The notes under the pieces were generated by a model that saw nothing but the letters and a program-made list of their open reading frames with translations, was not told where the DNA came from and ran no database searches. This document shows, piece after piece, positions 1 to 64,000 of a stretch of DNA of 64,000 nucleotides. The stretch spans positions 1-64,000 of the forward strand of contig NZ_AUAM01000015.1 in assembly GCF_000428725.1 (NCBI RefSeq), read 5' to 3'. Position numbers and translations under genes: made by a program. This DNA comes from Psychromonas aquimarina ATCC BAA-1526 (GTDB taxonomy: Bacteria > Pseudomonadota > Gammaproteobacteria > Enterobacterales > Psychromonadaceae). Each line of letters begins with the position of its first letter. The first letter of the stretch is position 1.

Positions 1-183
1 GAAAACTGTTTGAACGCTATTAGTTTTTTATAAGGATTAGTAAGTTTGCGTCATCAGTAAACAACTAACAGCGCTTTAAGAAAACTGTTTGAACGTTATT
101 GATTTGTGATGGTGATCAGTCAAATTCGCTGTCTATAAACAACAGACAGCGCTGTTTATTAACACTGTTTGAATGTTATTGAG
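1..183. repeat. Degenerate ~80-bp direct repeats (2 full units and the start of a third)
   Basis: The segment AACTGTTTGAACG-TATT recurs at 2-21, 81-100 and, with small changes, 161-180, so the period is 79-80 bp. A second conserved block (AAACAAC..ACAGCGCT) ends each full unit near 58-76 and 137-154; the second copy contains the palindrome CAGCGCTG. The rest of each unit has diverged. All three forward frames through the first unit hit stop codons, so this looks non-coding. The array may extend upstream of the window. Seen directly; function unknown. Confidence 0.6.
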
Positions 184-199
184 CCGCTGCGGCTGCCTG

Positions 200-847
200 T
201 TATTCCGGGTTCTTAATTAATTTTAGAAATAATTTTGTTGCCTCTTTAAACTGAGGCTGCATCTTTATCATCTGACTTTTTTTGCTCATTTTTCCCACGA
301 CCTTCATAGACGGGCGAAAAACCAGTTTAAAGTGCTTGTCATCCTGCTCAAGGCAAAACTCATCTTCTGAAAATACCCCCTGCTTCTCCGGAGCATAGGC
401 TTTAAAAAACTCAACTAATGTCGCCATGCTTGGGCCGGAAACCGTATGCTGCGCTAAAGTCATGCCTGCAGCATTAGAGATAATTATTTCAAAGGGGTTA
501 GAGCGGTAAGCTAATACCGAATATATTTTACGCAGCTGAATTGAAGTCGGTTTCACGGCGGTATGAATTTTCCCGTCAATGCAGAAACGCACCAGCTGCT
601 CCCTGGCCATAAACGCTATCATGTCGGTATCAATAATTGAGTGTTCCTGACCAAGAAAATCCGGCAGCAGTTTCAGAACGTCGAGGTGATTTTTACGTTT
701 AAAGCAGTTACTGCGGTCCAGGTGTAATAAGCGTCCGTCCGGCAGTATATAACCAGCCTCATTAATGTTGCTGGTTAAACCAAGTACCTCAATAAGTTTA
801 TCTGTATCGTTTTCCGGGATCTGTGAATTATTGGATTCTGTATTCAT
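200..847 (-). CDS. Uncharacterised 215-residue protein
   Basis: I do not recognise this protein. It starts at ATG 847 behind a clear GGGAGA ribosome-binding site. It has no signal peptide or membrane segment and looks cytoplasmic. Residues 32-45 carry a GYILPDGRLLHLDR segment, a G-x-(I/L)-LPDG pattern that I associate with poorly characterised small or phage-derived domains; this is a weak association. The C-terminus (about 180-215) is lysine-rich. It lies 17 bp downstream of ycbX on the same strand, with ycbX transcribed towards it from 1965, so strictly this gene precedes neither promoter that I can identify; the two reading frames are separate and collinear on the minus strand, this one being promoter-distal. 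Coding status is supported by length, a good ribosome-binding site and ordinary codon use. Confidence 0.7.
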   Translation of the reverse strand: MNTESNNSQIPENDTDKLIEVLGLTSNINEAGYILPDGRLLHLDRSNCFKRKNHLDVLKLLPDFLGQEHSIIDTDMIAFMAREQLVRFCIDGKIHTAVKPTSIQLRKIYSVLAYRSNPFEIIISNAAGMTLAQHTVSGPSMATLVEFFKAYAPEKQGVFSEDEFCLEQDDKHFKLVFRPSMKVVGKMSKKSQMIKMQPQFKEATKLFLKLIKNPE

Positions 848-864
848 GTTTCTCCCATTATTTA

Positions 865-1965
865 TTAATGTGCAACGCTGATATCTGACAGCGGAATGCA
901 GCTGCAGGCAAGAATATAACCCTGTTCAATTTCTGAATCGTTTAAACCTTCATTATTAAGGGTTATGACTTCACCTTCGAGCAGTTTCACCTTACAGCGC
1001 CCGCACTTGCCGCCGCGACAGGAATAGGGGATATCAATCCCGGCCTGTTCAGCCTGATCCAGCAGCAGCTGCTGGTTATTGCCGCTGATTGTTATATCTG
1101 CTCCCTGATAATGTATCTCTACTGATTTTTTACTGCCTGCCTGCTCTTCAAGCTGTGAGCTGTAAAAAGGAGCGCCTTGAGCAGCAGTGACCTGAATTTC
1201 ATCACCCGTGCGGATCATACCTTGATTCAGCGGGATCAGATTCAGCCCGAAATCCACATTTCCCTGGTAATAGCGGAATTTTTCCAGAGTTGCCAGCGGT
1301 TCATTGCTGCCGGCAATGCCGGTTTCAGGATCAACATTGATAAACAAGCAGCGTGAACAAGGCTTGCTGACTTCAAATTCAACTTCTCCAATTTTTATGC
1401 GCGACCATGTATCTTCAACAAATGGAAAATCCCCCTTAACAACAATGTTAGGACGAAAATGTAAAGCTGTTACCGGAGTTTCTAAGCGTGCGTTAAGCAG
1501 GTCAACGGAAGCCTGATTGATCAGCAGCAGCGGGTAGCCGTCGGCAAATGAAACCTGGGTCTGTTTGTTTTTTACTAAGCGTTTTGTCTGCTCTACAAAA
1601 TAGAATAACCGGCAGTCCTGCTTCAGATAGTCAGAAAACCATAAATCGTAATCACTACGGCAGTGTAGAGCATCTACCTGATCTGACCAGACTTGTGTCT
1701 TTTTCATCTCTTTGCCGAAATCATCCGGGTTGATAATGAGTGTCGGCATATTGGGGGCGTTTACCAGTAGGGTATTTTGTGAAAACTGCACCTGGACCTG
1801 CGTCAGCTGCGGCTGGGTACGGCCGGTAATAAATTTGCCCTGCTTATCAACCAGCATATAGCGGCGGTCAAAACTTAAACCCTTTTCTTCAACCTGAGCT
1901 GCCGGCTGGCTGATCGCTTTAACCGATTTAATCGGGTAAATGTAGATATCGCTAAGTGTCTGCAA
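865..1965 (-). CDS. ycbX: YcbX-type MOSC / 2Fe-2S ferredoxin domain protein
   Basis: A 366-residue protein matching E. coli YcbX (about 369) in length and architecture: an N-terminal MOSC beta-barrel domain, a MOSC domain with the conserved cysteine segment KPCSRCLF (about residue 200), and a C-terminal plant-type 2Fe-2S ferredoxin domain with CRGGKCGRC (C-x4-C-x2-C, about residues 316-324) and a final cysteine pair near residue 353. In E. coli YcbX is part of a molybdenum-cofactor-dependent system that reduces N-hydroxylated base analogues such as 6-hydroxylaminopurine. The start used here is TTG at 1965, with AAGG about 10 bases upstream; I see no better ATG that keeps the N-terminal motif. 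It is followed by the 200-847 gene, probably co-transcribed. Confidence 0.92.
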   Translation of the reverse strand: MQTLSDIYIYPIKSVKAISQPAAQVEEKGLSFDRRYMLVDKQGKFITGRTQPQLTQVQVQFSQNTLLVNAPNMPTLIINPDDFGKEMKKTQVWSDQVDALHCRSDYDLWFSDYLKQDCRLFYFVEQTKRLVKNKQTQVSFADGYPLLLINQASVDLLNARLETPVTALHFRPNIVVKGDFPFVEDTWSRIKIGEVEFEVSKPCSRCLFINVDPETGIAGSNEPLATLEKFRYYQGNVDFGLNLIPLNQGMIRTGDEIQVTAAQGAPFYSSQLEEQAGSKKSVEIHYQGADITISGNNQQLLLDQAEQAGIDIPYSCRGGKCGRCKVKLLEGEVITLNNEGLNDSEIEQGYILACSCIPLSDISVAH

Positions 1966-1990
1966 TTTTTATTACCTTCCTGCTGTTATT

Positions 1991-2449
1991 CTATTGCGTA
2001 CGTTCAGCTAAGTATCCCTGATAATCAGGGATACGAGTCTGATAGCTGTTCTCCAGATGTACTGAATCTATAATAAAATCAGCGGTAGAAATATTGGTGG
2101 CAACCGGGATATTCCATACGGCTGCTAAACGCAGTAATGCTTTTACATCCGGATCGTGCGGAACCGCATTCATCGGATCCCAGAAAAAAATAAGTAAATC
2201 GATTTCACCTTCCGCGATTTTTGCGCCAAGCTGCTGATCACCTCCCATTGGGCCTGAATACAGGCATTTGATAGGTAAACCTATTTTTTGAGATAATAAT
2301 GAACCCGTTGTTCCGGTTGCATAAAGATGATGTAGTTTTAAAATTTCACTGCGTTTTTCTGACCAGTCAAGCAGCTGTTGTTTCATATGGTCGTGTGCAA
2401 CCAGTGCAATACGTTTATGCTTAGGTAGTTCTCGTGTTGTATAGTTCAT
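1991..2449 (-). CDS. mgsA: Methylglyoxal synthase
   Basis: A 152-residue protein, the same length as E. coli MgsA, which converts dihydroxyacetone phosphate to methylglyoxal and phosphate as a bypass of lower glycolysis under phosphate limitation. The N-terminal segment [10 protein letters not shown] and the active-site block [11 protein letters not shown] with its catalytic aspartate (about residue 71), followed by [11 protein letters not shown], are all present. It starts at ATG 2449 after AGGGAT. It lies 25 bp upstream of ycbX on the same strand, so mgsA-ycbX and the next gene may form one transcript. Cytosolic homohexamer in known relatives. Confidence 0.96.
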
Positions 2450-2805
2450 TTGTATCCCTTTAATAATCTCATAGCCTGTTCAGAGGGCCATACGACACAA
2501 CAATATGCATTATTGCAGTGATAAGTAATGTGACCAAGCACAGGCTTTCTGCTTGAGCTTTATCGCAAGCAGTACTGTTGTCATAAAACCGCTATAAATC
2601 AGTACACGCTAAGTTATAAACTGGTCATTATTTCAGCTGTATGTCTAAAATCTGCTTATGAATCGCTCGTCAGAGTCCGGCATTTTCATCTGCTTCACTT
2701 ATAGTACTTGTAAAGTAAAAAGTATCGGTTAAGCTTTATTGTCAGTAGTCTTTTATCTTGTTGTATTTGAGTGAGAATCTCAAATATATTTTGTCTGGAG
2801 TTTTT
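2450..2805. other. 356-bp divergent intergenic region with two inverted repeats
   Basis: This region separates mgsA (leftward) from the 2806 gene (rightward), so it should hold both promoters. CTGCTTG at 2549-2555 pairs with CAAGCAG at 2566-2572. ATTTGAG (2765-2771) and CTCAAAT (2779-2785) flank a centre that includes the 11-base palindrome TGAGAATCTCA (2772-2782), just upstream of the ribosome-binding site of the 2806 gene; it looks like an operator or a leader hairpin. No convincing ORF or RNA gene seen. Confidence 0.4.
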
Positions 2806-3300
2806 ATGAAAAACAGTGACCAGTTATCTCTTTATTTTGCAGATCAATTACCAACATTATTGATTGCTCACCCTACTTTTAAGTTTATCGGCTTAAAAAT
2901 CAATCGAGAAGAAAATCAAACGGCCCTGCATTCAATTTATATTGAAAAAGAAGATGTTTCGGATGAGCTGCCTTTTCGCGCTTTGATTACTATTGCAGAG
3001 TGGAACAACAAAAGTGAAGAAGAAGAGTTCTTTTTAGAGGCATTAACAGCTGAGCGCTTAATTGAAAAATTACAGCGTTTTGAAAATATCGGTTCCTTTG
3101 TGTTTTTCAAGATCCCCCGCTCAGTGACTATGGACACTGTAAATATGTATCCGCAGCCTATGTTCTGTAAATTATTTCCGGAACTGGGAGAGTTTGATCG
3201 TGATTCTTCTGTGCAGGAGTTACAGCAGCTTGAAGAAAAGTCAGTTAAACTGCTTGAAGGTCTGGAACTGCGTTTAAAAGGGGAGCAGCAGTCAGAGTAA
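2806..3300 (+). CDS. Uncharacterised 164-residue cytoplasmic protein
   Basis: The frame opens at 2758, but the better start is ATG 2806 (MKNSDQLSLYF), preceded by CTGGAG six bases upstream; the longer form would put an inverted repeat inside the coding sequence. The protein is acidic, with no signal peptide or membrane segment. Its C-terminal third (about 130-164) is rich in Glu, Leu, Gln and Lys and probably helical. A central segment (FFKIPRSVTMDTVNMYPQP) is the most distinctive part. I do not recognise the family. It stands alone between the mgsA intergenic region and a strong bidirectional terminator. Confidence 0.7.
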   Translation: MKNSDQLSLYFADQLPTLLIAHPTFKFIGLKINREENQTALHSIYIEKEDVSDELPFRALITIAEWNNKSEEEEFFLEALTAERLIEKLQRFENIGSFVFFKIPRSVTMDTVNMYPQPMFCKLFPELGEFDRDSSVQELQQLEEKSVKLLEGLELRLKGEQQSE

Positions 3301-3344
3301 GTATCTGAGTATCTGTTTATTCTGCTGTACATAGCAGACTTAAT

Positions 3345-3382
3345 AAAAAGGGCGTATTAATATTCATTAATACGCCCTTTTT
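3345..3382. terminator. Bidirectional rho-independent terminator
   Basis: A perfect 17-bp stem (3345-3361 with 3366-3382) with a four-base loop ATTC; the GC-rich part is GGGCGTATTAAT. It has A-runs on the left and T-runs on the right, so it works on both strands. It sits between the convergent genes ending at 3300 and 3402. Confidence 0.9.
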
Positions 3383-3401
3383 TGTTTACGGCAGATAAGC
3401 A

Positions 3402-3761
3402 TTAAGCGGAATAATGTTTATCACCGAACATCAGTTTGTACATTAGCCAGATGCTTAAAAGCAGAGTTAATGTAATTGAAATAATGTTGGAACCAAGTTC
3501 GGGGTGTAATGCACCGACAACAGCTGCATAGGAGAAAATTCCGATAAAGAAAGCCGCCCAGGCTGGACGGATACTTAGTTCATTATGCGTTTCTTTTATA
3601 TAAATACTATAAAAATGGTTTACAGCAAAATACAGGGTAAGAAACGGAAAAATTGAAAACGGCACAATAGAGATCGTTAATATCGAAAAACAGGCGTTAA
3701 CTGAAAGTCCGATCAAAAACGTGTAAGCAAGCCATTTTAAAGAAATGCGGTTTTGATTCAT
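3402..3761 (-). CDS. yijD: YijD-family inner-membrane protein (DUF1422)
   Basis: A 119-residue protein, the same length as E. coli YijD, with strong local resemblance: GLSVNACFSILTISIVPFS against the E. coli GLS-N..F..L..SIVPFS segment (about residues 18-36), and HPELGSNIIS in the second half. About four hydrophobic segments (near 12-32, 36-54, 68-84, 90-110) suggest a small polytopic inner-membrane protein. Its function is unknown. In E. coli the order is sthA-fabR-yijD; here yijD is divergent from sthA across 243 bp and fabR is absent, which still supports the assignment. Confidence 0.85.
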   Translation of the reverse strand: MNQNRISLKWLAYTFLIGLSVNACFSILTISIVPFSIFPFLTLYFAVNHFYSIYIKETHNELSIRPAWAAFFIGIFSYAAVVGALHPELGSNIISITLTLLLSIWLMYKLMFGDKHYSA

Positions 3762-4004
3762 GAAATGCTTCCTTAAAAAATGTTAAAAAATAAATTTTGT
3801 TAACCTTAAAAATAACATGATAATTGATATTTTTCCCATTTTTTTTATAACTTTAGCGGCAGCTTAAAGTACTGCTGTGATATTAGTCCTGCCTAGCGCA
3901 CGCTTTGTTAGCGGAGTGTGTGACAAATGATAATGCATTGTTAATATTCTTTTTTGTTTTATATTTCGATAGTTGAGTGTGTGTTTCTTCATCAGAGGTT
4001 GGTC

Positions 4005-5435
4005 ATGTCCGAGCAGAAAAATAATAAGGTTAAGCCAGAATGTTATGATTACGATGCGGTTGTTATCGGCTCCGGCCCGGGGGGAGAGGGGGCTGCAATG
4101 AAGCTGGCCAAAGGCGGCTTACGTGTTGCTGTGATCGAAAAATATCATGATATCGGCGGAGGCTGTACACACTGGGGGACAATCCCTTCAAAAGCGCTGC
4201 GCCATAGTGTCAGTCAGCTTATCGAGCTGCAGCACAATGCCCTGTTTATTAATAATTACCCGCAAAAACAATCATTCACTTTTGCAGATGTTCTGCGTCA
4301 TACGGAGCAGGTTATCAGCAGGCAGGTAAGTATGCGCAGCGGTTTTTATAACCGTAATAACTGCTCATTACATTTTGGTGAAGCTTCTTTTATTGATAAT
4401 CACACTATCGCTGTTAGAAATAAAGACGGCAGCAGTGAGAAGATCACTGCAGAAAATGTGATTATTGCTACCGGATCCCGGCCTTATCATCCTGAAGATA
4501 TTGATTTTTCAGCTGCGAATATATACGACAGTGACACTATTCTGTCATTGGACTATCAGCCGAAGCATATTGTGATTTATGGCGCCGGCGTTATCGGCTC
4601 TGAGTACGCTTCTATTTTTAGAGGTCTGGGGGTTAAAACCGACTTAATTAACACGCAGAACCGCCTGTTGTCTTTCTTGGATGATGAAATGTCCGATGCG
4701 ATATCTTATCATTTTAGAAATTCAGGCATTATTCTTCGCCATGACGAGGCTTATAAAAAAATTGAAGCGGTCAAAAACGGGGTGGTAATTCATTTCAAGT
4801 CGGGTAAAAAAATGAAAGCCGACTGCCTGTTATTTGCAAACGGGCGAACCGGTAATACCGATAAATTAAATCTGCAGTCTGTAGGTTTAAAACCTGACGG
4901 ACGAGGCCAGCTGGCGGTAAATTCTCATTATCAGAGCGAAGTAAAGAATATTTATGCCGTTGGTGATGTAATTGGTTATCCCAGCCTTGCAAGTGCCGCT
5001 TATGATCAGGGACGAATTGCAGCGCATGTCATTCTGACCCGTGAAGGTAAGAAAAAATTAATTAAAGATATTCCAACGGGGATTTTTACTATTCCGGAAA
5101 TTAGTTCCGTGGGAAAAACTGAGCAGATGCTGACGCAGCAGCAGGTACCCTATGAAGTCGGACGTGCGCAGTTTAAAGATCTGGCGCGTTCACAGATTTT
5201 AGGCTCTGAAGTCGGCAGTCTGAAGATTTTATTCCATCGAGAAACAAAAGAGATATTAGGCATTCACTGTTTCGGTGAGCGTGCCGCTGAAATTATCCAT
5301 ATCGGTCAGGCGATTATGGAGCAGAAAGGGGAAGCTAATAGTATCGAGTATTTTGTAAATACCACTTTTAACTACCCCACAATGGCAGAGGCTTATCGTG
5401 TGGCCGCTTTAAATGGTTTAAACCGGTTGTTTTAA
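4005..5435 (+). CDS. sthA: Soluble pyridine nucleotide transhydrogenase
   Basis: FAD-dependent enzyme transferring hydride between NADPH and NAD+, used to reoxidise excess NADPH. The frame opens at 3954, but the likely start is ATG 4005 ([10 protein letters not shown]), preceded by AGAGG, giving 476 residues against 466 in E. coli. The N-terminal FAD site is [12 protein letters not shown] (about 14-25). The redox-motif position reads [15 protein letters not shown] (about 49-63): the second cysteine of the disulfide family is replaced by threonine, the typical SthA signature that separates it from lipoamide dehydrogenase and glutathione reductase. The NAD(P) site [19 protein letters not shown] lies near 190-208, and the dimer-interface [15 protein letters not shown] segment is at the C-terminus. 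Confidence 0.95.
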
Positions 5436-5440
5436 ATTTA

Positions 5441-5461
5441 GGGGGTAAGTTGTTTATCCCC
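5441..5461. terminator. Weak hairpin between sthA and nudE
   Basis: GGGGGTAA (5441-5448) can pair with TTTATCCCC (5453-5461), including a G-T pair, in the 30-bp gap between the convergent sthA and nudE genes. It has no clear T-run, so termination is only plausible. Confidence 0.35.
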
Positions 5462-5465
5462 GCTG

Positions 5466-6035
5466 TTAAAACTGCTTATTTTCATCTTCGAGTGCTTTCA
5501 GTGTTAATAGTAATGCACTAATGCTTCGCGCTTCCTGGAAGTCTTCTCTGGTTAATAATTCATCAACTTTATTCAAAGGCCATTTTATCACTTCAAGAGG
5601 CTCCGGCTCATCACCTTCTAATTTTTCCGGATAAAGATCAAATGCCATAAACAGGGTCATCTCACTACTGAAATAGCTGGGAGCAAGACTTACTTTTTTT
5701 AACTTTGTTAAACGCCGTGCACCAAATCCCACTTCTTCTTTTAATTCGCGATCGGCCGCTGTTTCGGGCGTTTCGCCGGGATCTATCAGACCCTTGGGGA
5801 AACCTAGCTCATAGCTGTGCGTGCCGGCAGCATACTCGCGAATAAGCAGAAGGGTATCTTTATCGTAAAAGGGGACAATTAATACCGCCCCTGGATGATT
5901 GCCCTGCATCCGCTCAAATTCGCGCTGCTGGCCGTTGCTGAATTTCAGCTGGACCGCTTCAATATTAAAAAAACGGCTGCTGGCAATCAGGCTGCGTTTT
6001 AAAATTTGCGGTAACGTTAGTGATGACTGGCTCAT
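5466..6035 (-). CDS. nudE: ADP-sugar / ADP compounds hydrolase (Nudix)
   Basis: A 189-residue Nudix hydrolase closely resembling E. coli NudE (186), which splits ADP-ribose, NADH, Ap3A and Ap2A to a monophosphate plus AMP. The Nudix box runs from about residue 79: GLIDPGETPETAADRELKEE followed by VGFG, with all conserved Gly, Glu and Arg positions. Family-specific stretches flank it (LIREYAAGTHSYELGFPKG before; LAPSYFSSEMTLF and EGDEPEPLEVIKWPL after). It starts at ATG 6035. It is divergent from yrfG, as in the E. coli mrcA-nudE-yrfG neighbourhood. Confidence 0.95.
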   Translation of the reverse strand: MSQSSLTLPQILKRSLIASSRFFNIEAVQLKFSNGQQREFERMQGNHPGAVLIVPFYDKDTLLLIREYAAGTHSYELGFPKGLIDPGETPETAADRELKEEVGFGARRLTKLKKVSLAPSYFSSEMTLFMAFDLYPEKLEGDEPEPLEVIKWPLNKVDELLTREDFQEARSISALLLTLKALEDENKQF

Positions 6036-6192
6036 GAATTTTTCTCCACACTGGAATAACCATTCTGTGTTTATTGTGCCTTATTCTGACTTCCGAGTCG
6101 GGCTCTGAATCTGTATTTTCAGGTAGTTTAGATATATATCATGTTATCTTACAAGCAACTGTTAATTAATTATAATTTATCGAGGTTTTTTT

Positions 6193-6840
6193 ATGCATCT
6201 GCTCAGCGAAGTTGATACCGTGCTGCTGGATATGGACGGCACCCTGCTGGATTTACATTACGACAATCACTTCTGGATGGAGTTTGTTCCTAGTCAGTAT
6301 GCGCAGAAATTACAGATCCCTTTAGCTGAAGCTCAGCATCATGTATTTGCTCAGTATGCAAAGGTATCAGGCCGTTTAGACTGGTACTGCTATGATCACT
6401 GGAGTAAAACCTTCGGCTTAGATATTCATCAGCTGCAGCACAAAACTAAGCATAAAATTCAGGTCCGCAGCGATACATTATGGTTTTTAGAGCGCCTGTC
6501 TCAGCTTAATAAACGGGTGGTTATGCTAACTAATGCGCACCGCAGCGGCATTGCTGTAAAAATGCAGGAAACGGGTATCAGCCATTATTTTGAAAAAATC
6601 ATTTCCAGCCATGACTATCAGGCTGCCAAAGAAAACCCGCATTTCTGGCAGTCGGTTGAATCCGATCTTAAGCTGGATTTATCCCGCTGCTTATTTATTG
6701 ATGATAGTGAAAAAATATTAAAAGCTGCAGAGCTGGCTGGTGTTGCGTATCTTCGCGGTATTGCTGCACCTGACAGCACCCAGACGGCCCAGAATATGCG
6801 TGACTTTAAGGTTATTAAATTATTTTCCGAACTGTTCTAG
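6193..6840 (+). CDS. yrfG: GMP/IMP nucleotidase, HAD family
   Basis: A 215-residue HAD-superfamily phosphatase. Motif I is LLDMDGTLLDL (about 11-21, with both nucleophile aspartates), motif II is VVMLTNAH (about 108-115), the conserved lysine lies in the AAKENPHFW segment (about 150), and motif IV is LFIDDSEKIL. The length and the neighbourhood (nudE divergent, mrcA next) match E. coli YrfG, a purine nucleotide phosphatase acting on GMP and IMP. gph is missing from its usual position elsewhere in the window, but this protein resembles YrfG, not Gph. Start at ATG 6193 after CGAGG. Confidence 0.92.
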   Translation: MHLLSEVDTVLLDMDGTLLDLHYDNHFWMEFVPSQYAQKLQIPLAEAQHHVFAQYAKVSGRLDWYCYDHWSKTFGLDIHQLQHKTKHKIQVRSDTLWFLERLSQLNKRVVMLTNAHRSGIAVKMQETGISHYFEKIISSHDYQAAKENPHFWQSVESDLKLDLSRCLFIDDSEKILKAAELAGVAYLRGIAAPDSTQTAQNMRDFKVIKLFSELF

Positions 6841-6855
6841 GAGATTAGATATGAA

Positions 6856-6895
6856 TCTGAACTGCGCTGTAAAAACAGCTGCAGTTCAGATTTTT
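6856..6895. terminator. Terminator between yrfG and mrcA
   Basis: TCTGAACTGCGCTGT (6856-6870) pairs with ACAGCTGCAGTTCAGA (6875-6890) with one bulged T and an AAAA loop, followed by TTTTT at 6891-6895. It serves yrfG on the plus strand; the convergent mrcA gene ends at 6916. Confidence 0.8.
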
Positions 6896-6915
6896 GAGAT
6901 GCTCTGCGGCTTGAG

Positions 6916-9483
6916 CTAAAAAAGCTCATCAGCTGAGGCGGGATTATTATCTGTTTTTTCCTGATCACCCAGTTCAAACAGCGGCGGTTCAGTACTGCCG
7001 GCTTCATCGGTATATTCAGTGGGTGTTGAGCCTGCATTAAAGTATTCAAAACGGGTTGTATAATCCGTTTTGTAGGTTAACAAGCCCGTTGTACGGTCGA
7101 TGCGTGCGGTGGAAATTTTATTCGGCCTAGCAGGTTTCTGCACCGGCTGCGAAAGGGCAGTTTCTTTCATAAAGTCGATCCATCCAGGCAGTGCAGTCCT
7201 TCCTCCAAACTCACCGCCGGAAATCTGCTCTTTACCTAGATTTGAATTCCAGGCTGCTTTACCCAGGTTACGATCGAAATTGTCAAATCCAATCCAGAAT
7301 GTGGCGGCTGTATTACCTACATAACCAGAGAACCATGCGTCTTTTGAATCGTTGGTTGTTCCGGTTTTTCCCCCAATATCTCTTCTTTTCAGAGCGTTGG
7401 CTGCGCGCCAGCCGGTACCGTTCCAGCCTGTTTTATGCTGCCAGCTTCCGCCGCCCCAAACCGCAGTATAAAGCAGTTCACGGGTTAAAAATGCGGTTTC
7501 TTCACTGATTGCAGGAACGGCAATCTGCTCCTCACTAATCGGTGAAATTGAACAAACCTGACCCAGCCTGCTTTCCGCTGATGCATTGGGGGTAAGCAGC
7601 TCGGATTGTGCCTGCTGCTTATAAAGTTTTTTACAGTCTCGACAGACAGTTTTCGGCGCAGCCTGATATATTACAGTACCGTATGAATCTTCAATACGTT
7701 CAATAAGATACGGCTCTATTTTATAGCCGCCGTTAGCGATAATTGCATATCCAGTCGCCACTTCTAGCGGTGAAGCTGATGCTGACCCTAAGGCAATGGT
7801 ATTATTTCTTGGTATATCTTCTTTATTAAAACCAAATTTTTCAAGCTGGCTGATAATTTTAGAGAAACCAAGGTCCTGCACTAAACGCACAGAGACAACA
7901 TTTTTAGACTGCCCGAGTGCCCGTCTTAAGCGGATTGGTCCGTCATAGACCGGTGGTGAGTTTTTTGGACGCCATGCGGCGCTGCCGCTCCATTGATTAA
8001 TTGGGGCATCATTAACCAGGGTTGCCAGCGTATAGCCGTTATCAAGCGCCGCAGAATAAATAAAGGGTTTAATATTTGAACCGACCTGGCGTTTTGCCTG
8101 GGTGACACGGTTAAATTTACTTTGTACAAAACTAAAACCCCCGACCATCGATGTGATAGCACCATCCTGCGGATTCAGAGACACGAATGCCGCACTTGCG
8201 TCTGGGTATTGAGATAATTCTAAAAGCTGATCGACCTGACGCACCCATATCTGCTCTCCTGCAGAAACAATTTCTGCAGCCGTCTTAGGCGGTTTACCCT
8301 GTCTGGAATCGCTTTTAAACGGGCGTGCCCATTTCAGACCGTCCCAGCCGATGGTTTGTATTTCAGTACCTGAGTCTTTAGTGATCACTTGAATCGATTT
8401 ATCGTCGACCTGCATAACAACCGCAGGGCGGAGATCGGCAAAACTAGGCTCTTTTTTCAGGCGGGCGGCAATATCTTCAACTGACCAGTTTTCATCAGGT
8501 GCCTGCCATAACACCTTTTTAGCGCCTCGATAACCATGACGTTGATCATAAGCATGCAGGTTTTCAATAACGGCTTTGTTGGCTGCTTCCTGAGTCTTTT
8601 TGTTAATGGTTGTGTAGACGCTGAAGCCGTCGTTATAGCTGCGCTGTTCACCGTAAAGTTCTACCAGTTTGTTGCGGGCTACTTCAGCTACATAATGAGC
8701 AGACAGGGTGATCTCTGCACCATGGTATTTGCCGGTAATCGGGCTCTGCGCTGCTTCATCAAATTCCGCCTGAGTAATATATTTTTCGTCGAGCATGCGG
8801 GCTAGAACGATATTACGGCGTTTTTTGGCATTTGCAGGTGAATAGATCGGATTTAAACGAGACGGGGCTTTTGGTAAACCTGCAAGTACAGCCATTTGCG
8901 GCAGGGTTAATTCCTCTACTGATTTTCCATAATAAACCTGAGCAGCAGCACCTACGCCGTAGGAACGCTGTCCTAAGGATATTTTATTGAGATAAAGCAT
9001 CAGAATTTCGTCTTTAGTCAGTATCTGCTCAATCTGAACGGCAATAAATATTTCTTTAATTTTACGGATGAAAGTTTTTTCCCGGGTTAAAAAGAAATTA
9101 CGTGCCACCTGCTGTGTAATAGTACTGGCTCCTTGTCTGGCCTGACCAGTTGATGCATAAACCATAGCCGCCCGGGCGATACCGATCGGATCAATGCCGA
9201 AATGCTGATAATAGCGGCTGTCTTCGGTTGCTAAAAATGCATGAATCAGCTGTTCTGGTACGTCTTTTCTGGCCAGGGGTATGCGTTTTTTTTCGCCATA
9301 CTGAGAGAGCAGTTCACCGTCAAGACTGAATACCTTCATTGGTACCTGTAACTGGATATCCTGAATAGAAGCAACATCCGGTAAATCCGCTTTAACATGA
9401 TAATAAATAACAACTATTGCTCCAATGCCCGTCAGGGTTAAAAAAGCAGAAACTAAGAAAAATCGTTTCATCCATTTCATCAT
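6916..9483 (-). CDS. mrcA: Penicillin-binding protein 1A (class A)
   Basis: An 855-residue bifunctional peptidoglycan synthase (E. coli PBP1A: 850). An N-terminal membrane anchor (about 7-29) is followed by the glycosyltransferase domain with EDSRYYQHFGID (catalytic Glu near residue 85) and QGASTITQQVARN. An OB-like insert and the transpeptidase domain follow, with the SxxK serine in GSNIKPF (about 466), the SKN triad (GQSKNVVS) and KTGTTNDSKDAW (about 704-715). The acidic C-terminal tail is disordered-looking. It acts in the periplasm in side-wall elongation. It is divergent from pilM, the conserved arrangement in gammaproteobacteria (mrcA next to hofM/pilM in E. coli). Confidence 0.97.
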   Translation of the reverse strand: MMKWMKRFFLVSAFLTLTGIGAIVVIYYHVKADLPDVASIQDIQLQVPMKVFSLDGELLSQYGEKKRIPLARKDVPEQLIHAFLATEDSRYYQHFGIDPIGIARAAMVYASTGQARQGASTITQQVARNFFLTREKTFIRKIKEIFIAVQIEQILTKDEILMLYLNKISLGQRSYGVGAAAQVYYGKSVEELTLPQMAVLAGLPKAPSRLNPIYSPANAKKRRNIVLARMLDEKYITQAEFDEAAQSPITGKYHGAEITLSAHYVAEVARNKLVELYGEQRSYNDGFSVYTTINKKTQEAANKAVIENLHAYDQRHGYRGAKKVLWQAPDENWSVEDIAARLKKEPSFADLRPAVVMQVDDKSIQVITKDSGTEIQTIGWDGLKWARPFKSDSRQGKPPKTAAEIVSAGEQIWVRQVDQLLELSQYPDASAAFVSLNPQDGAITSMVGGFSFVQSKFNRVTQAKRQVGSNIKPFIYSAALDNGYTLATLVNDAPINQWSGSAAWRPKNSPPVYDGPIRLRRALGQSKNVVSVRLVQDLGFSKIISQLEKFGFNKEDIPRNNTIALGSASASPLEVATGYAIIANGGYKIEPYLIERIEDSYGTVIYQAAPKTVCRDCKKLYKQQAQSELLTPNASAESRLGQVCSISPISEEQIAVPAISEETAFLTRELLYTAVWGGGSWQHKTGWNGTGWRAANALKRRDIGGKTGTTNDSKDAWFSGYVGNTAATFWIGFDNFDRNLGKAAWNSNLGKEQISGGEFGGRTALPGWIDFMKETALSQPVQKPARPNKISTARIDRTTGLLTYKTDYTTRFEYFNAGSTPTEYTDEAGSTEPPLFELGDQEKTDNNPASADELF

Positions 9484-9677
9484 TTTAGATATACCTTAAA
9501 CATTTCTTACAAATAGTTGATTTAAATTGATATTATTATCTGTCATGCCCTAGTATATAGTGATATTTAGGGAGTTAAAGAGGGAAGTGTGACTTATCGC
9601 CTTGTAGTTAGCGATTTTCGTCTTATTATTAATCCATAAAGTGTTCTCTCTTTTCAAATAATTATGGCAAGGATGTT

Positions 9678-10736
9678 ATGTTTGCAGGTCTAAAAAAAAC
9701 AAATCAGAATGCGTTGATCGGCATTGATTTCGGTTCAAATTCAATTAAAGCGATTGCTCTTTCCAAGGGCAGGGGAACTTTTCAAATTGATGCTGTCGCT
9801 GAAGCGCCGATTGCAAAGGGTCTAATTGTTGATAATCACTTTGAAGATATTACAAAGCTCAGTCAGATTATTAAGCAGTTACGAAAAAATTTCCCCGCTT
9901 CATATCAAAATGCAGCTATCGCAGTAACCGGCGCTGATGTTATTACCAAAGTTATGCCGATGAATGCTGATTTAAGCGAGATTGACTTAGAAGCACAAGT
10001 TGAGCTTGAGGCAGAAAATAGCATCCCGTTTCCGCTTGATGAGATTTTCCTGGACTTTGAGGTTCTCGGGCCGAATGCTGCTAACAAAGAGTTAAATGAT
10101 GTACTAGTAAGTGCCGCTCGTCGGGAAACTGTTTTATCACAGGTTGACTGTGTGGAAGTGGCCGGCTTAAAGGTAAAAGTTGTGGACGTAGCCAGTCATG
10201 CCCAGGCAAGAGCGTGCGAACTGCTGTTTGAACGGGATGATTTCGATAAGGGCATTGCATTTATTGATATCGGCGCGTCACAAATGATGCTGAATATTAT
10301 GCATCAGGGTAATGTTATCTTTTCTCGTTCTAAGAATCATGGCGGTGCTGTGTGTACGCAGATGATGGCGGATCATTATGGGATGAGTTTCAGTGAAGCG
10401 GAAAAAGTAAAAGTTGAGCATAACTGGCCTGTTGACTGTGACATTGATGTCGTTGCTCCTTTTATTAATATGACAGTTAATCATTTACGCTTTGATCTGC
10501 GTATGTTTACCAATACGCCTAATAATATTCAGATTGATAAAATTATACTGACCGGGGGCTGTCAGTTAATGCCGGAACTGGTAAAGCAGTTAGAAGAAGA
10601 GCTGGACTTAAATGTTGAAATAGCTAGTCCGTTTCCTGGTTTTGAATATAAAAATGAATCGGACAATGTGCTGCTTCAGAAAGTTGGCGCCAAATATATG
10701 CTGGCATTAGGTCTGGCATTAAGAGGGGTTCAATAA
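9678..10736 (+). CDS. pilM: Type IV pilus assembly protein PilM
   Basis: A 352-residue actin-like cytoplasmic ATPase of the type IV pilus inner-membrane platform. The phosphate-1 loop is LIGIDFGSNSIKAIALS (about 13-29), the phosphate-2 region is GIAFIDIGASQMML (about 192-205), and the adenosine motif is IILTGGCQLMPELV (about 292-305). PilM binds the cytoplasmic N-terminus of PilN. It is the first gene of pilMNOPQ, and its stop overlaps the pilN start by one base (TAATG). The promoter should lie in the 194-bp gap shared with mrcA; I could not single out one convincing site. Confidence 0.95.
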   Translation: MFAGLKKTNQNALIGIDFGSNSIKAIALSKGRGTFQIDAVAEAPIAKGLIVDNHFEDITKLSQIIKQLRKNFPASYQNAAIAVTGADVITKVMPMNADLSEIDLEAQVELEAENSIPFPLDEIFLDFEVLGPNAANKELNDVLVSAARRETVLSQVDCVEVAGLKVKVVDVASHAQARACELLFERDDFDKGIAFIDIGASQMMLNIMHQGNVIFSRSKNHGGAVCTQMMADHYGMSFSEAEKVKVEHNWPVDCDIDVVAPFINMTVNHLRFDLRMFTNTPNNIQIDKIILTGGCQLMPELVKQLEEELDLNVEIASPFPGFEYKNESDNVLLQKVGAKYMLALGLALRGVQ

Positions 10737-11293
10737 TGTCTAATATTAACTTATTACCCTGGCGTGATGAATTTAAAAAGAAAAAGAAACACGCCTTTTT
10801 TGTTATTTTAATTATTACTTCGATCGTTGCACTGCTGCTTTCCTATGCCGGAAAAATGTATGTTGATGAATTAATCGGAGCACAAAATGAACGTAATCAA
10901 TTTCTACAGACTCAGACCATTATTTTAGACCGCCGGATTGCCGAGATTAATAAGATAAAAAAAGAAAAAGCGGAGCTCGAAAGCCGTATTAACGTGATTC
11001 AGAAATTAGAGGAAAAGCGTAATTCAGCAACTCGTCTGTTTAATACATTAGTGGATGTGGTTCCTGCGGGTATTTATTTAAAGTCTGCTTCCTTTTCTAA
11101 GGAGCAGGTTGATGTAAAAGGCATGAGTGAATCAAATAACCGTTTAGCAAAAATGATGAGAAATATAGACGGATCCGGGTGGTTAGGCGATTCATATATC
11201 AGCTCTATTGTTGCCGGACCAAGCAAGCCGATCAAGCTGAGCAATTTTGCAATGAAATTTGTTGTTGTTCCTGAAACTAAAGGGGAAAAATAA
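10736..11293 (+). CDS. pilN: Type IV pilus assembly protein PilN
   Basis: A 185-residue bitopic inner-membrane protein. The N-terminus carries the invariant PilM-binding INLLPWRDEFKKKKK (about 3-17), followed by a membrane segment (about 21-40), a coiled coil (about 50-95, repeating Glu/Lys/Leu/Ile) and a periplasmic ferredoxin-like fold that pairs with PilO. One-base overlaps at both ends (with pilM and pilO) imply translational coupling and near-equal synthesis. Confidence 0.95.
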   Translation: MSNINLLPWRDEFKKKKKHAFFVILIITSIVALLLSYAGKMYVDELIGAQNERNQFLQTQTIILDRRIAEINKIKKEKAELESRINVIQKLEEKRNSATRLFNTLVDVVPAGIYLKSASFSKEQVDVKGMSESNNRLAKMMRNIDGSGWLGDSYISSIVAGPSKPIKLSNFAMKFVVVPETKGEK

Positions 11294-11862
11294 TGGATTT
11301 AAATGAGTTAGATTTTGAAAATGTAGGCAGCTGGCCGAAACTTTACCGCGGAGTTTTTATTGTTATTATCTGCGCAATAATAAGCGGTGCTTTTTTCTAC
11401 TATGTGACTATTCCGCAGTTAGATAAACTGGAGGTTGTAAAAGCCAAGGAAGTTACCCTTAAGAATGAGTTTAAAGTGAAAGCTGCATTGTCTGCTAATT
11501 TAGAAGCATACCGTGCTCAAATGGTTGAAATAAATATTATTTTTGAAGGTTTGTTAAATAAGTTACCGAGTAAGAAAGAAGTTGCCAGTCTGCTTGATGA
11601 TATCAGCTTTATCGGCGCTGATAATGGTTTACAGTTTAAAAGTATTAACTGGGGGGTGGTAAAAAATCAGAAACTTTCTGTCGAGGTTCCTATCAGTATT
11701 CAGGTTGTCGGCACCTATCAGGAGCTCGGGCACTTTGCCGCTGATATTGCCGCTTTACCACGCATTGTAATACTGGACGATATGCGTTTAACAAAAGGCA
11801 GTAAAGATTCTTTAGTGTTAAATGTTGTTGCTAAAACATACCGTTATAAGGGAGGTAAATAA
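11293..11862 (+). CDS. pilO: Type IV pilus assembly protein PilO
   Basis: A 189-residue inner-membrane protein with a short cytoplasmic N-terminus (DLNELDFENVGSWP), a membrane segment at about 20-41, a periplasmic coiled coil and a C-terminal globular domain (PISIQVVGTYQELGHF..IAALPRIV is the family's most typical stretch, about 130-158). It forms the PilN-PilO heterodimer that links PilM to PilP. It overlaps pilN and pilP by one base each. Confidence 0.94.
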   Translation: MDLNELDFENVGSWPKLYRGVFIVIICAIISGAFFYYVTIPQLDKLEVVKAKEVTLKNEFKVKAALSANLEAYRAQMVEINIIFEGLLNKLPSKKEVASLLDDISFIGADNGLQFKSINWGVVKNQKLSVEVPISIQVVGTYQELGHFAADIAALPRIVILDDMRLTKGSKDSLVLNVVAKTYRYKGGK

Positions 11863-12380
11863 TGAGAATTATTATTATCTTACTTGTGAGTTTTCCTCTT
11901 TTATCATGTGTGGAAGCCGATGTTAATGATTTAAGTGCCTTTGTTGTTGAAGCAAAGTCAAAAGTGTATCCAATTAATGATAAAGTACCGGCATTAAAGA
12001 AAATTGAAGCGTTGGAGTTTACTCAGGAAAAAGGGCGTAACCCGTTTGTTGAACCTAAAGCAGAAGTTGCCGCACCAACTAAAAATGCACCTAAAAGTTG
12101 TCCGCAGCCTAATTTCAAGCGTAAGAAACAAGCGCTGGAGATGTATTCGCTTGGTAACTTAGTGATGCGCGGTACCTTGTTTATGAATGATGAATTATGG
12201 GCTCTAGTACAGGTTTCCGGTGGTGAGATACATAAAGTCAGGCCTGGGTATTATCTGGGGTTAAATCACGGAAAAGTATTAAAAATAACCAAAAACGAAA
12301 TTGAATTATTAGAGTTGGCCTCAGACAGAGACGGCTGCTGGCAGGAGCGGATTACACAGATTACGCTGCAGTCAGAATGA
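11862..12380 (+). CDS. pilP: Type IV pilus assembly lipoprotein PilP
   Basis: A 172-residue lipoprotein: a short signal peptide ending in the lipobox LLSC (Cys at about 16), then an extended segment, then the conserved RNPFVEP box (about 57-63) and a C-terminal beta domain beginning near MYSLGNLVMRGTLF that contacts the N0 domain of PilQ. It joins the PilNO complex to the secretin. Two further cysteines (in KSCPQP near residue 77 and DGCWQE near 161) are not something I would expect in every PilP and could form a disulfide. Fourth gene of the operon. Confidence 0.93.
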   Translation: MRIIIILLVSFPLLSCVEADVNDLSAFVVEAKSKVYPINDKVPALKKIEALEFTQEKGRNPFVEPKAEVAAPTKNAPKSCPQPNFKRKKQALEMYSLGNLVMRGTLFMNDELWALVQVSGGEIHKVRPGYYLGLNHGKVLKITKNEIELLELASDRDGCWQERITQITLQSE

Positions 12381-12406
12381 TCTTAAAGCAGGGATGAAAT
12401 AAAATC

Positions 12407-14545
12407 ATGAAAATACAAAACTTAAAAGCATTACTAAGTCCACTTTGGCTGTTATTTATATTGTTAAGTGCACCGGTGGCGCAGGCTGAATCACAGCTCA
12501 TTAAGTTGAATGTGAATCCACTTATTGACGGAAAGTTTGAACTGAAGTTTGAATTTAATGAAGCCGTTACTCGTTATCAGGATAAGCTGCATTACCGGCC
12601 GAATCAGCTGGTAATTGATGTTGAAGAAGCCAGCTCAGTTTTGAAGTTAAATCCGATTCAAATTGATAAAAACGGGGTTAACAATGTTGAAGCTAAGCGT
12701 ACTACTGACGGCCTGCGCCTGATTATCGCACTGGATACTTTAATGCCCTACCGCATTGTACAGGAAGACAAGCACCTGTTTGTGCGTTTCGGTGATGCAT
12801 CAACGCCGCTTGTAGATGAAAACGAAAGTGAAACAGCGCTGGCCGCCGCAGTAGCACAGGAAAGCGCCAGTCAGGCCGCCGCTGTCTCGCTGCTTGCCCA
12901 GGCCGCAACGGAAGAGAAAGCCGCTGCAGCGGTATCTGAAGAGACTCCTAAGGGTTATGTAAACAGCGTTAAATCAATTGATTTTAAACGAGGTTCTGAA
13001 GGTCAGGGTAAACTGCTGGTGTACCTTGATAATTCCAGTGTTGCTGTTGATATCCGCCGCCGCGATCAGCAGCTGATTGCTGAATTCCAAAGTACGCATA
13101 TTCCCAGTGAATTCTTATACATTATGGATGTGGTTGATTTTGCTACGGTAGTGGAAAAAGTTGAAACTTTTAAAGAAGACGGAAAAACGCGTTTTGTTTT
13201 TGATATAAAAGATGAATATAACTATCGTTATGATCAGCTGGATACCCTGTTTATGATTGAGGTATCTGAAAAACCTAAAGATCAAAAAGAAAGTGTGTAT
13301 CAGGGCAAAGCAATATCTCTGAATTTCCAGGATATTCCTGTGCGTACGGTTCTGCAGTTAATTGCTGATTTTAACGGTTTTAACCTGGTTATCACCGATT
13401 CCGTAAGCGGGAATATCACATTACGTTTAGATGATGTTCCCTGGGAGCAGGCTCTGGATATTATCCTGAAGGTAAAAGGGCTTGGTAAACGCATGGACGG
13501 TAACGTTCTGATGATTGCTCCGGCGGTTGAATTAGCGGCCAAGGAGCGTGAGCAGTTAGAAACAGAAAAAGAAGTTGCTGAATTATCACCGCTTTATTCT
13601 GAGTTTATTCAAATTAATTATGCCAAAGCCGCTGATATTTCAGCAATGTTATCCAGCGGTAATGCAAGCCTGTTATCTGCACGAGGCTCGGTAAGCATAG
13701 ACGCTAGAACCAATACCTTATTAGTAAAAGATACCGCTAATGTTATTGATGCGGTAAAAGATATGATTGAGGTCTTGGATATTCCTGTGCGCCAGGTTGT
13801 TATTGAAGCGCGTATGGTGACTGTGAATGACAGTGTCGGTGAGGAACTGGGGATCAAATGGGGCGTGACAGCACAAGGCGGCAGCAGTGCTACCTCGGGC
13901 ACACTGGTTGGAGCCGCTGCCGCTAATGCCGGCTCAGTGGCTGACCTTAATGATCGTCTCAATGTTAATCTACCTGTTGCAGGCGCACCTTCAATTGCTT
14001 TTCAGGTTGCTAAATTAGCTAATGGTGAATTATTAGACTTAGAGCTTTCTGCATTGGAGAAAGAAAATAAAGCTGAAATTATTGCCAGTCCGCGTATCAC
14101 CACTGCAAATCAGCAGACTGCGTATATTGAACAGGGTACAGAAATTCCTTACGTAGAGTCTGCATCGTCAGGTGCAACTTCGGTAAGCTTTAAAAAAGCG
14201 GTATTAAGTTTAAATGTAACACCGCAGATCACGCCTGATAATAAAGTGATTTTAGATCTGGTAATTACTCAGGATTCAAAGGGTGAAGTTATTCCTACCG
14301 GAATCGGGCAGGCCGTTTCAATTAACACCCAGGAGATTGGTACGCAGGTGTTAGTTGAGAACGGTGAAACCCTGGTATTGGGTGGTATCTATCAGCAGCG
14401 TATTACTGATACTGTAAGCAAAGTTCCTGTTTTAGGTGATATTCCATATGTAGGCTTCCTATTCAGAAACACGATTCATGAGAATGAAAAATCTGAGCTG
14501 CTTATATTTGTAACACCACGAATAGTAATGCAGACTAAATATTAA
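12407..14545 (+). CDS. pilQ: Type IV pilus secretin PilQ
   Basis: A 712-residue outer-membrane secretin through which the pilus passes. It has a signal peptide of about 27 residues (cleavage after APVAQA); two AMIN domains (about 30-125 and 185-290, the latter beginning VNSVKSIDFKRGSEGQGKL) separated by an Ala/Glu-rich linker; an STN/N0 domain (about 300-370, FQDIPVRTVLQLIADFNGF); a secretin N1 domain (about 395-460); and the C-terminal secretin barrel (about 470-712) with the VPVLGDIPYVGFLFR signature. AMIN domains bind peptidoglycan. It starts at ATG 12407, 26 bp after pilP, and is followed by a strong terminator. Confidence 0.97.
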   Translation: MKIQNLKALLSPLWLLFILLSAPVAQAESQLIKLNVNPLIDGKFELKFEFNEAVTRYQDKLHYRPNQLVIDVEEASSVLKLNPIQIDKNGVNNVEAKRTTDGLRLIIALDTLMPYRIVQEDKHLFVRFGDASTPLVDENESETALAAAVAQESASQAAAVSLLAQAATEEKAAAAVSEETPKGYVNSVKSIDFKRGSEGQGKLLVYLDNSSVAVDIRRRDQQLIAEFQSTHIPSEFLYIMDVVDFATVVEKVETFKEDGKTRFVFDIKDEYNYRYDQLDTLFMIEVSEKPKDQKESVYQGKAISLNFQDIPVRTVLQLIADFNGFNLVITDSVSGNITLRLDDVPWEQALDIILKVKGLGKRMDGNVLMIAPAVELAAKEREQLETEKEVAELSPLYSEFIQINYAKAADISAMLSSGNASLLSARGSVSIDARTNTLLVKDTANVIDAVKDMIEVLDIPVRQVVIEARMVTVNDSVGEELGIKWGVTAQGGSSATSGTLVGAAAANAGSVADLNDRLNVNLPVAGAPSIAFQVAKLANGELLDLELSALEKENKAEIIASPRITTANQQTAYIEQGTEIPYVESASSGATSVSFKKAVLSLNVTPQITPDNKVILDLVITQDSKGEVIPTGIGQAVSINTQEIGTQVLVENGETLVLGGIYQQRITDTVSKVPVLGDIPYVGFLFRNTIHENEKSELLIFVTPRIVMQTKY

Positions 14546-14579
14546 TCAGCCCAAACTCAGCTGCTTATATACATAGGAA

Positions 14580-14619
14580 AATAAGCTCGAAGTTAATCTT
14601 CGGGCTTATTTTTTTTTAT
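14580..14619 (+). terminator. Terminator of the pilMNOPQ operon
   Basis: AATAAGC-T-CGAAG pairs with CTTCG-G-GCTTATT around a TTAAT loop, followed by a run of at least eight T. It lies 35 bp after the pilQ stop. Confidence 0.88.
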
Positions 14620-14623
14620 ACGC

Positions 14624-14653
14624 TTGCAATAACTTATTAACAATTGCGATAAT
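14624..14653 (+). promoter_or_regulatory. Candidate sigma-70 promoter for aroK
   Basis: TTGCAA at 14624-14629 and GATAAT at 14648-14653 are separated by 18 bases, immediately after the pilQ terminator and about 65 bp before the aroK start. It would drive aroK-aroB-damX-dam. Confidence 0.55.
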
Positions 14654-14717
14654 GTACAGCACTTCTTTTTTTATAAAAGGGTTTTCCATTAATCAATCAC
14701 TTGAGTAGTAATTCAAC

Positions 14718-15233
14718 ATGGCAGAACAACGTAATATTTTCTTAATTGGCCCTATGGGGGCTGGTAAGAGCACAATCGGTCGTCATTTAGCACAAATGCT
14801 CCACCTTAACTTTCATGATTCAGATGCTGAAATAGAGAAAAAAACGGGTGCGGATATCGCATGGGTTTTTGATGTTGAAGGTGAAGAGGGGTTCCGTAAC
14901 CGTGAGCGGGATATGATTGACGAGTTAACACAGAATCATGGTATTGTTTTAGCTACCGGCGGCGGCGCAGTGCTGCGTTCCGAGAATAGAACACATTTGT
15001 CTGCACGAGGCATTGTTGTCTACTTAAAAACAAGTGTTAACAAACAGTTAGCACGCACCCTGAAAGACAAACGTCGTCCGTTATTACAAACGGAAGATCC
15101 CCGAACTGTACTTGAAGCTTTAGCTGAAAAACGTAATGAGCTGTATGACGAAGTTGCAGATTATACAATCGAAACTGATGAGCAGAGTGCTAAAGTCGTT
15201 GCAAGTCAGATTATTGCACTATTGGATTTCTAA
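14718..15233 (+). CDS. aroK: Shikimate kinase I
   Basis: A 171-residue P-loop kinase (E. coli AroK: 173) that phosphorylates shikimate at the 3-hydroxyl in chorismate synthesis. Walker A is [12 protein letters not shown] (about 12-23); the shikimate-binding region includes [19 protein letters not shown] (about 34-52) and TGGGAVLR (about 81-88); the lid region is KDKRRPLLQ. First gene of the aroK-aroB-damX-dam operon; its stop overlaps the aroB start by one base. Confidence 0.97.
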
Positions 15234-16303
15234 TGGATAAATTAATTGTTGATTTAGGTGAGCGTAGTTACCCGATCTCTATCGGAGAAAATCTGCTTAA
15301 GCAGTCTGAGCTGTTTTCCAGTGTTATTACCGGCAAAAAAGTGATGATTGTAAGTAATGATGTCGTTGCGCCGCTTTATCTGCAAGTGTGTAAAGAAACA
15401 TTAAAAGATTTCCAGATAGATGAAATTATTTTACCTGACGGTGAAAAATTTAAAAATTTAGCGACCTTTGAAACCATTTTAAGCGGTTTACTGTCTAAAA
15501 AACATGCCCGTGATACCACAATTGTTGCCCTTGGCGGCGGTGTTATCGGCGATATGGCTGGATTTGCAGCTGCCTGTTATCAGCGTGGAGTTCCGTTTAT
15601 TCAGATCCCTACAACTGTTTTATCACAGGTTGATTCTTCGGTTGGAGGAAAAACAGCGGTTAACCATCCTCTTGGTAAAAATATGATCGGTGCCTTTTAC
15701 CAGCCTCAAGCAGTTGTTATTGATATTAACTGTCTTAAAACATTACCTGAACGTGAGTTTGCCGCAGGTATGGCTGAAGTCATTAAATACGGCATTATTT
15801 ACGATTCCGACTTTTTTTCCTGGTTAGAAAACAATGTCGAAGCGATTAAAGCGCAGCAGCCGCAGGCCCTTATTTATATGATCAAACGCTGCTGCGAAAT
15901 TAAAGCGGAAGTTGTTGCTCTGGATGAAAAAGAGCACGGTATTCGCGCGTTACTTAATCTTGGTCATACATTTGGTCATGCTATCGAAGCAGAGCAGGGC
16001 TATGGTAACTGGCTGCATGGCGAAGCGGTTGCCGCAGGTATGGTTTTAGCTGCTAAAACAGCATTAATTCTTGGTTTAATTAACCGCTCCCAAGTTGAGC
16101 AGATTATGCGTTTAATTAAGCAGTTTGATTTACCGCTAAGTGCACCAGAAACGATGGGGTACGAACAATTTGCTGAACATATGCAGCTGGATAAAAAAGT
16201 ACTGGACGGAAAATTACGCTTAGTATTACCAACTTCGATCGGTACAAGTGAATTAATTGGCAGTGTCAGTGAAGCAGTGCTTCGTAGTGTTATAGAACAC
16301 TAA
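15233..16303 (+). CDS. aroB: 3-dehydroquinate synthase
   Basis: A 356-residue NAD- and Zn-dependent enzyme (E. coli AroB: 362) making 3-dehydroquinate from DAHP. Motifs: LPDGEKFKN (about 65-73), the NAD-binding [20 protein letters not shown] (about 99-118), [21 protein letters not shown] (about 126-146), and metal-ligand histidines in [13 protein letters not shown] (about 241-253) and [11 protein letters not shown]. It is coupled to aroK by a one-base overlap and lies four bases before damX. Confidence 0.97.
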
Positions 16304-16307
16304 AGCC

Positions 16308-18020
16308 ATGGTCGAGCGCACGCAAATATCTATTATTTCTCAATTGCAGCTGCTCGACCGACTGCAGCATCTTATCTACCTGTCTTCTTCTTTGATCTTC
16401 GTTTCCGGAGAAAAAGGAAGCGGTAAAAGCACACTTGCGCAGCTGCTTTCAAATAAGCTGCCGAATACTATTCAGCAGGTTTATGTGCAGTTAGCGGAAT
16501 CACTGTCAGATTCACAAATCAGGCAGCAGATATTATCGCAGTTATACGAACAGCCGTTATTTAATCCCCAGGATGATCTGTTCACTTCAATGTCGTTACT
16601 GCAAGAAAAACATAATAGCGATGCCGCGCGTTTAATTATACTGGACAATGCGCATTTAGTTTCTTTTGAGCTGTTAACTGAGTTATTACAGGTTATTTCA
16701 CAAAAAGAGCAGTTTGGTGACAATGAGGTTAATATCTTATTTCTTGCTGATGGTTCTAGCAATCAGCAGATGATGAGTTTAATCAAACAGGCTGAGCAAA
16801 AACAATTACGAAAATCTGCCTGTCTGGAGTTTAAATTAGAGCCCTTAGGCAGAGGTGAATCAACCGCCTTATTAAACCATATCTTTAAACAGTTCAGTTA
16901 TAAGCCGCAAATTGACCACCAGGATGCTTTATTAAAGCAGTTGAGTGCCTGTTCTGGGTCTCCGCAGAAAATAATTCAATTAGCTGAGGAAATAACAGCT
17001 GGGACATTAGAAAACAGTGAGCCCTCCTGGCTGAAAGCACGCCTCCCTGCGGTTCTATTAATGCTGTTTATGCTTCTTATTGTCGGCGGTCTTGGTACCT
17101 ACCTGTATCCGCATTTTATAACTTCAACACCTCCAGCAGTCGATTTTGAAGCAAATATTGAAGTTGAGAGTAAGCTTCTGGACGAAATTACAGACTCTGG
17201 GATTACTGCTGGCCAGGAGGTATCAACACCCGATGCTGAAGTTGAGGTACTGGCGGGAAGCTGGTCAAATTCTGAAAAAAAGCAGATAGAAAGCAGCCGC
17301 CTGCAGGTTGGGGATAGTGATCAGGCTGATAAACGAGTGACTATATCAGAGCAGCAGATATCAGCCTTGCCTGATTTTAAAGCGCTCCCTTCTGCAAATG
17401 AACAGGTTGAAATAACTCAACAGAAGCAAGAGACAAAAGTAGAACAAGTTAATGAAGACGGCTATTTAAGCAGGGACGAACAAGATGCAGGGGGGACTGA
17501 ACTTTTGCTGTCAGTCGTTACCCCTGTAGAAAAGCAGCAAAGTATTATAAGCAGTGCGGCCGCCACTGTGACTAAAAACGGACAAATTGAAAAGCCGCTC
17601 AACAGTGAAATTGTTATAGAAGAAACTATAAAAGCTAAGACAGTTCCAGTCGCTGTCGAAACTGCTCCGGTAAAAGTCCATGATGCAGTTAATAAGCCAG
17701 ATTATTACTCAGTTTTTACTGCGAGAGAGAGTTTATTTGCTGTAAAACCGTCTTTATACACCTTACAGCTGTCTGGTATGAGCTCAGAGCTAACTCTGCA
17801 GCGCTTTATATCTAAGCATCAGTTACCGCGAGAAAATGTTTATCTGTATCAGACTATACGTAATAAAAAACCTTGGTATGTCGTGATTTTCGGACAGTAT
17901 AAAAGTCTGCAGGAAGCTAGAGCAGCAGGTAAGAAGCTGCCGGGATCACTGGTTAATATGGACAGCTGGGCTAAAAAATATCAATCGGTACAACAGGATT
18001 TACGTTTAAATAATGAATAA
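16308..18020 (+). CDS. damX: DamX: AAA ATPase-like, membrane-anchored SPOR-domain protein
   Basis: A 570-residue cell-division protein. The cytoplasmic part (about 1-235) is an ATPase-like module with Walker A SGEKGSGKSTLAQ (about 32-44) and a Walker B-like RLIILDNAHL (about 105-114). A membrane segment lies at about 247-265. A long acidic, Glu/Gln-rich linker (about 270-475) leads to a C-terminal SPOR domain (about 483-560) beginning YTLQLSGMSS. SPOR domains bind denuded peptidoglycan glycans at the septum. The position aroB-damX-dam is conserved. The start ATG 16308 has little Shine-Dalgarno sequence and is probably coupled to aroB. Its C-terminal segment closely resembles that of the 28172-29887 protein. 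Confidence 0.93.
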   Translation: MVERTQISIISQLQLLDRLQHLIYLSSSLIFVSGEKGSGKSTLAQLLSNKLPNTIQQVYVQLAESLSDSQIRQQILSQLYEQPLFNPQDDLFTSMSLLQEKHNSDAARLIILDNAHLVSFELLTELLQVISQKEQFGDNEVNILFLADGSSNQQMMSLIKQAEQKQLRKSACLEFKLEPLGRGESTALLNHIFKQFSYKPQIDHQDALLKQLSACSGSPQKIIQLAEEITAGTLENSEPSWLKARLPAVLLMLFMLLIVGGLGTYLYPHFITSTPPAVDFEANIEVESKLLDEITDSGITAGQEVSTPDAEVEVLAGSWSNSEKKQIESSRLQVGDSDQADKRVTISEQQISALPDFKALPSANEQVEITQQKQETKVEQVNEDGYLSRDEQDAGGTELLLSVVTPVEKQQSIISSAAATVTKNGQIEKPLNSEIVIEETIKAKTVPVAVETAPVKVHDAVNKPDYYSVFTARESLFAVKPSLYTLQLSGMSSELTLQRFISKHQLPRENVYLYQTIRNKKPWYVVIFGQYKSLQEARAAGKKLPGSLVNMDSWAKKYQSVQQDLRLNNE

Positions 18021-18840
18021 AAAGAATAGAGCATTCTTGAAATGGGCTGGCGGAAAATTCACTCTGACAGAACAGATCAACCAGCGTTTACCTAAAGGAG
18101 GGCGTTTAATTGAGCCTTTTGTCGGAGCGGGATCGGTTTTTTTAAATAGCGATTTCGATGAATATCTGCTTAACGATATTAACCCTGATTTGATTGAAAT
18201 GTATAAAATAATCAAACGTAAACCTAAGCAGTTTATTCATGATGCCAAATACTATTTCCAAGATAAATTTAATGATGAGAGCACCTATTATCAGCTGCGT
18301 GCAGAGTTTAATGCCAGCAGTGATCTTTATCAGCGCTCTTTACTTTTTTTGTATATGAATCGTCATGGTTATAACGGGTTATGCCGTTATAACAAAAGCG
18401 GCGGTTTTAATGTTCCATTCGGACGATATAAAAAACCCTATTTCCCTGAAAAAGAGCTGCTGTTTTTTGCTGAAAAAGCCAAAAAAGCGACTTTTATCTG
18501 CAAACCCTATCAGAAGTTATTTCACTATCTGCGCGATGATGATGTTTTGTATTGTGATCCTCCTTACGTACCGCTGAGTAAAAGTGCTTCATTTACCAGC
18601 TATGCAAGCAGCGGTTTTACTTTAGATGATCAGGCTAATCTTGCTAAACTGGCAAGGGAGTCAAAGTGCAGCGTACTGTTGAGTAATCATGATACGACGT
18701 TGACTCAGGAGCTTTACCGGGATGCGCTTTGTGATAAAGTGCAGGTCTCGCGTACTATCAGCAGTAAATCATCAACCCGCCAGCCTGTCGGTGAGTTATT
18801 TGCCCTGTTTGCCGCGCAAACTCCTGAAAATAAAAAATAG
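18013..18840 (+). CDS. dam: DNA adenine methyltransferase (GATC)
   Basis: A 275-residue N6-adenine methyltransferase (E. coli Dam: 278) of the D12 class. The S-adenosylmethionine motif FLKWAGGKFTL is at about 8-18, the catalytic motif IV is CDPPYVPLS (DPPY at about 182-185), and GAGSVFLN lies near 38-45. It methylates GATC to direct mismatch repair, replication initiation and some promoters. It overlaps the end of damX by eight bases, so translation is coupled. Confidence 0.96.
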   Translation: MNKKNRAFLKWAGGKFTLTEQINQRLPKGGRLIEPFVGAGSVFLNSDFDEYLLNDINPDLIEMYKIIKRKPKQFIHDAKYYFQDKFNDESTYYQLRAEFNASSDLYQRSLLFLYMNRHGYNGLCRYNKSGGFNVPFGRYKKPYFPEKELLFFAEKAKKATFICKPYQKLFHYLRDDDVLYCDPPYVPLSKSASFTSYASSGFTLDDQANLAKLARESKCSVLLSNHDTTLTQELYRDALCDKVQVSRTISSKSSTRQPVGELFALFAAQTPENKK

Positions 18841-18897
18841 TCTGTTGGCTTTTGCTTCGGTAGAATAAGCACTCACTTTACATACTGGAAGCAAACC

Positions 18898-19572
18898 ATG
18901 ACTGATTATTTAATTGCCCCTTCAATTCTTTCTGCTGACTTTGCCCGTTTAGGGGAAGATGTTGAACAAGTTCTGAACGATGGTGCCGATGTGGTGCATT
19001 TTGACGTAATGGATAACCAATACGTACCAAACTTAACGATTGGTCCTATGGTTTGTAAAGCGCTGCGTGAATACGGCATTTCTGCACCTATTGATGTGCA
19101 TTTAATGGTGAAGTCCGTTGATACTATGATTGTGGAGTTTGCTAAAGCCGGCGCATCAATTATTACCTTTCACCCGGAAGCCAGTGAACATATAGACCGT
19201 TCACTGCAGTTAATTAAAGACCACGGCTGTAAAGCCGGTCTGGTTTTAAATCCGGCTACGTCGCTTGAAGTATTAACGCATGTAATGGACAAGCTGGATG
19301 TTATTTTATTAATGTCTGTAAACCCTGGTTTCGGAGGGCAGTCATTTATTCCCCATACATTGAAAAAACTGCGTCAGGTAAAAGCCTTAATTGAAGCAAG
19401 CGGTCGAGATATCCGCTTAGAGGTAGACGGCGGCGTTAAAACTGACAATATTAAAGAGATTGCTGAAGCCGGTGCTGATATGTTTGTGGCAGGATCTGCT
19501 ATTTTCAGCCAGCCGGACTACAAAACCGTTATTGATGAAATGCGCAGTGAATTAGCCGGCGCCGAAGCTTAG
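18898..19572 (+). CDS. rpe: Ribulose-phosphate 3-epimerase
   Basis: A 224-residue TIM-barrel epimerase (E. coli Rpe: 225) interconverting ribulose-5-phosphate and xylulose-5-phosphate. Signatures: [15 protein letters not shown] (about 7-21), [18 protein letters not shown] (about 33-50), [18 protein letters not shown] (about 141-151) and LEVDGGVK (catalytic Asp near 178). Start at ATG 18898 after CTGGAAG. In E. coli gph and trpS follow; here trpS follows directly after 134 bp. Confidence 0.97.
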
Positions 19573-19614
19573 TTCTGATAGAAAACTATCGCACTGATTT
19601 ATGCTTATAACTAT

Positions 19615-19638
19615 ATTGAGTCTGTATTGAGACTCAAT
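19615..19638. other. Inverted repeat in the rpe-trpS gap
   Basis: ATTGAGTC (19615-19622) and GACTCAAT (19631-19638) form an 8-bp stem with an eight-base loop. There is no T-run, so it may be a weak terminator, a leader structure or an operator ahead of trpS. Confidence 0.3.
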
Positions 19639-19706
19639 CCAGATTGCATTATTGATCAATTTCATAATTATTAAAGCTGCTGTAAAAGCACAGCAAGGAA
19701 AGACAA

Positions 19707-20708
19707 ATGACTAAACCAATAGTATTAAGCGGCTGCCAGCCGTCGGGGTCACTGACCATTGGTAATTATATGGGCGCGTTACGTCAATGGGTGCAAATGC
19801 AGGAAAGCCACGACTGCCTGTACTGCTTAGTTGATCTGCATGCGATTACGGTACGCCAGGATCCAAAAGCATTACGCAATGCAATTTACGACGGTCTGGC
19901 AATGTATCAGGCTGTGGGTATCGATCCGCAGAAAAGTACTATGTTTATCCAGTCTCAAGTGCCAGAACACGCTGAGCTTTCGTGGATTTTAAACTGCTAT
20001 ACCCAGATGGGGGAATTGAACCGCATGACGCAGTTTAAAGATAAATCGCAGAAGAATGTGACTAATATTAATGTCGGCCTGTTCAGTTATCCGGTACTGA
20101 TGGCTTCTGATATTCTTCTTTACGGCCCGAACCGTGTACCGGTAGGCAGTGACCAGAAGCAGCATCTTGAATTAGCACGTGATATTGCAACACGTTTTAA
20201 TAATGCCTATGGTGATACTTTTGTTGTTCCTGAGCCGGCTATTCCAGAGCATGGTGCGCGCATTATGAGCCTGCAGGAACCGACTAAAAAAATGTCGAAA
20301 TCAGATGATAATGTTAAAAACTTTATAGGTTTATTAGAAGATCCTAAAAAAATCTTAAAAAAAATCAAAAGTGCGGAAACAGATTCAGATGAACAGGCAC
20401 GTATCTATTTTGACACCCTTGAAAAACCAGGGGTCTCAAATTTATTAACTCTGCTTTCCTGTTCAACGGGTAAAACAATTGACAGTTTAATCCCTGAATA
20501 CGAAGATAAAATGTACGGGCACCTGAAGAAAGATACAGCTGAAGCGGTTGTCACTTTATTGGAGCCTATTCAGGCGCGTTATAAAGAGCTGCGTGAAGAT
20601 GAAACTGCATTACAGGCGATTGCTCGTGTAGGGGCCGCTAAAGCGCGTGAACGTGCTGCTGTGACCCTGGCTGAGGTTTATGACAAAATCGGTTTCCTGC
20701 CGAAATAA
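19707..20708 (+). CDS. trpS: Tryptophanyl-tRNA synthetase
   Basis: A 333-residue class I aminoacyl-tRNA synthetase (E. coli TrpS: 334). The HIGH-like motif is [14 protein letters not shown] (about 13-26, reading TIGN) and the KMSKS loop is KKMSKSDDN (about 195-203). Start at ATG 19707 after AAGGAAAG. It is the last gene of the dam-rpe-trpS region and is followed by a terminator. Confidence 0.97.
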
Positions 20709-20719
20709 GTAAAACAACA

Positions 20720-20746
20720 AGAAGGCTAAACTTATTAGCCTTCTTT
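20720..20746 (+). terminator. Terminator after trpS
   Basis: GAAGGCTA pairs with TAGCCTTC around the seven-base loop AACTTAT, followed by TTTAG; a second T-rich segment follows. It begins 12 bp after the trpS stop. Confidence 0.75.
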
Positions 20747-21154
20747 AGCCTTTCTTAATATCACCCCGACTTCCTGTATTTTTTTGCCCAATAAAGTAAT
20801 TATTTCCAGAATAGAAAACCGCACTTTTAGCGACAATAATAACTATTATAACGGCAGCTCAATACTTGTTGATTAACTGTACGATTTTATTAATACTATT
20901 GTGTTTGTTTTTTTATTTATGTTTATTTAAATAATTGTTAAAAAAAGCTGCTTGTGAACAACGAATGCTGCTCAATTTATCTATGTATATACGCTTGGAT
21001 TTACAGTAAATAAGAGTTCTTCTTAGAATGTATGATGTAAGAAACAATAAATTCAAGCATAAGAGCGTATTTTTACCTTGTCCTTGTTTAGTTTATATTG
21101 CATTTATATTATATTGTGCTTTTTTGGCTCTTATATATTTAAAAGGACTTTTGC
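20747..21154. other. AT-rich intergenic region upstream of the Ig-like lipoprotein
   Basis: About 400 bp with long A/T runs (T-rich around 20880-20935) and no RNA gene I can recognise. It should contain the promoter of the 21155 gene, but several TATATT-like hexamers around 21094-21115 make a single choice unreliable. A 63-codon frame at 21028-21219 overlaps the lipoprotein start in another frame and is probably chance. Confidence 0.5.
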
Positions 21155-22573
21155 ATGCGATTACAGCCCACTCTTCTTTCCGGATTACTAGCTGGATTAC
21201 TTTCAGCCTGTGGCGGTAGCCTTGAAGGTGAAACAACAGCAACAACTACACCTTCGACAACAACTACAACAACGACAACAACAAGTGGAGCTGTAAGTAC
21301 GGCCCCGGTAGTTGATGTTGCAACGGGTAAAGCTTCTTACTTTACGTATGCAGGTGCATCGCCTGAATGGATTACAATTAAAGGTACTGGTGCAGTCAAC
21401 ACTCAAGAAAATTCAACGGTTACATTTAAATTAGTTGATGCAAATGGTGCGGCAATTGTTGGCGAACCGGTAACATTTACATTGCTTATAAAACCTGCTG
21501 GTACCATTCTTGATCCAGATACGGTTACTGCTGTCTCTGATGATTCCGGTATGGTCAGTACACTAATAAAATCTGGTGAAGTAGCTGGCCCTGTTAGTAT
21601 AAAAGTTGTGTCAGACAATAATCCTGATATTTCTAAAACATCAAATGGGTTGAGTGTTTCAACGGGTTATCCGGATCAGGATAGTTTTTCAATATCTATT
21701 GATAATTTTTCTCCGGAAGGTTTAGACTACGATGGTGTTGAGGTTGGTGTAACCATTCGATTGGGCGGTGGAGAAGACAATACAGCTATTCCAGATGGAA
21801 CGGTTGTTAATTTTAGAACTAATGCTGGGAAAATAACGGATGAAACAGGCACGTTATCATATTGTAAAACAGCCGGCAGCCTTTGTAAGGTGAAATGGAC
21901 TTCCCAACGTCCGCATTCAGATAATGGACGTGCGACTATAACGGCTTACAGCATTGGTGAAGAGAGCTTTACTGATTTAAACAGAGATGGTTTATATTCA
22001 GAAGGCGAAGCTTTTATTGATAACCCTGAAGCTTTCTCTGATTATAACAATAACGGTGTTCAGGATGGAACGGAATGGTATTCAGATAAAAATGTTGATC
22101 AAAGTTACTCTTTGGGTGATGCGAAGTACACTGGAATGCAATGCCCAGAGAATGCTGATTACTGTAATCGAGACTTAGTTAATATATTTTCGAATGCGGA
22201 AATTGTTATGTCAGGGAGCTTTCAGACTTGTAAATTTACGGATTTGTCCGGTGCAGAACTATCAACCGTTGATTTAACAACAGCAACAGGCAGTGAATCG
22301 GTAAAAGTCAACGTGTCTGTTTTTGATGACAATAAGAATGTACCTCCATCCGGTTCAACGATCTCTTCGGATATTGGCAATGGAACATTAGCGGGTAAAT
22401 CGGCATGGACTATTAAAAATTCAGTTGCTCATTCATTTGATTTTATTGCTGAATTCACAAGAGAGGCGGAATTGAATGAACGTACATCAGGCACTGCCAC
22501 TTTTACTATAACTACACCTAAAGGAAATGAAACTCCTTGTTCTCTTACTGTTATAGATGATCCTAAAGCGTAA
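21155..22573 (+). CDS. Surface/periplasmic Ig-like domain lipoprotein
   Basis: A 472-residue lipoprotein. The signal peptide ends in lipobox LLSAC (Cys at about 19), followed by GGS, so it is probably sorted to the outer membrane. A Thr-rich linker (about 28-45, nearly pure Thr) leads to Ig-like beta domains of the invasin/Big_1 type: about 70-170 (VTFKLVDANGAAIVGEPVTF, SDDSGMVSTLI) and about 175-265 (IPDGTVVNFRTNAG, GRATITAYSIGEE), then a third from about 350. Between them, about 268-325 holds acidic loops resembling calcium-binding repeats (DLNRDGLYSEGEAF, DYNNNGVQDGTEW, DKNVDQSY). Cysteines near 237/243, 321/328, 348 and 464 suggest disulfides. The start has a good AAAGGA site. Specific ligand unknown; adhesion is only an inference. 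Confidence 0.82.
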   Translation: MRLQPTLLSGLLAGLLSACGGSLEGETTATTTPSTTTTTTTTTSGAVSTAPVVDVATGKASYFTYAGASPEWITIKGTGAVNTQENSTVTFKLVDANGAAIVGEPVTFTLLIKPAGTILDPDTVTAVSDDSGMVSTLIKSGEVAGPVSIKVVSDNNPDISKTSNGLSVSTGYPDQDSFSISIDNFSPEGLDYDGVEVGVTIRLGGGEDNTAIPDGTVVNFRTNAGKITDETGTLSYCKTAGSLCKVKWTSQRPHSDNGRATITAYSIGEESFTDLNRDGLYSEGEAFIDNPEAFSDYNNNGVQDGTEWYSDKNVDQSYSLGDAKYTGMQCPENADYCNRDLVNIFSNAEIVMSGSFQTCKFTDLSGAELSTVDLTTATGSESVKVNVSVFDDNKNVPPSGSTISSDIGNGTLAGKSAWTIKNSVAHSFDFIAEFTREAELNERTSGTATFTITTPKGNETPCSLTVIDDPKA

Positions 22574-22593
22574 AATATATATTTTACAATAAT

Positions 22594-22621
22594 AAAAAAG
22601 GAGCCTCGGCTCCTTTTTTAT
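22594..22621 (+). terminator. Terminator after the Ig-like lipoprotein
   Basis: AAAAAAGGAGCC pairs with GGCTCCTTTTTT around a two-base centre (TC, functionally a four-base loop), with A and T runs on both sides. It may also act on the opposite strand downstream of gloA (ending at 22647). Confidence 0.88.
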
Positions 22622-22646
22622 TATCTATAAAGACCGTTATTAAAAC

Positions 22647-23051
22647 TTAACCTAGCCCTTTTCCCGCATCTTTTTTATTGATCAGTTCAATCATATAACC
22701 GTCCGGATCTTTTACAAAAGCAATCACTGTTGAACCTCCTTTTACCGGGCCGGCTTCACGAGTAATTTCTCCGCCCATGCTTTTTATCGTTTCGCAGGTC
22801 GCATATATATCATCGCATTCAATGGCAATATGACCATAGGCATCACCTAGCTCATATTCACTGGTATCCCAGTTATAGGTCAGCTCGAGTACTGTGGTAT
22901 CGGCCTCATCACCATAACCTAAAAAAGCCAGTGTATATTTGTATTCATTGTTTTCAGACTGGCGGATTAAATTCATATTTAAAACTTTAGTATAAAAGTC
23001 AATGGACTTTTGTAAGTCAGCAACACGTAACATAGTATGTAATAAGCGCAT
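22647..23051 (-). CDS. gloA: Lactoylglutathione lyase (glyoxalase I)
   Basis: A 134-residue metalloenzyme (E. coli GloA: 135) isomerising the methylglyoxal-glutathione hemithioacetal to S-lactoylglutathione. Metal ligands are visible: His5 in LLHTMLRV, Glu56 in VLELTYNW, His74 in [10 protein letters not shown] and Glu122 in [10 protein letters not shown]. Its substrate can come from MgsA, encoded about 20 kb away. Start at ATG 23051 after AGAGG. Confidence 0.96.
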
Positions 23052-23093
23052 ATTAACCTCTAGATATTATTGAAAATTAAATAGTTAAGAAAC

Positions 23094-23121
23094 AAAAAAG
23101 CCACCGCAAAGGTGGCTTGAA
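23094..23121 (-). terminator. Terminator of the cytochrome c5 gene
   Basis: On the minus strand AAGCCACC-TTTGC-GGTGGCTT is followed by TTTTTG, immediately downstream of the cytochrome gene ending at 23144 and upstream of gloA. Confidence 0.88.
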
Positions 23122-23143
23122 AAATAAGTATTGGGGCTGTGTT

Positions 23144-23569
23144 TTAAAGCAGGCCTTTGGTTAAGAACTCGACCGTATCGGCCATTTCTTGATCACTACA
23201 GTCTGCACATGTTCCTTTGGCCGGCATTGCATTTAAGCCTTCAAGCGCATGTTTTAATAAGGTTTTCTGGCCCTGGGCTAGGCGAGGCTCCCATGCCGCC
23301 GCATCACCTTTTTTCGGTGCGCCGGCTGCCCCCGTTGCATGGCAGGCAACACAGTAAGTGTTATAGATTTTTTCACCATCACGCGGACCGGCAGGCTCCT
23401 CTGGTTCTGAGTTTTGAGCTGCTGCAATTTCACCATCTAAATAAACATCACCTACCGGCGCAATACGCTCAGCAATGGCATCTTCTGAAAAATCCTGAGC
23501 AAAACTTGCAGTAGTGAACAAACAGATTGTTAAGCCGATCAGCAGGGTGATACGTTTAATAAGATGCAC
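23144..23569 (-). CDS. Cytochrome c5 family protein
   Basis: A 141-residue periplasmic monohaem cytochrome c. The frame could begin at TTG 23581, but GTG 23569 is better placed behind GGAG and gives a clean signal peptide (VHLIKRITLLIGLTICLFTTASFAQ, cleavage after FA). The haem-binding CVACH (about residue 72) is followed by a GAAGAPKKGD loop, and the axial methionine is expected in LNAMPAKG. The C-terminal KGTCADCSDQEMADTVEFL with its two cysteines is characteristic of cytochrome c5 (disulfide). It carries electrons in respiration; its partner is not given by context. Monocistronic, with its own terminator. Confidence 0.9.
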   Translation of the reverse strand: MHLIKRITLLIGLTICLFTTASFAQDFSEDAIAERIAPVGDVYLDGEIAAAQNSEPEEPAGPRDGEKIYNTYCVACHATGAAGAPKKGDAAAWEPRLAQGQKTLLKHALEGLNAMPAKGTCADCSDQEMADTVEFLTKGLL

Positions 23570-23660
23570 TATAAACTCCAATTTTATGTTGGTAATGATT
23601 ATGTTGTAAAAATGTTAATTATAACGAGGTTGTTTATAACTACCAATCTCTTTATGGGCA

Positions 23661-24257
23661 TTATTGTTTCCAGTTCACTATTTTTTTCTCTTTGCCTGTT
23701 AATAAGCGTCGAATGTTACTGATATGACGAAGAATAATTAACACTGAAAGCATAATTACCGGCGTAGTGAATTCCGGTTTTATAAACTCCACAAAAACTG
23801 GTGCCAGGATTGCGGTAACAATAGCAGCTAATGAGGCATAGCCGCTGACGGCGATGGTAAACAGCCAGGTTAAAAGTAGAAGGCCGGTCATATCCATGCC
23901 GAGAGGAAGAAGAGTACCGAGACCGGTGGCGACAGCTTTGCCGCCTTTAAACTGGAAATAGGGAGGGAAAATATGACCAAGGCAGGTGGCGATACCTACT
24001 AAACCGATTGCAAACGGTGAGTAACCAATAAAATAAGCAAGGTATACGGGAATAGTACCTTTTAACAGATCAAAAATAAGGACCGCGCTGGCCGCCTGTG
24101 CGTGGTGTAAGCGCAGAATATTCGTCGCTCCCGGATTTTTTGAACCGTGCGCGCGGGGATCCGGCCACCCTTTTAGCCTGCACAGTAATATTGCGCCGTT
24201 CAGCCCGCCGATCAGATAAGCCGCGCTGATAAATAATAAAGTGGTCAGGATAATCAT
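23661..24257 (-). CDS. plsY: Glycerol-3-phosphate acyltransferase PlsY
   Basis: A 198-residue polytopic inner-membrane protein (E. coli PlsY/YgiH: 205) that transfers an acyl group from acyl-phosphate to glycerol-3-phosphate. The conserved loops are SAAYLIGGLNGAILL and DPRAHGSKNPGATNILR (about 31-50, the motif with GSKNPGATN), LGHIFPPYFQFKGGKAVATGLGTLL (about 92-116), and the third motif near the C-terminus. About five membrane segments. It is divergent from folB as in E. coli. The window also encodes PlsB, so both G3P acyltransferase types are present. Confidence 0.95.
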   Translation of the reverse strand: MIILTTLLFISAAYLIGGLNGAILLCRLKGWPDPRAHGSKNPGATNILRLHHAQAASAVLIFDLLKGTIPVYLAYFIGYSPFAIGLVGIATCLGHIFPPYFQFKGGKAVATGLGTLLPLGMDMTGLLLLTWLFTIAVSGYASLAAIVTAILAPVFVEFIKPEFTTPVIMLSVLIILRHISNIRRLLTGKEKKIVNWKQ

Positions 24258-24394
24258 TTGTATTTATTTCTTCTCGATCAGGTAAAATACTGCACTTTAA
24301 TAAGCTGCTGCTAAAAAGGTCATTGATTACAACCTGATAGTACGTGGATTTTTGTGTAAGAGATAGCGTTTTAAAATAACAAATAGGTTCTTCA

Positions 24395-24748
24395 ATGGAT
24401 ATTGTTTTTATTAAACAGTTAGAAGTTATCAGCACTATAGGTGTTTATGACTGGGAAAAATCGTTACAGCAGAAACTCTACTTTGATTTAGAGATGGCGT
24501 TTGATAACAGACCAGCTGCGGCCGATGACGATATAAATTTAGCGCTTAATTATTTCAGTGTATCTGAAACGGTGAATAAGTTTGCCCAAAGCCATCAGTT
24601 TGAACTGCTTGAAACAATGGCTGAACGAGTTGCTTCTCTTATTATGGAGCAGTATCCGGTTCCCTGGATAAAAGTAACCCTGCATAAACCCGGAGCATTG
24701 CCAAAAGCACAGTCATTAGGTGTGCAGATCGAGCGTGGTACCCGCTAG
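24395..24748 (+). CDS. folB: Dihydroneopterin aldolase
   Basis: A 117-residue protein (E. coli FolB: 122) converting dihydroneopterin to 6-hydroxymethyl-dihydropterin and glycolaldehyde in folate synthesis. Family features: DIVFIKQLEVISTIGVYDWE (about 2-21), FDLEMAFD, ALNYFSVSETV with the conserved Tyr (about 50), LLETMAERVA (about 70) and WIKVTLHKPGALPKA with the catalytic Lys near residue 101. It is coupled to folK by overlap: the TAG stop and GTG start share one G. Confidence 0.95.
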   Translation: MDIVFIKQLEVISTIGVYDWEKSLQQKLYFDLEMAFDNRPAAADDDINLALNYFSVSETVNKFAQSHQFELLETMAERVASLIMEQYPVPWIKVTLHKPGALPKAQSLGVQIERGTR

Positions 24749-25230
24749 TGGCACAGGTTTTTATCGGTATCGGTTCAAGCATCAATAAACGCATCAATGT
24801 CCGCCTGGGATTGACCTCTTTACGAGCTGAGTTTGGTGATTTAAAGATCTCGCCGCTGTATGAAAGTGAAGCCGTGGGTTTTTCCGGTGTTAATTTTTAT
24901 AATCTGGTGGTTGAACTGCATAGTGATCTAGATGTTCATGCATTGATTGTTAAATTAAAAGCAATTGAACGAAAGCACGGCCGAGAAGAGAATGCACTCA
25001 AGTTTGCACCGCGAACCTTAGATCTGGATCTGCTTTTATATGACCAGCAGATTGATGCTGAGATCGATCTGCCGCGCGCTGAAATAACCAGAAATGCATT
25101 TGTATTAAAACCGTTAGCTGAATTAGCACCGCTGTTAATACACCCCGCTTTAGGAAAGACCTACCAGAAACTCTGGCAGGATTACCCGAAAGACAAACAA
25201 AAATTATGGAGAGTTGAAGATTTACTTTAA
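24748..25230 (+). CDS. folK: 6-hydroxymethyl-dihydropterin pyrophosphokinase
   Basis: A 160-residue HPPK enzyme that uses ATP to pyrophosphorylate the FolB product. Motifs: FIGIGSSINKRINV (about 4-17), FYNLVVELHSDL (about 51-62) and the signature RTLDLDLLLYD (about 92-102) with the two Mg-binding aspartates. The start is GTG at 24748, overlapping the folB stop. In E. coli folK is with pcnB; here folB and folK form one coupled pair, so consecutive enzymes are co-produced. Confidence 0.95.
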   Translation: MAQVFIGIGSSINKRINVRLGLTSLRAEFGDLKISPLYESEAVGFSGVNFYNLVVELHSDLDVHALIVKLKAIERKHGREENALKFAPRTLDLDLLLYDQQIDAEIDLPRAEITRNAFVLKPLAELAPLLIHPALGKTYQKLWQDYPKDKQKLWRVEDLL

Positions 25231-25260
25231 CTTTACCCCTGAATAAGAAAGAGAACAAAA

Positions 25261-26064
25261 ATGTCACTGCTTGAGATTGTCGTACTAGCCTTGATTCAAG
25301 GTTTAACTGAATTTTTACCCATTTCCAGCTCCGCACACCTGATTCTACCGTCACAGCTGTTAGGCTGGCAGGATCAGGGCTTAGCCTTTGATCTGATACT
25401 GAATATCGGCACATTATCAGCTGTATTAATTTACTTCCGTTATGAGGTAATAAAAATGCTGCGGGCCTGGACTACTTCTCTGCGCACCAAGCAGCAGACC
25501 CGGGACAGCAAGCTGGCCTGGTGGATTATCTGGTCTACTATTCCTGCCGCTGTAGTGGGCTTTTTAGGCAAGTCACTGGTCGAAACCTATCTGCGCAGCG
25601 GTTATGTGATTGCTGTAACGACAGTTATTTTTGGTCTGCTGCTGTGGTGGGCGGATGCTCAGGCTAAGCAGATGAAAACTGAATACCAGACGGGGTTAAA
25701 AGGTGCGCTTATTATCGGTTTCGCTCAGGTGCTGGCTCTGATTCCCGGGACATCACGTTCCGGTATCACGATTACCGCAGGTTTAATGCTCGGTTTGACA
25801 CGAAATGCGGCAGCGCGTTTTTCATTTTTAATGTCCATTCCAATTATTGCCATGGCGTCTGGTTATGACATGCTTAAATTTATATTATCTGACGAATATG
25901 TTGACTGGAATGCCCTGTTTTTAGGAGCCGGTATCTCGTTTCTCAGTGCGATTTTATGTATCCATGCATTTCTGATTCTGCTTAATAAAGTCGGCATGCT
26001 GCCCTTTGTTATTTACCGTTTAATCCTTGGCGCTACTCTGTTTTATGTACTTGCCGGAGTCTAG
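25261..26064 (+). CDS. uppP: Undecaprenyl-diphosphatase
   Basis: A 267-residue inner-membrane phosphatase (E. coli UppP/BacA: 273) that recycles the undecaprenyl carrier lipid for peptidoglycan and other envelope polymers; overproduction gives bacitracin resistance in E. coli. Family motifs are present: [17 protein letters not shown] (about 14-30, with the catalytic Glu and Ser/His) and [14 protein letters not shown] (about 161-174). About seven to eight membrane segments. It lies 30 bp after folK and is likely co-transcribed; the plsY/folB-uppP-cca order matches E. coli. Confidence 0.96.
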
Positions 26065-26084
26065 GCCCTGGGTTATTTTGTTAT

Positions 26085-26108
26085 AGCAGGCTTAGCCTGC
26101 TGTTTCTT
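26085..26108. terminator. Terminator between convergent uppP and fetB-like genes
   Basis: AGCAGGC (26085-26091) and GCCTGCT (26095-26101) with a TTA loop, followed by GTTTCTTT. It is 20 bp after the uppP stop. Confidence 0.6.
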
Positions 26109-26827
26109 TATCTACTGTTTTTGCTCTCACTGTGTCTGCTCAGTATTAAAAACAGTGCTGATGACATGCCTGCTGACGCAAACACCATGCACATCACAAC
26201 TATCTGATACCTGGCTGCAATAAACGGGGAAGTACCGGACAGGATCTGTCCGGTCATCATGCCGGGCAGGGAAACTAAGCCGACAGCAAACAGGGCATTG
26301 GTATTAGGAATAATCGAGGCCTGAAAGGCGGTTTTTCTGGCGCTGATATAATCACAACCCCGCTCTAACTCTGCATAAAAACGTTCTCCGGAAAGGCTGA
26401 CACTGTTCATACAGCTGGCAAAAATCATGCCTGCCAGGGGAATAATAGACTGTGCCTGATACCAGGGAGCTAATTCCAGCACGCCCTGGCTGATCACCAG
26501 CAGGGTAAAGCCTCCCGCCAGCGTTATAGAAAACACAGCCCGTTTTAATAATAATAAACGCAGCTCTTTGATATTACCCAGAGCTATCCAGCTGGAAAAC
26601 AGCACCATGATCAGCAGCATAGTGACAACAATCCAGACATTGGAATTATCAAAAATATAGCTGAGAAAATATCCGACCAGCAGCAGCTGGATCAGCATAC
26701 GCGACAAGGCATATAAGGCGAATTTTCCGTTTAATGACCATTTAAACAAAATGCCCAGTACGATTAAAACAGGGATAAAAGCAATAGCCAGCTTATCCAG
26801 TGCAATGATTGAAAGTGTATTTTCCAT
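26108..26827 (-). CDS. FetB/UPF0014-family ABC transporter permease (orphan)
   Basis: A 239-residue membrane protein with about seven hydrophobic segments. It resembles E. coli FetB (YbbM, UPF0014): SRMLIQLLLVGYFLSYIF near residue 43, the central GMIFASCMNSVSLSGERF (about 132-149), and LVSLPGMMTGQILSGTSPFIAARYQIVVM (about 182-210). FetAB in E. coli is a putative iron exporter that protects against peroxide stress. The partner ATPase gene fetA is not adjacent: cca lies upstream on the same strand and uppP is convergent. So the permease either works with an ATPase encoded elsewhere or has another role. It is inserted between uppP and cca, which are neighbours in E. coli. Confidence 0.88.
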   Translation of the reverse strand: MENTLSIIALDKLAIAFIPVLIVLGILFKWSLNGKFALYALSRMLIQLLLVGYFLSYIFDNSNVWIVVTMLLIMVLFSSWIALGNIKELRLLLLKRAVFSITLAGGFTLLVISQGVLELAPWYQAQSIIPLAGMIFASCMNSVSLSGERFYAELERGCDYISARKTAFQASIIPNTNALFAVGLVSLPGMMTGQILSGTSPFIAARYQIVVMCMVFASAGMSSALFLILSRHSESKNSR

Positions 26828-26862
26828 GAATATATATCTTCTAATCTTTTATAAGATGAATA

Positions 26863-28095
26863 TTAAGGGTTCAATACTTCCTGTTTATAAAGGTTAACCG
26901 CATCAATGCGTGCCTGCTGGAGCTGCATTTTAATTTGTGCTCCTGCATAACCTTTTTTAATTATATCCTGCACATTTACCTCTGCTGCCGTTTGCAAAGC
27001 CTGCCAGATATAGTGTGCATTGGGGTAATCTTTATCTTCAAAACCAGTACGGCCTTTGGTATCTGCAATACAGCATTCCAGCATTTGTAAAAACCGCTGC
27101 GGTTTACGCCAGGCATCACATTTATCCATTAATTTAACCAGGGTTGACGCTTTTAACTCAAATGCACTGTGCACCAGCGTATGATGCTCACTGACTAATA
27201 ATGCTAAATCACGACATTCATTGGGGATTTTAAGGCGTAAGCATAAATCTCGAATTGTCTGCAGACCTAAAACACCATGGCCTCTATGGCTTGGCCAGTT
27301 TTCTTTAGGGGTCAGCGCTTTTCCAAGGTCATGCACTAAACAGGCAAAACGAAAAGCAACGGAGTCTGAAAGTTTTACTGACTGCTCAACAACCATCAAT
27401 GTATGGATGCCGGTATCGATTTCAGGGTGCCACTGTTTCGGTCCCGGGACACCAAATAAACAGTCCACTTCAGGGAATAACAGACGCAGAGCACCGCAGT
27501 CACGTAATACCTGAAAATAGATCTGCGGGCTGTCTGTCTGTAATGCTTTTGCTGTTTCAAGCCAGATACGTTCGGCCGTTAAATGATCCAGTTCACCGCT
27601 GCTGCTTAGTATCTGCATCAGCTCCAGTGTTTCGGGGGCGATCTTAAATCCAAGTTTATAAAAGCGGGCGGCAAAGCGTGCGACCCGGAGAACCCGGAGT
27701 GGATCTTCACTGAATGCGGGGGATATATGGCGTAATGTTTTTGTCTGTAAATCTTCTAGCCCCTTATAGGGATCAAACAATTCATCCTGTTCGGATAACG
27801 CGATGGCATTAATGGTCAGATCCCGGCGTAACAGATCATCTTCAAGTGAAACATCCTGCCCTGCGTAACACTCAAAACCGGTATAACCGCAGCCCTGCTT
27901 GCGTTCGGTACGGGCAAGGGCATATTCCTCTCCGGTCTGCGGATGTAAAAATACCGGAAAGTCCTTACCAACCTGCTGATAGCCCAGCTGCCGCATATGT
28001 TCCGGAGTACTGCCGGTTACCACATAATCGCGGTCTTTGACTGTAAGCTGTAATAGTTTATCCCGAACAGCACCGCCGACTAAAAATACCTGCAT
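26863..28095 (-). CDS. cca: Multifunctional CCA protein (tRNA nucleotidyltransferase)
   Basis: A 410-residue protein (E. coli Cca: 412) that adds or repairs the 3' CCA of tRNAs. The N-terminal nucleotidyltransferase part has [10 protein letters not shown] (about 5-14), the metal-binding KDRDYVVTG and [11 protein letters not shown] (about 90-100). The C-terminal HD domain ([10 protein letters not shown] with HD near 254, and SHRGHG) has phosphatase and 2',3'-cyclic phosphodiesterase activities in E. coli. Start at ATG 28095 after GAGGG. Its neighbours are fetB-like (downstream) and the divergent exeA-type genes. Confidence 0.97.
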
Positions 28096-28171
28096 TGTTT
28101 TCCCTCTTTATTATTTCTTTAACTATTATATGTAATTAACTGTGTTGTCACTATCTTCTTTGGACTTTGCT

Positions 28172-29887
28172 ATGTACCAGGAATTTTTTTCATTAAAAAC
28201 ACAACCTTTTTCTCTCTCTCCGGATCCCTCTTTTCTGTTTTTGAGTGAACGTCACAAAGAAGCGCTTGCACATCTCAGTCATGGATTAGAAGGCCGAGGC
28301 GGTCTGGTTCTATTAACGGGAGAGGTCGGTACCGGAAAAACAACTGTCTGTCGTTCGCTGCTTCAGGATCATGCAGAAAATACAGATATCGCTTTTATTT
28401 TAAATCCGGCATTAACTGAAGTTGAGTTAATAGAAGCTGTCTGTGATCAGTTTAAAATTGCCTATGATCCGGCTAATGTCTGTTTGAAAACATTATTAGA
28501 TTTATTAACGGAATGGCTGCTCAATAAGCATCAGCAGGGACATCGAGTTGTTATATTAATTGATGAAGCGCAGCATTTGAGTTTTCTGGATTTACAGCTG
28601 TTATCTGTATTAGCAGATATTGAAGCAGATAATAAAAAGGTACTGCAGGTCATTCTGATCGGCCAGACTGAACTGCAGCAGATGCTGAAACAAAGCGAAT
28701 TTCGCCAGTTAGCACAGCAGATTACAGCCCGTTATCATCTATTAGCGCTGACCCGGCAGGAAAGTGAGGATTATATTAATCATCGCTTAAATGTGGCTGG
28801 TGTATACGGGCCCGTTTTTGATAAGAGGGCTTTGTCTGTTATTTTTGAAGTCAGCGCGGGGATCCCGCGAATCATTAATCTGCTTTGCGATCGCAGTCTG
28901 CTGTGTGCATATGTACAGAATTCGTTAGCGGTAAACGCCGCTATGGTAAGAACAGCTGGTTTTGAGACTGAATTATTAGTTAAGCAGACTTTTTTCTTTT
29001 CTTCTCTTAAATATGTGCCTTTAGTTATTATATTAGTTTGTATAGGTCTACTGACGGTAAAGCTGGCTCCCTATGTTTCTGCCCGCTTTGGCGGTGCTGC
29101 AGTAATGGCTGAATCAAGCTCTGTACATATACCTGAATATATTGAAAATATTGAAAAAAGTGTGGGTAGGGAAATAAAACCTCGGCAGCAGTTGAATGCA
29201 GCACAGCTCGTTTATGTCACAAATTACTTTAGTGCCGAGACAGCGGCTGACGCTGATAAAGCAGGAGAGTTTAGCGTTCTTCCGTTAGTTGAGGCCGATA
29301 AAACAGAGTTCTTTAGTATGCTGCTGGTTGAGGAAAATACAGCTGGGCTGTTTACTGCCCAGGCGGCCGCTGTTACAAACAGCAGTGAGACGGCAGGTAT
29401 TCAGCCGATAGTAAAGAACAACGCAGAGGCTCTGCCTGTATCAATACAAGTTAATACTGTGCAAGCCGTTATAACAGCAGACAGTGTAGTGAAATCAACC
29501 TCTGAATCGAGTCTTGAACAAAAAAAACAACCTGTTGTTGAGGCGCAGAAATCTAGTGAAAGCCAAGCCCTAGAGCAGATGTTTACGCCAAGGGAGCTGC
29601 TGCTGGCCGTATCTCCCGGCGCATATACTGTGCAGTTATCTGGTTTTTCCTCTGCTGCCGCACTGCGCCGATTTTTTGTACAGCATAAGCTTCCTCGAGA
29701 TAACATTTATATTTATCAGACGCTGCGCAAGAATAAACCCTGGTATGTTGTTATTTCCGGTCAGTATCATGGTTTTAAAGTCGCCAGAGAGGCCGCTGAG
29801 CACTTGCCGGGTTCGCTGTTTGCTATGCCTTTCTGGATAAAAACATACCGGGATGTTCACAGGCAGGTGCATTTAAATGAACAATAA
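28172..29887 (+). CDS. ExeA/GspA-type AAA ATPase with DamX-like SPOR domain (chimera)
   Basis: A 571-residue protein starting at ATG 28172 (MYQEFFSLK, the same start as the next paralog; the frame extends upstream to 28142). Residues 1-265 are an ExeA-type AAA+ ATPase: Walker A TGEVGTGKTTVC (about 46-57), Walker B VVILIDEAQHLS (about 126-137), and sensor region FRQLAQQITARYHLL. A membrane segment is at about 279-297. The linker (about 300-470) is low-complexity, Ala/Thr/Glu/Val-rich. The C-terminus (about 475-571) is not the peptidoglycan-binding domain of ExeA but a SPOR domain starting YTVQLSGFSS, with KPWYVVISGQY, closely similar to the DamX C-terminus including flanking residues. Predicted bitopic: ATPase in the cytoplasm, SPOR in the periplasm. 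Role not known; septal peptidoglycan targeting is inferred. Confidence 0.88.
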   Translation: MYQEFFSLKTQPFSLSPDPSFLFLSERHKEALAHLSHGLEGRGGLVLLTGEVGTGKTTVCRSLLQDHAENTDIAFILNPALTEVELIEAVCDQFKIAYDPANVCLKTLLDLLTEWLLNKHQQGHRVVILIDEAQHLSFLDLQLLSVLADIEADNKKVLQVILIGQTELQQMLKQSEFRQLAQQITARYHLLALTRQESEDYINHRLNVAGVYGPVFDKRALSVIFEVSAGIPRIINLLCDRSLLCAYVQNSLAVNAAMVRTAGFETELLVKQTFFFSSLKYVPLVIILVCIGLLTVKLAPYVSARFGGAAVMAESSSVHIPEYIENIEKSVGREIKPRQQLNAAQLVYVTNYFSAETAADADKAGEFSVLPLVEADKTEFFSMLLVEENTAGLFTAQAAAVTNSSETAGIQPIVKNNAEALPVSIQVNTVQAVITADSVVKSTSESSLEQKKQPVVEAQKSSESQALEQMFTPRELLLAVSPGAYTVQLSGFSSAAALRRFFVQHKLPRDNIYIYQTLRKNKPWYVVISGQYHGFKVAREAAEHLPGSLFAMPFWIKTYRDVHRQVHLNEQ

Positions 29888-30106
29888 AAAATTACTGCGT
29901 TTGTAATCAGGTGAGGAATAAACAATAACGAGACCGTGCAGGGCAGCTCCTTCTTGAGCTAGCTCCGTTCTCCGGTTGATTATTGACTGAATAAATTGCT
30001 CTTGAACGGTATTGTCGATTAAAATAGTTGCATTGTTTTCCTGCGCTGTTATTGCGGGGCTGACGGGCAGTTAACTCCGCTGCCGCTATTTTCTTTAGGC
30101 TTTGTA
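29888..30106. other. 219-bp gap between the two exeA-type genes
   Basis: It contains no convincing gene; the minus-strand frame at 29907-30278 runs into the ATPase gene and is a shadow. A possible weak promoter is TTGCTC (29996-30001) with TAAAAT (30020-30025), 18-base spacing, which would give exeA/gspB a transcript separate from the chimera. Confidence in the promoter is low. Confidence 0.3.
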
Positions 30107-31735
30107 ATGTATCAAGAATTTTTCTCTTTAAAAGAACAACCTTTTTCGATTTCTCCAGATCCTGATTTTCTGTTTTTAAGCGAACGTCACAAAGAAGCGC
30201 TTGCGCATTTACAGTATGGTCTGCAGGGTAACGGCGGTTTTGTACTTTTAACAGGTGAAGTTGGAACAGGCAAAACAACTGTGTGCCGTTCTTTACTGCA
30301 GAACCTGTCTACAGATACGGATATTGCATTTATTCTTAATCCGGCATTAACTGAAATAGAGCTGTTAGCGACGGTTTGTGATGAATTTAAGATTGAATAC
30401 GACAAAGATAAAACCAGCTTAAAACTGTTATTTGATGCACTAACTGCCTGGATGATGAACAATCATCTGCAGGGACGAAGTGCAATTGTATTAATCGATG
30501 AAGCACAGCATTTAAGCTTTTCTGTATTAGAACAGCTGCGTTTATTAACTAATATCGAATCGAATAATAAAAAACCCCTGCAGGTTATTTTAATCGGACA
30601 GACTGAACTGCAGCAGAAGTTAAAACAAACTGAACTTCGTCAGCTTGCACAGCGAATTACCGCTCGTTACCACCTATTGCCCTTAAGCCGCCAGGAAAGT
30701 GAATATTATATCCTGCATCGCCTTAATGTCGCAGGTGCGCGTTTCCCTATTTTTGAGCGTAATGCTTTAAAACATATCTATAAATCAAGTCAGGGAATTC
30801 CACGGTTAATTAACTTGTTGTGCGACCGCTGTTTATTATGTGCCTACACACAAAACGTGCCTAAAGTAACCGTGCCTGTGGTGAAGAAAGCCTGTGTTGA
30901 AATGGAATTAAGCGAAAATAACGGCTCTTTTATTATTAATAACTGGCGAATAACCACGCTGATTGTTTTATGTCTGTTAACCGGGATACAGGCACCACAA
31001 ATACTTGCTCGTTTTAATGATGCGCGGCCGGCAGCTGCAGCAGAGCAGGAAAGCCCGTTGTTAGAGGAGGTAAAGCAGGTAAGTGAGCCGGAAATTCAAG
31101 CGCCGCCGGTTAAACAGGCTGCGCAGTGGTTTGATGCTTATCCTGATTTACAGTTATCCAATGCATCTTTTGATAATGCTCTGCTGAACTTATATGCGGT
31201 GTGGGGATATCAGGCTGATATTGACACTGTAGACTGCGGACAGGGTGAAGGTGCGCTGCTGTCCTGTTACTCGATAAACAGCAGTTTAAAAAAACTAAAA
31301 AAATTAAATTATCCCAGTATCATTAAGTTAGAAAACAATGCGCAGGATAGTTTGTATGCGGTTCTTTATAAAATCAGTGATAAATACCAGCTTCTGATCG
31401 ACGGACAGGTTATAAGGGTTTCTGAAAGCTGGTTTAATCAGTATTGGACGGGTAATTTAACACTTCTATGGCAGGCTCCGTTTGCAGAGCAGAAAGTACT
31501 TAAATTTGGTCAGCAGAATGAGCAGGTAGCCTGGTTAGTAACACAGCTTAATAAGGTGCAGGGGTTGGCTAGAGAGGATAAAGATCGTTTTGATCTGCAG
31601 CTGCTGCAGCAGGTAAGCACTTTTCAAAGGGCGCAGGGGCTGTCAGATGATGGTCTCGTTGGTTTTCGGACTATGATGCCGTTGATGCAGTTAGCTAACC
31701 CGGAACTGCCTCGTTTGATGGAGAGCAGTAACTAA
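30107..31735 (+). CDS. gspA: General secretion pathway protein A (ExeA/GspA)
   Basis: A 542-residue ExeA-type protein. AAA+ ATPase at 1-265 with TGEVGTGKTTVCRSLL (about 46-61) and AIVLIDEAQHLS (about 126-137); membrane segment at about 281-299; a periplasmic region (about 335-460) resembling the C39-peptidase-like part of GspA (ALLNLYAVWGY, LKKLNYPSIIKL, LTLLWQAP); and a C-terminal peptidoglycan-binding domain (about 465-535: VSTFQRAQGLSDDGLVGFRTM). In Aeromonas ExeA with ExeB binds peptidoglycan and ATP and is needed to assemble the ExeD secretin of type II secretion. It is paralogous to the preceding gene over the first ~265 residues. It is coupled to gspB by a TAATG overlap. Confidence 0.93.
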   Translation: MYQEFFSLKEQPFSISPDPDFLFLSERHKEALAHLQYGLQGNGGFVLLTGEVGTGKTTVCRSLLQNLSTDTDIAFILNPALTEIELLATVCDEFKIEYDKDKTSLKLLFDALTAWMMNNHLQGRSAIVLIDEAQHLSFSVLEQLRLLTNIESNNKKPLQVILIGQTELQQKLKQTELRQLAQRITARYHLLPLSRQESEYYILHRLNVAGARFPIFERNALKHIYKSSQGIPRLINLLCDRCLLCAYTQNVPKVTVPVVKKACVEMELSENNGSFIINNWRITTLIVLCLLTGIQAPQILARFNDARPAAAAEQESPLLEEVKQVSEPEIQAPPVKQAAQWFDAYPDLQLSNASFDNALLNLYAVWGYQADIDTVDCGQGEGALLSCYSINSSLKKLKKLNYPSIIKLENNAQDSLYAVLYKISDKYQLLIDGQVIRVSESWFNQYWTGNLTLLWQAPFAEQKVLKFGQQNEQVAWLVTQLNKVQGLAREDKDRFDLQLLQQVSTFQRAQGLSDDGLVGFRTMMPLMQLANPELPRLMESSN

Positions 31736-32580
31736 TGTCGACAATTTTACAAGCATTACAGAAACAGCAGGCGAATCAGAACACTCAGGTTCACGATAAT
31801 ATGCTCTTAGAAAGTGATAATTTAAAATGGAAAGCTGCATTATTAACGGCGCTGCTAGTCATTATCTGCTTATTAGGTATATTGATTTATATGCAGTTTA
31901 ACCCTGTTAACAGAGAAAGTACTGAGCAGGCCGTTATTGCTCCGCAGAAAACAGAGAAAGTGCGCATTGCTGAGCCCGTCAGCGGTGCTGAAAATGCACA
32001 GAAAGTGAGTATCGATAAATCCGACAGTAGAAATGATAAACCTGTTGTTCAGAAATTAACTTTTGTGACCAAACCGCTGCCTGAGGTAAAAGAACTGGAG
32101 CCTGCACAGCTTATTCTGTCGGCGCAAAAAGAGCAGATACCAGTGGTACGGGAAAACAACAGTAATGCAGCGCATAAATCCGCGCCGCCAGAGCCGGTGC
32201 CGGAAAAAACATCGCAGGAGCTGGATTACAGCGGGGTATCTGATGATTTACAGAAGCGTTTTAAACAGGCCGTATTAGAGAGCCGGGACGCTTCTAATAG
32301 TCCTGAAATTGAGGAGGAGCAAGCTGGTGACGGCAGTGATATTCATCAGATGGGTTATGCATTTCAGGAAAAAGTTCCAGCCATGAGCTATGACTTCCAT
32401 GTGTATTCTACTATTGCTGAAGACCGCTGGATCCGTATTAATGGTGAAGACTTACGTGAAGGGCAGTCTGACGCAGACGGGACAATTAAACTTATTGAAA
32501 TTCAGCCGCAGCGCAGTATATTTCGCATAGGAAGACAGAGCTTCAGCCTTGAGTCATTAACGGACTGGAAAGGTTATTAA
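31735..32580 (+). CDS. gspB: General secretion pathway protein B (GspB/ExeB)
   Basis: A 281-residue bitopic inner-membrane protein: the N-terminal MSTILQALQKQQ typical of the family, a membrane segment (about 34-56), a long Glu/Pro/Lys-rich periplasmic linker, and a C-terminal T2SSB-type domain (about 215-281) with YDFHVYSTIAEDRWIRING and FRIGRQSFSLESLTDWKGY. It partners GspA in secretin insertion. No other type II secretion genes are in the window, so the substrate secretin must be elsewhere; PilQ, encoded about 18 kb upstream, is a secretin but has no known link to GspAB. Confidence 0.9.
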   Translation: MSTILQALQKQQANQNTQVHDNMLLESDNLKWKAALLTALLVIICLLGILIYMQFNPVNRESTEQAVIAPQKTEKVRIAEPVSGAENAQKVSIDKSDSRNDKPVVQKLTFVTKPLPEVKELEPAQLILSAQKEQIPVVRENNSNAAHKSAPPEPVPEKTSQELDYSGVSDDLQKRFKQAVLESRDASNSPEIEEEQAGDGSDIHQMGYAFQEKVPAMSYDFHVYSTIAEDRWIRINGEDLREGQSDADGTIKLIEIQPQRSIFRIGRQSFSLESLTDWKGY

Positions 32581-32587
32581 TAAATAG

Positions 32588-32613
32588 TCAAACGCACAGC
32601 AGTGTGCGTTTGA
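32588..32613. terminator. Hairpin between gspB and ygiM
   Basis: TCAAACGCACA (32588-32598) pairs perfectly with TGTGCGTTTGA (32603-32613) with a GCAG loop, between convergent genes. It lacks a clear T-run but is well placed to terminate gspB. Confidence 0.6.
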
Positions 32614-32628
32614 CCTGATATCCTGGTT

Positions 32629-33237
32629 TTACCAGTTATTCTGACGTTTTTTACGACGAGGTATAAAAGGAATAAGTAAACCAAGTAATAAACCAAACAG
32701 CAGTACACCGCCGCCGTTCAGCAGCCATTCCATTTTAACTCGTTCATCCTTAGTATCCTGGAGCAGATCCAGCTCTAAATTGCGTGCTTTAAGCTCCTCA
32801 ATGGTCAGCTGCAGCGTTGCTTTTTCACTCTCCAGAGCCGTGATTAAACCTTCTTTGTCCGAAATTGACTGTATTTTTTCAGCTAGAATTTTGTCGTTTT
32901 CTGCTGCAATACTGTCTAATTTAGCCTGTGCTTGTTTAAGCTCTTTCTGCACTGTCGGCAGCATAGTTTTTGCTGGTAATGACTTTTGTAACTCTTTGTT
33001 ATTAACCCAGCCGGTTTTTCCGGATTGTGTTTTTACCTGCATAAATTTAGTGCTGTCATCGTATTTTAAAGTCGTAACGGATGCGCCGACTTTGATAGTA
33101 CCGATAATACGGTAGTCTAAGCTTGGTCCTGAATGCAGGTAAATAAATACGTCGTCGCTGACATAACGTGTTGCAGCCGATACATTCAAAGAAAGCGTCA
33201 AAGAAAGCATAGTTATCGCAAATTTTATTATTTTCAA
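32629..33237 (-). CDS. ygiM: YgiM-type SH3-domain membrane protein
   Basis: A 202-residue protein (E. coli YgiM: about 206). A cleavable signal sequence (cleavage after NVSA) is followed by a bacterial SH3 domain (about 22-85: YVSDDVFIYLHSGPSLDYRIIG..GWVN), a coiled coil (about 95-160, Leu/Lys/Glu/Gln-rich) and a C-terminal membrane segment (about 167-190) ending in a basic tail RRKKRQNNW. It is thought to sit in the envelope with the SH3 domain in the periplasm; function unknown. In E. coli it is adjacent to cca; here the exeA-gspB group lies between them. Confidence 0.92.
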   Translation of the reverse strand: MKIIKFAITMLSLTLSLNVSAATRYVSDDVFIYLHSGPSLDYRIIGTIKVGASVTTLKYDDSTKFMQVKTQSGKTGWVNNKELQKSLPAKTMLPTVQKELKQAQAKLDSIAAENDKILAEKIQSISDKEGLITALESEKATLQLTIEELKARNLELDLLQDTKDERVKMEWLLNGGGVLLFGLLLGLLIPFIPRRKKRQNNW

Positions 33238-33313
33238 GGAGAAAATCCTGTTAACTGGAGTGAATAAAGGTTTATTCTAAAAGTAATTGCCGGCAAGGAA
33301 AAGCATTAGATAC

Positions 33314-33341
33314 AAAAAAGAGAGCCGAAGCTCTCTTTTTC
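33314..33341 (-). terminator. Terminator of the DUF47-pit operon
   Basis: GAGAGC (33320-33325), loop CGAA, GCTCTC (33330-33335), flanked by A6 and T5. It lies just downstream of the pit stop on the minus strand and upstream of ygiM; the structure is bidirectional. Confidence 0.85.
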
Positions 33342-33363
33342 TTTTCTCAGCGCAGACTGCCGC

Positions 33364-34629
33364 TTAGCTGAAAACAGCTTTTAAGATATAGAAGAATACA
33401 ATAGACAGGCAGGCGCCGATCGGTAGTGTTACTACCCATGAAATAACGATATTACGCACAACACCCAGGTTAAGTGCCGCGATTCCTCGCGCCATACCGA
33501 CACCTAATACCGCACCGACAAGAGTCTGTGTTGTTGAAATAGGTAAACCTGTACCCGATGCAATTACTACCGTTGATGCAGCTGCAAGCTCGGCGGCAAA
33601 ACCTCGGCTTGGTGTTAAATGAGTAATGCCTGAACCTATGGTTGCCATTACACGTTTACCGAAAATAGCCAGACCTAGTACGATACCGATACCGCCAAGT
33701 GGTAAAATCCACCATGCCAGAGTTGCTTTGGCGGCAATTTCGCCGTTGCTTCCAACGATGCTCACAACAGCCGCCAGTGGACCGATTGCGTTAGCTACAT
33801 CATTAGAACCATGCGCAAATGCCATTGCACAGGCAGTTACTATCATTAATACCGCAAAGATTTTTTCCACATTGGCAAAGTGCATATCTTTGTCAGCTTT
33901 AGGATCGATTTTAACACGGTTAATAAATACCTTACCAACAACGGCAACAGCTATACCGATCAGGGCTGCAAGTATAAATGCCTGGCCGGTAGTGAAGTGC
34001 AGGCCGACATGTTTTAAACCTTTAGTAATGGTCACCAGAGAAAGCATAAAACCAGCTAAAAACATGTATCCGGGAACATAACGCTTGGCGTTATTGATCG
34101 GATCGCTGGTATCAAAGATTAACTTCTGCGAGCTCATGAAAATCATATAGGCAATAACACCGGATATCAGCGGGGTGATAATCCAGCTGCCGACAATGCC
34201 GCCGACCTGGCTCCATGTCACACTGTCCACACCAACGCCGACAGCAGAGAAACCAACAATAGCACCAACAATCGAATGCGTGGTTGATACCGGCCAGCCG
34301 AAATATGAGGCAATTATTAACCACATGCCGGCAGCTAACAGAGCCGCTGTCATACCAAATGCTAATAATTCCGGCTGATCGATGTAGAAACTTGCATCGA
34401 TAATGCCTTTACGTATGGTAGACGTCACTTCTCCACCGGCTAAATATGCACCGGCAAATTCAAAAATCATTGCGATAATGATCGCCTGCTTGATAGTTAA
34501 GGCTTTTGAACCGACAGAGGTACCCATTGCATTGGCAACATCATTTGCACCAATACCCCAGGCCATAAGAAAACCCACTGCCGCTGCAAATATTACCAGC
34601 GTGCTGCCATATGTAGTTAAAATATCCAT
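33364..34629 (-). CDS. pit: Low-affinity inorganic phosphate transporter (Pit family)
   Basis: A 421-residue membrane protein with about ten to eleven hydrophobic segments and the two inverted Pit signatures GANDVANAMGTSVGS (about 27-41) and HGSNDVANAIGPLAAV (about 274-289). It is a proton- or sodium-coupled phosphate symporter of the family of E. coli PitA (499 residues); this one has a shorter middle loop, as in Pit proteins paired with a DUF47 protein. It lies 18 bp downstream of the DUF47 gene and is co-transcribed with it. Confidence 0.94.
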   Translation of the reverse strand: MDILTTYGSTLVIFAAAVGFLMAWGIGANDVANAMGTSVGSKALTIKQAIIIAMIFEFAGAYLAGGEVTSTIRKGIIDASFYIDQPELLAFGMTAALLAAGMWLIIASYFGWPVSTTHSIVGAIVGFSAVGVGVDSVTWSQVGGIVGSWIITPLISGVIAYMIFMSSQKLIFDTSDPINNAKRYVPGYMFLAGFMLSLVTITKGLKHVGLHFTTGQAFILAALIGIAVAVVGKVFINRVKIDPKADKDMHFANVEKIFAVLMIVTACAMAFAHGSNDVANAIGPLAAVVSIVGSNGEIAAKATLAWWILPLGGIGIVLGLAIFGKRVMATIGSGITHLTPSRGFAAELAAASTVVIASGTGLPISTTQTLVGAVLGVGMARGIAALNLGVVRNIVISWVVTLPIGACLSIVFFYILKAVFS

Positions 34630-34647
34630 GATAAATCCTAATGAACG

Positions 34648-35328
34648 TTACGAGCGAGCAAGAATAAGTTCAAGCTGTGTGCCGATTAATTCTGAGTGAT
34701 CGGCAAGGCCGCCCACCCATTCTAAAATTTGGTAAAGGAACATTACATCAACAGGATTGTAATGCTGTTCTACGGCTAACAGGCCGCGGCGAAGTTTGAT
34801 CTGCAATGAATCAGTATCATCTTCAATCATTTCAAGTTCAGTGATCATTTTAGTAACAACATCAACTTCACGACCCTTAAAACCTGTTTCTAATAATTCA
34901 TCAAGCTCATTAATTGCTTTTCTGGCTTGTTGAACAGCATCTAAACAGCGCTGCAGGTAAGTCATAAAATCGTCAGATATTTCACTCGGCAGCTGCAGCT
35001 GTCGACCGAAAACACGGCCAGCAACATCTTTAGCCGCATTGGCGATTTTATCCTGACGGTTTGCAAGTTCTAGTAAATCACCACGCGCGATAGGCATAAA
35101 CAGGCCTTTCGGCAGGGTTAAACGTAATTCACGTTTTAACTCATCAGCTTGTTTTTCAAGTTTTGATATCTCTTTTCTTACTTTGTCTGCTTCTACCCAG
35201 TTCTGTTCATGGCTAGCTTTAAAAAAAGGTACTAGTAATTCACTGCAGGCAGCAACTTTGTCAATATGCGCCTGAATGGGTTGAATTGGAGATTTTGCAA
35301 AGACTCCAAATATTGAGTTAACTGGCAT
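34648..35328 (-). CDS. DUF47 / TIGR00153 PhoU-like regulator of Pit
   Basis: A 226-residue all-helical cytoplasmic protein of the PhoU-like DUF47 family. Typical features are the N-terminal FGVFAKSPIQPIQAHIDKV, the helix with KLEKQADELKRELRLTLPKGLFMPIAR (about 50-76; the ADE.K.E.R..L..G.F.P..R.D pattern continues into GDLLELANRQDKIAN), and the C-terminal LEWVGGLADHSE. DUF47 proteins regularly precede pit genes and are thought to control the transporter or phosphate signalling. Start at ATG 35328 behind AGGAT. Confidence 0.9.
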   Translation of the reverse strand: MPVNSIFGVFAKSPIQPIQAHIDKVAACSELLVPFFKASHEQNWVEADKVRKEISKLEKQADELKRELRLTLPKGLFMPIARGDLLELANRQDKIANAAKDVAGRVFGRQLQLPSEISDDFMTYLQRCLDAVQQARKAINELDELLETGFKGREVDVVTKMITELEMIEDDTDSLQIKLRRGLLAVEQHYNPVDVMFLYQILEWVGGLADHSELIGTQLELILARS

Positions 35329-35505
35329 GATTCATCCTATTTTTGAGGTTTGATACCGTATAAATGATCAAAATGAACAACAAATATGCGGCGCATGTTA
35401 TCTTTCTTTTGCACACAATTGAACATGAATTTAGTATAATTCATAAATTATTACGATCTAAATTGATCGCAGCATCCACTTTGTATAGGTTTTTGGTAAA
35501 AAATT

Positions 35506-37017
35506 ATGGAAACAGAAATAGAGATTAAGTTTTTTTTCAGCACTGAATTTGAGCTTGAACTATATGAAACGATTAATAGCCATCGCTATATCGCCAACAA
35601 AAAACAGCTTCTGCATAATGTTTATTTTGATACTGCCGGCCGCTCGTTACGTAAAATGGCGATGTGTCTGCGTGTCCGCACCTGTGATGATAAATCGGTA
35701 CAAACTGTCAAAACTGCCGGTCGAGTAATAGGCGGGTTACATCAGCGCCCGGAATATAATGAAGTCATCGAAGGGCTTCGCCCTGAACTTGCCCGCTTTA
35801 ATAGTAAAATATGGCCGGAAAACTGCAGCATTAAAGAATTAGAGAATGAATTAATACCTATTTTCAGTACTGATTTCGAACGTCAGACCTGGCTGGTGGA
35901 GATGCCGGACGATACCTTGATTGAAGTTGCCTATGATAAAGGTTTTATTGAAACCAACCAGGGTAAGGTTGAAATCTGTGAAATTGAACTTGAATTAGTT
36001 AAAGGTGATGAAAAACAATTATTTATATTAGGCGACGATATTGCTTTATTACCTCAGGCGCGCCTGGGAAATGTCAGTAAAGCACAGCGCGGCTATATGC
36101 TTGCTGACGGCAGCAGCTTTGCAGTAAAGCCGCTTGTACACTCGCCGCTGGATCCTTCAATGTCGGTTGATCAGGCTCTGCTTACCAATATGCAGCATGG
36201 TTTACGTCATATCCAGTACCATGAACACTGTTATTGTGAGCAGTTTAACGACGATGCTTTAAAAGAGTTTTTAAAAGGTATTAAGTTCCTGCACCAGAAT
36301 TTAAAACTGTTTAAAAGTGCGCAGCCTGTTTTACTTGAGGCAGACTGGATTGAAGATCTGCACTGGTTAGCCCGGACTTTTTCCTGGCTGGATGAGCGTT
36401 TTATTAATCAGAATCTGCTGGAAGATAAAGGTCATTATCTGCGTAAACTGCCGAAATACAAATCACTGGTTAAAAAACTGCAGGCTCAGAATGAGCAGCT
36501 GCCCAGTCAGCAGGCTGTTTTAGAGCTGCTTTGTTCAACAAGATATTGTCAATTCATTCTTAAGTTTACTAACTGGATGATTCAGTTTGAAAAAAGCACC
36601 TTTTCTAATGACAATGCCGACAGCATAAAAGCTTTTTCCAGTCATTGTTTAGATACAGTATGGGGAGAGCTGATGCTTGCTCTGGAAGAACAGGAAGTCA
36701 CCTCAACCTCTCATATATTATCCTGCCAGGGGCTGTTAGAAGGTACTTTGCTGACCGGCTTAAGTGTTGGAAATGTTTTTTCACAGCAGAGAAGCATAGC
36801 ATTCCGCTCTCCCTGGTTAGATATAAAGCAGGGCATAGAAGGGTTAGCAATGCTTGATGTTATTGTTGATATGGCTGAGCAGGAAGATAACAGCGAACTG
36901 CAGAATGAATATTTCAAATGGATAAAACGCAAAGAAGAATCTTTACTGCATGCGGTGGAGCAGTCTAAGCAGCAGGCTGTCCAGAAAGAAATCTACTGGC
37001 ACAGTACTGAGCAATAA
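35506..37017 (+). CDS. ygiF: Inorganic triphosphatase (CYTH-CHAD)
   Basis: A 503-residue protein. An N-terminal CYTH domain (about 1-200) starts with the signature METEIEIKFFF (ExExK) and contains arginine/lysine pairs lining the triphosphate tunnel (CLRVRTCDD, SVQTVKTAGR, IELELVKGD). A C-terminal CHAD domain (about 215-500) is helical and probably binds polyphosphate. E. coli YgiF hydrolyses inorganic triphosphate; it is 433 residues, so this one is longer. E. coli ygiF is beside glnE; here a chemoreceptor gene and the yjf operon separate them. It is divergent from the DUF47-pit phosphate genes, fitting a phosphate theme. Confidence 0.92.
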   Translation: METEIEIKFFFSTEFELELYETINSHRYIANKKQLLHNVYFDTAGRSLRKMAMCLRVRTCDDKSVQTVKTAGRVIGGLHQRPEYNEVIEGLRPELARFNSKIWPENCSIKELENELIPIFSTDFERQTWLVEMPDDTLIEVAYDKGFIETNQGKVEICEIELELVKGDEKQLFILGDDIALLPQARLGNVSKAQRGYMLADGSSFAVKPLVHSPLDPSMSVDQALLTNMQHGLRHIQYHEHCYCEQFNDDALKEFLKGIKFLHQNLKLFKSAQPVLLEADWIEDLHWLARTFSWLDERFINQNLLEDKGHYLRKLPKYKSLVKKLQAQNEQLPSQQAVLELLCSTRYCQFILKFTNWMIQFEKSTFSNDNADSIKAFSSHCLDTVWGELMLALEEQEVTSTSHILSCQGLLEGTLLTGLSVGNVFSQQRSIAFRSPWLDIKQGIEGLAMLDVIVDMAEQEDNSELQNEYFKWIKRKEESLLHAVEQSKQQAVQKEIYWHSTEQ

Positions 37018-37211
37018 CTATTGTATGATGATAATTAACTGATCTAATTGAAGATCACAGAATGGAGGTATTTATTGTTTTGTAATAGGGTTTCTGGATA
37101 TTAGCTCTAAACTTTGTTCATATTCAGCCGACCAAATCTACAGCGGCTTAGCTGATATTTCAGTTTAAGCCTGCATCCGGGTATAAAATAAATCACTATG
37201 TGGGTATAAAA

Positions 37212-38444
37212 ATGGCAATCTTAAAATTAAATGGAATTGAAAACCGATTTGCGAATATTTCTCTGACCAGGAAATGGCTTATTATGCTGCTGATCGGCGG
37301 TTTCTTATTTATCACAAAAAGTTTAACTGCCGGCCTGATATTAACTGAGCAGGCACTTTCTGAGGCACAGGATCCTGCTGCACTTGTTAATACCTACCAT
37401 TTCTGGTCAGGTCTGATTTTCAGTTTTATTTTCCTCGGTTTTTTATACTGGCTGGTGATGATAATAAAAAAACAGATTGAAGTGATGAAGCACAACCTCT
37501 CTCTCGCTATCGAACAGGGTACTCTGGACAATTATGCTCAGCAGCTTCCAAAAGATGAAATCGGCGGTGTTGTGGCTTTAGTCTGTCAGGAATCTGGAAA
37601 ATTACAGGCTGTTTTTCAAACTCATGCAAAAGGTGCCGGCGAGCTGACCGAAGTTAGTGAGCAGCTGTCAATCTGTATGGAAATTATTAATGATTCCATG
37701 GAAGAGGAATTTGCTCAGATGGAGCAGCTTGCTACGGCTATGAATGAAATGACCGCGACGGTGAAAGAAGTAGCGGCTAATGCCGGCAGCGCTTCATCTT
37801 CGACAGCAGAAGCCTCGGAAGTGGCACAGGAAGGCAGTCAGTTTGTCGGCGCAACAATTTCTACCATTAATTCATTATCAGGTAATATCGGTGCTTCAGC
37901 CGATGCAGTGAATAATGTTGAATTAAAAGTTGAAGGAATCGGCAGTGTCGTTGATACGATCCGCAGTATTTCAGAGCAGACCAACCTGTTAGCATTGAAT
38001 GCTGCTATTGAGGCTGCTCGTGCCGGTGAGGCTGGACGCGGTTTTGCTGTTGTTGCGGATGAAGTTCGTAATCTGGCAAAACGTACTCAGGATGCGACGG
38101 TTGAAATTCAAGGTATGATTGAGCAGCTTTCGATCAGTGCGCAGGATGCGGTTGGCCTGATGGGCAAAAGTGTTCATGAAGCGGATGTTGGTGTGGATCA
38201 GGTTACTCAGGCCGGCACAAAACTATTCGGTATTGTTGAGAAGATTCACCATATCTCGGATATGAATTACCAGATAGCATCGGCTGCCGACGAACAGACT
38301 ACAGTGGCTGCTAGTATTAATGAAAGCCTGGATCAGGTAAAAGAGGTGGTTGAAGGTTCGGTGACCGTATTAAAAGAGGTGACTGAAATGACGGAAACAA
38401 TCACTAAGCATGCGCAGGATTTAAATAATGGTGTAAATGGTTAA
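37212..38444 (+). CDS. Methyl-accepting chemotaxis protein with minimal periplasmic region
   Basis: The open frame begins at GTG 37200; ATG 37212 (MAILKLNG) with GTGGG upstream is a reasonable start and gives 410 residues. Two membrane segments (about 25-44 and 66-84) enclose only some 20 residues, so there is no periplasmic sensor domain. A short HAMP-like stretch follows. The signalling domain (about 150-410) contains the highly conserved hairpin tip SEQTNLLALNAAIEAARAGE plus AGRGFAVVADEVRNLA (about 258-294). It must signal to CheA, but the stimulus is likely cytoplasmic, membrane-borne or sensed by a partner. No che genes are nearby. Confidence 0.9.
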   Translation: MAILKLNGIENRFANISLTRKWLIMLLIGGFLFITKSLTAGLILTEQALSEAQDPAALVNTYHFWSGLIFSFIFLGFLYWLVMIIKKQIEVMKHNLSLAIEQGTLDNYAQQLPKDEIGGVVALVCQESGKLQAVFQTHAKGAGELTEVSEQLSICMEIINDSMEEEFAQMEQLATAMNEMTATVKEVAANAGSASSSTAEASEVAQEGSQFVGATISTINSLSGNIGASADAVNNVELKVEGIGSVVDTIRSISEQTNLLALNAAIEAARAGEAGRGFAVVADEVRNLAKRTQDATVEIQGMIEQLSISAQDAVGLMGKSVHEADVGVDQVTQAGTKLFGIVEKIHHISDMNYQIASAADEQTTVAASINESLDQVKEVVEGSVTVLKEVTEMTETITKHAQDLNNGVNG

Positions 38445-38466
38445 CAGCGCCTAGGGTTTCATATAT

Positions 38467-38497
38467 TAAAAAAGCACTTCAACTGAAGTGCTTTTTA
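38467..38497 (+). terminator. Terminator between the chemoreceptor gene and the yjf operon
   Basis: AAAAAGCACTTCA pairs with TGAAGTGCTTTTT around AC (four-base loop in practice). A- and T-runs on both sides make it bidirectional; it serves the convergent chemoreceptor gene and the gene ending at 38518. Confidence 0.88.
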
Positions 38498-38517
38498 CTT
38501 TTAAGTCATATTAACAA

Positions 38518-38859
38518 CTATTCTGATTTATTAAATTCACTTTTCAATGCGAACTGGGTTAATTCTTCAACCACTGATTTTTTTATCTCCAGCTGCTGAT
38601 CCGCTGGTATCTGGTAACGTTCACCTAACTGTTGATAATCTTCACTGCTTAAGCTGACCGTTAAACGCGGGCGTTTAGGTTTTTTATGGGTCGGTAGTTC
38701 TAATAAATGACGAATCTGCTCCGACGGACTGATGCCCTTGTCTAATGCACTGCGCCTAATGCTGTACTGCAGTTTGGTATCCATATCAAATGCAATTTGT
38801 ACCGCTTTAATAACCTTTGCTGACTGCTGCCACTTTTCAGGCAGTTCTTTGTTAGACAT
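38518..38859 (-). CDS. Unidentified 113-residue protein at the end of the yjfIJK operon
   Basis: I do not recognise the family. The protein is soluble and highly charged. Two segments resemble short helix-containing modules of ribbon-helix-helix type: about 24-53 (DMDTKLQYSIRRSALDKGISPSEQIRHLL) and about 62-85 (KRPRLTVSLSSEDYQQLGERYQI), the second with the alternating polar/hydrophobic beta-strand pattern and following helix of such proteins. This is a pattern impression, not a domain match. It lies two bases after yjfK on the same strand, so it is probably co-translated. In E. coli the gene after yjfK is yjfL, a DUF350 membrane protein, which this is not. Confidence 0.75.
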   Translation of the reverse strand: MSNKELPEKWQQSAKVIKAVQIAFDMDTKLQYSIRRSALDKGISPSEQIRHLLELPTHKKPKRPRLTVSLSSEDYQQLGERYQIPADQQLEIKKSVVEELTQFALKSEFNKSE

Positions 38860-38861
38860 GT

Positions 38862-39509
38862 TTATTCTCCTTTAATCCATAATTCAGCAATTTCACTGGC
38901 GGGCCTTAAAAAAGACAAATAGACATCGGTATCACCATTTTCGAAAATAAATATGTCAATACAGCGCTGTCCCTGACCGCCCTCCAGGGAATAATATTCA
39001 AACTCCCGGCCGTGTTTTTCTTCATTATACTGCGGCGGGGTCGCATTGCGGTAGTCTTCCTGGTGCAGATAACCTGTGGTCATAAAATCCTGCTGTATAT
39101 ACTCGTCGGCAACCATATCTGCGTAGTCATGGTTTGTTGTGACAGGTTTTAAACGAGCATTACCCGGCTGTTCAAAAATTTCAGAAAAATCATCTAAATC
39201 AAACAGGGCTTCTACATCATTCCTGTTCAGCAGCAGGCTGAATTTTACCAGTTTTTGTGGATTTCTCGGAAAGCTTAAGTAAACCTGCTGCGTACCGCTG
39301 CCTTGAGCGGTTATCTGCGCATAGTGTTCATGTTTGAACTCAATGCTCTGAATATCTGTTACCTGAAGCTGCTGTTTACGCATTGCCGGGGGTAAAGAAA
39401 AGCTGTCACCAAAGGTAAAAATATCATTTTCCAGCAGTTCATTCGGGTGTGTTAATACCCTAGTTGGTGCCGGCTGTTTTTTAGCAAACAGTGATTTAAA
39501 AAAGCTCAT
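38862..39509 (-). CDS. yjfK: YjfK-family protein (DUF2491)
   Basis: A 215-residue protein (E. coli YjfK: 219) of the DUF2491 family, without signal peptide or clear membrane segment. N-terminal MSFFKSLFAKKQPAP, central YADMVADEYIQQDFMTTGYLHQEDYRNA (about 127-154) and C-terminal RCIDIFIFENGDTDVYLSFLRPASEI are characteristic. Function unknown; the conserved yjfI-yjfJ-yjfK order next to a PspA-like protein suggests an envelope or stress role. Start at ATG 39509 with GAGGGT upstream, preceded by an unusually strong hairpin in the 162-bp gap to yjfJ. Confidence 0.85.
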   Translation of the reverse strand: MSFFKSLFAKKQPAPTRVLTHPNELLENDIFTFGDSFSLPPAMRKQQLQVTDIQSIEFKHEHYAQITAQGSGTQQVYLSFPRNPQKLVKFSLLLNRNDVEALFDLDDFSEIFEQPGNARLKPVTTNHDYADMVADEYIQQDFMTTGYLHQEDYRNATPPQYNEEKHGREFEYYSLEGGQGQRCIDIFIFENGDTDVYLSFLRPASEIAELWIKGE

Positions 39510-39533
39510 AATTATTACCCTCGTTAAATGCAG

Positions 39534-39566
39534 ATAACCCGGAGCACTGGCAGTGCTCCGGGTTAT
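39534..39566. other. Strong inverted repeat between yjfJ and yjfK
   Basis: ATAACCCGGAGCACTG (39534-39549) is mirrored by CAGTGCTCCGGGTTAT (39551-39566): a near-continuous 14-16 bp stem. On the minus strand, the operon's sense strand, it is not followed by a T-run, so it is more likely a partial terminator, an mRNA processing/stability element or a leader hairpin than a full terminator. Confidence 0.6.
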
Positions 39567-39671
39567 TAATTTTTATATTATACCTGTTAGGTTTTCAATT
39601 TTATGCATAGAATCGACTCATCTATTGAGATGCCGGTTCTGCATCTTGAAGTGTAACGAGTACAGACTTTA

Positions 39672-40355
39672 TTACTTACTTTTCAGACGATCTAAAATTG
39701 ACTGTGCACTTGACTGCTGCGTGCCGATCCCGGCTTCCTGTAACTTGCTCTGCAGTGAGCTGTCGCCGTTTTCCGACTCAAGTGTTTCGGCCGCTTTTAA
39801 CTTATCATCAAACATCGCTTGTTTTTGTTTAATGCGCTCTAAAGAGTCTTTTGCATTTAACAGCTTAGAGTTGCTTGCTGTGAAGTTATCGGTAATTGCT
39901 GATGTTGCTTTCTGCACACTCTCAGTCGTTTTTACCATGCTTAACTGACGCTTATAATCAGTTAACTGGCGTTCACTCTTTTTAATCAGCTCTTTCAGGC
40001 GGTCTGCACTTTTAAGGTAACTTTCGTTAGCCTGCTGCTGATCTGCCGCGCTGCTTTCAAGTTCTGCAATTTTTTCCGCTACTTCAATCGCCAGTGCTTC
40101 ATTACCCTGATTCAGAGCCTGCACTGCATAACCTTCATGCTCTTTAATGCTTGCCTGAAGCTGGCCTAACTCGCGTGCAGCCTGCATCTGCTTAGCCATC
40201 ACTTCTGTTAAGTCACGTTTAGCGATAGTGATATGCTTTTCCGAGTCACGAATTTCCTGTTCAAAAATACGTGTTGAATTTGCATCAACAACCGCTTCTC
40301 CAGCTTCTCTTGCTCCACCGCGTACTGCTGTTATAATTTTTCTAAATATGCTCAT
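39672..40355 (-). CDS. yjfJ: PspA/IM30-family protein YjfJ
   Basis: A 227-residue, almost entirely helical protein of the PspA/IM30 (Vipp1, ESCRT-III-like) family; E. coli YjfJ is 232. The N-terminal amphipathic helix MSIFRKIITAVRGGAREAGEA is followed by coiled coils (about 30-150: RIFEQEIRDSEKHITIAKRDL, AELESSAADQQQANESYL) and a C-terminal helical tail ending QSSAQSILDRLKSK. Members polymerise on membranes and help maintain integrity. It lies 12 bp after yjfI, behind GGAG. Confidence 0.9.
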   Translation of the reverse strand: MSIFRKIITAVRGGAREAGEAVVDANSTRIFEQEIRDSEKHITIAKRDLTEVMAKQMQAARELGQLQASIKEHEGYAVQALNQGNEALAIEVAEKIAELESSAADQQQANESYLKSADRLKELIKKSERQLTDYKRQLSMVKTTESVQKATSAITDNFTASNSKLLNAKDSLERIKQKQAMFDDKLKAAETLESENGDSSLQSKLQEAGIGTQQSSAQSILDRLKSK

Positions 40356-40367
40356 AATAACTCCGAA

Positions 40368-40781
40368 TTAGTTTAGGTAACTGTCCATTTCATTGATCAC
40401 TTCAAGGCTGTTATCACTTAAAGTAACAATTTCCAGCTCGATATCATCAAGGCTTGAATTGACTGATAAAGCGCCGTATACCACATATTTGTCTTCTACT
40501 TTTGCAAATGAAGAAAGCGGCATAGGAACATTCATCTCCAGCATCGCTTCCATCATATTGCTTCTCAGGTCTGTTATTACCTCGTCTTCGCCCCACAAAT
40601 AAGCAATACACAGTATCTGGTTATCGCTCAAAGAAAGGAAAATAGGAATTTCTTCGCGTCCTATAATCTCAACCTGCAGTACATCAATGTCACCATTAAT
40701 TGGTGTACAGTCAAAGTTAAAACCAGTTTCAGTATCATCAGCAAGCTGATTTAAATGAGTCGCAATTTTATGAATATTCAT
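40368..40781 (-). CDS. yjfI: YjfI-family protein (DUF2170)
   Basis: The frame opens at 40799, but ATG 40781 (MNIHKIATHLNQLAD) sits directly behind AGGAGTG and gives 137 residues, matching E. coli YjfI (133). It is an acidic, soluble protein of the DUF2170 family (VLQVEIIGREEIPIFLSLSDNQILCIAYLW, about 39-68; MLEMNVPMPLSSFAKVEDKYVVYGALS). First gene of the leftward operon yjfI-yjfJ-yjfK-unknown. Role unknown, always found with the PspA-like YjfJ. Confidence 0.87.
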   Translation of the reverse strand: MNIHKIATHLNQLADDTETGFNFDCTPINGDIDVLQVEIIGREEIPIFLSLSDNQILCIAYLWGEDEVITDLRSNMMEAMLEMNVPMPLSSFAKVEDKYVVYGALSVNSSLDDIELEIVTLSDNSLEVINEMDSYLN

Positions 40782-41036
40782 AACACTCCTTAATAGCATA
40801 AGACATTTAATGTCTTGTTGCCTGTTAATTTAGTTCCCTTGCCATTATATGTCAAGTGATTTGGGGTTTTATTTCTTTTATCTGTTCATTTTATTTATTT
40901 GTGCTTTTATATATATTGCGGATGAACCACTATTTTTCAATGCCTAATTTGATTTATTACTGATCATCCTTCACACAACTGATAAGTTAAAGGATGTTTA
41001 TCCTTTTTATTTTTTGTCTTACGCAGGTACTTTCTT

Positions 41037-43877
41037 ATGTCTTTGTTAAGTGATAGCGCATTATCTCATTTTGAGAGCATCAGGCAGCTGCTTGATTTAA
41101 CCTCTTTCAACGAGCAGCAGAATAGTGATTTAAAAACCGTATTAGGTTTAAGTGATTTTATTGCTGATGCATTCACCCGGCAGCCTGAGCTGCTTGTGGA
41201 GATATTAAACAGCGGGCTGCTCGAGCTGGATCAGCGCTGTGCACAGATTAAGACGGAGCTGCGGGAAGTTCTGCTCAATACTGCTGATGAAACAGCCCTG
41301 CATAAAGCACTGCGTTTATTCCGGCGCAGGCATATGGTGATCATTGCCTGGCGGGAACTGCTTGGCAAAGCCGGTTTAGCGGAAAGTTTTGAGCACACTT
41401 CCTACCTTGCGGATCAGCTGATTATGCAGAGTATGAACTGGTTATATGAAAAACAGTGCGCTGAGCAGGGGACTCCGATGAACGCGGAGGGGGTTAGGCA
41501 GACTCTGTATATTTTTGCTATGGGCAAACTAGGCGGTCGGGAATTAAACTTTTCGTCGGATATCGACCTGATCTTTGCTTATCCTGAGCGCGGACAAACG
41601 CAGGGCGGACGGCGCAGTATCGATAATCAGGTCTTTTTTATTAAGCTGGGGCAGCGCATTATTGCCGCCCTGCATCAGATAACAGTTGACGGTTTTGTTT
41701 ACCGGGTAGATATGCGTCTGAGACCTTTCGGTGAGTCCGGTCCTCTAGTCAGCAGTTTTACCTCTATTGAAGATTATTATCAGAGCCACGGCCGGGAATG
41801 GGAGCGTTATGCCATGGTCAAAGCGCGGGTGATCGGTGAGCAGGGACCCTATAAAGAGGCGCTGCAGGAATTACTTAAACCTTTTGTCTACCGTCGTTAT
41901 ATTGATTTCAGTGCCGTTGAGTCGCTGCGTAAAATGAAAGCTATGATCAGTGCTGAAGTGCGCCGTAAAGGTCTAAAAGATAATATAAAATTAGGCATGG
42001 GCGGAATTCGTGAAATAGAGTTTGTTGCGCAGGCATTTCAGCTGATACGCGGCGGGCGAACGGCTGAACTGCAGCACCGCGGCCTGCAGCAGACGCTTAA
42101 GGTGATCGGCGAGATTGGCGCTATGCCGGCTCCGCGGGTACAGAGTCTGCTTGATTCCTACCATTTTTTACGCTCTGTGGAAAATGTACTGCAGCAGATT
42201 GGGGACAAACAGACGCAGACCCTGCCGGTAAATGAACTGGATAAATTACGTTTAATTTATGTAATGGGTTTTGCTGACTGGCAGAGTTTTTATCAGAAAT
42301 TAAACCAGGTTATGCTTAATGTTCATCAGGAGTTTAACTGGGTGGCAGGGGACAAAGAGGATGAAAATGAGGCCCCTGAACAAGATTTATGTGAATTATG
42401 GGCATTAAACCTGGATCAGCAGGAGGCGGAACATCTGCTCCAGGAAAAAGGTTTAGCTGCGCCTGCCGCCGGGCAGTTTGCTCAGCAGCTGCTGGGGTTT
42501 AAAGAGGATGCCAATAAGCGTCCGATCGGTCCGCGCGGTCAGGAAACGCTGGATAAATTAGTACCGCGAATCATTAAATTAATATGTGCTTATCCGGATC
42601 CCGGCGCATTGATGAACAGAATCCGCAGTCTGTTGTTAAATATTATGCGCCGCACCGCTTATCTGGAGCTGTTAAATGAGAATCAGGGGGCGCTTAAACA
42701 GCTGTTAAAATTATGCAGTGCCAGCCCCCGTGTTGCTTCACAGCTTGCCCGCCATCCTATTTTGTTAGATGAATTAATCGATCCTCAGCACCTTTATAAC
42801 CCCACTGAGCTGCATAACTATAAACGTGATTTACGCTTGTTTATGCTCCGTGTTCCGGAAGAGGATATGGAGCAGCAGATGGAGGCGTTACGCCAGTTTA
42901 AGCAGATGCAGTTTCTGTATATTGCAGCTGCAGATATTGCCGGGGGAATTCAGTTACCGCAGGTAAGTGATCATCTGACCTGTTTGAGCGAAGCATTAAT
43001 GGATTATGTGGTGCAGACTGCATGGCATCATATGGTTGAAAAGTACGGTTTACCGAGCAATGTTGCAGGTCAGGAGCGCAAAGGCTTTGCGGTTATCGGT
43101 TACGGTAAAATGGGCGGTTTTGAGCTGAGTTACAGTTCTGATCTGGATGTTGTATTCCTGCATGACCAGGATATTCAGGGCGAAACAAGCGGCCCGCGGG
43201 TAATTAATAATCAGCTCTTTTATTTCCGTCTCGGGCAGCGCATTATCCATCTGTTCAGTGCGCGTACTAATTCCGGTATTTTATATGAAATAGATATGCG
43301 TCTGCGTCCGTCGGGGGAATCCGGACTGCTGGTGGCAAGTATCGACGGTTATAAGCGATATTTAGAAAATGATGCCTGGACCTGGGAGCATCAAGCCCTG
43401 GTTCGTTCCCGCGCGGTATTTTCTGATCAGAAGCTGCTGAGTGAATTTAATCAGGCTCGTCAGGCGGTGCTTTCTCAGATAAGGAATAATACCGAACTGG
43501 CAACTGAGGTCAGTGATATGCGGGACAAAATGCGTAAACATTTAAACCGTGCTGGCGATAATCAGTTTGATTTAAAACAGTCGCCCGGCGGTATGGTTGA
43601 TATCGAGTTTATTGCCCAGTATTTAGTGCTGGCGAATGCTTACCATTTTCCGCAGGAATTATGTAAATGGTCGGATAATTTACGAATTTTTGAAACCTGC
43701 AGAGAGCTGGGGTTATTAAGCGAAACCGAGGAAAGCTTATTAACGGAAGCCTACTGTCATATTCGCGATGCGGCCCATAGATTATCGCTTAATAAACAGA
43801 CCCGTATAGTCGATGGTGGGTTATTTAAGCAGGAAAGGCAGGATATTGTACATATCTGGGACAAGTTTTTTGCTTAA
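41037..43877 (+). CDS. glnE: Glutamine synthetase adenylyltransferase/deadenylase
   Basis: A 946-residue bifunctional enzyme (E. coli GlnE: 946) that adenylylates glutamine synthetase when glutamine is high and removes AMP when it is low, under PII control. The N-terminal adenylyl-removase nucleotidyltransferase domain has AMGKLGGRELNFSSDIDLIF (about 159-178); the C-terminal adenylyl-transferase domain has GYGKMGGFELSYSSDLDVVF (about 686-705), both with the paired catalytic aspartates. Start at ATG 41037. In E. coli it is flanked by ygiF and hldE; hldE is not here. Confidence 0.97.
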   Translation: MSLLSDSALSHFESIRQLLDLTSFNEQQNSDLKTVLGLSDFIADAFTRQPELLVEILNSGLLELDQRCAQIKTELREVLLNTADETALHKALRLFRRRHMVIIAWRELLGKAGLAESFEHTSYLADQLIMQSMNWLYEKQCAEQGTPMNAEGVRQTLYIFAMGKLGGRELNFSSDIDLIFAYPERGQTQGGRRSIDNQVFFIKLGQRIIAALHQITVDGFVYRVDMRLRPFGESGPLVSSFTSIEDYYQSHGREWERYAMVKARVIGEQGPYKEALQELLKPFVYRRYIDFSAVESLRKMKAMISAEVRRKGLKDNIKLGMGGIREIEFVAQAFQLIRGGRTAELQHRGLQQTLKVIGEIGAMPAPRVQSLLDSYHFLRSVENVLQQIGDKQTQTLPVNELDKLRLIYVMGFADWQSFYQKLNQVMLNVHQEFNWVAGDKEDENEAPEQDLCELWALNLDQQEAEHLLQEKGLAAPAAGQFAQQLLGFKEDANKRPIGPRGQETLDKLVPRIIKLICAYPDPGALMNRIRSLLLNIMRRTAYLELLNENQGALKQLLKLCSASPRVASQLARHPILLDELIDPQHLYNPTELHNYKRDLRLFMLRVPEEDMEQQMEALRQFKQMQFLYIAAADIAGGIQLPQVSDHLTCLSEALMDYVVQTAWHHMVEKYGLPSNVAGQERKGFAVIGYGKMGGFELSYSSDLDVVFLHDQDIQGETSGPRVINNQLFYFRLGQRIIHLFSARTNSGILYEIDMRLRPSGESGLLVASIDGYKRYLENDAWTWEHQALVRSRAVFSDQKLLSEFNQARQAVLSQIRNNTELATEVSDMRDKMRKHLNRAGDNQFDLKQSPGGMVDIEFIAQYLVLANAYHFPQELCKWSDNLRIFETCRELGLLSETEESLLTEAYCHIRDAAHRLSLNKQTRIVDGGLFKQERQDIVHIWDKFFA

Positions 43878-43880
43878 TTA

Positions 43881-43921
43881 ATCCAGTAGAAAGGTGCTTA
43901 ATAAACACCTTTCTACTGGAT
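43881..43921. terminator. Perfect 16-bp hairpin between glnE and lpxL
   Basis: ATCCAGTAGAAAGGTG (43881-43896) is exactly complementary to CACCTTTCTACTGGAT (43906-43921), with a nine-base loop. It fills the gap between the convergent glnE and acyltransferase genes. There is no long T-run, but the stem is strong enough to act on both strands or to stabilise mRNA ends. Confidence 0.7.
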
Positions 43922-43958
43922 TATAGTCAAACTGTTTGCAGAGGCTGATCCCGCATCC

Positions 43959-44882
43959 TTATTTATAAAGCGAAGGTTCGCCTTGTGGACGGGTTTTAAA
44001 GCGGCTGTGCATCCACATATACTGATCGTCACATTCGCAAACCATTTTTTCAATCTGCTGATTGGTACGCCTGGTATCCTGTTGAAGATCTTTACTTGGA
44101 AAATCCTGCAGCGCCGAATAAAAAATAAGTTCATAACCTGCTTCTCCCGGCAGGCGTTTTAAAAATACCGGGATCACACAGCTGTTTTTAGTGCGGGCCA
44201 GATTACTGGTTCCTGCGACGGTATTGGTATTTTCTACGGCAAAGAAAGGTGCAAATACACAGCTTTTATGCGGGCCGTAATCATGATCCGGTGCATACCA
44301 TAATGCTTCGCCTTTTTTTAGGGTACGCAGCATAGATTTAAAATCTGTACGGTCTAACATAGCGTTATGCTCACGCATTCTGCCCCAGTAAAACCAGAAA
44401 TCTAACACCGGGTTGCTGTGTTTGCGGTAAACCGCAGAACAGGGCTGCACCAGTCCGAGAGCACGGGCTCCGATCTCTAATGTTAGAAAATGTGCGCCGA
44501 GAAAGATAATCCCCTTGCCGTCACGATTGGCTTGTTCGACATGCTCTAAACCGGTTACTTTCAACAGGCCTTTAACACGCCAGGACGGCCAGAACCAGGC
44601 CATGCCCATCTCCAGAAGCGCGATACCGGTATTTTCAAAGTTAAGGCGTACTTTCTGTTCAACTTCAGCTTCTGATAGTTCGGGAAAACATAACTGAATA
44701 TTCCGACGGGCAATTTTTCCTCTAGACTTGACGATAAGAGAGGATATTCTCCCAAGCTGCCTGCCTAGCCAGAGTAAAGCGCTATAGGGTAATAAGGAGC
44801 TTAAAAATAGTGCCAGAATGCCTGACCAGGCAAGCCAGTATTTCGGGTGACAGAAGCTCATTTTTAGTTTGTAAGGAGTCAT
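43959..44882 (-). CDS. lpxL: Lipid A late acyltransferase (LpxL/HtrB family)
   Basis: A 307-residue protein (E. coli LpxL: 306) anchored by an N-terminal membrane segment (about 16-34) with a cytoplasmic acyltransferase domain. The catalytic H-x4-E motif is in LGAHFLTLEIGARAL (His near residue 131), and the family segment WYAPDHDYG (about 213-221) and the FKTRPQGEPSLY C-terminus are present. The family adds secondary lauroyl or related chains to Kdo2-lipid IVA. LpxL is preferred over LpxP/LpxM by overall length and motif but the acyl chain cannot be read from sequence. Confidence 0.88.
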   Translation of the reverse strand: MTPYKLKMSFCHPKYWLAWSGILALFLSSLLPYSALLWLGRQLGRISSLIVKSRGKIARRNIQLCFPELSEAEVEQKVRLNFENTGIALLEMGMAWFWPSWRVKGLLKVTGLEHVEQANRDGKGIIFLGAHFLTLEIGARALGLVQPCSAVYRKHSNPVLDFWFYWGRMREHNAMLDRTDFKSMLRTLKKGEALWYAPDHDYGPHKSCVFAPFFAVENTNTVAGTSNLARTKNSCVIPVFLKRLPGEAGYELIFYSALQDFPSKDLQQDTRRTNQQIEKMVCECDDQYMWMHSRFKTRPQGEPSLYK

Positions 44883-45059
44883 AAAGATAAAACCTGCAGA
44901 TAAACAATGAATTATTCTACCGAATTATCGAATAAATGCCTATTTTGTCGCGGATTCTTTTTTTGATTTAACTACACTTATTGGGCAAAGATTTTTCGAT
45001 TCCGCATTGCAGCTGGTTAAATATAAACCGTCATTTTCTGATTTTCATAGGTATCATTT

Positions 45060-47333
45060 ATGGTAAATGCTGAACGCCCTCCTGTTTTTGATTATATTAG
45101 CGGTTTTCTGGGGCTGATTTTATTATTCAGCCTAGCTGTTTTAATTCTCGACAGGAGTGGTAAAACAGTACAGATAAAACAGAACCAGAAACAGATCAAC
45201 AGTTCATATGCAACGATTCTGCAGCAGAGTAAAAAGGATGCGGTTCTGTTATTTGAACTTCAATATAACAATCCGGAAATTGTTTTTCTGCTCGATAAGG
45301 TTGAATCGTCATTAAATGATGCGCAGATGCTGAAACGTTATCGCCAGCAGCTGCGCAATATTCTGCATTTAAAGTTTCAGACAAGCCGTCAGTATTTTCC
45401 CAAGCAGCGCCTTTATCTTCCTGATGGACGTTCTCTGTTAAGTCTGGATTCTCCTTCTAAGGCAATGCTCAGCGATCCTGAATATAATGTGGGTTTACAG
45501 AAAGTATTAGCAGAAAAAATCCCCTATTTCGGACTTGCACTGCTGGATGGTGTTTATGTTTATCGTTTCTTTTTTCCGATTTTTAATGATTACCATGAGC
45601 TGACAGCCGCAGCTGAAGTTAGTCTGCCGTTAAAGAGTATACAAAGTTTTCTTTTCGCTGAGCACGGGACCCGCAGCCGTTATCTTTTTGCAAAACGGCC
45701 GCTGTCCGATGTTAGTAATAAATGGAGTCTGTACCAGGAATCAATTTTATCCGATGATTATTATGTGCACAAACAAACACGTAAAACTAAAAAATATAAT
45801 ATGTATTTAGATAAGCAGCAGTCTCTACAAATAAAAAATACTTTTACAGAGAGTCATTTAATTTCTTTATTCAAAATGGAGGAATTTTCCTTTGAAGCAC
45901 AATTGAATGATACAGACGGTTTTGTCAGTTTTCTGCCGCTGAAAAATATTAACGGTGATCTTGTCGGGCAACTGCTTACTTATACTCCTAACTTAGTCAC
46001 GACTTCTGTTAATAACAATCGTATTTTATTATTTGTCACCCTGTTTGTATCCCTGCTGCTGAGTGCTGTTTTTTACTATCGCAAGTCGGGACACGATCAG
46101 TATATGGTTTCTTTTTATAAAAGCATGATTGATGCGCTGCCTTTTCCGGTTTTTTCAAAAGATAAAAACAATCATTATCAGCATGTTAACGATGCTTTTT
46201 TAAAACACTTTAATCTGACAGCTGATACAAATTTTGATGACGGCGGTGATGCTTTTGAAAAAGAGCCTGAGTGTATACAAATATCCGCACAGGAATTAAT
46301 GGAAGCAGGTGGAAGCAGTAAAACTGAGAGTGAAGTGATAGAAGGGCTGAGCAGTTCTAATTTTGTTACCTCATTATTTGTTTTACAAAATCAGCACCAG
46401 AGTATTACCGGGCTGTTAGGTTTTATTAGCGAAAATACGGAGAAAAAATCGCTTAAAAAAGCGCTGGCGGAGGCACTTTTTTTCCAGCAGCAGTTATTAA
46501 ATCTTATACCTATGGGAGTGCGTTTATTTAATGCAGATAGACAAATATCAGAGATTAACCAGGCTTTTGAACTGCTTAGTGGATTTAATAAAAAGCAGAT
46601 GTTAAGCGCCGACTGTGAAAATATGTTTACCTGCCTGCAGTGTAACCCTGAAGAATGCCCGCTGAGAAAAACCCAGGAGGATAGACTTCATCACCAGATT
46701 GAGACGGTTAAATATAAGGCTGACGGTGAAGTGGGTACTTTTGTTGTTTCTTACGCGCCTCTTCAGCTTAAGTCTGGAGAATTCAACGGGATTATCGAGC
46801 TAACAACAGATATCAGTGATAAAAAAAGTTTATTAGATAAAACCCGTGAATTAATTATTAATGATGAACTAACTGGTTTACTGAATATGCGCGGGCTTTT
46901 GAATATAGGTGCAAATTACTTTCGCTTATCAGAGCGCACTAAAAAACCATTTTTTGCTCTTTATTTTGATATTTTCGGCATGAAAAAGTTAAATTATCAG
47001 TTTGGTGAGAAAGCTGGTGATCAGCTTTTAAAAGATTTTACTGAAATTCTTAAGGATACTTTCCGCGATACGGATTTAATTGCACGTGTCGGAGGAGATG
47101 AATTTGCGGTGCTGTTAAACGAAAGTGATTATCGGATTAGTGATCGTGGACACTTTACCCGGCTGGAACATAATGTGCAGAAATACAATCAGCACAGCAG
47201 TAATGAGTATAAGCTGGTTCTGGATACCGGCATCGTTGAATATTCACCGCAGCTGCATGTCGATCTGCAGGAGTTAATCAGCGAAAGTGAAAAATTAGTT
47301 TATGAGCAGAAACTGAAACGAAATATCAGTTGA
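45060..47333 (+). CDS. Membrane-bound sensor diguanylate cyclase (PAS-GGDEF)
   Basis: A 757-residue protein. The first membrane segment (about 16-34) and second (about 320-338) enclose a ~285-residue periplasmic sensor region with a hydrophobic/charged pattern like Cache domains. Cytoplasmic part: a PAS domain (about 350-460, MIDALPFPVFSKDKNNHYQHVN), a second PAS (about 475-590, LLNLIPMGVRLFNADRQISEIN) containing a cysteine cluster CLQCNPEEC (about 523-531), and a GGDEF domain (about 600-757) with the intact active site VGGDEFAVLL (about 676-685). The RxxD inhibitory site (RDTD) precedes GGDEF by five residues, so product feedback is expected. It makes cyclic-di-GMP; there is no EAL domain. 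Confidence 0.92.
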   Translation: MVNAERPPVFDYISGFLGLILLFSLAVLILDRSGKTVQIKQNQKQINSSYATILQQSKKDAVLLFELQYNNPEIVFLLDKVESSLNDAQMLKRYRQQLRNILHLKFQTSRQYFPKQRLYLPDGRSLLSLDSPSKAMLSDPEYNVGLQKVLAEKIPYFGLALLDGVYVYRFFFPIFNDYHELTAAAEVSLPLKSIQSFLFAEHGTRSRYLFAKRPLSDVSNKWSLYQESILSDDYYVHKQTRKTKKYNMYLDKQQSLQIKNTFTESHLISLFKMEEFSFEAQLNDTDGFVSFLPLKNINGDLVGQLLTYTPNLVTTSVNNNRILLFVTLFVSLLLSAVFYYRKSGHDQYMVSFYKSMIDALPFPVFSKDKNNHYQHVNDAFLKHFNLTADTNFDDGGDAFEKEPECIQISAQELMEAGGSSKTESEVIEGLSSSNFVTSLFVLQNQHQSITGLLGFISENTEKKSLKKALAEALFFQQQLLNLIPMGVRLFNADRQISEINQAFELLSGFNKKQMLSADCENMFTCLQCNPEECPLRKTQEDRLHHQIETVKYKADGEVGTFVVSYAPLQLKSGEFNGIIELTTDISDKKSLLDKTRELIINDELTGLLNMRGLLNIGANYFRLSERTKKPFFALYFDIFGMKKLNYQFGEKAGDQLLKDFTEILKDTFRDTDLIARVGGDEFAVLLNESDYRISDRGHFTRLEHNVQKYNQHSSNEYKLVLDTGIVEYSPQLHVDLQELISESEKLVYEQKLKRNIS

Positions 47334-47344
47334 AGATCATAATC

Positions 47345-48730
47345 CTACAACAGTGCACTGGCGGTTTTCTGCAGCTCTTTTAAGGATACTTTAAGGCCGT
47401 TCTGCGGAGTTAACAGGAAGTAATGAACAGGGCGTTTAAATGCGCTTAATCTATTTTTAATATAATTATTCAGCTGTTCTTCCTGTTTATGATCATTAAA
47501 CCAGTCGATAAATGCCACGGGACGCTGACCGAATAACTGATCTTCAACAGCAACGACATAAGCCTGTCTGACTCCCTGAAAGCTTAATAGGATATTTTCA
47601 ATCTCCTCGGGCTGAATATTTTCACCGCCGCAGATAAATAAGCGGTCTTTACGGCCTGTTATCTGCAGGGTGTTCCCCCTGAGAATACCTAAATCTCGAC
47701 TGGCAAACCAGTGCTCTTCAGGGAGCAGGCTGGCAGCTAAGCTGTTGTTAAAATAACCTAAAAAACGGTTTTTACCACGCAGATAAATTTCATTGGCAAC
47801 TATTTTTACTTGAGTACCGGTTAATATTTTCAGGCTCTGGCTGTTTGTTGAAGTCGCAACTTGAGAACTCATCTCACTTAGACCATAACTTAAATGATAG
47901 GTAAAACCCCGTTCTCTGGTCTGATTCAGCAGGCGCTCCGGAAAAGTGCTTCCACCAAGCAGCAGGTGTTTTATATTCAGCTTGTCTTGTCTGAATAGCG
48001 GTGTTTCTAATAAGCGAAAAAGCTGTGTGGCGACTAATGAAAGATGGGTAATCTGCTGCTTGTGCAGTAAATTCAGGTTTAATTTTTCTGTACTGATAAC
48101 TAAAGTCGCGCCGGCCAGCAGAGTACGCATAACCGCAGCATAGCCGCTGATATGAAAGAGAGGTAATGACAGTAAGTTTCTGTCGCCTTTGTGCAGCGGG
48201 ATGACCTGCTGTGAAGCAGCTGCGCTGTAATAATGATTACTGAAACTGTGCATAACCGCTTTTGCCCGGCCGCTGCTGCCTGAAGTAAAAATGATATTGC
48301 AGACTTGTGATGCCTGTATTGCAATTGCTTTTAAACTGTTCTGCTGCTGTTTATCCGCAGCAAAACTAATGACCAGGCCGGTTAAAGTACAGGAGTCAGG
48401 TCTCTGATCCAGCCATATATACTTACTGTTAAGTATTTTAAGGCGTGACTGTATTTCCTGCTTACTGAAACGCGGATTGATCGGGCTGAAAATAACCCCG
48501 TTACGGATACAGGCAAGCTGCAGTAAGATAAGCTTAAGCGAGTTTGGGGCGACACAGGCTAGGCGGTCACCTCTGCTTAGTCCTAATAAAAGCAGCTGTT
48601 TTACTAAGCATGAAACACGCAGATCCAGCTGGCTGAAAGTCAGTGTCTGACCGTCTTGTTGTATCGCGATGCCTTCGGGGTCTGCCGCCGCCTGTAAACG
48701 AAGCGGGCAGAAATTCAACTTGTGATCCAT
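47345..48730 (-). CDS. menE: O-succinylbenzoate-CoA ligase
   Basis: A 461-residue acyl-CoA synthetase of the AMP-forming family (E. coli MenE: 451) that activates o-succinylbenzoate in menaquinone synthesis. Motifs: the ATP-binding IIFTSGSSGRAKAVMHSF (about 145-162), LSYGLSEMSSQVATS (about 280-294), and the C-terminal hinge GRKDRLFICGGENIQPEEIE (about 368-387). A longer frame begins at 48781, but those extra 17 codons come from a duplicated DNA segment; the start at ATG 48730 (MDHKLNFCPLRL) is the one repeated in the duplication and has GGAA upstream. It is the last gene of dnaB-alr-menC-menE. Confidence 0.94.
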   Translation of the reverse strand: MDHKLNFCPLRLQAAADPEGIAIQQDGQTLTFSQLDLRVSCLVKQLLLLGLSRGDRLACVAPNSLKLILLQLACIRNGVIFSPINPRFSKQEIQSRLKILNSKYIWLDQRPDSCTLTGLVISFAADKQQQNSLKAIAIQASQVCNIIFTSGSSGRAKAVMHSFSNHYYSAAASQQVIPLHKGDRNLLSLPLFHISGYAAVMRTLLAGATLVISTEKLNLNLLHKQQITHLSLVATQLFRLLETPLFRQDKLNIKHLLLGGSTFPERLLNQTRERGFTYHLSYGLSEMSSQVATSTNSQSLKILTGTQVKIVANEIYLRGKNRFLGYFNNSLAASLLPEEHWFASRDLGILRGNTLQITGRKDRLFICGGENIQPEEIENILLSFQGVRQAYVVAVEDQLFGQRPVAFIDWFNDHKQEEQLNNYIKNRLSAFKRPVHYFLLTPQNGLKVSLKELQKTASALL

Positions 48731-48820
48731 AAATGTTCCGGCTGTATGGTGATATTTGGGGGCTGCGGCGTCTGTAAACAAAGCGGGCAGAAATTCAGCT
48801 TGTGGCCCATAAACACTCCA
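48681..48820. repeat. 80-bp tandem duplication of the menC/menE junction
   Basis: 48681-48740 and 48761-48820 align with a period of exactly 80 bp; I count about 46 of 60 aligned bases identical, and about 41 of the 49 nearest the start codon, with mostly transition differences. Both copies carry the same overlapping TGA stop (of menC or its relic) and ATG start (of menE or its relic). The upstream copy keeps the true menC C-terminus, the downstream copy the true menE start. Confidence 0.85.
48715..48810 (-). CDS. 31-codon ORF created by the junction duplication
   Basis: The upstream copy of the duplicated menE start (ATG 48810, with GGAG seven bases upstream) opens a 31-codon frame beginning MGHKLNFCPL, like menE itself (MDHKLNFCPL), and ending PEHLWITS at TGA 48717-48715, like menC itself (ECLWATS). 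It therefore overlaps the menC end by 16 bases and the menE start by 16 bases, the same geometry on both sides. It may be translated and couple menC to menE, or be a neutral relic. No peptide function is implied. Confidence 0.4.
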   Translation of the reverse strand: MGHKLNFCPLCLQTPQPPNITIQPEHLWITS

Positions 48821-49775
48821 GTTGAGAGAGAGCTTCAGGAAGATTTTCCGCTGTGGTTAACGGCCCTGCGGCAAAATATTTAAGTGTGTCTAAGCCTAAT
48901 GAAATATCCGTTGAATTCTGCCAGTATAAAGCTAAGCAGGTTAACTGCTGCAGACCAACAATAGACTCAAAAGAGGAGCTGATGCTCACCTTCAGCTGAT
49001 CCCTATGAGCATTATTGATTAAGGCCTGCATGCGCTGCAGTGAGCCGATTAAGCTTGGTTTGATAACTAATGCTTTAATACAGCGTTTATACTGGTAACA
49101 GAAATCAGGCTGCAGCAGGGTTTCATCAAGCGCCAGAGCTATCTGGTGCTGTTCTGCTAATTGTATATTATCTATATAACTAGCTGTTGGTTCTTCAATA
49201 TAATCCAGCCGGCTGCTGTTTATACTGCTGAAAAACAGATCTGCCTGTTCGACTGTCCAGGCCTGATTAGCATCACAGCGGATCAGTAATAGCGGATTAA
49301 TAGATGTTAATTGATTAAATAATAGAATATCTGCTTCGGGTGACTGTCTGGCTGCTTTGAGTTTAACCAGATCAGGGCACTTTAAAGCAAGATACTGTTT
49401 GATAACCGTCTGATTATCTCCCTGTAGTAAAGGTACTTTATCTAGATTTACTGCCTGCGGTGCGCAGGGGATTTTCTGTGCCGCATAATCCAAAGCAAAC
49501 TGTACGCTTGGATACAACTCGCTCTCTTCGCTTAAGTTTTCTAGCCCCCGCTCGAGCAGGCCGATAACCTGCTCTTTAGCCTGCGCCAGTGTCTCACGGC
49601 TGAAACCGGGCAGCGGAGCTATTTCAGCAAGGCTGATATCCCCGTCTTTATCCTGCAGCTGTAAAATGAGACCTTCGCGATATTTGAGGTTAAAGCCTTT
49701 AAAGTTTAAAGGCTTTAAAAAAGGGATTTTATAAGCAAATAGTTTAATGACTTCAGAGCGCCGGCCAGTCTTCAT
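48795..49775 (-). CDS. menC: o-Succinylbenzoate synthase
   Basis: A 326-residue enolase-superfamily enzyme (E. coli MenC: 320) dehydrating SHCHC to o-succinylbenzoate in menaquinone synthesis. The catalytic lysine is in VKLKAARQ (about 133-138), metal ligands in LIRCDANQAW (Asp near 169), DYIEEPT (Glu near 193) and ALDETL (Asp near 217), and the second lysine in ALVIKPSLIGS (about 241). It lies 11 bp after alr on the same strand. Its natural 3' overlap with menE has been duplicated (see 48681-48820). Confidence 0.94.
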   Translation of the reverse strand: MKTGRRSEVIKLFAYKIPFLKPLNFKGFNLKYREGLILQLQDKDGDISLAEIAPLPGFSRETLAQAKEQVIGLLERGLENLSEESELYPSVQFALDYAAQKIPCAPQAVNLDKVPLLQGDNQTVIKQYLALKCPDLVKLKAARQSPEADILLFNQLTSINPLLLIRCDANQAWTVEQADLFFSSINSSRLDYIEEPTASYIDNIQLAEQHQIALALDETLLQPDFCYQYKRCIKALVIKPSLIGSLQRMQALINNAHRDQLKVSISSSFESIVGLQQLTCLALYWQNSTDISLGLDTLKYFAAGPLTTAENLPEALSQLECLWATS

Positions 49776-49786
49776 CTGTTTGTCTC

Positions 49787-50863
49787 TTAATTGATATAGT
49801 GCAGGGCAACACGCGAGGTTAACTTGGTGACTAATTCATAAGCAATGGTGCCGATATGTAAAGCAACCTGCTCAGCCGGCAGACCTTCGCCCCATAAGGT
49901 GACATCATCACCGACTTGATCCTGCGCATCAGCCCCTAAGTCAACGGTTAACATATCCATAGATACCCGGCCGACAATGGGGACCTGCCGTCCATTGACC
50001 AGTACTGGTGTACCTTCAGGCGCCATGCGCGGATAACCGTCGCCGTAACCTACGGCAACAACCCCGAGCATAGTATCTTCAGCTGCTGTCCAGTTTGCGC
50101 CGTAACCGACACTTTCTCCAGCATAGTGCCTGCGTACTGCAATTAACTGTGATTTTAAGGTCATAACCGGTGCTAACTGAAAATCCTGTGCGGTTTGATT
50201 TTCAAAGGGAGATATCCCGTATAAAGCGATACCGGGGCGAATAACATCCTGGCGGGCTTCCGGCCAGGCAAGCGCAGCTGCGGAATTTGCTAAGGAGTTT
50301 AAACCGCTGTGGGGTTTTATATGTTTTTTAAACAGTGTTATTTGTGCCGCAGTTATCGGGTTATCCAGTTCATCTGCACAGTTAAAATGGGTGATTAGGT
50401 TGATCGGCTTCTGTACGTTTTTACTATGCAGCAGCTGCTGATAAACAGCGTCAAACTGCTCACTATGAAAACCTAAACGATGCATGCCGCAGTCAAGCTT
50501 TAACCAGACCGGCAGCGGTTTGTCCAGATCCGCCTGCACAATGGCATTAACCTGCTCCTGTGAGTGCACCACACAATGCAGTTCTTTTTCTATCAGAATC
50601 GGCAGATCAGCTGTCTGGAAAAAACCTTCCAGTAAAACTACCGGCTTTTTAAAACCTGATTCACGCAGAATTAATGCTTCATTTAGACGAGCGACGCCGC
50701 AGGCAAAAATATCCGGCAGACTTTGTGCAACCCTGACCATACCGTGGCCGTAGGCATCAGCTTTTACCACTGCTAAAATTTTACTGTGAGGCGCGGTCTG
50801 CTGTAATACCTGCAGGTTTTTCTGCAGGGCTTTCAGGTTAATAACGGCACGTGTGATATCCAT
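49787..50863 (-). CDS. alr: Alanine racemase
   Basis: A 358-residue PLP enzyme (E. coli Alr: 359) producing D-alanine for peptidoglycan. The PLP lysine is in AVVKADAYGHGM (Lys near residue 34). Other conserved segments are KLDCGMHRLGF (about 130-140), RPGIALYGISPF and the catalytic-tyrosine loop SVGYGANWTA (about 255). It follows dnaB by 39 bp, the order conserved in E. coli, and precedes menC. Confidence 0.97.
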   Translation of the reverse strand: MDITRAVINLKALQKNLQVLQQTAPHSKILAVVKADAYGHGMVRVAQSLPDIFACGVARLNEALILRESGFKKPVVLLEGFFQTADLPILIEKELHCVVHSQEQVNAIVQADLDKPLPVWLKLDCGMHRLGFHSEQFDAVYQQLLHSKNVQKPINLITHFNCADELDNPITAAQITLFKKHIKPHSGLNSLANSAAALAWPEARQDVIRPGIALYGISPFENQTAQDFQLAPVMTLKSQLIAVRRHYAGESVGYGANWTAAEDTMLGVVAVGYGDGYPRMAPEGTPVLVNGRQVPIVGRVSMDMLTVDLGADAQDQVGDDVTLWGEGLPAEQVALHIGTIAYELVTKLTSRVALHYIN

Positions 50864-50902
50864 TAATAGGCTCTATTTTTTTTTATTAAGTTGCGCATCT
50901 GC

Positions 50903-52303
50903 TTACTCATCACCGTGATATGCCGCACCGGTATAGTCATCAAAGCGCGAATAACGACCCTGGAAGGTTAAGCGTACCTTACCAATCGGACCATTACGCT
51001 GTTTACCGATAATGATTTCTGCAATACCTTTATCATTACTGTCTTCGTTATAAACTTCATCACGATAGATAAACATAATCAGATCGGCATCCTGCTCAAT
51101 CGCGCCTGATTCACGTAAATCCGAGTTAATCGGGCGTTTATCGGCACGCTGCTCAAGACCACGGTTTAGCTGAGAAAGTGCAATTACCGGGCAGCGCAGT
51201 TCTTTTGCTAATGCTTTTAATGAGCGTGAGATTTCTGAGATTTCCAGGGTACGGTTTTCACTTAATGAAGGTACGCGCATCAGCTGCAGGTAATCGACCA
51301 TGATCATACTGATGCCGCCGTTATCCCGGGCAATACGGCGGGCACGGGAACGAAGCTCCGTTGGTGTAAGGCCCGAACTGTCATCGATAAACATCTTACC
51401 CTGATTTAACAGAATCGACATGGTTGAAGAGAGAGAAGCCCAGTCGTTCTCATCAAGCTGACCGGTACGGATTTTACCCTGATCAATTCGCCCTAGTGAT
51501 GCCAGCATACGGTTCATAATCTGATCTGCAGGCATCTCCAGAGAAAAGATTATTGTAGGTTTATCTGAATTGAGCGCCGCGTGTTCAGCAAGGTTCATGG
51601 CAAAGGTTGTTTTACCCATGGACGGACGCGCGGCAACGATGATTAAATCACCCGGCTGAAAACCGGTAGTCATCTGATCTAAATCGTTATAACCCGAAGA
51701 CAGACCGGTAATACCGTCGCGCGGGTTTTTACATAAATCATCAATTCTGGCGACGGTTTCTTTAAGAATATCTTTAATCGCCTGCGGGCCTTCGCTTTTA
51801 TCACTGCGGGCTTCGGCTATCTGGAATACTTTTGTTTCAGCAAAATCAAGCAGCTCGGAGCTGTCACGACCTTCAGTTTCATAACCTGCTTCAGCAATTT
51901 CATTAGCAACACCGATTAACTCACGGACAATGGCACGTTCACGTACGATATCCGAGTAGTTATTGATATTAGCGGCACTAGGAGTGTTTTGTAAAAGCTC
52001 CGCAAGGTAGGCAATACCGCCAACCCCTTCCAGCTCCTGGTTATTTTCAAGGTGCTCGGAAAGGGTTACTAAATCAACCGGTATATCTTCACTGCTGAGA
52101 TGTTCAATGGTTGAAAATATCTGCCGATGGGCGCGATGATAAAAATCTCGCTCAACCACACGCTCTGCAACATCGTTCCAGGCTTCGTTATTAAGTAATA
52201 AACCACCGATTATCGCCTGCTCTGCTTCAAATGAATGCGGAACGCTTTTAATCGGAGATACAGTTTTATTTTTTTTAGCTGGGAAAGGTGCTTTATCTGC
52301 CAT
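50903..52303 (-). CDS. dnaB: Replicative DNA helicase
   Basis: A 466-residue hexameric 5'-3' helicase (E. coli DnaB: 471). The N-terminal domain starts PHSFEAEQAIIGGLLL (about 22-37); the RecA-like C-terminal domain has Walker A ARPSMGKTTFAMN (about 228-240), Walker B MIMVDYLQLM (about 332-341) and ALSQLNRGLEQRADKRP. No intein is inserted. First gene of the leftward dnaB-alr-menC-menE group; dgkA lies upstream on the same strand. Confidence 0.98.
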   Translation of the reverse strand: MADKAPFPAKKNKTVSPIKSVPHSFEAEQAIIGGLLLNNEAWNDVAERVVERDFYHRAHRQIFSTIEHLSSEDIPVDLVTLSEHLENNQELEGVGGIAYLAELLQNTPSAANINNYSDIVRERAIVRELIGVANEIAEAGYETEGRDSSELLDFAETKVFQIAEARSDKSEGPQAIKDILKETVARIDDLCKNPRDGITGLSSGYNDLDQMTTGFQPGDLIIVAARPSMGKTTFAMNLAEHAALNSDKPTIIFSLEMPADQIMNRMLASLGRIDQGKIRTGQLDENDWASLSSTMSILLNQGKMFIDDSSGLTPTELRSRARRIARDNGGISMIMVDYLQLMRVPSLSENRTLEISEISRSLKALAKELRCPVIALSQLNRGLEQRADKRPINSDLRESGAIEQDADLIMFIYRDEVYNEDSNDKGIAEIIIGKQRNGPIGKVRLTFQGRYSRFDDYTGAAYHGDE

Positions 52304-52331
52304 ATTTAAATCCAGAATTTGTTAATTGAGC

Positions 52332-52688
52332 TTATAAAAAGAGGATTTCAAGCCAAATATACGCGGTTAATAATAAGGCTATCAATACAGCCGCTGAACC
52401 CATATCTTTTGCCCGGCCGGAAAGTTCATGATGCTCACTGCCGATACGATCCACAACGGCTTCAACTGCTGAGTTAATGATTTCAATGATCATAACCAGC
52501 ACAACCGGGGCGATTAATAAAATGCGTTCAATTTGAGAAACATCCAGATAACAGGCAAGCGGAATTAAAAGCAAAGCGAGAAATGTTTCCTGGCGAAATG
52601 CCGCTTCATGTTTAAATGCGCTTTTCAGCCCCTGCAGCGAATAACCGCCTGCTAAAATAATGCGTTTTAATCCGGTATTTTTTTTCAT
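52332..52688 (-). CDS. dgkA: Diacylglycerol kinase
   Basis: A small three-helix membrane kinase that phosphorylates diacylglycerol released during envelope synthesis. The frame extends to 52754, but ATG 52688 (MKKNTGLKRII) gives 118 residues, close to E. coli DgkA (122), and begins at the family's usual N-terminus. Signatures: GYSLQGLKSAFKHEAAFRQE (about 14-33, with catalytic Glu) and EIINSAVEAVVDRIGSEHHELSGRAKDMGSAAV (about 68-100). It is divergent from plsB, as in E. coli, linking lipid synthesis and recycling. Confidence 0.95.
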   Translation of the reverse strand: MKKNTGLKRIILAGGYSLQGLKSAFKHEAAFRQETFLALLLIPLACYLDVSQIERILLIAPVVLVMIIEIINSAVEAVVDRIGSEHHELSGRAKDMGSAAVLIALLLTAYIWLEILFL

Positions 52689-52934
52689 GAAATGACAAAC
52701 CTGCTGCTCATTGTATCGGAGGGCTACTTTAGCAAAAGGCAGAGGCAAGGTCACTTTCTCTTTCGTAACAAGCCGCTCTTTCTGAGCCGCTTGTTGCGCT
52801 GGGTTTACATCTTTTCCGGCTGCTCTGCCGTTATTGCCTAAATATATATGTGCTAGTATTTGTTTTTCTAGGGCTATCTCGCCTCAGTACTTTTTCCAGG
52901 TTCTGGTGTCTGTGTTTTTATTTAAGGTGTTTCT

Positions 52935-55292
52935 GTGTTAGCAAAAGGCTCGGTTTTTTCTCATCTTATCAATAGATACTGGGTCCGCAGTGTCTATGTG
53001 CCTCGGCAGCCGATTTCTGAACTACAGCTCGATTTAAAGCGCCCGATTATTTATGTGGTGGAGCAGAATAGCGCCAGTGATCTGCTTGGCCTGCAGGCCG
53101 CCTGTGTGCAGGCTGGCTTGCCGGATCCTTACCTGCCGATAGAGGTCGCCGGGCAAAGTTTAAGTGCGGTTATATTTATTCATAACTGGTCCTGGTTTTC
53201 GCCGCGCCTTCCGCGCCTGCAGGAAACGCCGTATTTAGCGCAGTACCAGCAGTTATTAAATCTGCATAAGGCAAATAGTGAGTTAGATATCCAGCTGCTT
53301 CCGGTATCTTTTTACTGGGGAAGAAATCCGGGAAAAAAGGGGAAAACAGCAAGATTTGACCTGTCCGAACAGCGTCAGATCGGGGCCCTGCATAAGTCTC
53401 TGGTTGTTTTGAAAAACGGCAAAGATCATCTGCTTCGATTTAACCGTCCGATTTCAATTGCAGCTCTTTGTGAAAGAGAAAAGAATCAGGCCGGCGGCAG
53501 TAATTCAGATTCGCAGTTAGCGCATAAGCTTGCAAAAATTGCGATGACCTATTTTAGTCAGCAGAAGCGCACCAGTATCGGGCCTAAACTGCCGGGTAGA
53601 AAAGAGATGGTTGAAACTGTACTGCAGCAGCCGTCTTTACGCAAAGTCATAACACAGACCGCGGAGCAGAAACAGTCGAGTGAATCACAGGTTGAGCAGC
53701 AGTGCCGTTTGTACCTGCAGGAGATCAGTGCTGACTTCTCCTATCCGTTTTTACGTATTTTTCGCCGTATTTTAGGCTGGGTATGGAATTATATTTACCA
53801 GGGTATTGAAGTGAACCATGCGCAGGCAGTCCGCCAGGCCTGCCAAAGCGGTGCAGAAATTATCTATATGCCCTGTCACCGAAGTCATATGGATTATCTG
53901 CTGCTTTCCTATCTGTTATTTGAGCAGGGGTTGGTTCCTCCTCATGTTGCCGCCGGAGTGAACCTTAACTTTTTTCCTGCAGGAGGTATTTTTAGACGCA
54001 GCGGCGCTTTCTTCTTACGGCGCACTTTTAAAGACTCGCCGCTGTATGCAGAGGTGTTTAAAGCTTATTTTGCAATGCTGTTTAAACAGGGATATCCCAT
54101 TGAGTTTTTCAGCGAAGGCGGACGAAGCCGCACAGGGCGTTTATTACCGCCGAAAGCAGGTTTACTGGCAATGTCTCTGCAGACTTATCTGAATCAGCCG
54201 GAGCGTAATGTTTTAATTATACCTGTCTATATTGGTTATGATCATATTATGGAAGTGAGCACTTACACAAAAGAGCTGGCTGGGCAGAAAAAAGAGCAGG
54301 AGAGTATCCGGCAGGTATTAGGCATAGTTAAAAAGCTGGGTAATTTTGGCCGGGCTTTTGTTAATTTTGGTGAGCCTGTCAATATTAAGCAGCATTTTGA
54401 TCAGCAGATTCCAAGCTGGAAAGAAACGGATATTGATCAGCAGCAGTTTAAAGAACAAGTCGGGAAGGTGGCACAGAAAGTTATGGCCGGCATTAATCAG
54501 GCCGCCGCTGTTAATGCTCTGCCCCTGTGTGCATCCATTTTATTAGCATGTAAAAACTACCAGGTAGAAAAAACGCAGTTGTTTGAATATATTAATAAAC
54601 ATCTGCAGCTGCTGAGTTTAAAAAATTCATACAGTCTGGTTACCTGTCAGCTGCAGAGCGCTGCTGATGCCTATCAGCAGGCGCTGCTCATGAATAAATT
54701 CGAGCAGCAGGGTACTTTAGTACAGTGCTCTTTGCCGCAGGCGGCGGAGCTGACCTATTACCGTAATAATATTGTTCACTTGTTTGCTCTGCCGAGTCTG
54801 CTATGCAATACCGTCTCTTATCTGCTGCGTCAGAACAAGCCCTTAACATCTGCAGAGATTGTTTTTTATGCGTCAAAAGTTTACCCGTTTGTGCAGGCTG
54901 AATACTTCTTAAATACAGGGGCAAATATAAAGACACTGCTAGAGCAGGGATTAGGTGAATTACAGAGCCTTGCTGTATTAAAAGAGCTGCAGGGGACCTA
55001 TATAGTTGCCGATGGTGCTTTGTTTAGTATTTTTGTCGGGCATATGCAGGAAAGCTACAGCCGCTATCATCATTTCCTGTTTTTATTAATCAGTAATAAC
55101 AGCTGCTGGCAGGGTTTGGATTTTAAACAAACGGCACTGCAGACAAAAGCAGATTTACAAAACCGCAGTATTGAACCCTTTGATATTAAAGTTATTGAGG
55201 TTTATCGCGATACCCTGCAGAGATTATATCCGGATTTTATAAAGCCTAAGCAGGCTGAAACACTACTGGATCTGTTTGATCATTCTCTCTAA
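52935..55292 (+). CDS. plsB: Glycerol-3-phosphate acyltransferase PlsB
   Basis: A 785-residue inner-membrane-associated enzyme (E. coli PlsB: 807) using acyl-ACP or acyl-CoA to acylate glycerol-3-phosphate at position 1. Acyltransferase motifs: CHRSHMDYLLLSYLL (H-x4-D, about 314-328), the block GAFFLRRTFKD (about 357-367), FFSEGGRSRTGRLLPPKAG (about 391-409) and LIIPVYIGYD. The start is GTG 52935, behind AAGG. Both PlsB and PlsY routes are encoded in this window. Confidence 0.96.
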   Translation: MLAKGSVFSHLINRYWVRSVYVPRQPISELQLDLKRPIIYVVEQNSASDLLGLQAACVQAGLPDPYLPIEVAGQSLSAVIFIHNWSWFSPRLPRLQETPYLAQYQQLLNLHKANSELDIQLLPVSFYWGRNPGKKGKTARFDLSEQRQIGALHKSLVVLKNGKDHLLRFNRPISIAALCEREKNQAGGSNSDSQLAHKLAKIAMTYFSQQKRTSIGPKLPGRKEMVETVLQQPSLRKVITQTAEQKQSSESQVEQQCRLYLQEISADFSYPFLRIFRRILGWVWNYIYQGIEVNHAQAVRQACQSGAEIIYMPCHRSHMDYLLLSYLLFEQGLVPPHVAAGVNLNFFPAGGIFRRSGAFFLRRTFKDSPLYAEVFKAYFAMLFKQGYPIEFFSEGGRSRTGRLLPPKAGLLAMSLQTYLNQPERNVLIIPVYIGYDHIMEVSTYTKELAGQKKEQESIRQVLGIVKKLGNFGRAFVNFGEPVNIKQHFDQQIPSWKETDIDQQQFKEQVGKVAQKVMAGINQAAAVNALPLCASILLACKNYQVEKTQLFEYINKHLQLLSLKNSYSLVTCQLQSAADAYQQALLMNKFEQQGTLVQCSLPQAAELTYYRNNIVHLFALPSLLCNTVSYLLRQNKPLTSAEIVFYASKVYPFVQAEYFLNTGANIKTLLEQGLGELQSLAVLKELQGTYIVADGALFSIFVGHMQESYSRYHHFLFLLISNNSCWQGLDFKQTALQTKADLQNRSIEPFDIKVIEVYRDTLQRLYPDFIKPKQAETLLDLFDHSL

Positions 55293-55356
55293 TAACAAAA
55301 TTTAATTTAAGGAAAAATGAGTTTTAAAGATGGTTATTTGCCGGCTGGTGGACTTT

Positions 55357-55378
55357 AACCCGGCAGGCTGCCGGGTTT
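55357..55378 (+). terminator. Candidate plsB terminator
   Basis: AACCCGGCA (55357-55365) and TGCCGGGTT (55369-55377) with a GGC loop, about 65 bp after the plsB stop. Only a short T-run follows (TTTGT). Confidence 0.5.
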
Positions 55379-55453
55379 GTCTGGGGTGAATAGTCGAATA
55401 AAGTAATATGCAGGAATTTATTTTGCTACACTTACCTTTTTATTTTTTGTGGA

Positions 55454-56086
55454 ATGTCTGTGACTGAACCTTACCCTATTATCCAGGAAGGGCTGATCTT
55501 TCAAGAAGAGATTAAAAAAAGCCGTTTTATTACTTACCTGCAGCCCGCTGCTGGAAAAGAGCAGGCTTTAGCTTATCTGCAAAGAATTAGAGAACTGCAT
55601 AAAGAGGCTCGACATCACTGCTGGGCTTATATAGGCGGCAGCCCGAAAGACAGCGTTAATATGGGATGCAGTGATGATGGTGAGCCGAAAGGCACCGCGG
55701 GAAAACCTATGCTGGCTGTTTTACAAGGTAGCAATTGCGGTGAAATTATGGCTGTGGTCGTGCGTTATTCCGGTGGAATTAAACTTGGAACCGGCGGACT
55801 GGTACGTGCTTACTCGAACGGCATACAGCAGCTGGTCAGACAGATGCAGACAATTGAAAAGCGTTTTTATCAACATTATCAGCTGCATTGTGACTATGCT
55901 CAAATGGCGCTGATAGAAAGCTTGTTAGCAAGATTATCTGGACGTATTGTGCAGGTTGATTATCAGCAGTTTATATCTGCCACAGTTGAAGTCGATCTGC
56001 AGCTGACCGAAGAATTTATTCAGCAGCTTGAATCGCTGACACAAGGAAAAGTTTTTGCGAAAAAAATCCCTATTAAAGCCGGCTAA
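55454..56086 (+). CDS. yigZ: YigZ / IMPACT-family protein
   Basis: A 210-residue protein (E. coli YigZ: 204) with the N-terminal IMPACT/UPF0029 domain: KKSRFITYLQPA (about 17-28), ARHHCWAYIGG (about 53-63), the signature DDGEPKGTAGKPML (about 74-87) and VVRYSGGIKLGTGGLVRAY (about 100-118), then a DUF1949 ferredoxin-like domain. Its molecular function is unclear; eukaryotic relatives act in translational control through Gcn1/Gcn2. It is followed after 14 bp by trkH, the same order as in E. coli. Confidence 0.94.
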   Translation: MSVTEPYPIIQEGLIFQEEIKKSRFITYLQPAAGKEQALAYLQRIRELHKEARHHCWAYIGGSPKDSVNMGCSDDGEPKGTAGKPMLAVLQGSNCGEIMAVVVRYSGGIKLGTGGLVRAYSNGIQQLVRQMQTIEKRFYQHYQLHCDYAQMALIESLLARLSGRIVQVDYQQFISATVEVDLQLTEEFIQQLESLTQGKVFAKKIPIKAG

Positions 56087-56100
56087 AGTGAGATAACCAG

Positions 56101-57558
56101 GTGGCTTTTCGCTCAATAATTAGAATTGTCGGCATGTTAATCGGGTTATTCAGCCTGACTATGCTGCCGCCTGTACTGATCGCATCATTTTATAACGACA
56201 ACGGTGGTAATGATTTTCTAGCCGCCTTTTCGGTTACCCTGCTGATCGGGTTTATTTTATGGATGCCCAACAGGCATATTAAAAAAGATTTAAAAGCTAG
56301 AGAAGGTTTTTTAATCGTAGTGCTGTTCTGGGCCGCCCTGGGCAGTGTTGGAGCGATCCCGTTCCTGATGAGCTCCAGCATAGAGATGAACGGCGCCTCC
56401 GCATTTTTTGAATCATTTTCAGGGCTGACCACTACCGGCGCTACAGTTATCGAAAACCTCGACAGTCTGCCTAAATCTATTCTCTTTTACCGGCAGATGC
56501 TGCAGTGGTTTGGCGGCATGGGGATCATTGTTTTAGCTGTTGCTGTACTGCCTATGCTGGGTATCGGTGGTATGCAGTTATACAGAGCGGAAACTCCCGG
56601 CCCGGTAAAAGACTCCAAAATGACGCCGCGCATAGCGGAAACAGCAAAAGCGCTGTGGTATGTGTACCTGTGTCTGACTGTTGCCTGTATGATGGCATTC
56701 TGGCTTGCCGGAATGAGTTTATTTGATGCGTTAGGGCATAGTTTTTCGACCGTTTCTATCGGCGGCTTCTCAACTCATGATGCCAGCATGGGTTATTTTG
56801 ACAGTAATATTATTAATCTGATCACCGTGGTTTTTCTGATTATTTCCGGTGTGAATTACGCGCTGCATTTCAGTGCATTTTCAGCCGGAAAATTTTCTTT
56901 TAATATTTATCGCCAGGATCCGGAAGTACGTGCATTTATTTTTATTCAACTACTGTTAACAGCGGTCTGCTTTCTCGGACTGATAGGCAATGATGTTTAT
57001 GATTCAATTGAACAGTCGTTTTCGCAGGCGCTGTTTCAAGCGGTTTCTATTTCTACCACGGCCGGTTTTACCACAACTTCTTTTGCTGACTGGCCTCTTT
57101 TTCTGCCGGTTTTATTAGTTATATCCAGCTTTATCGGCGGCTGTGCAGGCTCTACTGGAGGCGGTTTAAAGGTAATTCGAGTTTTATTGTTGAATTTACA
57201 GGGGATGCGGGAGCTAAAACGCCTGGTACATCCGAAAGCTGTATTTAAAATAAAACTAGGCGATAAAGCACTGCCGGACCGGGTCGTTGAAGCGGTGTGG
57301 GGTTTTTTCTCAACTTATGCTCTGGTCTTTATTCTGTGCATGCTGGCACTGCTAATGACCGGCATGGATGAAATAAGTGCTTTCTCATCCGTTGCAGCAA
57401 TGCTTAACAATCTCGGGCCCGGGCTGGGTGAAGTGGCGGTACATTTTAATGAAGTAAGTGATGCATCGAAGTGGATTATGATTATTGCTATGCTGTTCGG
57501 TCGTCTGGAGGTGTTCACCCTGTTAGTTCTATTTACGCCGGTATTCTGGAAAAATTAA
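56101..57558 (+). CDS. trkH: Trk potassium uptake channel subunit TrkH
   Basis: A 485-residue membrane protein (E. coli TrkH: 483) forming the K+ path of the Trk system with the cytoplasmic regulator TrkA. Four P-loops are visible, with selectivity-filter glycines in FSGLTTTGATVIEN (about 104-117), FSTVSIGGFSTHD (about 216-228), SISTTAGFTTTSFADWP (about 316-332) and SSVAAMLNNLGPGLGE (about 428-443). GTG start at 56101 with AGG upstream. Part of yigZ-trkH-hemG. Confidence 0.96.
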   Translation: MAFRSIIRIVGMLIGLFSLTMLPPVLIASFYNDNGGNDFLAAFSVTLLIGFILWMPNRHIKKDLKAREGFLIVVLFWAALGSVGAIPFLMSSSIEMNGASAFFESFSGLTTTGATVIENLDSLPKSILFYRQMLQWFGGMGIIVLAVAVLPMLGIGGMQLYRAETPGPVKDSKMTPRIAETAKALWYVYLCLTVACMMAFWLAGMSLFDALGHSFSTVSIGGFSTHDASMGYFDSNIINLITVVFLIISGVNYALHFSAFSAGKFSFNIYRQDPEVRAFIFIQLLLTAVCFLGLIGNDVYDSIEQSFSQALFQAVSISTTAGFTTTSFADWPLFLPVLLVISSFIGGCAGSTGGGLKVIRVLLLNLQGMRELKRLVHPKAVFKIKLGDKALPDRVVEAVWGFFSTYALVFILCMLALLMTGMDEISAFSSVAAMLNNLGPGLGEVAVHFNEVSDASKWIMIIAMLFGRLEVFTLLVLFTPVFWKN

Positions 57559-57616
57559 AGATTTAATAATAATTTAAACCTGCCTATGTTCAGGCTGGTA
57601 TGTTGGGAAAAATTCA

Positions 57617-58138
57617 ATGGCAAGTAAAACCCTGGTTATCTATTCGTCTGTTGACGGGCAGACGCTGAAAATAATCAAACGGATCACCACTTTAATTGAA
57701 GGTGATATCACTTTATGTAATGTGGATGAAAATCCGCAGGTTGATTTCAGCCACTATGATAAAGTACTGATTGGTGCTTCTATTCGTTATGGTAACTTTC
57801 GCAGGAACTTACTGAATTTTGTCAATACACACAAAGCACATCTAGACCTGCTGCCGAATGCTTTTTTTCTGGTTTGTTTAACAGCACGTAAACCTGAAAA
57901 GGCGAATCCGGCGAATAATGCCTATATGGCTAAATTTGATCAGTTATCGTTATGGCAGCCGAGATTGAAGGGGGTTTTTGCTGGGGCATTATTATATTCC
58001 CGCTACAACTGGTGGCAGACACTGCTTATTCAGCTGATTATGAAAATAACCGGCGGCAGTACAGACAAAAGCAAAGATATGGAGTTAACCGACTGGGCGC
58101 AGGTGGAGGTGTTCAGCAGGGATTTTTCTGCTTTATAA
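57617..58138 (+). CDS. hemG: Menaquinone-dependent protoporphyrinogen IX oxidase HemG
   Basis: A 173-residue flavodoxin-like FMN enzyme (E. coli HemG: 181). The FMN phosphate loop is IYSSVDGQTLKI (about 8-19), followed by DKVLIGASIRYGNFRRNLLNFV (about 49-70) and the C-terminal YNWWQTLLIQLIMKITGGSTDKSKDMELTDW (about 132-162), where the long insert loop of HemG is visible. It oxidises protoporphyrinogen IX for haem synthesis, passing electrons to quinone. In E. coli hemG follows trkH in the same way. Confidence 0.94.
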   Translation: MASKTLVIYSSVDGQTLKIIKRITTLIEGDITLCNVDENPQVDFSHYDKVLIGASIRYGNFRRNLLNFVNTHKAHLDLLPNAFFLVCLTARKPEKANPANNAYMAKFDQLSLWQPRLKGVFAGALLYSRYNWWQTLLIQLIMKITGGSTDKSKDMELTDWAQVEVFSRDFSAL

Positions 58139-58245
58139 CAGAAAGAGACCGGACGTAAGCAGTTTGCTTATTAAGCTGATTTTTTAATTCGTCTGGCATA
58201 CAATGCATGCTTTAAAATATTTGTATTAATGCAGGCAGAAGTATC

Positions 58246-60054
58246 GTGAATCAACAATCTTGCCCTAACGCGAAACAGATCCTGTTTGATGTGTTTGGCT
58301 ACAATACCTTTCGAGAAGGTCAGGAAGAGATTATCAGCCGGCTGTGTGCTGGAGATGATGCTCTGGTAGTGATGCCCACGGGCGGCGGAAAAAGCCTGTG
58401 TTTTCAGATACCGGCGCTGGTTCGTCCCGGTATCTGCTTTGTTATCTCACCGCTTATTTCATTAATGAAAGATCAGGTTGATACACTGCGCTCCTGCGGT
58501 GTCGCGGCTGCATATCTGAACTCCAGCCTTTCTTATCAGGAACAAAATCAGATACTCAACGATATGCACAGCGGACAGCTGAAGATTGTTTATATTGCCC
58601 CTGAACGTCTGCTTCGTCCGGATTTTATGAGCCGCCTGGACAACCTGCCGATTAATCTGTTTGCCATTGATGAAGCGCACTGTATTTCTCAGTGGGGTCA
58701 TGATTTCCGTCCGGAATATGCGCTGCTTGGTCAGTTAAAAGAGCGTTTTCCTGATACCCCGCTGGCTGCATTAACCGCGACCGCAGATCATGCCACCCAG
58801 GAAGATATTCTAGCGCGACTGCAGCTCCGAGACCCGCTGATTGCAGTACATAGTTTTGACCGGCCGAATATTGAATATCTGCTGATTGAAAAGTACCGTC
58901 CATTGACTCAGCTGTTTAATTATTTATCCGAGCACAAAAATGAAAGCGGCATTATTTACTGTACCAGCCGCCGTCGTACTGAAGAATTAAGTGACAAGTT
59001 AAGTGCCAGAGGTTTAAAAGCGCGCTGCTATCATGCTGGTTTACCTCTGCAGGAACGTCAGTCGGTACAGGAGTTGTTTATCAAGGATGAAGTGGATATT
59101 GTTGTTGCCACAGTGGCTTTCGGTATGGGCATTGATAAGCCTAATGTGCGCTTTGTTGTACATTATGAGATACCGAAAAATATAGAATCTTATTACCAGG
59201 AAACAGGGCGGGCCGGGCGTGACGGTTTACCGGCACAGGCGATGTTATTTTATGATCCTGCAGATCCGGCGCGGATCCGGGGCATGCTGGAAAAAAATGA
59301 AAATGAGGAGCAGCTTCGTATTGAGCTGCACAAATTAAATACTATGGTTGCATTTGCAGAAGCGCAGATCTGCCGCCGTCAGGTTTTATTAAATTACTTT
59401 GGTGAATACAGTCATCAGGCCTGCGGTAACTGTGATGTCTGTCTGGATCCGCCGAAAAGTTACGATGCAACTGAAGATGCGCAGAAAATACTTTCCTGTG
59501 TTTACCGTACCGGACAGCATTTCGGCATGGGATACGTTGTTGAGGTCTTAAAAGGGGCGCAAACCGCACGCATTAAAAGTTTAGGGCACGATAAACTGTC
59601 AACATACGGTTTAGGTAAAGAGCAGTCGACAGAGCACTGGTTAAGTATTTTAAGACAGTTAATTCACTGTGGTTTACTGATGCAGAACTTGACCCGGGGG
59701 TCTGCGCTGCAGCTGACTCAGGCCGCTCGTCCTGTTTTAAAAGCACAGCAGGTGCTTCACTTAGCTGTACCGCGTGTGAAAATGGTTAAGGTGAAAAAGA
59801 AACGCAGTGTACTCGCTGATCTTGCGGATAATAAACTGTTTGCCCGCTTGCGTCAGCTGCGCAAACAGATTGCCGATCGTGAAGATCTGCCGCCGTATAT
59901 TATTTTCAGTGATGTTTCTCTTTCTGAAATGAGTGAATTGATGCCGTTAACGGATGCTGAATTTTTGAATATCAGTGGTGTCGGTCATATTAAACTGGAT
60001 AAATATGGTGCTGAATTTATGCAGATAATTAATGAACATTCACAATCGTTATAG
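58246..60054 (+). CDS. recQ: ATP-dependent DNA helicase RecQ
   Basis: A 602-residue 3'-5' helicase (E. coli RecQ: 609). Motif 0 FREGQEEII, Walker A MPTGGGKSLCFQIPAL (about 45-60), motif II AIDEAHCISQWGHDFRPEY (about 142-160), motif VI YYQETGRAGRDG (about 317-328). The RQC domain contains the zinc cysteines (CRRQVLLNYFGE..CGNCDVC, about 372-398) and an HRDC domain lies at about 518-600. GTG start at 58246. It acts in recombination and replication-fork repair. Confidence 0.97.
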   Translation: MNQQSCPNAKQILFDVFGYNTFREGQEEIISRLCAGDDALVVMPTGGGKSLCFQIPALVRPGICFVISPLISLMKDQVDTLRSCGVAAAYLNSSLSYQEQNQILNDMHSGQLKIVYIAPERLLRPDFMSRLDNLPINLFAIDEAHCISQWGHDFRPEYALLGQLKERFPDTPLAALTATADHATQEDILARLQLRDPLIAVHSFDRPNIEYLLIEKYRPLTQLFNYLSEHKNESGIIYCTSRRRTEELSDKLSARGLKARCYHAGLPLQERQSVQELFIKDEVDIVVATVAFGMGIDKPNVRFVVHYEIPKNIESYYQETGRAGRDGLPAQAMLFYDPADPARIRGMLEKNENEEQLRIELHKLNTMVAFAEAQICRRQVLLNYFGEYSHQACGNCDVCLDPPKSYDATEDAQKILSCVYRTGQHFGMGYVVEVLKGAQTARIKSLGHDKLSTYGLGKEQSTEHWLSILRQLIHCGLLMQNLTRGSALQLTQAARPVLKAQQVLHLAVPRVKMVKVKKKRSVLADLADNKLFARLRQLRKQIADREDLPPYIIFSDVSLSEMSELMPLTDAEFLNISGVGHIKLDKYGAEFMQIINEHSQSL

Positions 60055-60130
60055 AAACTGCGTTTACATAAATATGACTTTTATGGGCGCGGGAAGGTTA
60101 ATCTGATATGACTTTCCTGCACCCGAAAAA

Positions 60131-60493
60131 CTAAGCGTTTAATTTAAAATCATTTAAACGCTTTAAAGCATGTTCAATAACATTGGGGGAAATTTTTTCC
60201 TGGATCTCGGTGACCTCTGCGTTATTAAATAACTCCCCTAAAAATACACAGATGTAAGTTAACGGTGCGCTGGAAAACAGTTTCGGATTTGCTAGAAAAT
60301 CCTGCCCGCGAGTTGCCATCCAGACCGCATTACTGTGCTTGGTCATAAACTTCGAGTCTAAAATAGTCTTTTTCAATTTGCTTAATAATGTTGTGAAATC
60401 AAACTGCTGAGAATTGAACTCATTACTGAATGCAGCCAGTAAATTAATAGACTGTTGATTTGGTAAAATTGCCAGCTTGTGGATATTGGTCAT
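60131..60493 (-). CDS. Unknown 120-residue protein, paralog of the 60920 gene
   Basis: Not recognised. It is soluble and mixed-charge, without signal peptide. It clearly shares ancestry with the product of 60920-61279: both start M(T/S)NIHxLxILP, contain W-x3-RG-x-D(F/Y)L-x-NPKLF (about 58-73), then APLTYICxF(L/I)GELF (about 76-90), and end with LNDFKL. The C-terminal APLTYIC stretch is the most hydrophobic and may be the core helix. Start ATG 60493 with AGGACA. It is convergent with recQ and separated from its paralog by 426 bp. Confidence 0.8.
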   Translation of the reverse strand: MTNIHKLAILPNQQSINLLAAFSNEFNSQQFDFTTLLSKLKKTILDSKFMTKHSNAVWMATRGQDFLANPKLFSSAPLTYICVFLGELFNNAEVTEIQEKISPNVIEHALKRLNDFKLNA

Positions 60494-60919
60494 TTGAAGT
60501 GTCCTGTGATGATGAACTCTAAATAGTGAAACGTTTACATCCTTGTTATGATTACCTACTTATATTAGTTTGCTGTTAGCATGGTTTAAAAATGACTTGT
60601 TTTGTTTCATTGTAAGAAAAGTCATATTCTATGATAAAAAAGTCAAGGTGAAGGGTACAGCTTAAGGCATAAGTGCTTCAATATAATTAATCTCTATTTA
60701 TTGTAAAATTTGAGTTGCTTAACAATTTAGAAATAATGATTTTATCTGTCACTATTATTTGCTTATTTTTACAGCAGAAAGCAGTATCTGCCGGGCTTTT
60801 GGGAAGAGTATAAAATTCAAGCGGATAGTTTTTTGCTAAGCAGAAGATAAAACAATTTGAAAAAGCTGGTATAAAAAAGGCTAATCGAAATTAGCCTGAA
60901 ACTTACCGTTGTTTACTGG
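60494..60919. other. 426-bp gap between the two paralogs
   Basis: Mostly AT-rich and non-coding. It contains the terminator of the 60920 gene at its right end (60872-60898) and, near the left end, an AAACGTTT palindrome at 60529-60536, 36 bp upstream of the 60493 start, in a position suitable for an operator. No RNA gene recognised. Confidence 0.45.
60872..60898 (-). terminator. Terminator of the 60920 gene
   Basis: On the minus strand AGGCTAAT-TTCG-ATTAGCCT is followed by a run of T (plus-strand A6 at 60872-60878), 20 bp after the stop of the 60920 gene. This terminator separates the two paralogs transcriptionally. Confidence 0.88.
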
Positions 60920-61279
60920 TTAATGCAGTTTAAAATCATTAAGTCGGGCTAATACACTCTTTAATATCTGCGGTGTTAGTTTCTCTAGTAGTTCTTCCAG
61001 GCTGTATTTTTTAAACAGCTCACCGATAAAAGCGCAAATATAAGTCAGCGGTGCATGCGCAAATAGTTTCGGGTTAGTTAAATAATCGGAACCCCGTCTC
61101 TGCATCCAGTCGGCATTATCATGCTTGACCATAAAGTTAAGTTTGTAAATCTCATTTTTAAGCTTTATTAACAGCTGAGTATAATCAAATGAAATATCAT
61201 CAAATTCGGCGTGATAATTTGCAATTGAATCAATAACTTCTTGGCTTGGTAAAATATTTAGTGCATGAATATTAGACAT
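60920..61279 (-). CDS. Unknown 119-residue protein, paralog of the 60131 gene
   Basis: Not recognised. It is a soluble protein sharing the landmarks described for the 60131 gene (NIHALNILP, KHDNADWMQRRGSDYLTNPKLF, APLTYICAFIGELFKK, RLNDFKLH). By eye the pair is about 45 percent identical over full length with essentially no gaps, so they arose by duplication and have diverged well beyond the neutral level of a recent copy while keeping the same frame. It has its own terminator. Start ATG 61279 with AGGAACC upstream. It is divergent from the OLD nuclease gene. Confidence 0.8.
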   Translation of the reverse strand: MSNIHALNILPSQEVIDSIANYHAEFDDISFDYTQLLIKLKNEIYKLNFMVKHDNADWMQRRGSDYLTNPKLFAHAPLTYICAFIGELFKKYSLEELLEKLTPQILKSVLARLNDFKLH

Positions 61280-61621
61280 TTACAGGTTCCTTCGAATAAA
61301 TGAATGACCATGCGGCTCTTTGAAAAGAGCTGCATAAATTAATTATCAGTTAGCCCATCGTGTGTTCAATAGTTGTTCTGCGCTGTTTTTGTGTTGTTTC
61401 TTCTGCGGTGATTATTAGTCCGCTTTTTTCTTGTGGAATTGCTTTGGTAAAATGAATTGTAGTAAAGGATTTTAGTTTGTCGATGACATTATTTTAATGA
61501 AACGGCAAAGATCTGCAGAGTTTGCACTGGATCATATTTTGTGTAAACGTTTTGCATAACTTGTCTTCTAACTCACTTCTGATATTTTTAGTAGTAGGAC
61601 ATTCTTTTTTAAGGAGAGCCT
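61280..61621. other. 342-bp divergent region
   Basis: It lies between the 61279 start (leftward) and ybjD (rightward). A second AAACGTTT palindrome occurs at 61545-61552, inside TGTAAACGTTTTGCAT, about 70 bp upstream of ybjD. No ORF or RNA gene supported. Confidence 0.4.
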
Positions 61622-63298
61622 ATGCTTCTAGATCAGATTGAGATTGTTGGATTTAGGGGCATTAATCGTTTGTCGATTAATGTGAAGGAATTGAATGCTT
61701 TTCTTGGTGAAAACAGTTGGGGAAAGTCGAGTCTGTTTGATGCACTGTCGTTATTTTTATCCGGAACACACAAAAACTATAGGTTCACGGCCGATGATTT
61801 TCACCAGCCCCCTAATCCTGAAATCAGTACTACTAAGCTTATCCATCTCGTTTTTACTTTCAAAGAGCAGTTAATTGGGGAAGCCGGTCTGCGCCAGTAT
61901 GCCAGTATACTAGAAACCTGGAATGCGCCCCGTAATGAATTGAGATATATATATTTCCAGATAGACGGCGAGGTTACAGATGCCGGAAATATTAAAACCC
62001 GCCGCTATTTTTTAGATAATGACGGTATTGAAAAGATATACAGCAGGGAAAAATTAGCAGAACTGGTTAATGAGTTTGTTTCTTTTGTACCGGTTTTACG
62101 TATGGGTAGTGAAGCGCCATTGATTATGGACTCTGAAGAGGAGGAAGCCAAAGAGTTATCTAGTAAAAGAGAGCGTTGTGAAGAAAGAATTAAACGTGTA
62201 TTTAAACGTCTGGTTGGCTCTTCGCAGCAGTTATCTGAATACGAAATGGGGCGCGGATATGAAGCGCTTGCTTATCTGTTTGACCATTACCTGTTTAAGC
62301 GTTACGGCGGATTTGATTACCATAAAGTTGATTTTGAACACGATATTCATAGCCAGCGGCCGTTTTCTTTTCTCGCTTTAACCCACTTTAATGATCTGTT
62401 TAAAACCGGACATAAAAGAGACCGGGCGATGCTGCTGCTGATCCTTGGAGAATTTTTACAAGTGAGAGGCGAGCACCTGCTGCGGCGGGGGGCAACCCCT
62501 ATATTATTACTGGAAGAACCGGAAAATAATTTACATCCTGTCAATTTAGCGATTACCTGGCGATTTTTCTCTTTGTTACCCATGCAGAAGCTGGTCAGTA
62601 CCAACTCTAGTCAGCTTTTATCGTTTTTCCCTTTAAGCCGTATTCAGCGCCTGGTTAGACAGGCGGATTTAATTAAAAGTTACTCTTTAAATGCAGCTCA
62701 TTTTTCCAATAATGATTTACGCAGAATAGCCTTTCATCTGCGTATGACACGCCCGCAAAGTCTTTTTGCGCGTTCCTGGTTATTAGTTGAAGGGGAAACT
62801 GAGACCTGGCTGCTAACTGAACTGGCCCGTTTATGCGGCTATCATCTGGTGGTAGAGGGGGTACAGATTATTGAGTTTGCCCAGTGCGGCGTTGCTCCTC
62901 TGATTAAACTTGCTCAGGATCTGCATATTGAATGGCATGTATTAACGGATGGGGACGCTGCCGGACAAAAATATGCCGGCCGGGTCGAGGAGATGTTGTC
63001 AGCAAAAGACTTTTTAGCGAATCGCCTTTCCGTATTACCGGCACTGGATATTGAGCATCTGTTTTTCGACAGTGGGTTTTCTGATATTTATCTTGAAGCG
63101 GCGAATTATACTGAGAAGGATTTAGCGCGTGTTGCGGTGAATAAAATTATTGATAAAGCGGTACATAAATATTCTAAACCAGGATTAGGTCTGGCAATTG
63201 CGACGGCTGTTGAGGAACGCGGAGCAGATTCTATTCCGCCGCTGTTAAAACGTTTGTTTGCTCGTCTGGTTGGTTTAGCAAGAACGCAGTCCGGTTGA
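61622..63298 (+). CDS. ybjD: YbjD-type OLD-family ATP-dependent endonuclease
   Basis: A 558-residue protein (E. coli YbjD: 552; DUF2813/OLD family). The N-terminal ABC-type ATPase has Walker A FLGENSWGKSSLFDALSLF (about 27-45, with the Trp variant usual in YbjD), and Walker B LLLEEPENNLHP (about 296-307). The C-terminal Toprim domain has SWLLVEGETETWLLTEL (about 385-401, catalytic Glu) and VLTDGDAAGQKYA (about 441-453, the DxD-like pair). OLD proteins with this layout are ATP-regulated nucleases, some in phage defence with a GajB partner; no such partner lies next to this gene. Start at ATG 61622 after AAGGAGA. Confidence 0.92.
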   Translation: MLLDQIEIVGFRGINRLSINVKELNAFLGENSWGKSSLFDALSLFLSGTHKNYRFTADDFHQPPNPEISTTKLIHLVFTFKEQLIGEAGLRQYASILETWNAPRNELRYIYFQIDGEVTDAGNIKTRRYFLDNDGIEKIYSREKLAELVNEFVSFVPVLRMGSEAPLIMDSEEEEAKELSSKRERCEERIKRVFKRLVGSSQQLSEYEMGRGYEALAYLFDHYLFKRYGGFDYHKVDFEHDIHSQRPFSFLALTHFNDLFKTGHKRDRAMLLLILGEFLQVRGEHLLRRGATPILLLEEPENNLHPVNLAITWRFFSLLPMQKLVSTNSSQLLSFFPLSRIQRLVRQADLIKSYSLNAAHFSNNDLRRIAFHLRMTRPQSLFARSWLLVEGETETWLLTELARLCGYHLVVEGVQIIEFAQCGVAPLIKLAQDLHIEWHVLTDGDAAGQKYAGRVEEMLSAKDFLANRLSVLPALDIEHLFFDSGFSDIYLEAANYTEKDLARVAVNKIIDKAVHKYSKPGLGLAIATAVEERGADSIPPLLKRLFARLVGLARTQSG

Positions 63299-63310
63299 GC
63301 AGACTGCGTT
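63283..63310 (+). terminator. Hairpin overlapping the ybjD stop
   Basis: AACGCAGTC (63283-63291) pairs with GACTGCGTT (63302-63310) around a ten-base loop that contains the TGA stop, followed by TATTG. It lies between convergent genes; the T-run is short. Confidence 0.45.
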
Positions 63311-63341
63311 TATTGCCAGATAGTCTGAATATCTTCAGGGG

Positions 63342-63773
63342 TTATTTAGACTGGTAGGTAAGCTTATGCTCTTTACCCGTCAGAATTAATGTCTGTTCGT
63401 TTAATTGAATGTCTGACCAGTCTGCTAATACAGAAGCCACAACCATTTCCACTTCATTGGTCTGCCGGCGGCACATTTTGCGCGTACTGCCCATTTTTTC
63501 AATGCGCAGCTGGTTATTGTGCAGCTCAAGCGCGCCGAAAAAGTTATTACAAGCCAGGTTACCGGTTGCTTTAGACTGGGCATCAATGGTGATTGTGCTG
63601 TTGATTTCAGCATCTACTGCCTGCTGGTCAATATTCACTAACTGCCATTTATTCTGGAGTTGTATCAGTTCAATGACGGCTGGTGAAACATCAGTATTGT
63701 TAGTCGCTGCTGTGCTGCAGGAGAATAAAAATAATGATGTTGATAAAACTGCCGCTGTTTTAAACAGGCTCAT
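63342..63773 (-). CDS. META-domain (HslJ-like) lipoprotein
   Basis: A 143-residue lipoprotein. The signal peptide ends in lipobox LFSC (Cys at about 19). A META domain (about 40-143) follows: NKWQLVNIDQQ, ITIDAQSKATGNLACNNFFGALEL (the G-x-x-x-C-N-x-F/Y pattern, about 66-89) and METR-like MGSTRKMCRR (about 98-107). HslJ in E. coli is a META lipoprotein induced by heat and linked to novobiocin resistance. The start codon ATG 63773 directly abuts the stop of the upstream RelA/SpoT-type gene (63774), so it is likely translationally coupled to it. Confidence 0.87.
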   Translation of the reverse strand: MSLFKTAAVLSTSLFLFSCSTAATNNTDVSPAVIELIQLQNKWQLVNIDQQAVDAEINSTITIDAQSKATGNLACNNFFGALELHNNQLRIEKMGSTRKMCRRQTNEVEMVVASVLADWSDIQLNEQTLILTGKEHKLTYQSK

Positions 63774-64000
63774 CTAGATTTCCTTTGCTTTTATTTTTTT
63801 GTTGCTTCGTTTGACACTGGTTACGCTGGAAAGTTTCTTAATCTGACGCATTACTCGTGACAAATGAATTCGGTTGATAACAGTCAGGGTTAAGTTGATC
63901 GAATAAACATGATCCGGTAATTCAGTGGTCTGAAGATCCACCACATTGGCATTACTTTTGGCAATAATATTAAACAGTTGAGCCAGGCCGGCTTTATGGT
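63774..64000 (-). CDS. C-terminus of a RelA/SpoT-type protein (ACT domain), partial
   Basis: The last 74 codons of a leftward gene that continues beyond the window. The readable part is an ACT-type regulatory domain: HKAGLAQLFNIIAKSNANVV, then VYSINLTLTVINRIHLSRVM and RQIKKLSSVTSVKR, ending in a lysine-rich tail KKIKAKEI. The pattern (G-L-x-x-(L/I)-x2-I-x-A-x3-N(I/V), then HL-x2-(I/V)M-x-x-I) matches the C-terminal ACT domain of the bifunctional ppGpp synthetase/hydrolase SpoT better than that of RelA. No catalytic domain is visible, so identity is inferred. Confidence 0.65.
   Translation of the reverse strand, partial: HKAGLAQLFNIIAKSNANVVDLQTTELPDHVYSINLTLTVINRIHLSRVMRQIKKLSSVTSVKRSNKKIKAKEI

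Follow-up and report, generated by a model that had tools for sequence, protein, structure and literature searches.

Directly upstream of gspA and gspB, Psychromonas aquimarina ATCC BAA-1526 carries a gene whose product begins like an ExeA/GspA ATPase and ends like DamX. What kind of protein this is, and what it might do beside a canonical GspA, is the question raised by this locus. We addressed it in a window of 64,000 nucleotides (the whole stretch of DNA analyzed here), which also encodes DamX, and in related genomes.

GspA has a peptidoglycan-binding domain and acts with GspB, and the domain content of both proteins varies (PMC9239104). ExeA interacts with peptidoglycan, and ExeA and ExeB are required for the assembly of ExeD (PMC4098917). 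How large secretins pass through peptidoglycan without dedicated hydrolases is a general question. One proposed answer, put forward for type IVa pili, is installation where the cell divides, future division sites being the places to which PilQ and PilMNOP are recruited (PMC5285504). In the open-licence literature searched we found no description of a SPOR-bearing GspA paralogue or of the Psychromonas chimera gene, and no experiment on the chimera protein.

The gene starts with an ATG (MYQEFF). There is an alternative in-frame GTG 30 nt upstream at 28142, and MYQ was taken as the start because the homologues align from it. According to Pfam hmmscan, the product contains AAA_22 at residues 42-172 (6.5e-23) and SPOR at residues 481-546 (7.5e-8, above the cut-off). 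GspA_C39-like and PG_binding_1 were not found in it among 25 of 26 Pfam families at E up to 0.1; the same scan found both of them in the neighboring GspA. In NCBIfam, the ExeA-like model TIGR03015 matched residues 1-260 (1.1e-72, below its whole-protein cut-off), and the DamX model NF008153, the only SPOR-protein model matched, covered residues 427-563 (1.6e-9; 37.4 bits, far short of the cut-off of 256). The five most hydrophobic 19-residue windows begin at residues 276-284. The linker has no confident fold in the structure model (mean pLDDT of the whole model 46), and the SPOR fold is predicted at pLDDT 89. The coordinates are collected in Table 1.

Table 1. Features of the chimera gene and of the related genes in the window
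Feature	Position	Strand	Basis
ExeA/GspA-DamX chimera gene, 571 aa	28172..29887	+	translation, Pfam, purifying selection
GspA/ExeA-type AAA domain, residues 1-270	28172..28981	+	AAA_22 6.5e-23; TIGR03015 1.1e-72, below cut-off
Walker A, GEVGTGKT, residues 50-57, intact	28319..28342	+	alignment
Walker B, LIDE, residues 129-132, intact	28556..28567	+	alignment
Residue 145, S replacing R	28604..28606	+	R in 88/92 GspA rows
Residue 183, Q replacing R	28718..28720	+	R in 86/92 GspA rows
Membrane segment, about residues 281-302	29012..29077	+	hydrophobicity; GspA-like similarity extends through it
Low-complexity periplasmic linker with the fusion junction, residues 303-469	29078..29578	+	fast-evolving
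DamX-type SPOR domain and flanks, residues 470-571 (Pfam core 481-546)	29579..29884	+	Pfam, PDB match, contact residues
Canonical GspA (AAA_22, GspA_C39-like, PG_binding_1)	30107..31735	+	Pfam
GspB (T2SSB, 2.4e-20), overlapping the gspA end	31735..32580	+	Pfam; NF037978 below its cut-off
DamX (AAA_22, SPOR), the family resembled by the C-terminal half of the chimera	16308..18020	+	Pfam

The sequence-only reading of this DNA had described the first half as paralogous to the adjacent GspA, with the same MYQEFF start and Walker motifs, and had noted a SPOR end in place of the C39-like and peptidoglycan-binding domains. Both descriptions are borne out by the Pfam results, and in the ATPase half residues 1-320 share 63% identity with the adjacent GspA. 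The resemblance of the C-terminus and its flanks to the DamX encoded 10.15 kb away (DamX ends at 18020) was also confirmed: the tail and the window's DamX are 53% identical over 102 residues, flanks included, with a score of 116 bits. Shuffled tails scored 25 bits at most (488 of the 500 shuffles gave any match), and chance similarity was rejected. The sole sequence match in PDB at E up to 0.01 was 2LFV, E. coli DamX (4.1e-8), and the SPOR contact residues Q488, R519, W555 and K557 match Q351, R380, W416 and K418 of DamX.

Six SPOR matches in the genome exceed the cut-off, including the chimera and the window's DamX. A SPOR tree that omitted one of the four others (L005) placed the tail on the DamX side, apart from the remaining three (support 91/80, long branches). 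Pfam, NF008153, 2LFV and this tree agree on a SPOR domain related to DamX. DamX proteins of other Psychromonas score against the tail about as well as the window's DamX does. That the tail was copied recently from the DamX 10 kb away was rejected in view of the 53% identity, these similar scores and an unsettled placement in the SPOR tree, where constraining the chimera SPOR with its own DamX gave p-AU of 0.30 and 0.33. Comparison of the sequences supports a chimera of a GspA-type N-terminal half, membrane segment included, and a DamX-type SPOR tail. The proposed domain swap stands in this respect. However, DamX is itself already an AAA_22-SPOR protein, built as AAA domain, membrane segment, linker and SPOR; therefore the swap recreates the DamX layout with a GspA motor.

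The motor differs from that of GspA. The Walker A and Walker B motifs of the ExeA-type AAA domain are intact in the alignment. Positions 145 and 183 (chimera numbering) are arginines in 88/92 and 86/92 GspA rows, respectively, among which some genomes were entered twice, and in all 44 short ATPase rows. Both members of the window's lineage, i.e., the window's protein and its orthologue in P. ossibalaenae, have S145 and Q183, and the second chimera lineage retains arginine at both positions. These arginines may be sensor or finger residues. With S and Q in their place, the ATPase is not simply ExeA-like, which qualifies the sequence-only reading; AAA_22 and the Walker motifs do agree with it. 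The Walker B pattern was found in 18 of 40 DamX rows listed, and the glutamate is missing from 17 of the 18. In another genus of the order, three genomes (G034, G058 and G077; loci L126, L127 and L128) encode a second GspA paralogue that has K and G instead of the two arginines and keeps the periplasmic half.

The architecture beside gspA-gspB, for which a survey had been suggested, was found in six of the 24 family genomes (G000, G003, G005, G006, G010, G011). All are Psychromonas, including P. ossibalaenae (G006), P. hadalis (G003), P. marina (G005) and Psychromonas sp. Urea-02u-13 (G011), and they form two lineages. The cca gene adjoins the chimera in all six, and gspA-gspB lies directly downstream in five, those with an unbroken contig; DamX is encoded separately, at aroB-dam. 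The gap between the chimera gene and gspA in the window is 219 nt. A shared transcript remains putative because the gap contains one weak terminator-like match (plus strand, 30066-30084).

A profile of the six chimeras was run against 394 genomes of the order and gave six full-length matches (positions 1-450 of 451, at least 769 bits), all in Psychromonas. The next rows among the matches listed were GspA, with at most 517 bits and none past position 419; for the 370 order genomes outside the family, no full-length match was among those listed (to 5.6e-105). In the class sample, the complete list held one full-length match in 369 genomes, the window's own chimera. Both surveys were limited to three scored candidates per genome, and a chimera with a SPOR tail unlike those of alignment A1 would escape them. 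A search by ATPase-half patterns covered 80 of 90 relatives. Among 145 scanned loci, a strong ATPase and SPOR occurred together in only four, all from the same six Psychromonas. Seven other order genomes have second copies of the ExeA-type ATPase, and all seven have, by inspection, a GspA-type periplasmic half; the order survey also gave a second ExeA-type match in G310, which lies outside these seven.

Twenty-two family genomes have gspA (it was not seen in G015 and G020), and 16 of them lack the chimera, counting G019, where the gene is shortened. At the same place upstream of gspA, G019 encodes a 299-aa AAA-membrane segment protein (L055:3197-4096) with D for E in Walker B and no SPOR frame downstream at the locus. 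It is either a truncated or a pre-fusion relative of the chimera. Carriers have 3-4 secretin matches per genome versus 1-5 in the other family genomes; since the counts overlap, no extra secretin tracks the chimera. DamX is present at full length in all six carriers (536-572 aa), and its alignment with the window's DamX begins at residue 1. Outside the genus, too, both ends of several DamX genes match DamX. Elsewhere DamX varies: G004 and G012 (L062, L070) have DamX of 311 and 286 aa without the ATPase half, in G009 (L067) it is split into frames of 260 and 110 aa, and in G014 (L072:4479-6514) aroB and dam are adjacent with damX missing and a whole-genome DamX search gave no match at 1e-8.

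A species tree of 21 genomes and seven genes (G015, G019 and G020 left out) separates the carriers into two clades, {G000, G006} and {G003, G005, G010, G011}, and therefore implies either two gains or a single gain with losses. Separate trees of the two halves had been proposed as a check. They put the SPOR tail on the DamX side but did not separate one origin from two: neither the ATPase half nor the SPOR half decided for or against a single origin of the chimera. Constraining the chimeras of both lineages to one clade gave p-AU of 0.065 (six rows) and 0.18 (seven rows, with G019) in the first ATPase-half tree, which contained damaged outgroup rows and long G019 rows, and 0.36 in both the cleaned ATPase tree and the SPOR half. 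Constraining the chimera with its own GspA gave 0.051 (first ATPase tree) and 0.24 (cleaned) for the window's lineage, 0.11 and 0.40 for the other.

Between G000 and G006, dN/dS (Nei-Gojobori, without confidence interval) of the chimera is 0.30: 0.15 in the ATPase half, 0.58 in the membrane segment and linker (residues 271-470) and 0.19 in the SPOR domain. The values for GspA, DamX and GspB are 0.065, 0.19 and 0.22. In the other lineage dN/dS is 0.06-0.12 in the four of six pairs for which it was computable, which is rough because dS is saturated (1.8-3.5). The chimera is under purifying selection yet less constrained than GspA.

We tentatively favor, at somewhat less than an even chance, a GspA paralogue with a DamX SPOR tail that serves as an accessory GspAB subunit anchored at the septal wall, enabling secretin assembly there. 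The gene presumably arose by duplication of gspA beside gspA-gspB, and the SPOR tail of a Psychromonas DamX would have taken the place of the paralogue's periplasmic C39-like and peptidoglycan-binding domains. As an accessory subunit in the inner membrane, the protein would still associate with GspA and GspB through its AAA domain and membrane segment; the gene position is consistent with a complex with GspB. The SPOR domain, placing the chimera at the septum, would anchor the GspA/GspB complex to denuded septal glycan. Secretin assembly would then start at the division site, with secretins built into the new poles. By analogy, such targeting is plausible because the Legionella T2SS secretin LspD carries a SPOR domain and division sites recruit pilus machinery. 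Because two conserved arginines are lost in the window's lineage, the chimera there probably acts as a targeting subunit and not as a strong ATPase. Speaking against the reading, the chimera is dispensable for basic secretin assembly because canonical GspA and GspB are present and most gspA genomes of the family lack it. A bolder version, rather unlikely as it stands, is that a septum-seeking GspAB subunit links type II secretin assembly to division and pre-installs secretins in nascent poles; in the window's lineage, mixed rings of full GspA motor and arginine-poor targeting subunit would do the work.

The main rival is a DamX-like division role. The chimera would be a second DamX, a regulator of division or peptidoglycan synthesis that uses a GspA-type AAA domain, and its gspAB neighborhood would be a scar of tandem duplication. 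Both proteins share the AAA_22-SPOR layout and both have lost ATPase residues, the Walker B glutamate in DamX and the arginines in the window's chimera, as if motors had become anchors. In E. coli, DamX acts as a stimulator of PBP1A and PBP1B (PMC7642682). We nevertheless consider a second DamX unlikely: every carrier retains a full-length DamX, the chimera keeps both Walker motifs and in one lineage both arginines, and it stays at the cca-gspA locus in both lineages. A helper role for type IV pili or an MSHA system instead of the T2SS appears less likely again. An ExeA-type ATPase frame of 301-307 aa stands beside a secretin in 6/6 carriers versus 5/18 other family genomes, a pair which we take to be MshM-MshL. 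Because the carriers form two lineages, this association amounts to two independent events at most, and the chimera gene lies next to gspAB and away from the pilus secretins. The comparison behind this rival is PA5037 of P. aeruginosa, annotated as ExeA-like: its transposon mutant has fewer polar pili, twitching is reduced in both mutants, and the deletion leaves PilQ multimers normal (PMC6321873). As the nearest experimental precedent, that deletion would, by analogy, speak against a secretin role. PA5037 is a SPOR-containing homologue of E. coli DamX (PMC9712689), and therefore this ExeA-like SPOR protein is of the DamX kind.

Two further explanations were weighed. A dominant-negative or regulatory decoy would be a GspA that lacks the peptidoglycan-binding and C39-like domains, enters GspA rings and makes them less active; it would fit the loss of R145 and R183 in the window's lineage with nucleotide-binding motifs kept. 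Yet the other lineage keeps the arginines, and a mere decoy would need neither conserved SPOR contact residues nor a SPOR tail under selection, which makes it improbable. We give very little credence to a decaying, functionless relic of duplication. The chimera does evolve faster than GspA (77% versus 95% identity between G000 and G006), but GspB is also only 78% identical; G019 has just an AAA-membrane segment piece without SPOR, but the frames are open in all six carriers, and a decaying frame was rejected on dN/dS.

For the question of how secretins pass the wall in type II secretion, the chimera is a natural experiment, one genus having members with and without it and an ordinary GspA adjacent. 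The layouts of DamX and GspA (AAA domain, one membrane pass, linker, wall-binding domain) are close enough for halves to be swapped, and this exchange suggests that DamX-type AAA proteins and ExeA can be treated as one mechanistic class.

Among known systems, Legionella LspD is likewise a T2SS component with a SPOR-like domain; there, in contrast, the domain is N-terminal in the secretin itself and the system has no GspA or GspB, whereas the chimera has its SPOR domain in a GspA paralogue (PMC9239104). GspAB fusions and the GspA of Alteromonas/Pseudoalteromonas without a periplasmic region share with the chimera a plastic domain content, and a SPOR-bearing GspA is not mentioned among the variants in the excerpt of that paper. 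A 753-aa GspA frame in G098 (L139), GspB-like by eye at its C-terminus, looks like such a GspA-GspB fusion. With GspA/ExeA the chimera shares AAA_22, the Walker motifs, the membrane segment, the MYQEFF start and the gspA-gspB locus; it differs in carrying SPOR in place of C39-like and PG_binding_1 and, in the window's lineage, in the missing arginines. With DamX of the E. coli type (PA5037 in P. aeruginosa) it shares AAA_22 and SPOR in one protein, the similar tail and the glycan-contact residues. It differs from DamX in its GspA-type AAA half, in its place at cca-gspA rather than between aroB and dam, and in the Walker B glutamate, kept in the chimera and missing in nearly all DamX motifs read. 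We class the chimera as a lineage-specific variant that draws on two known families.
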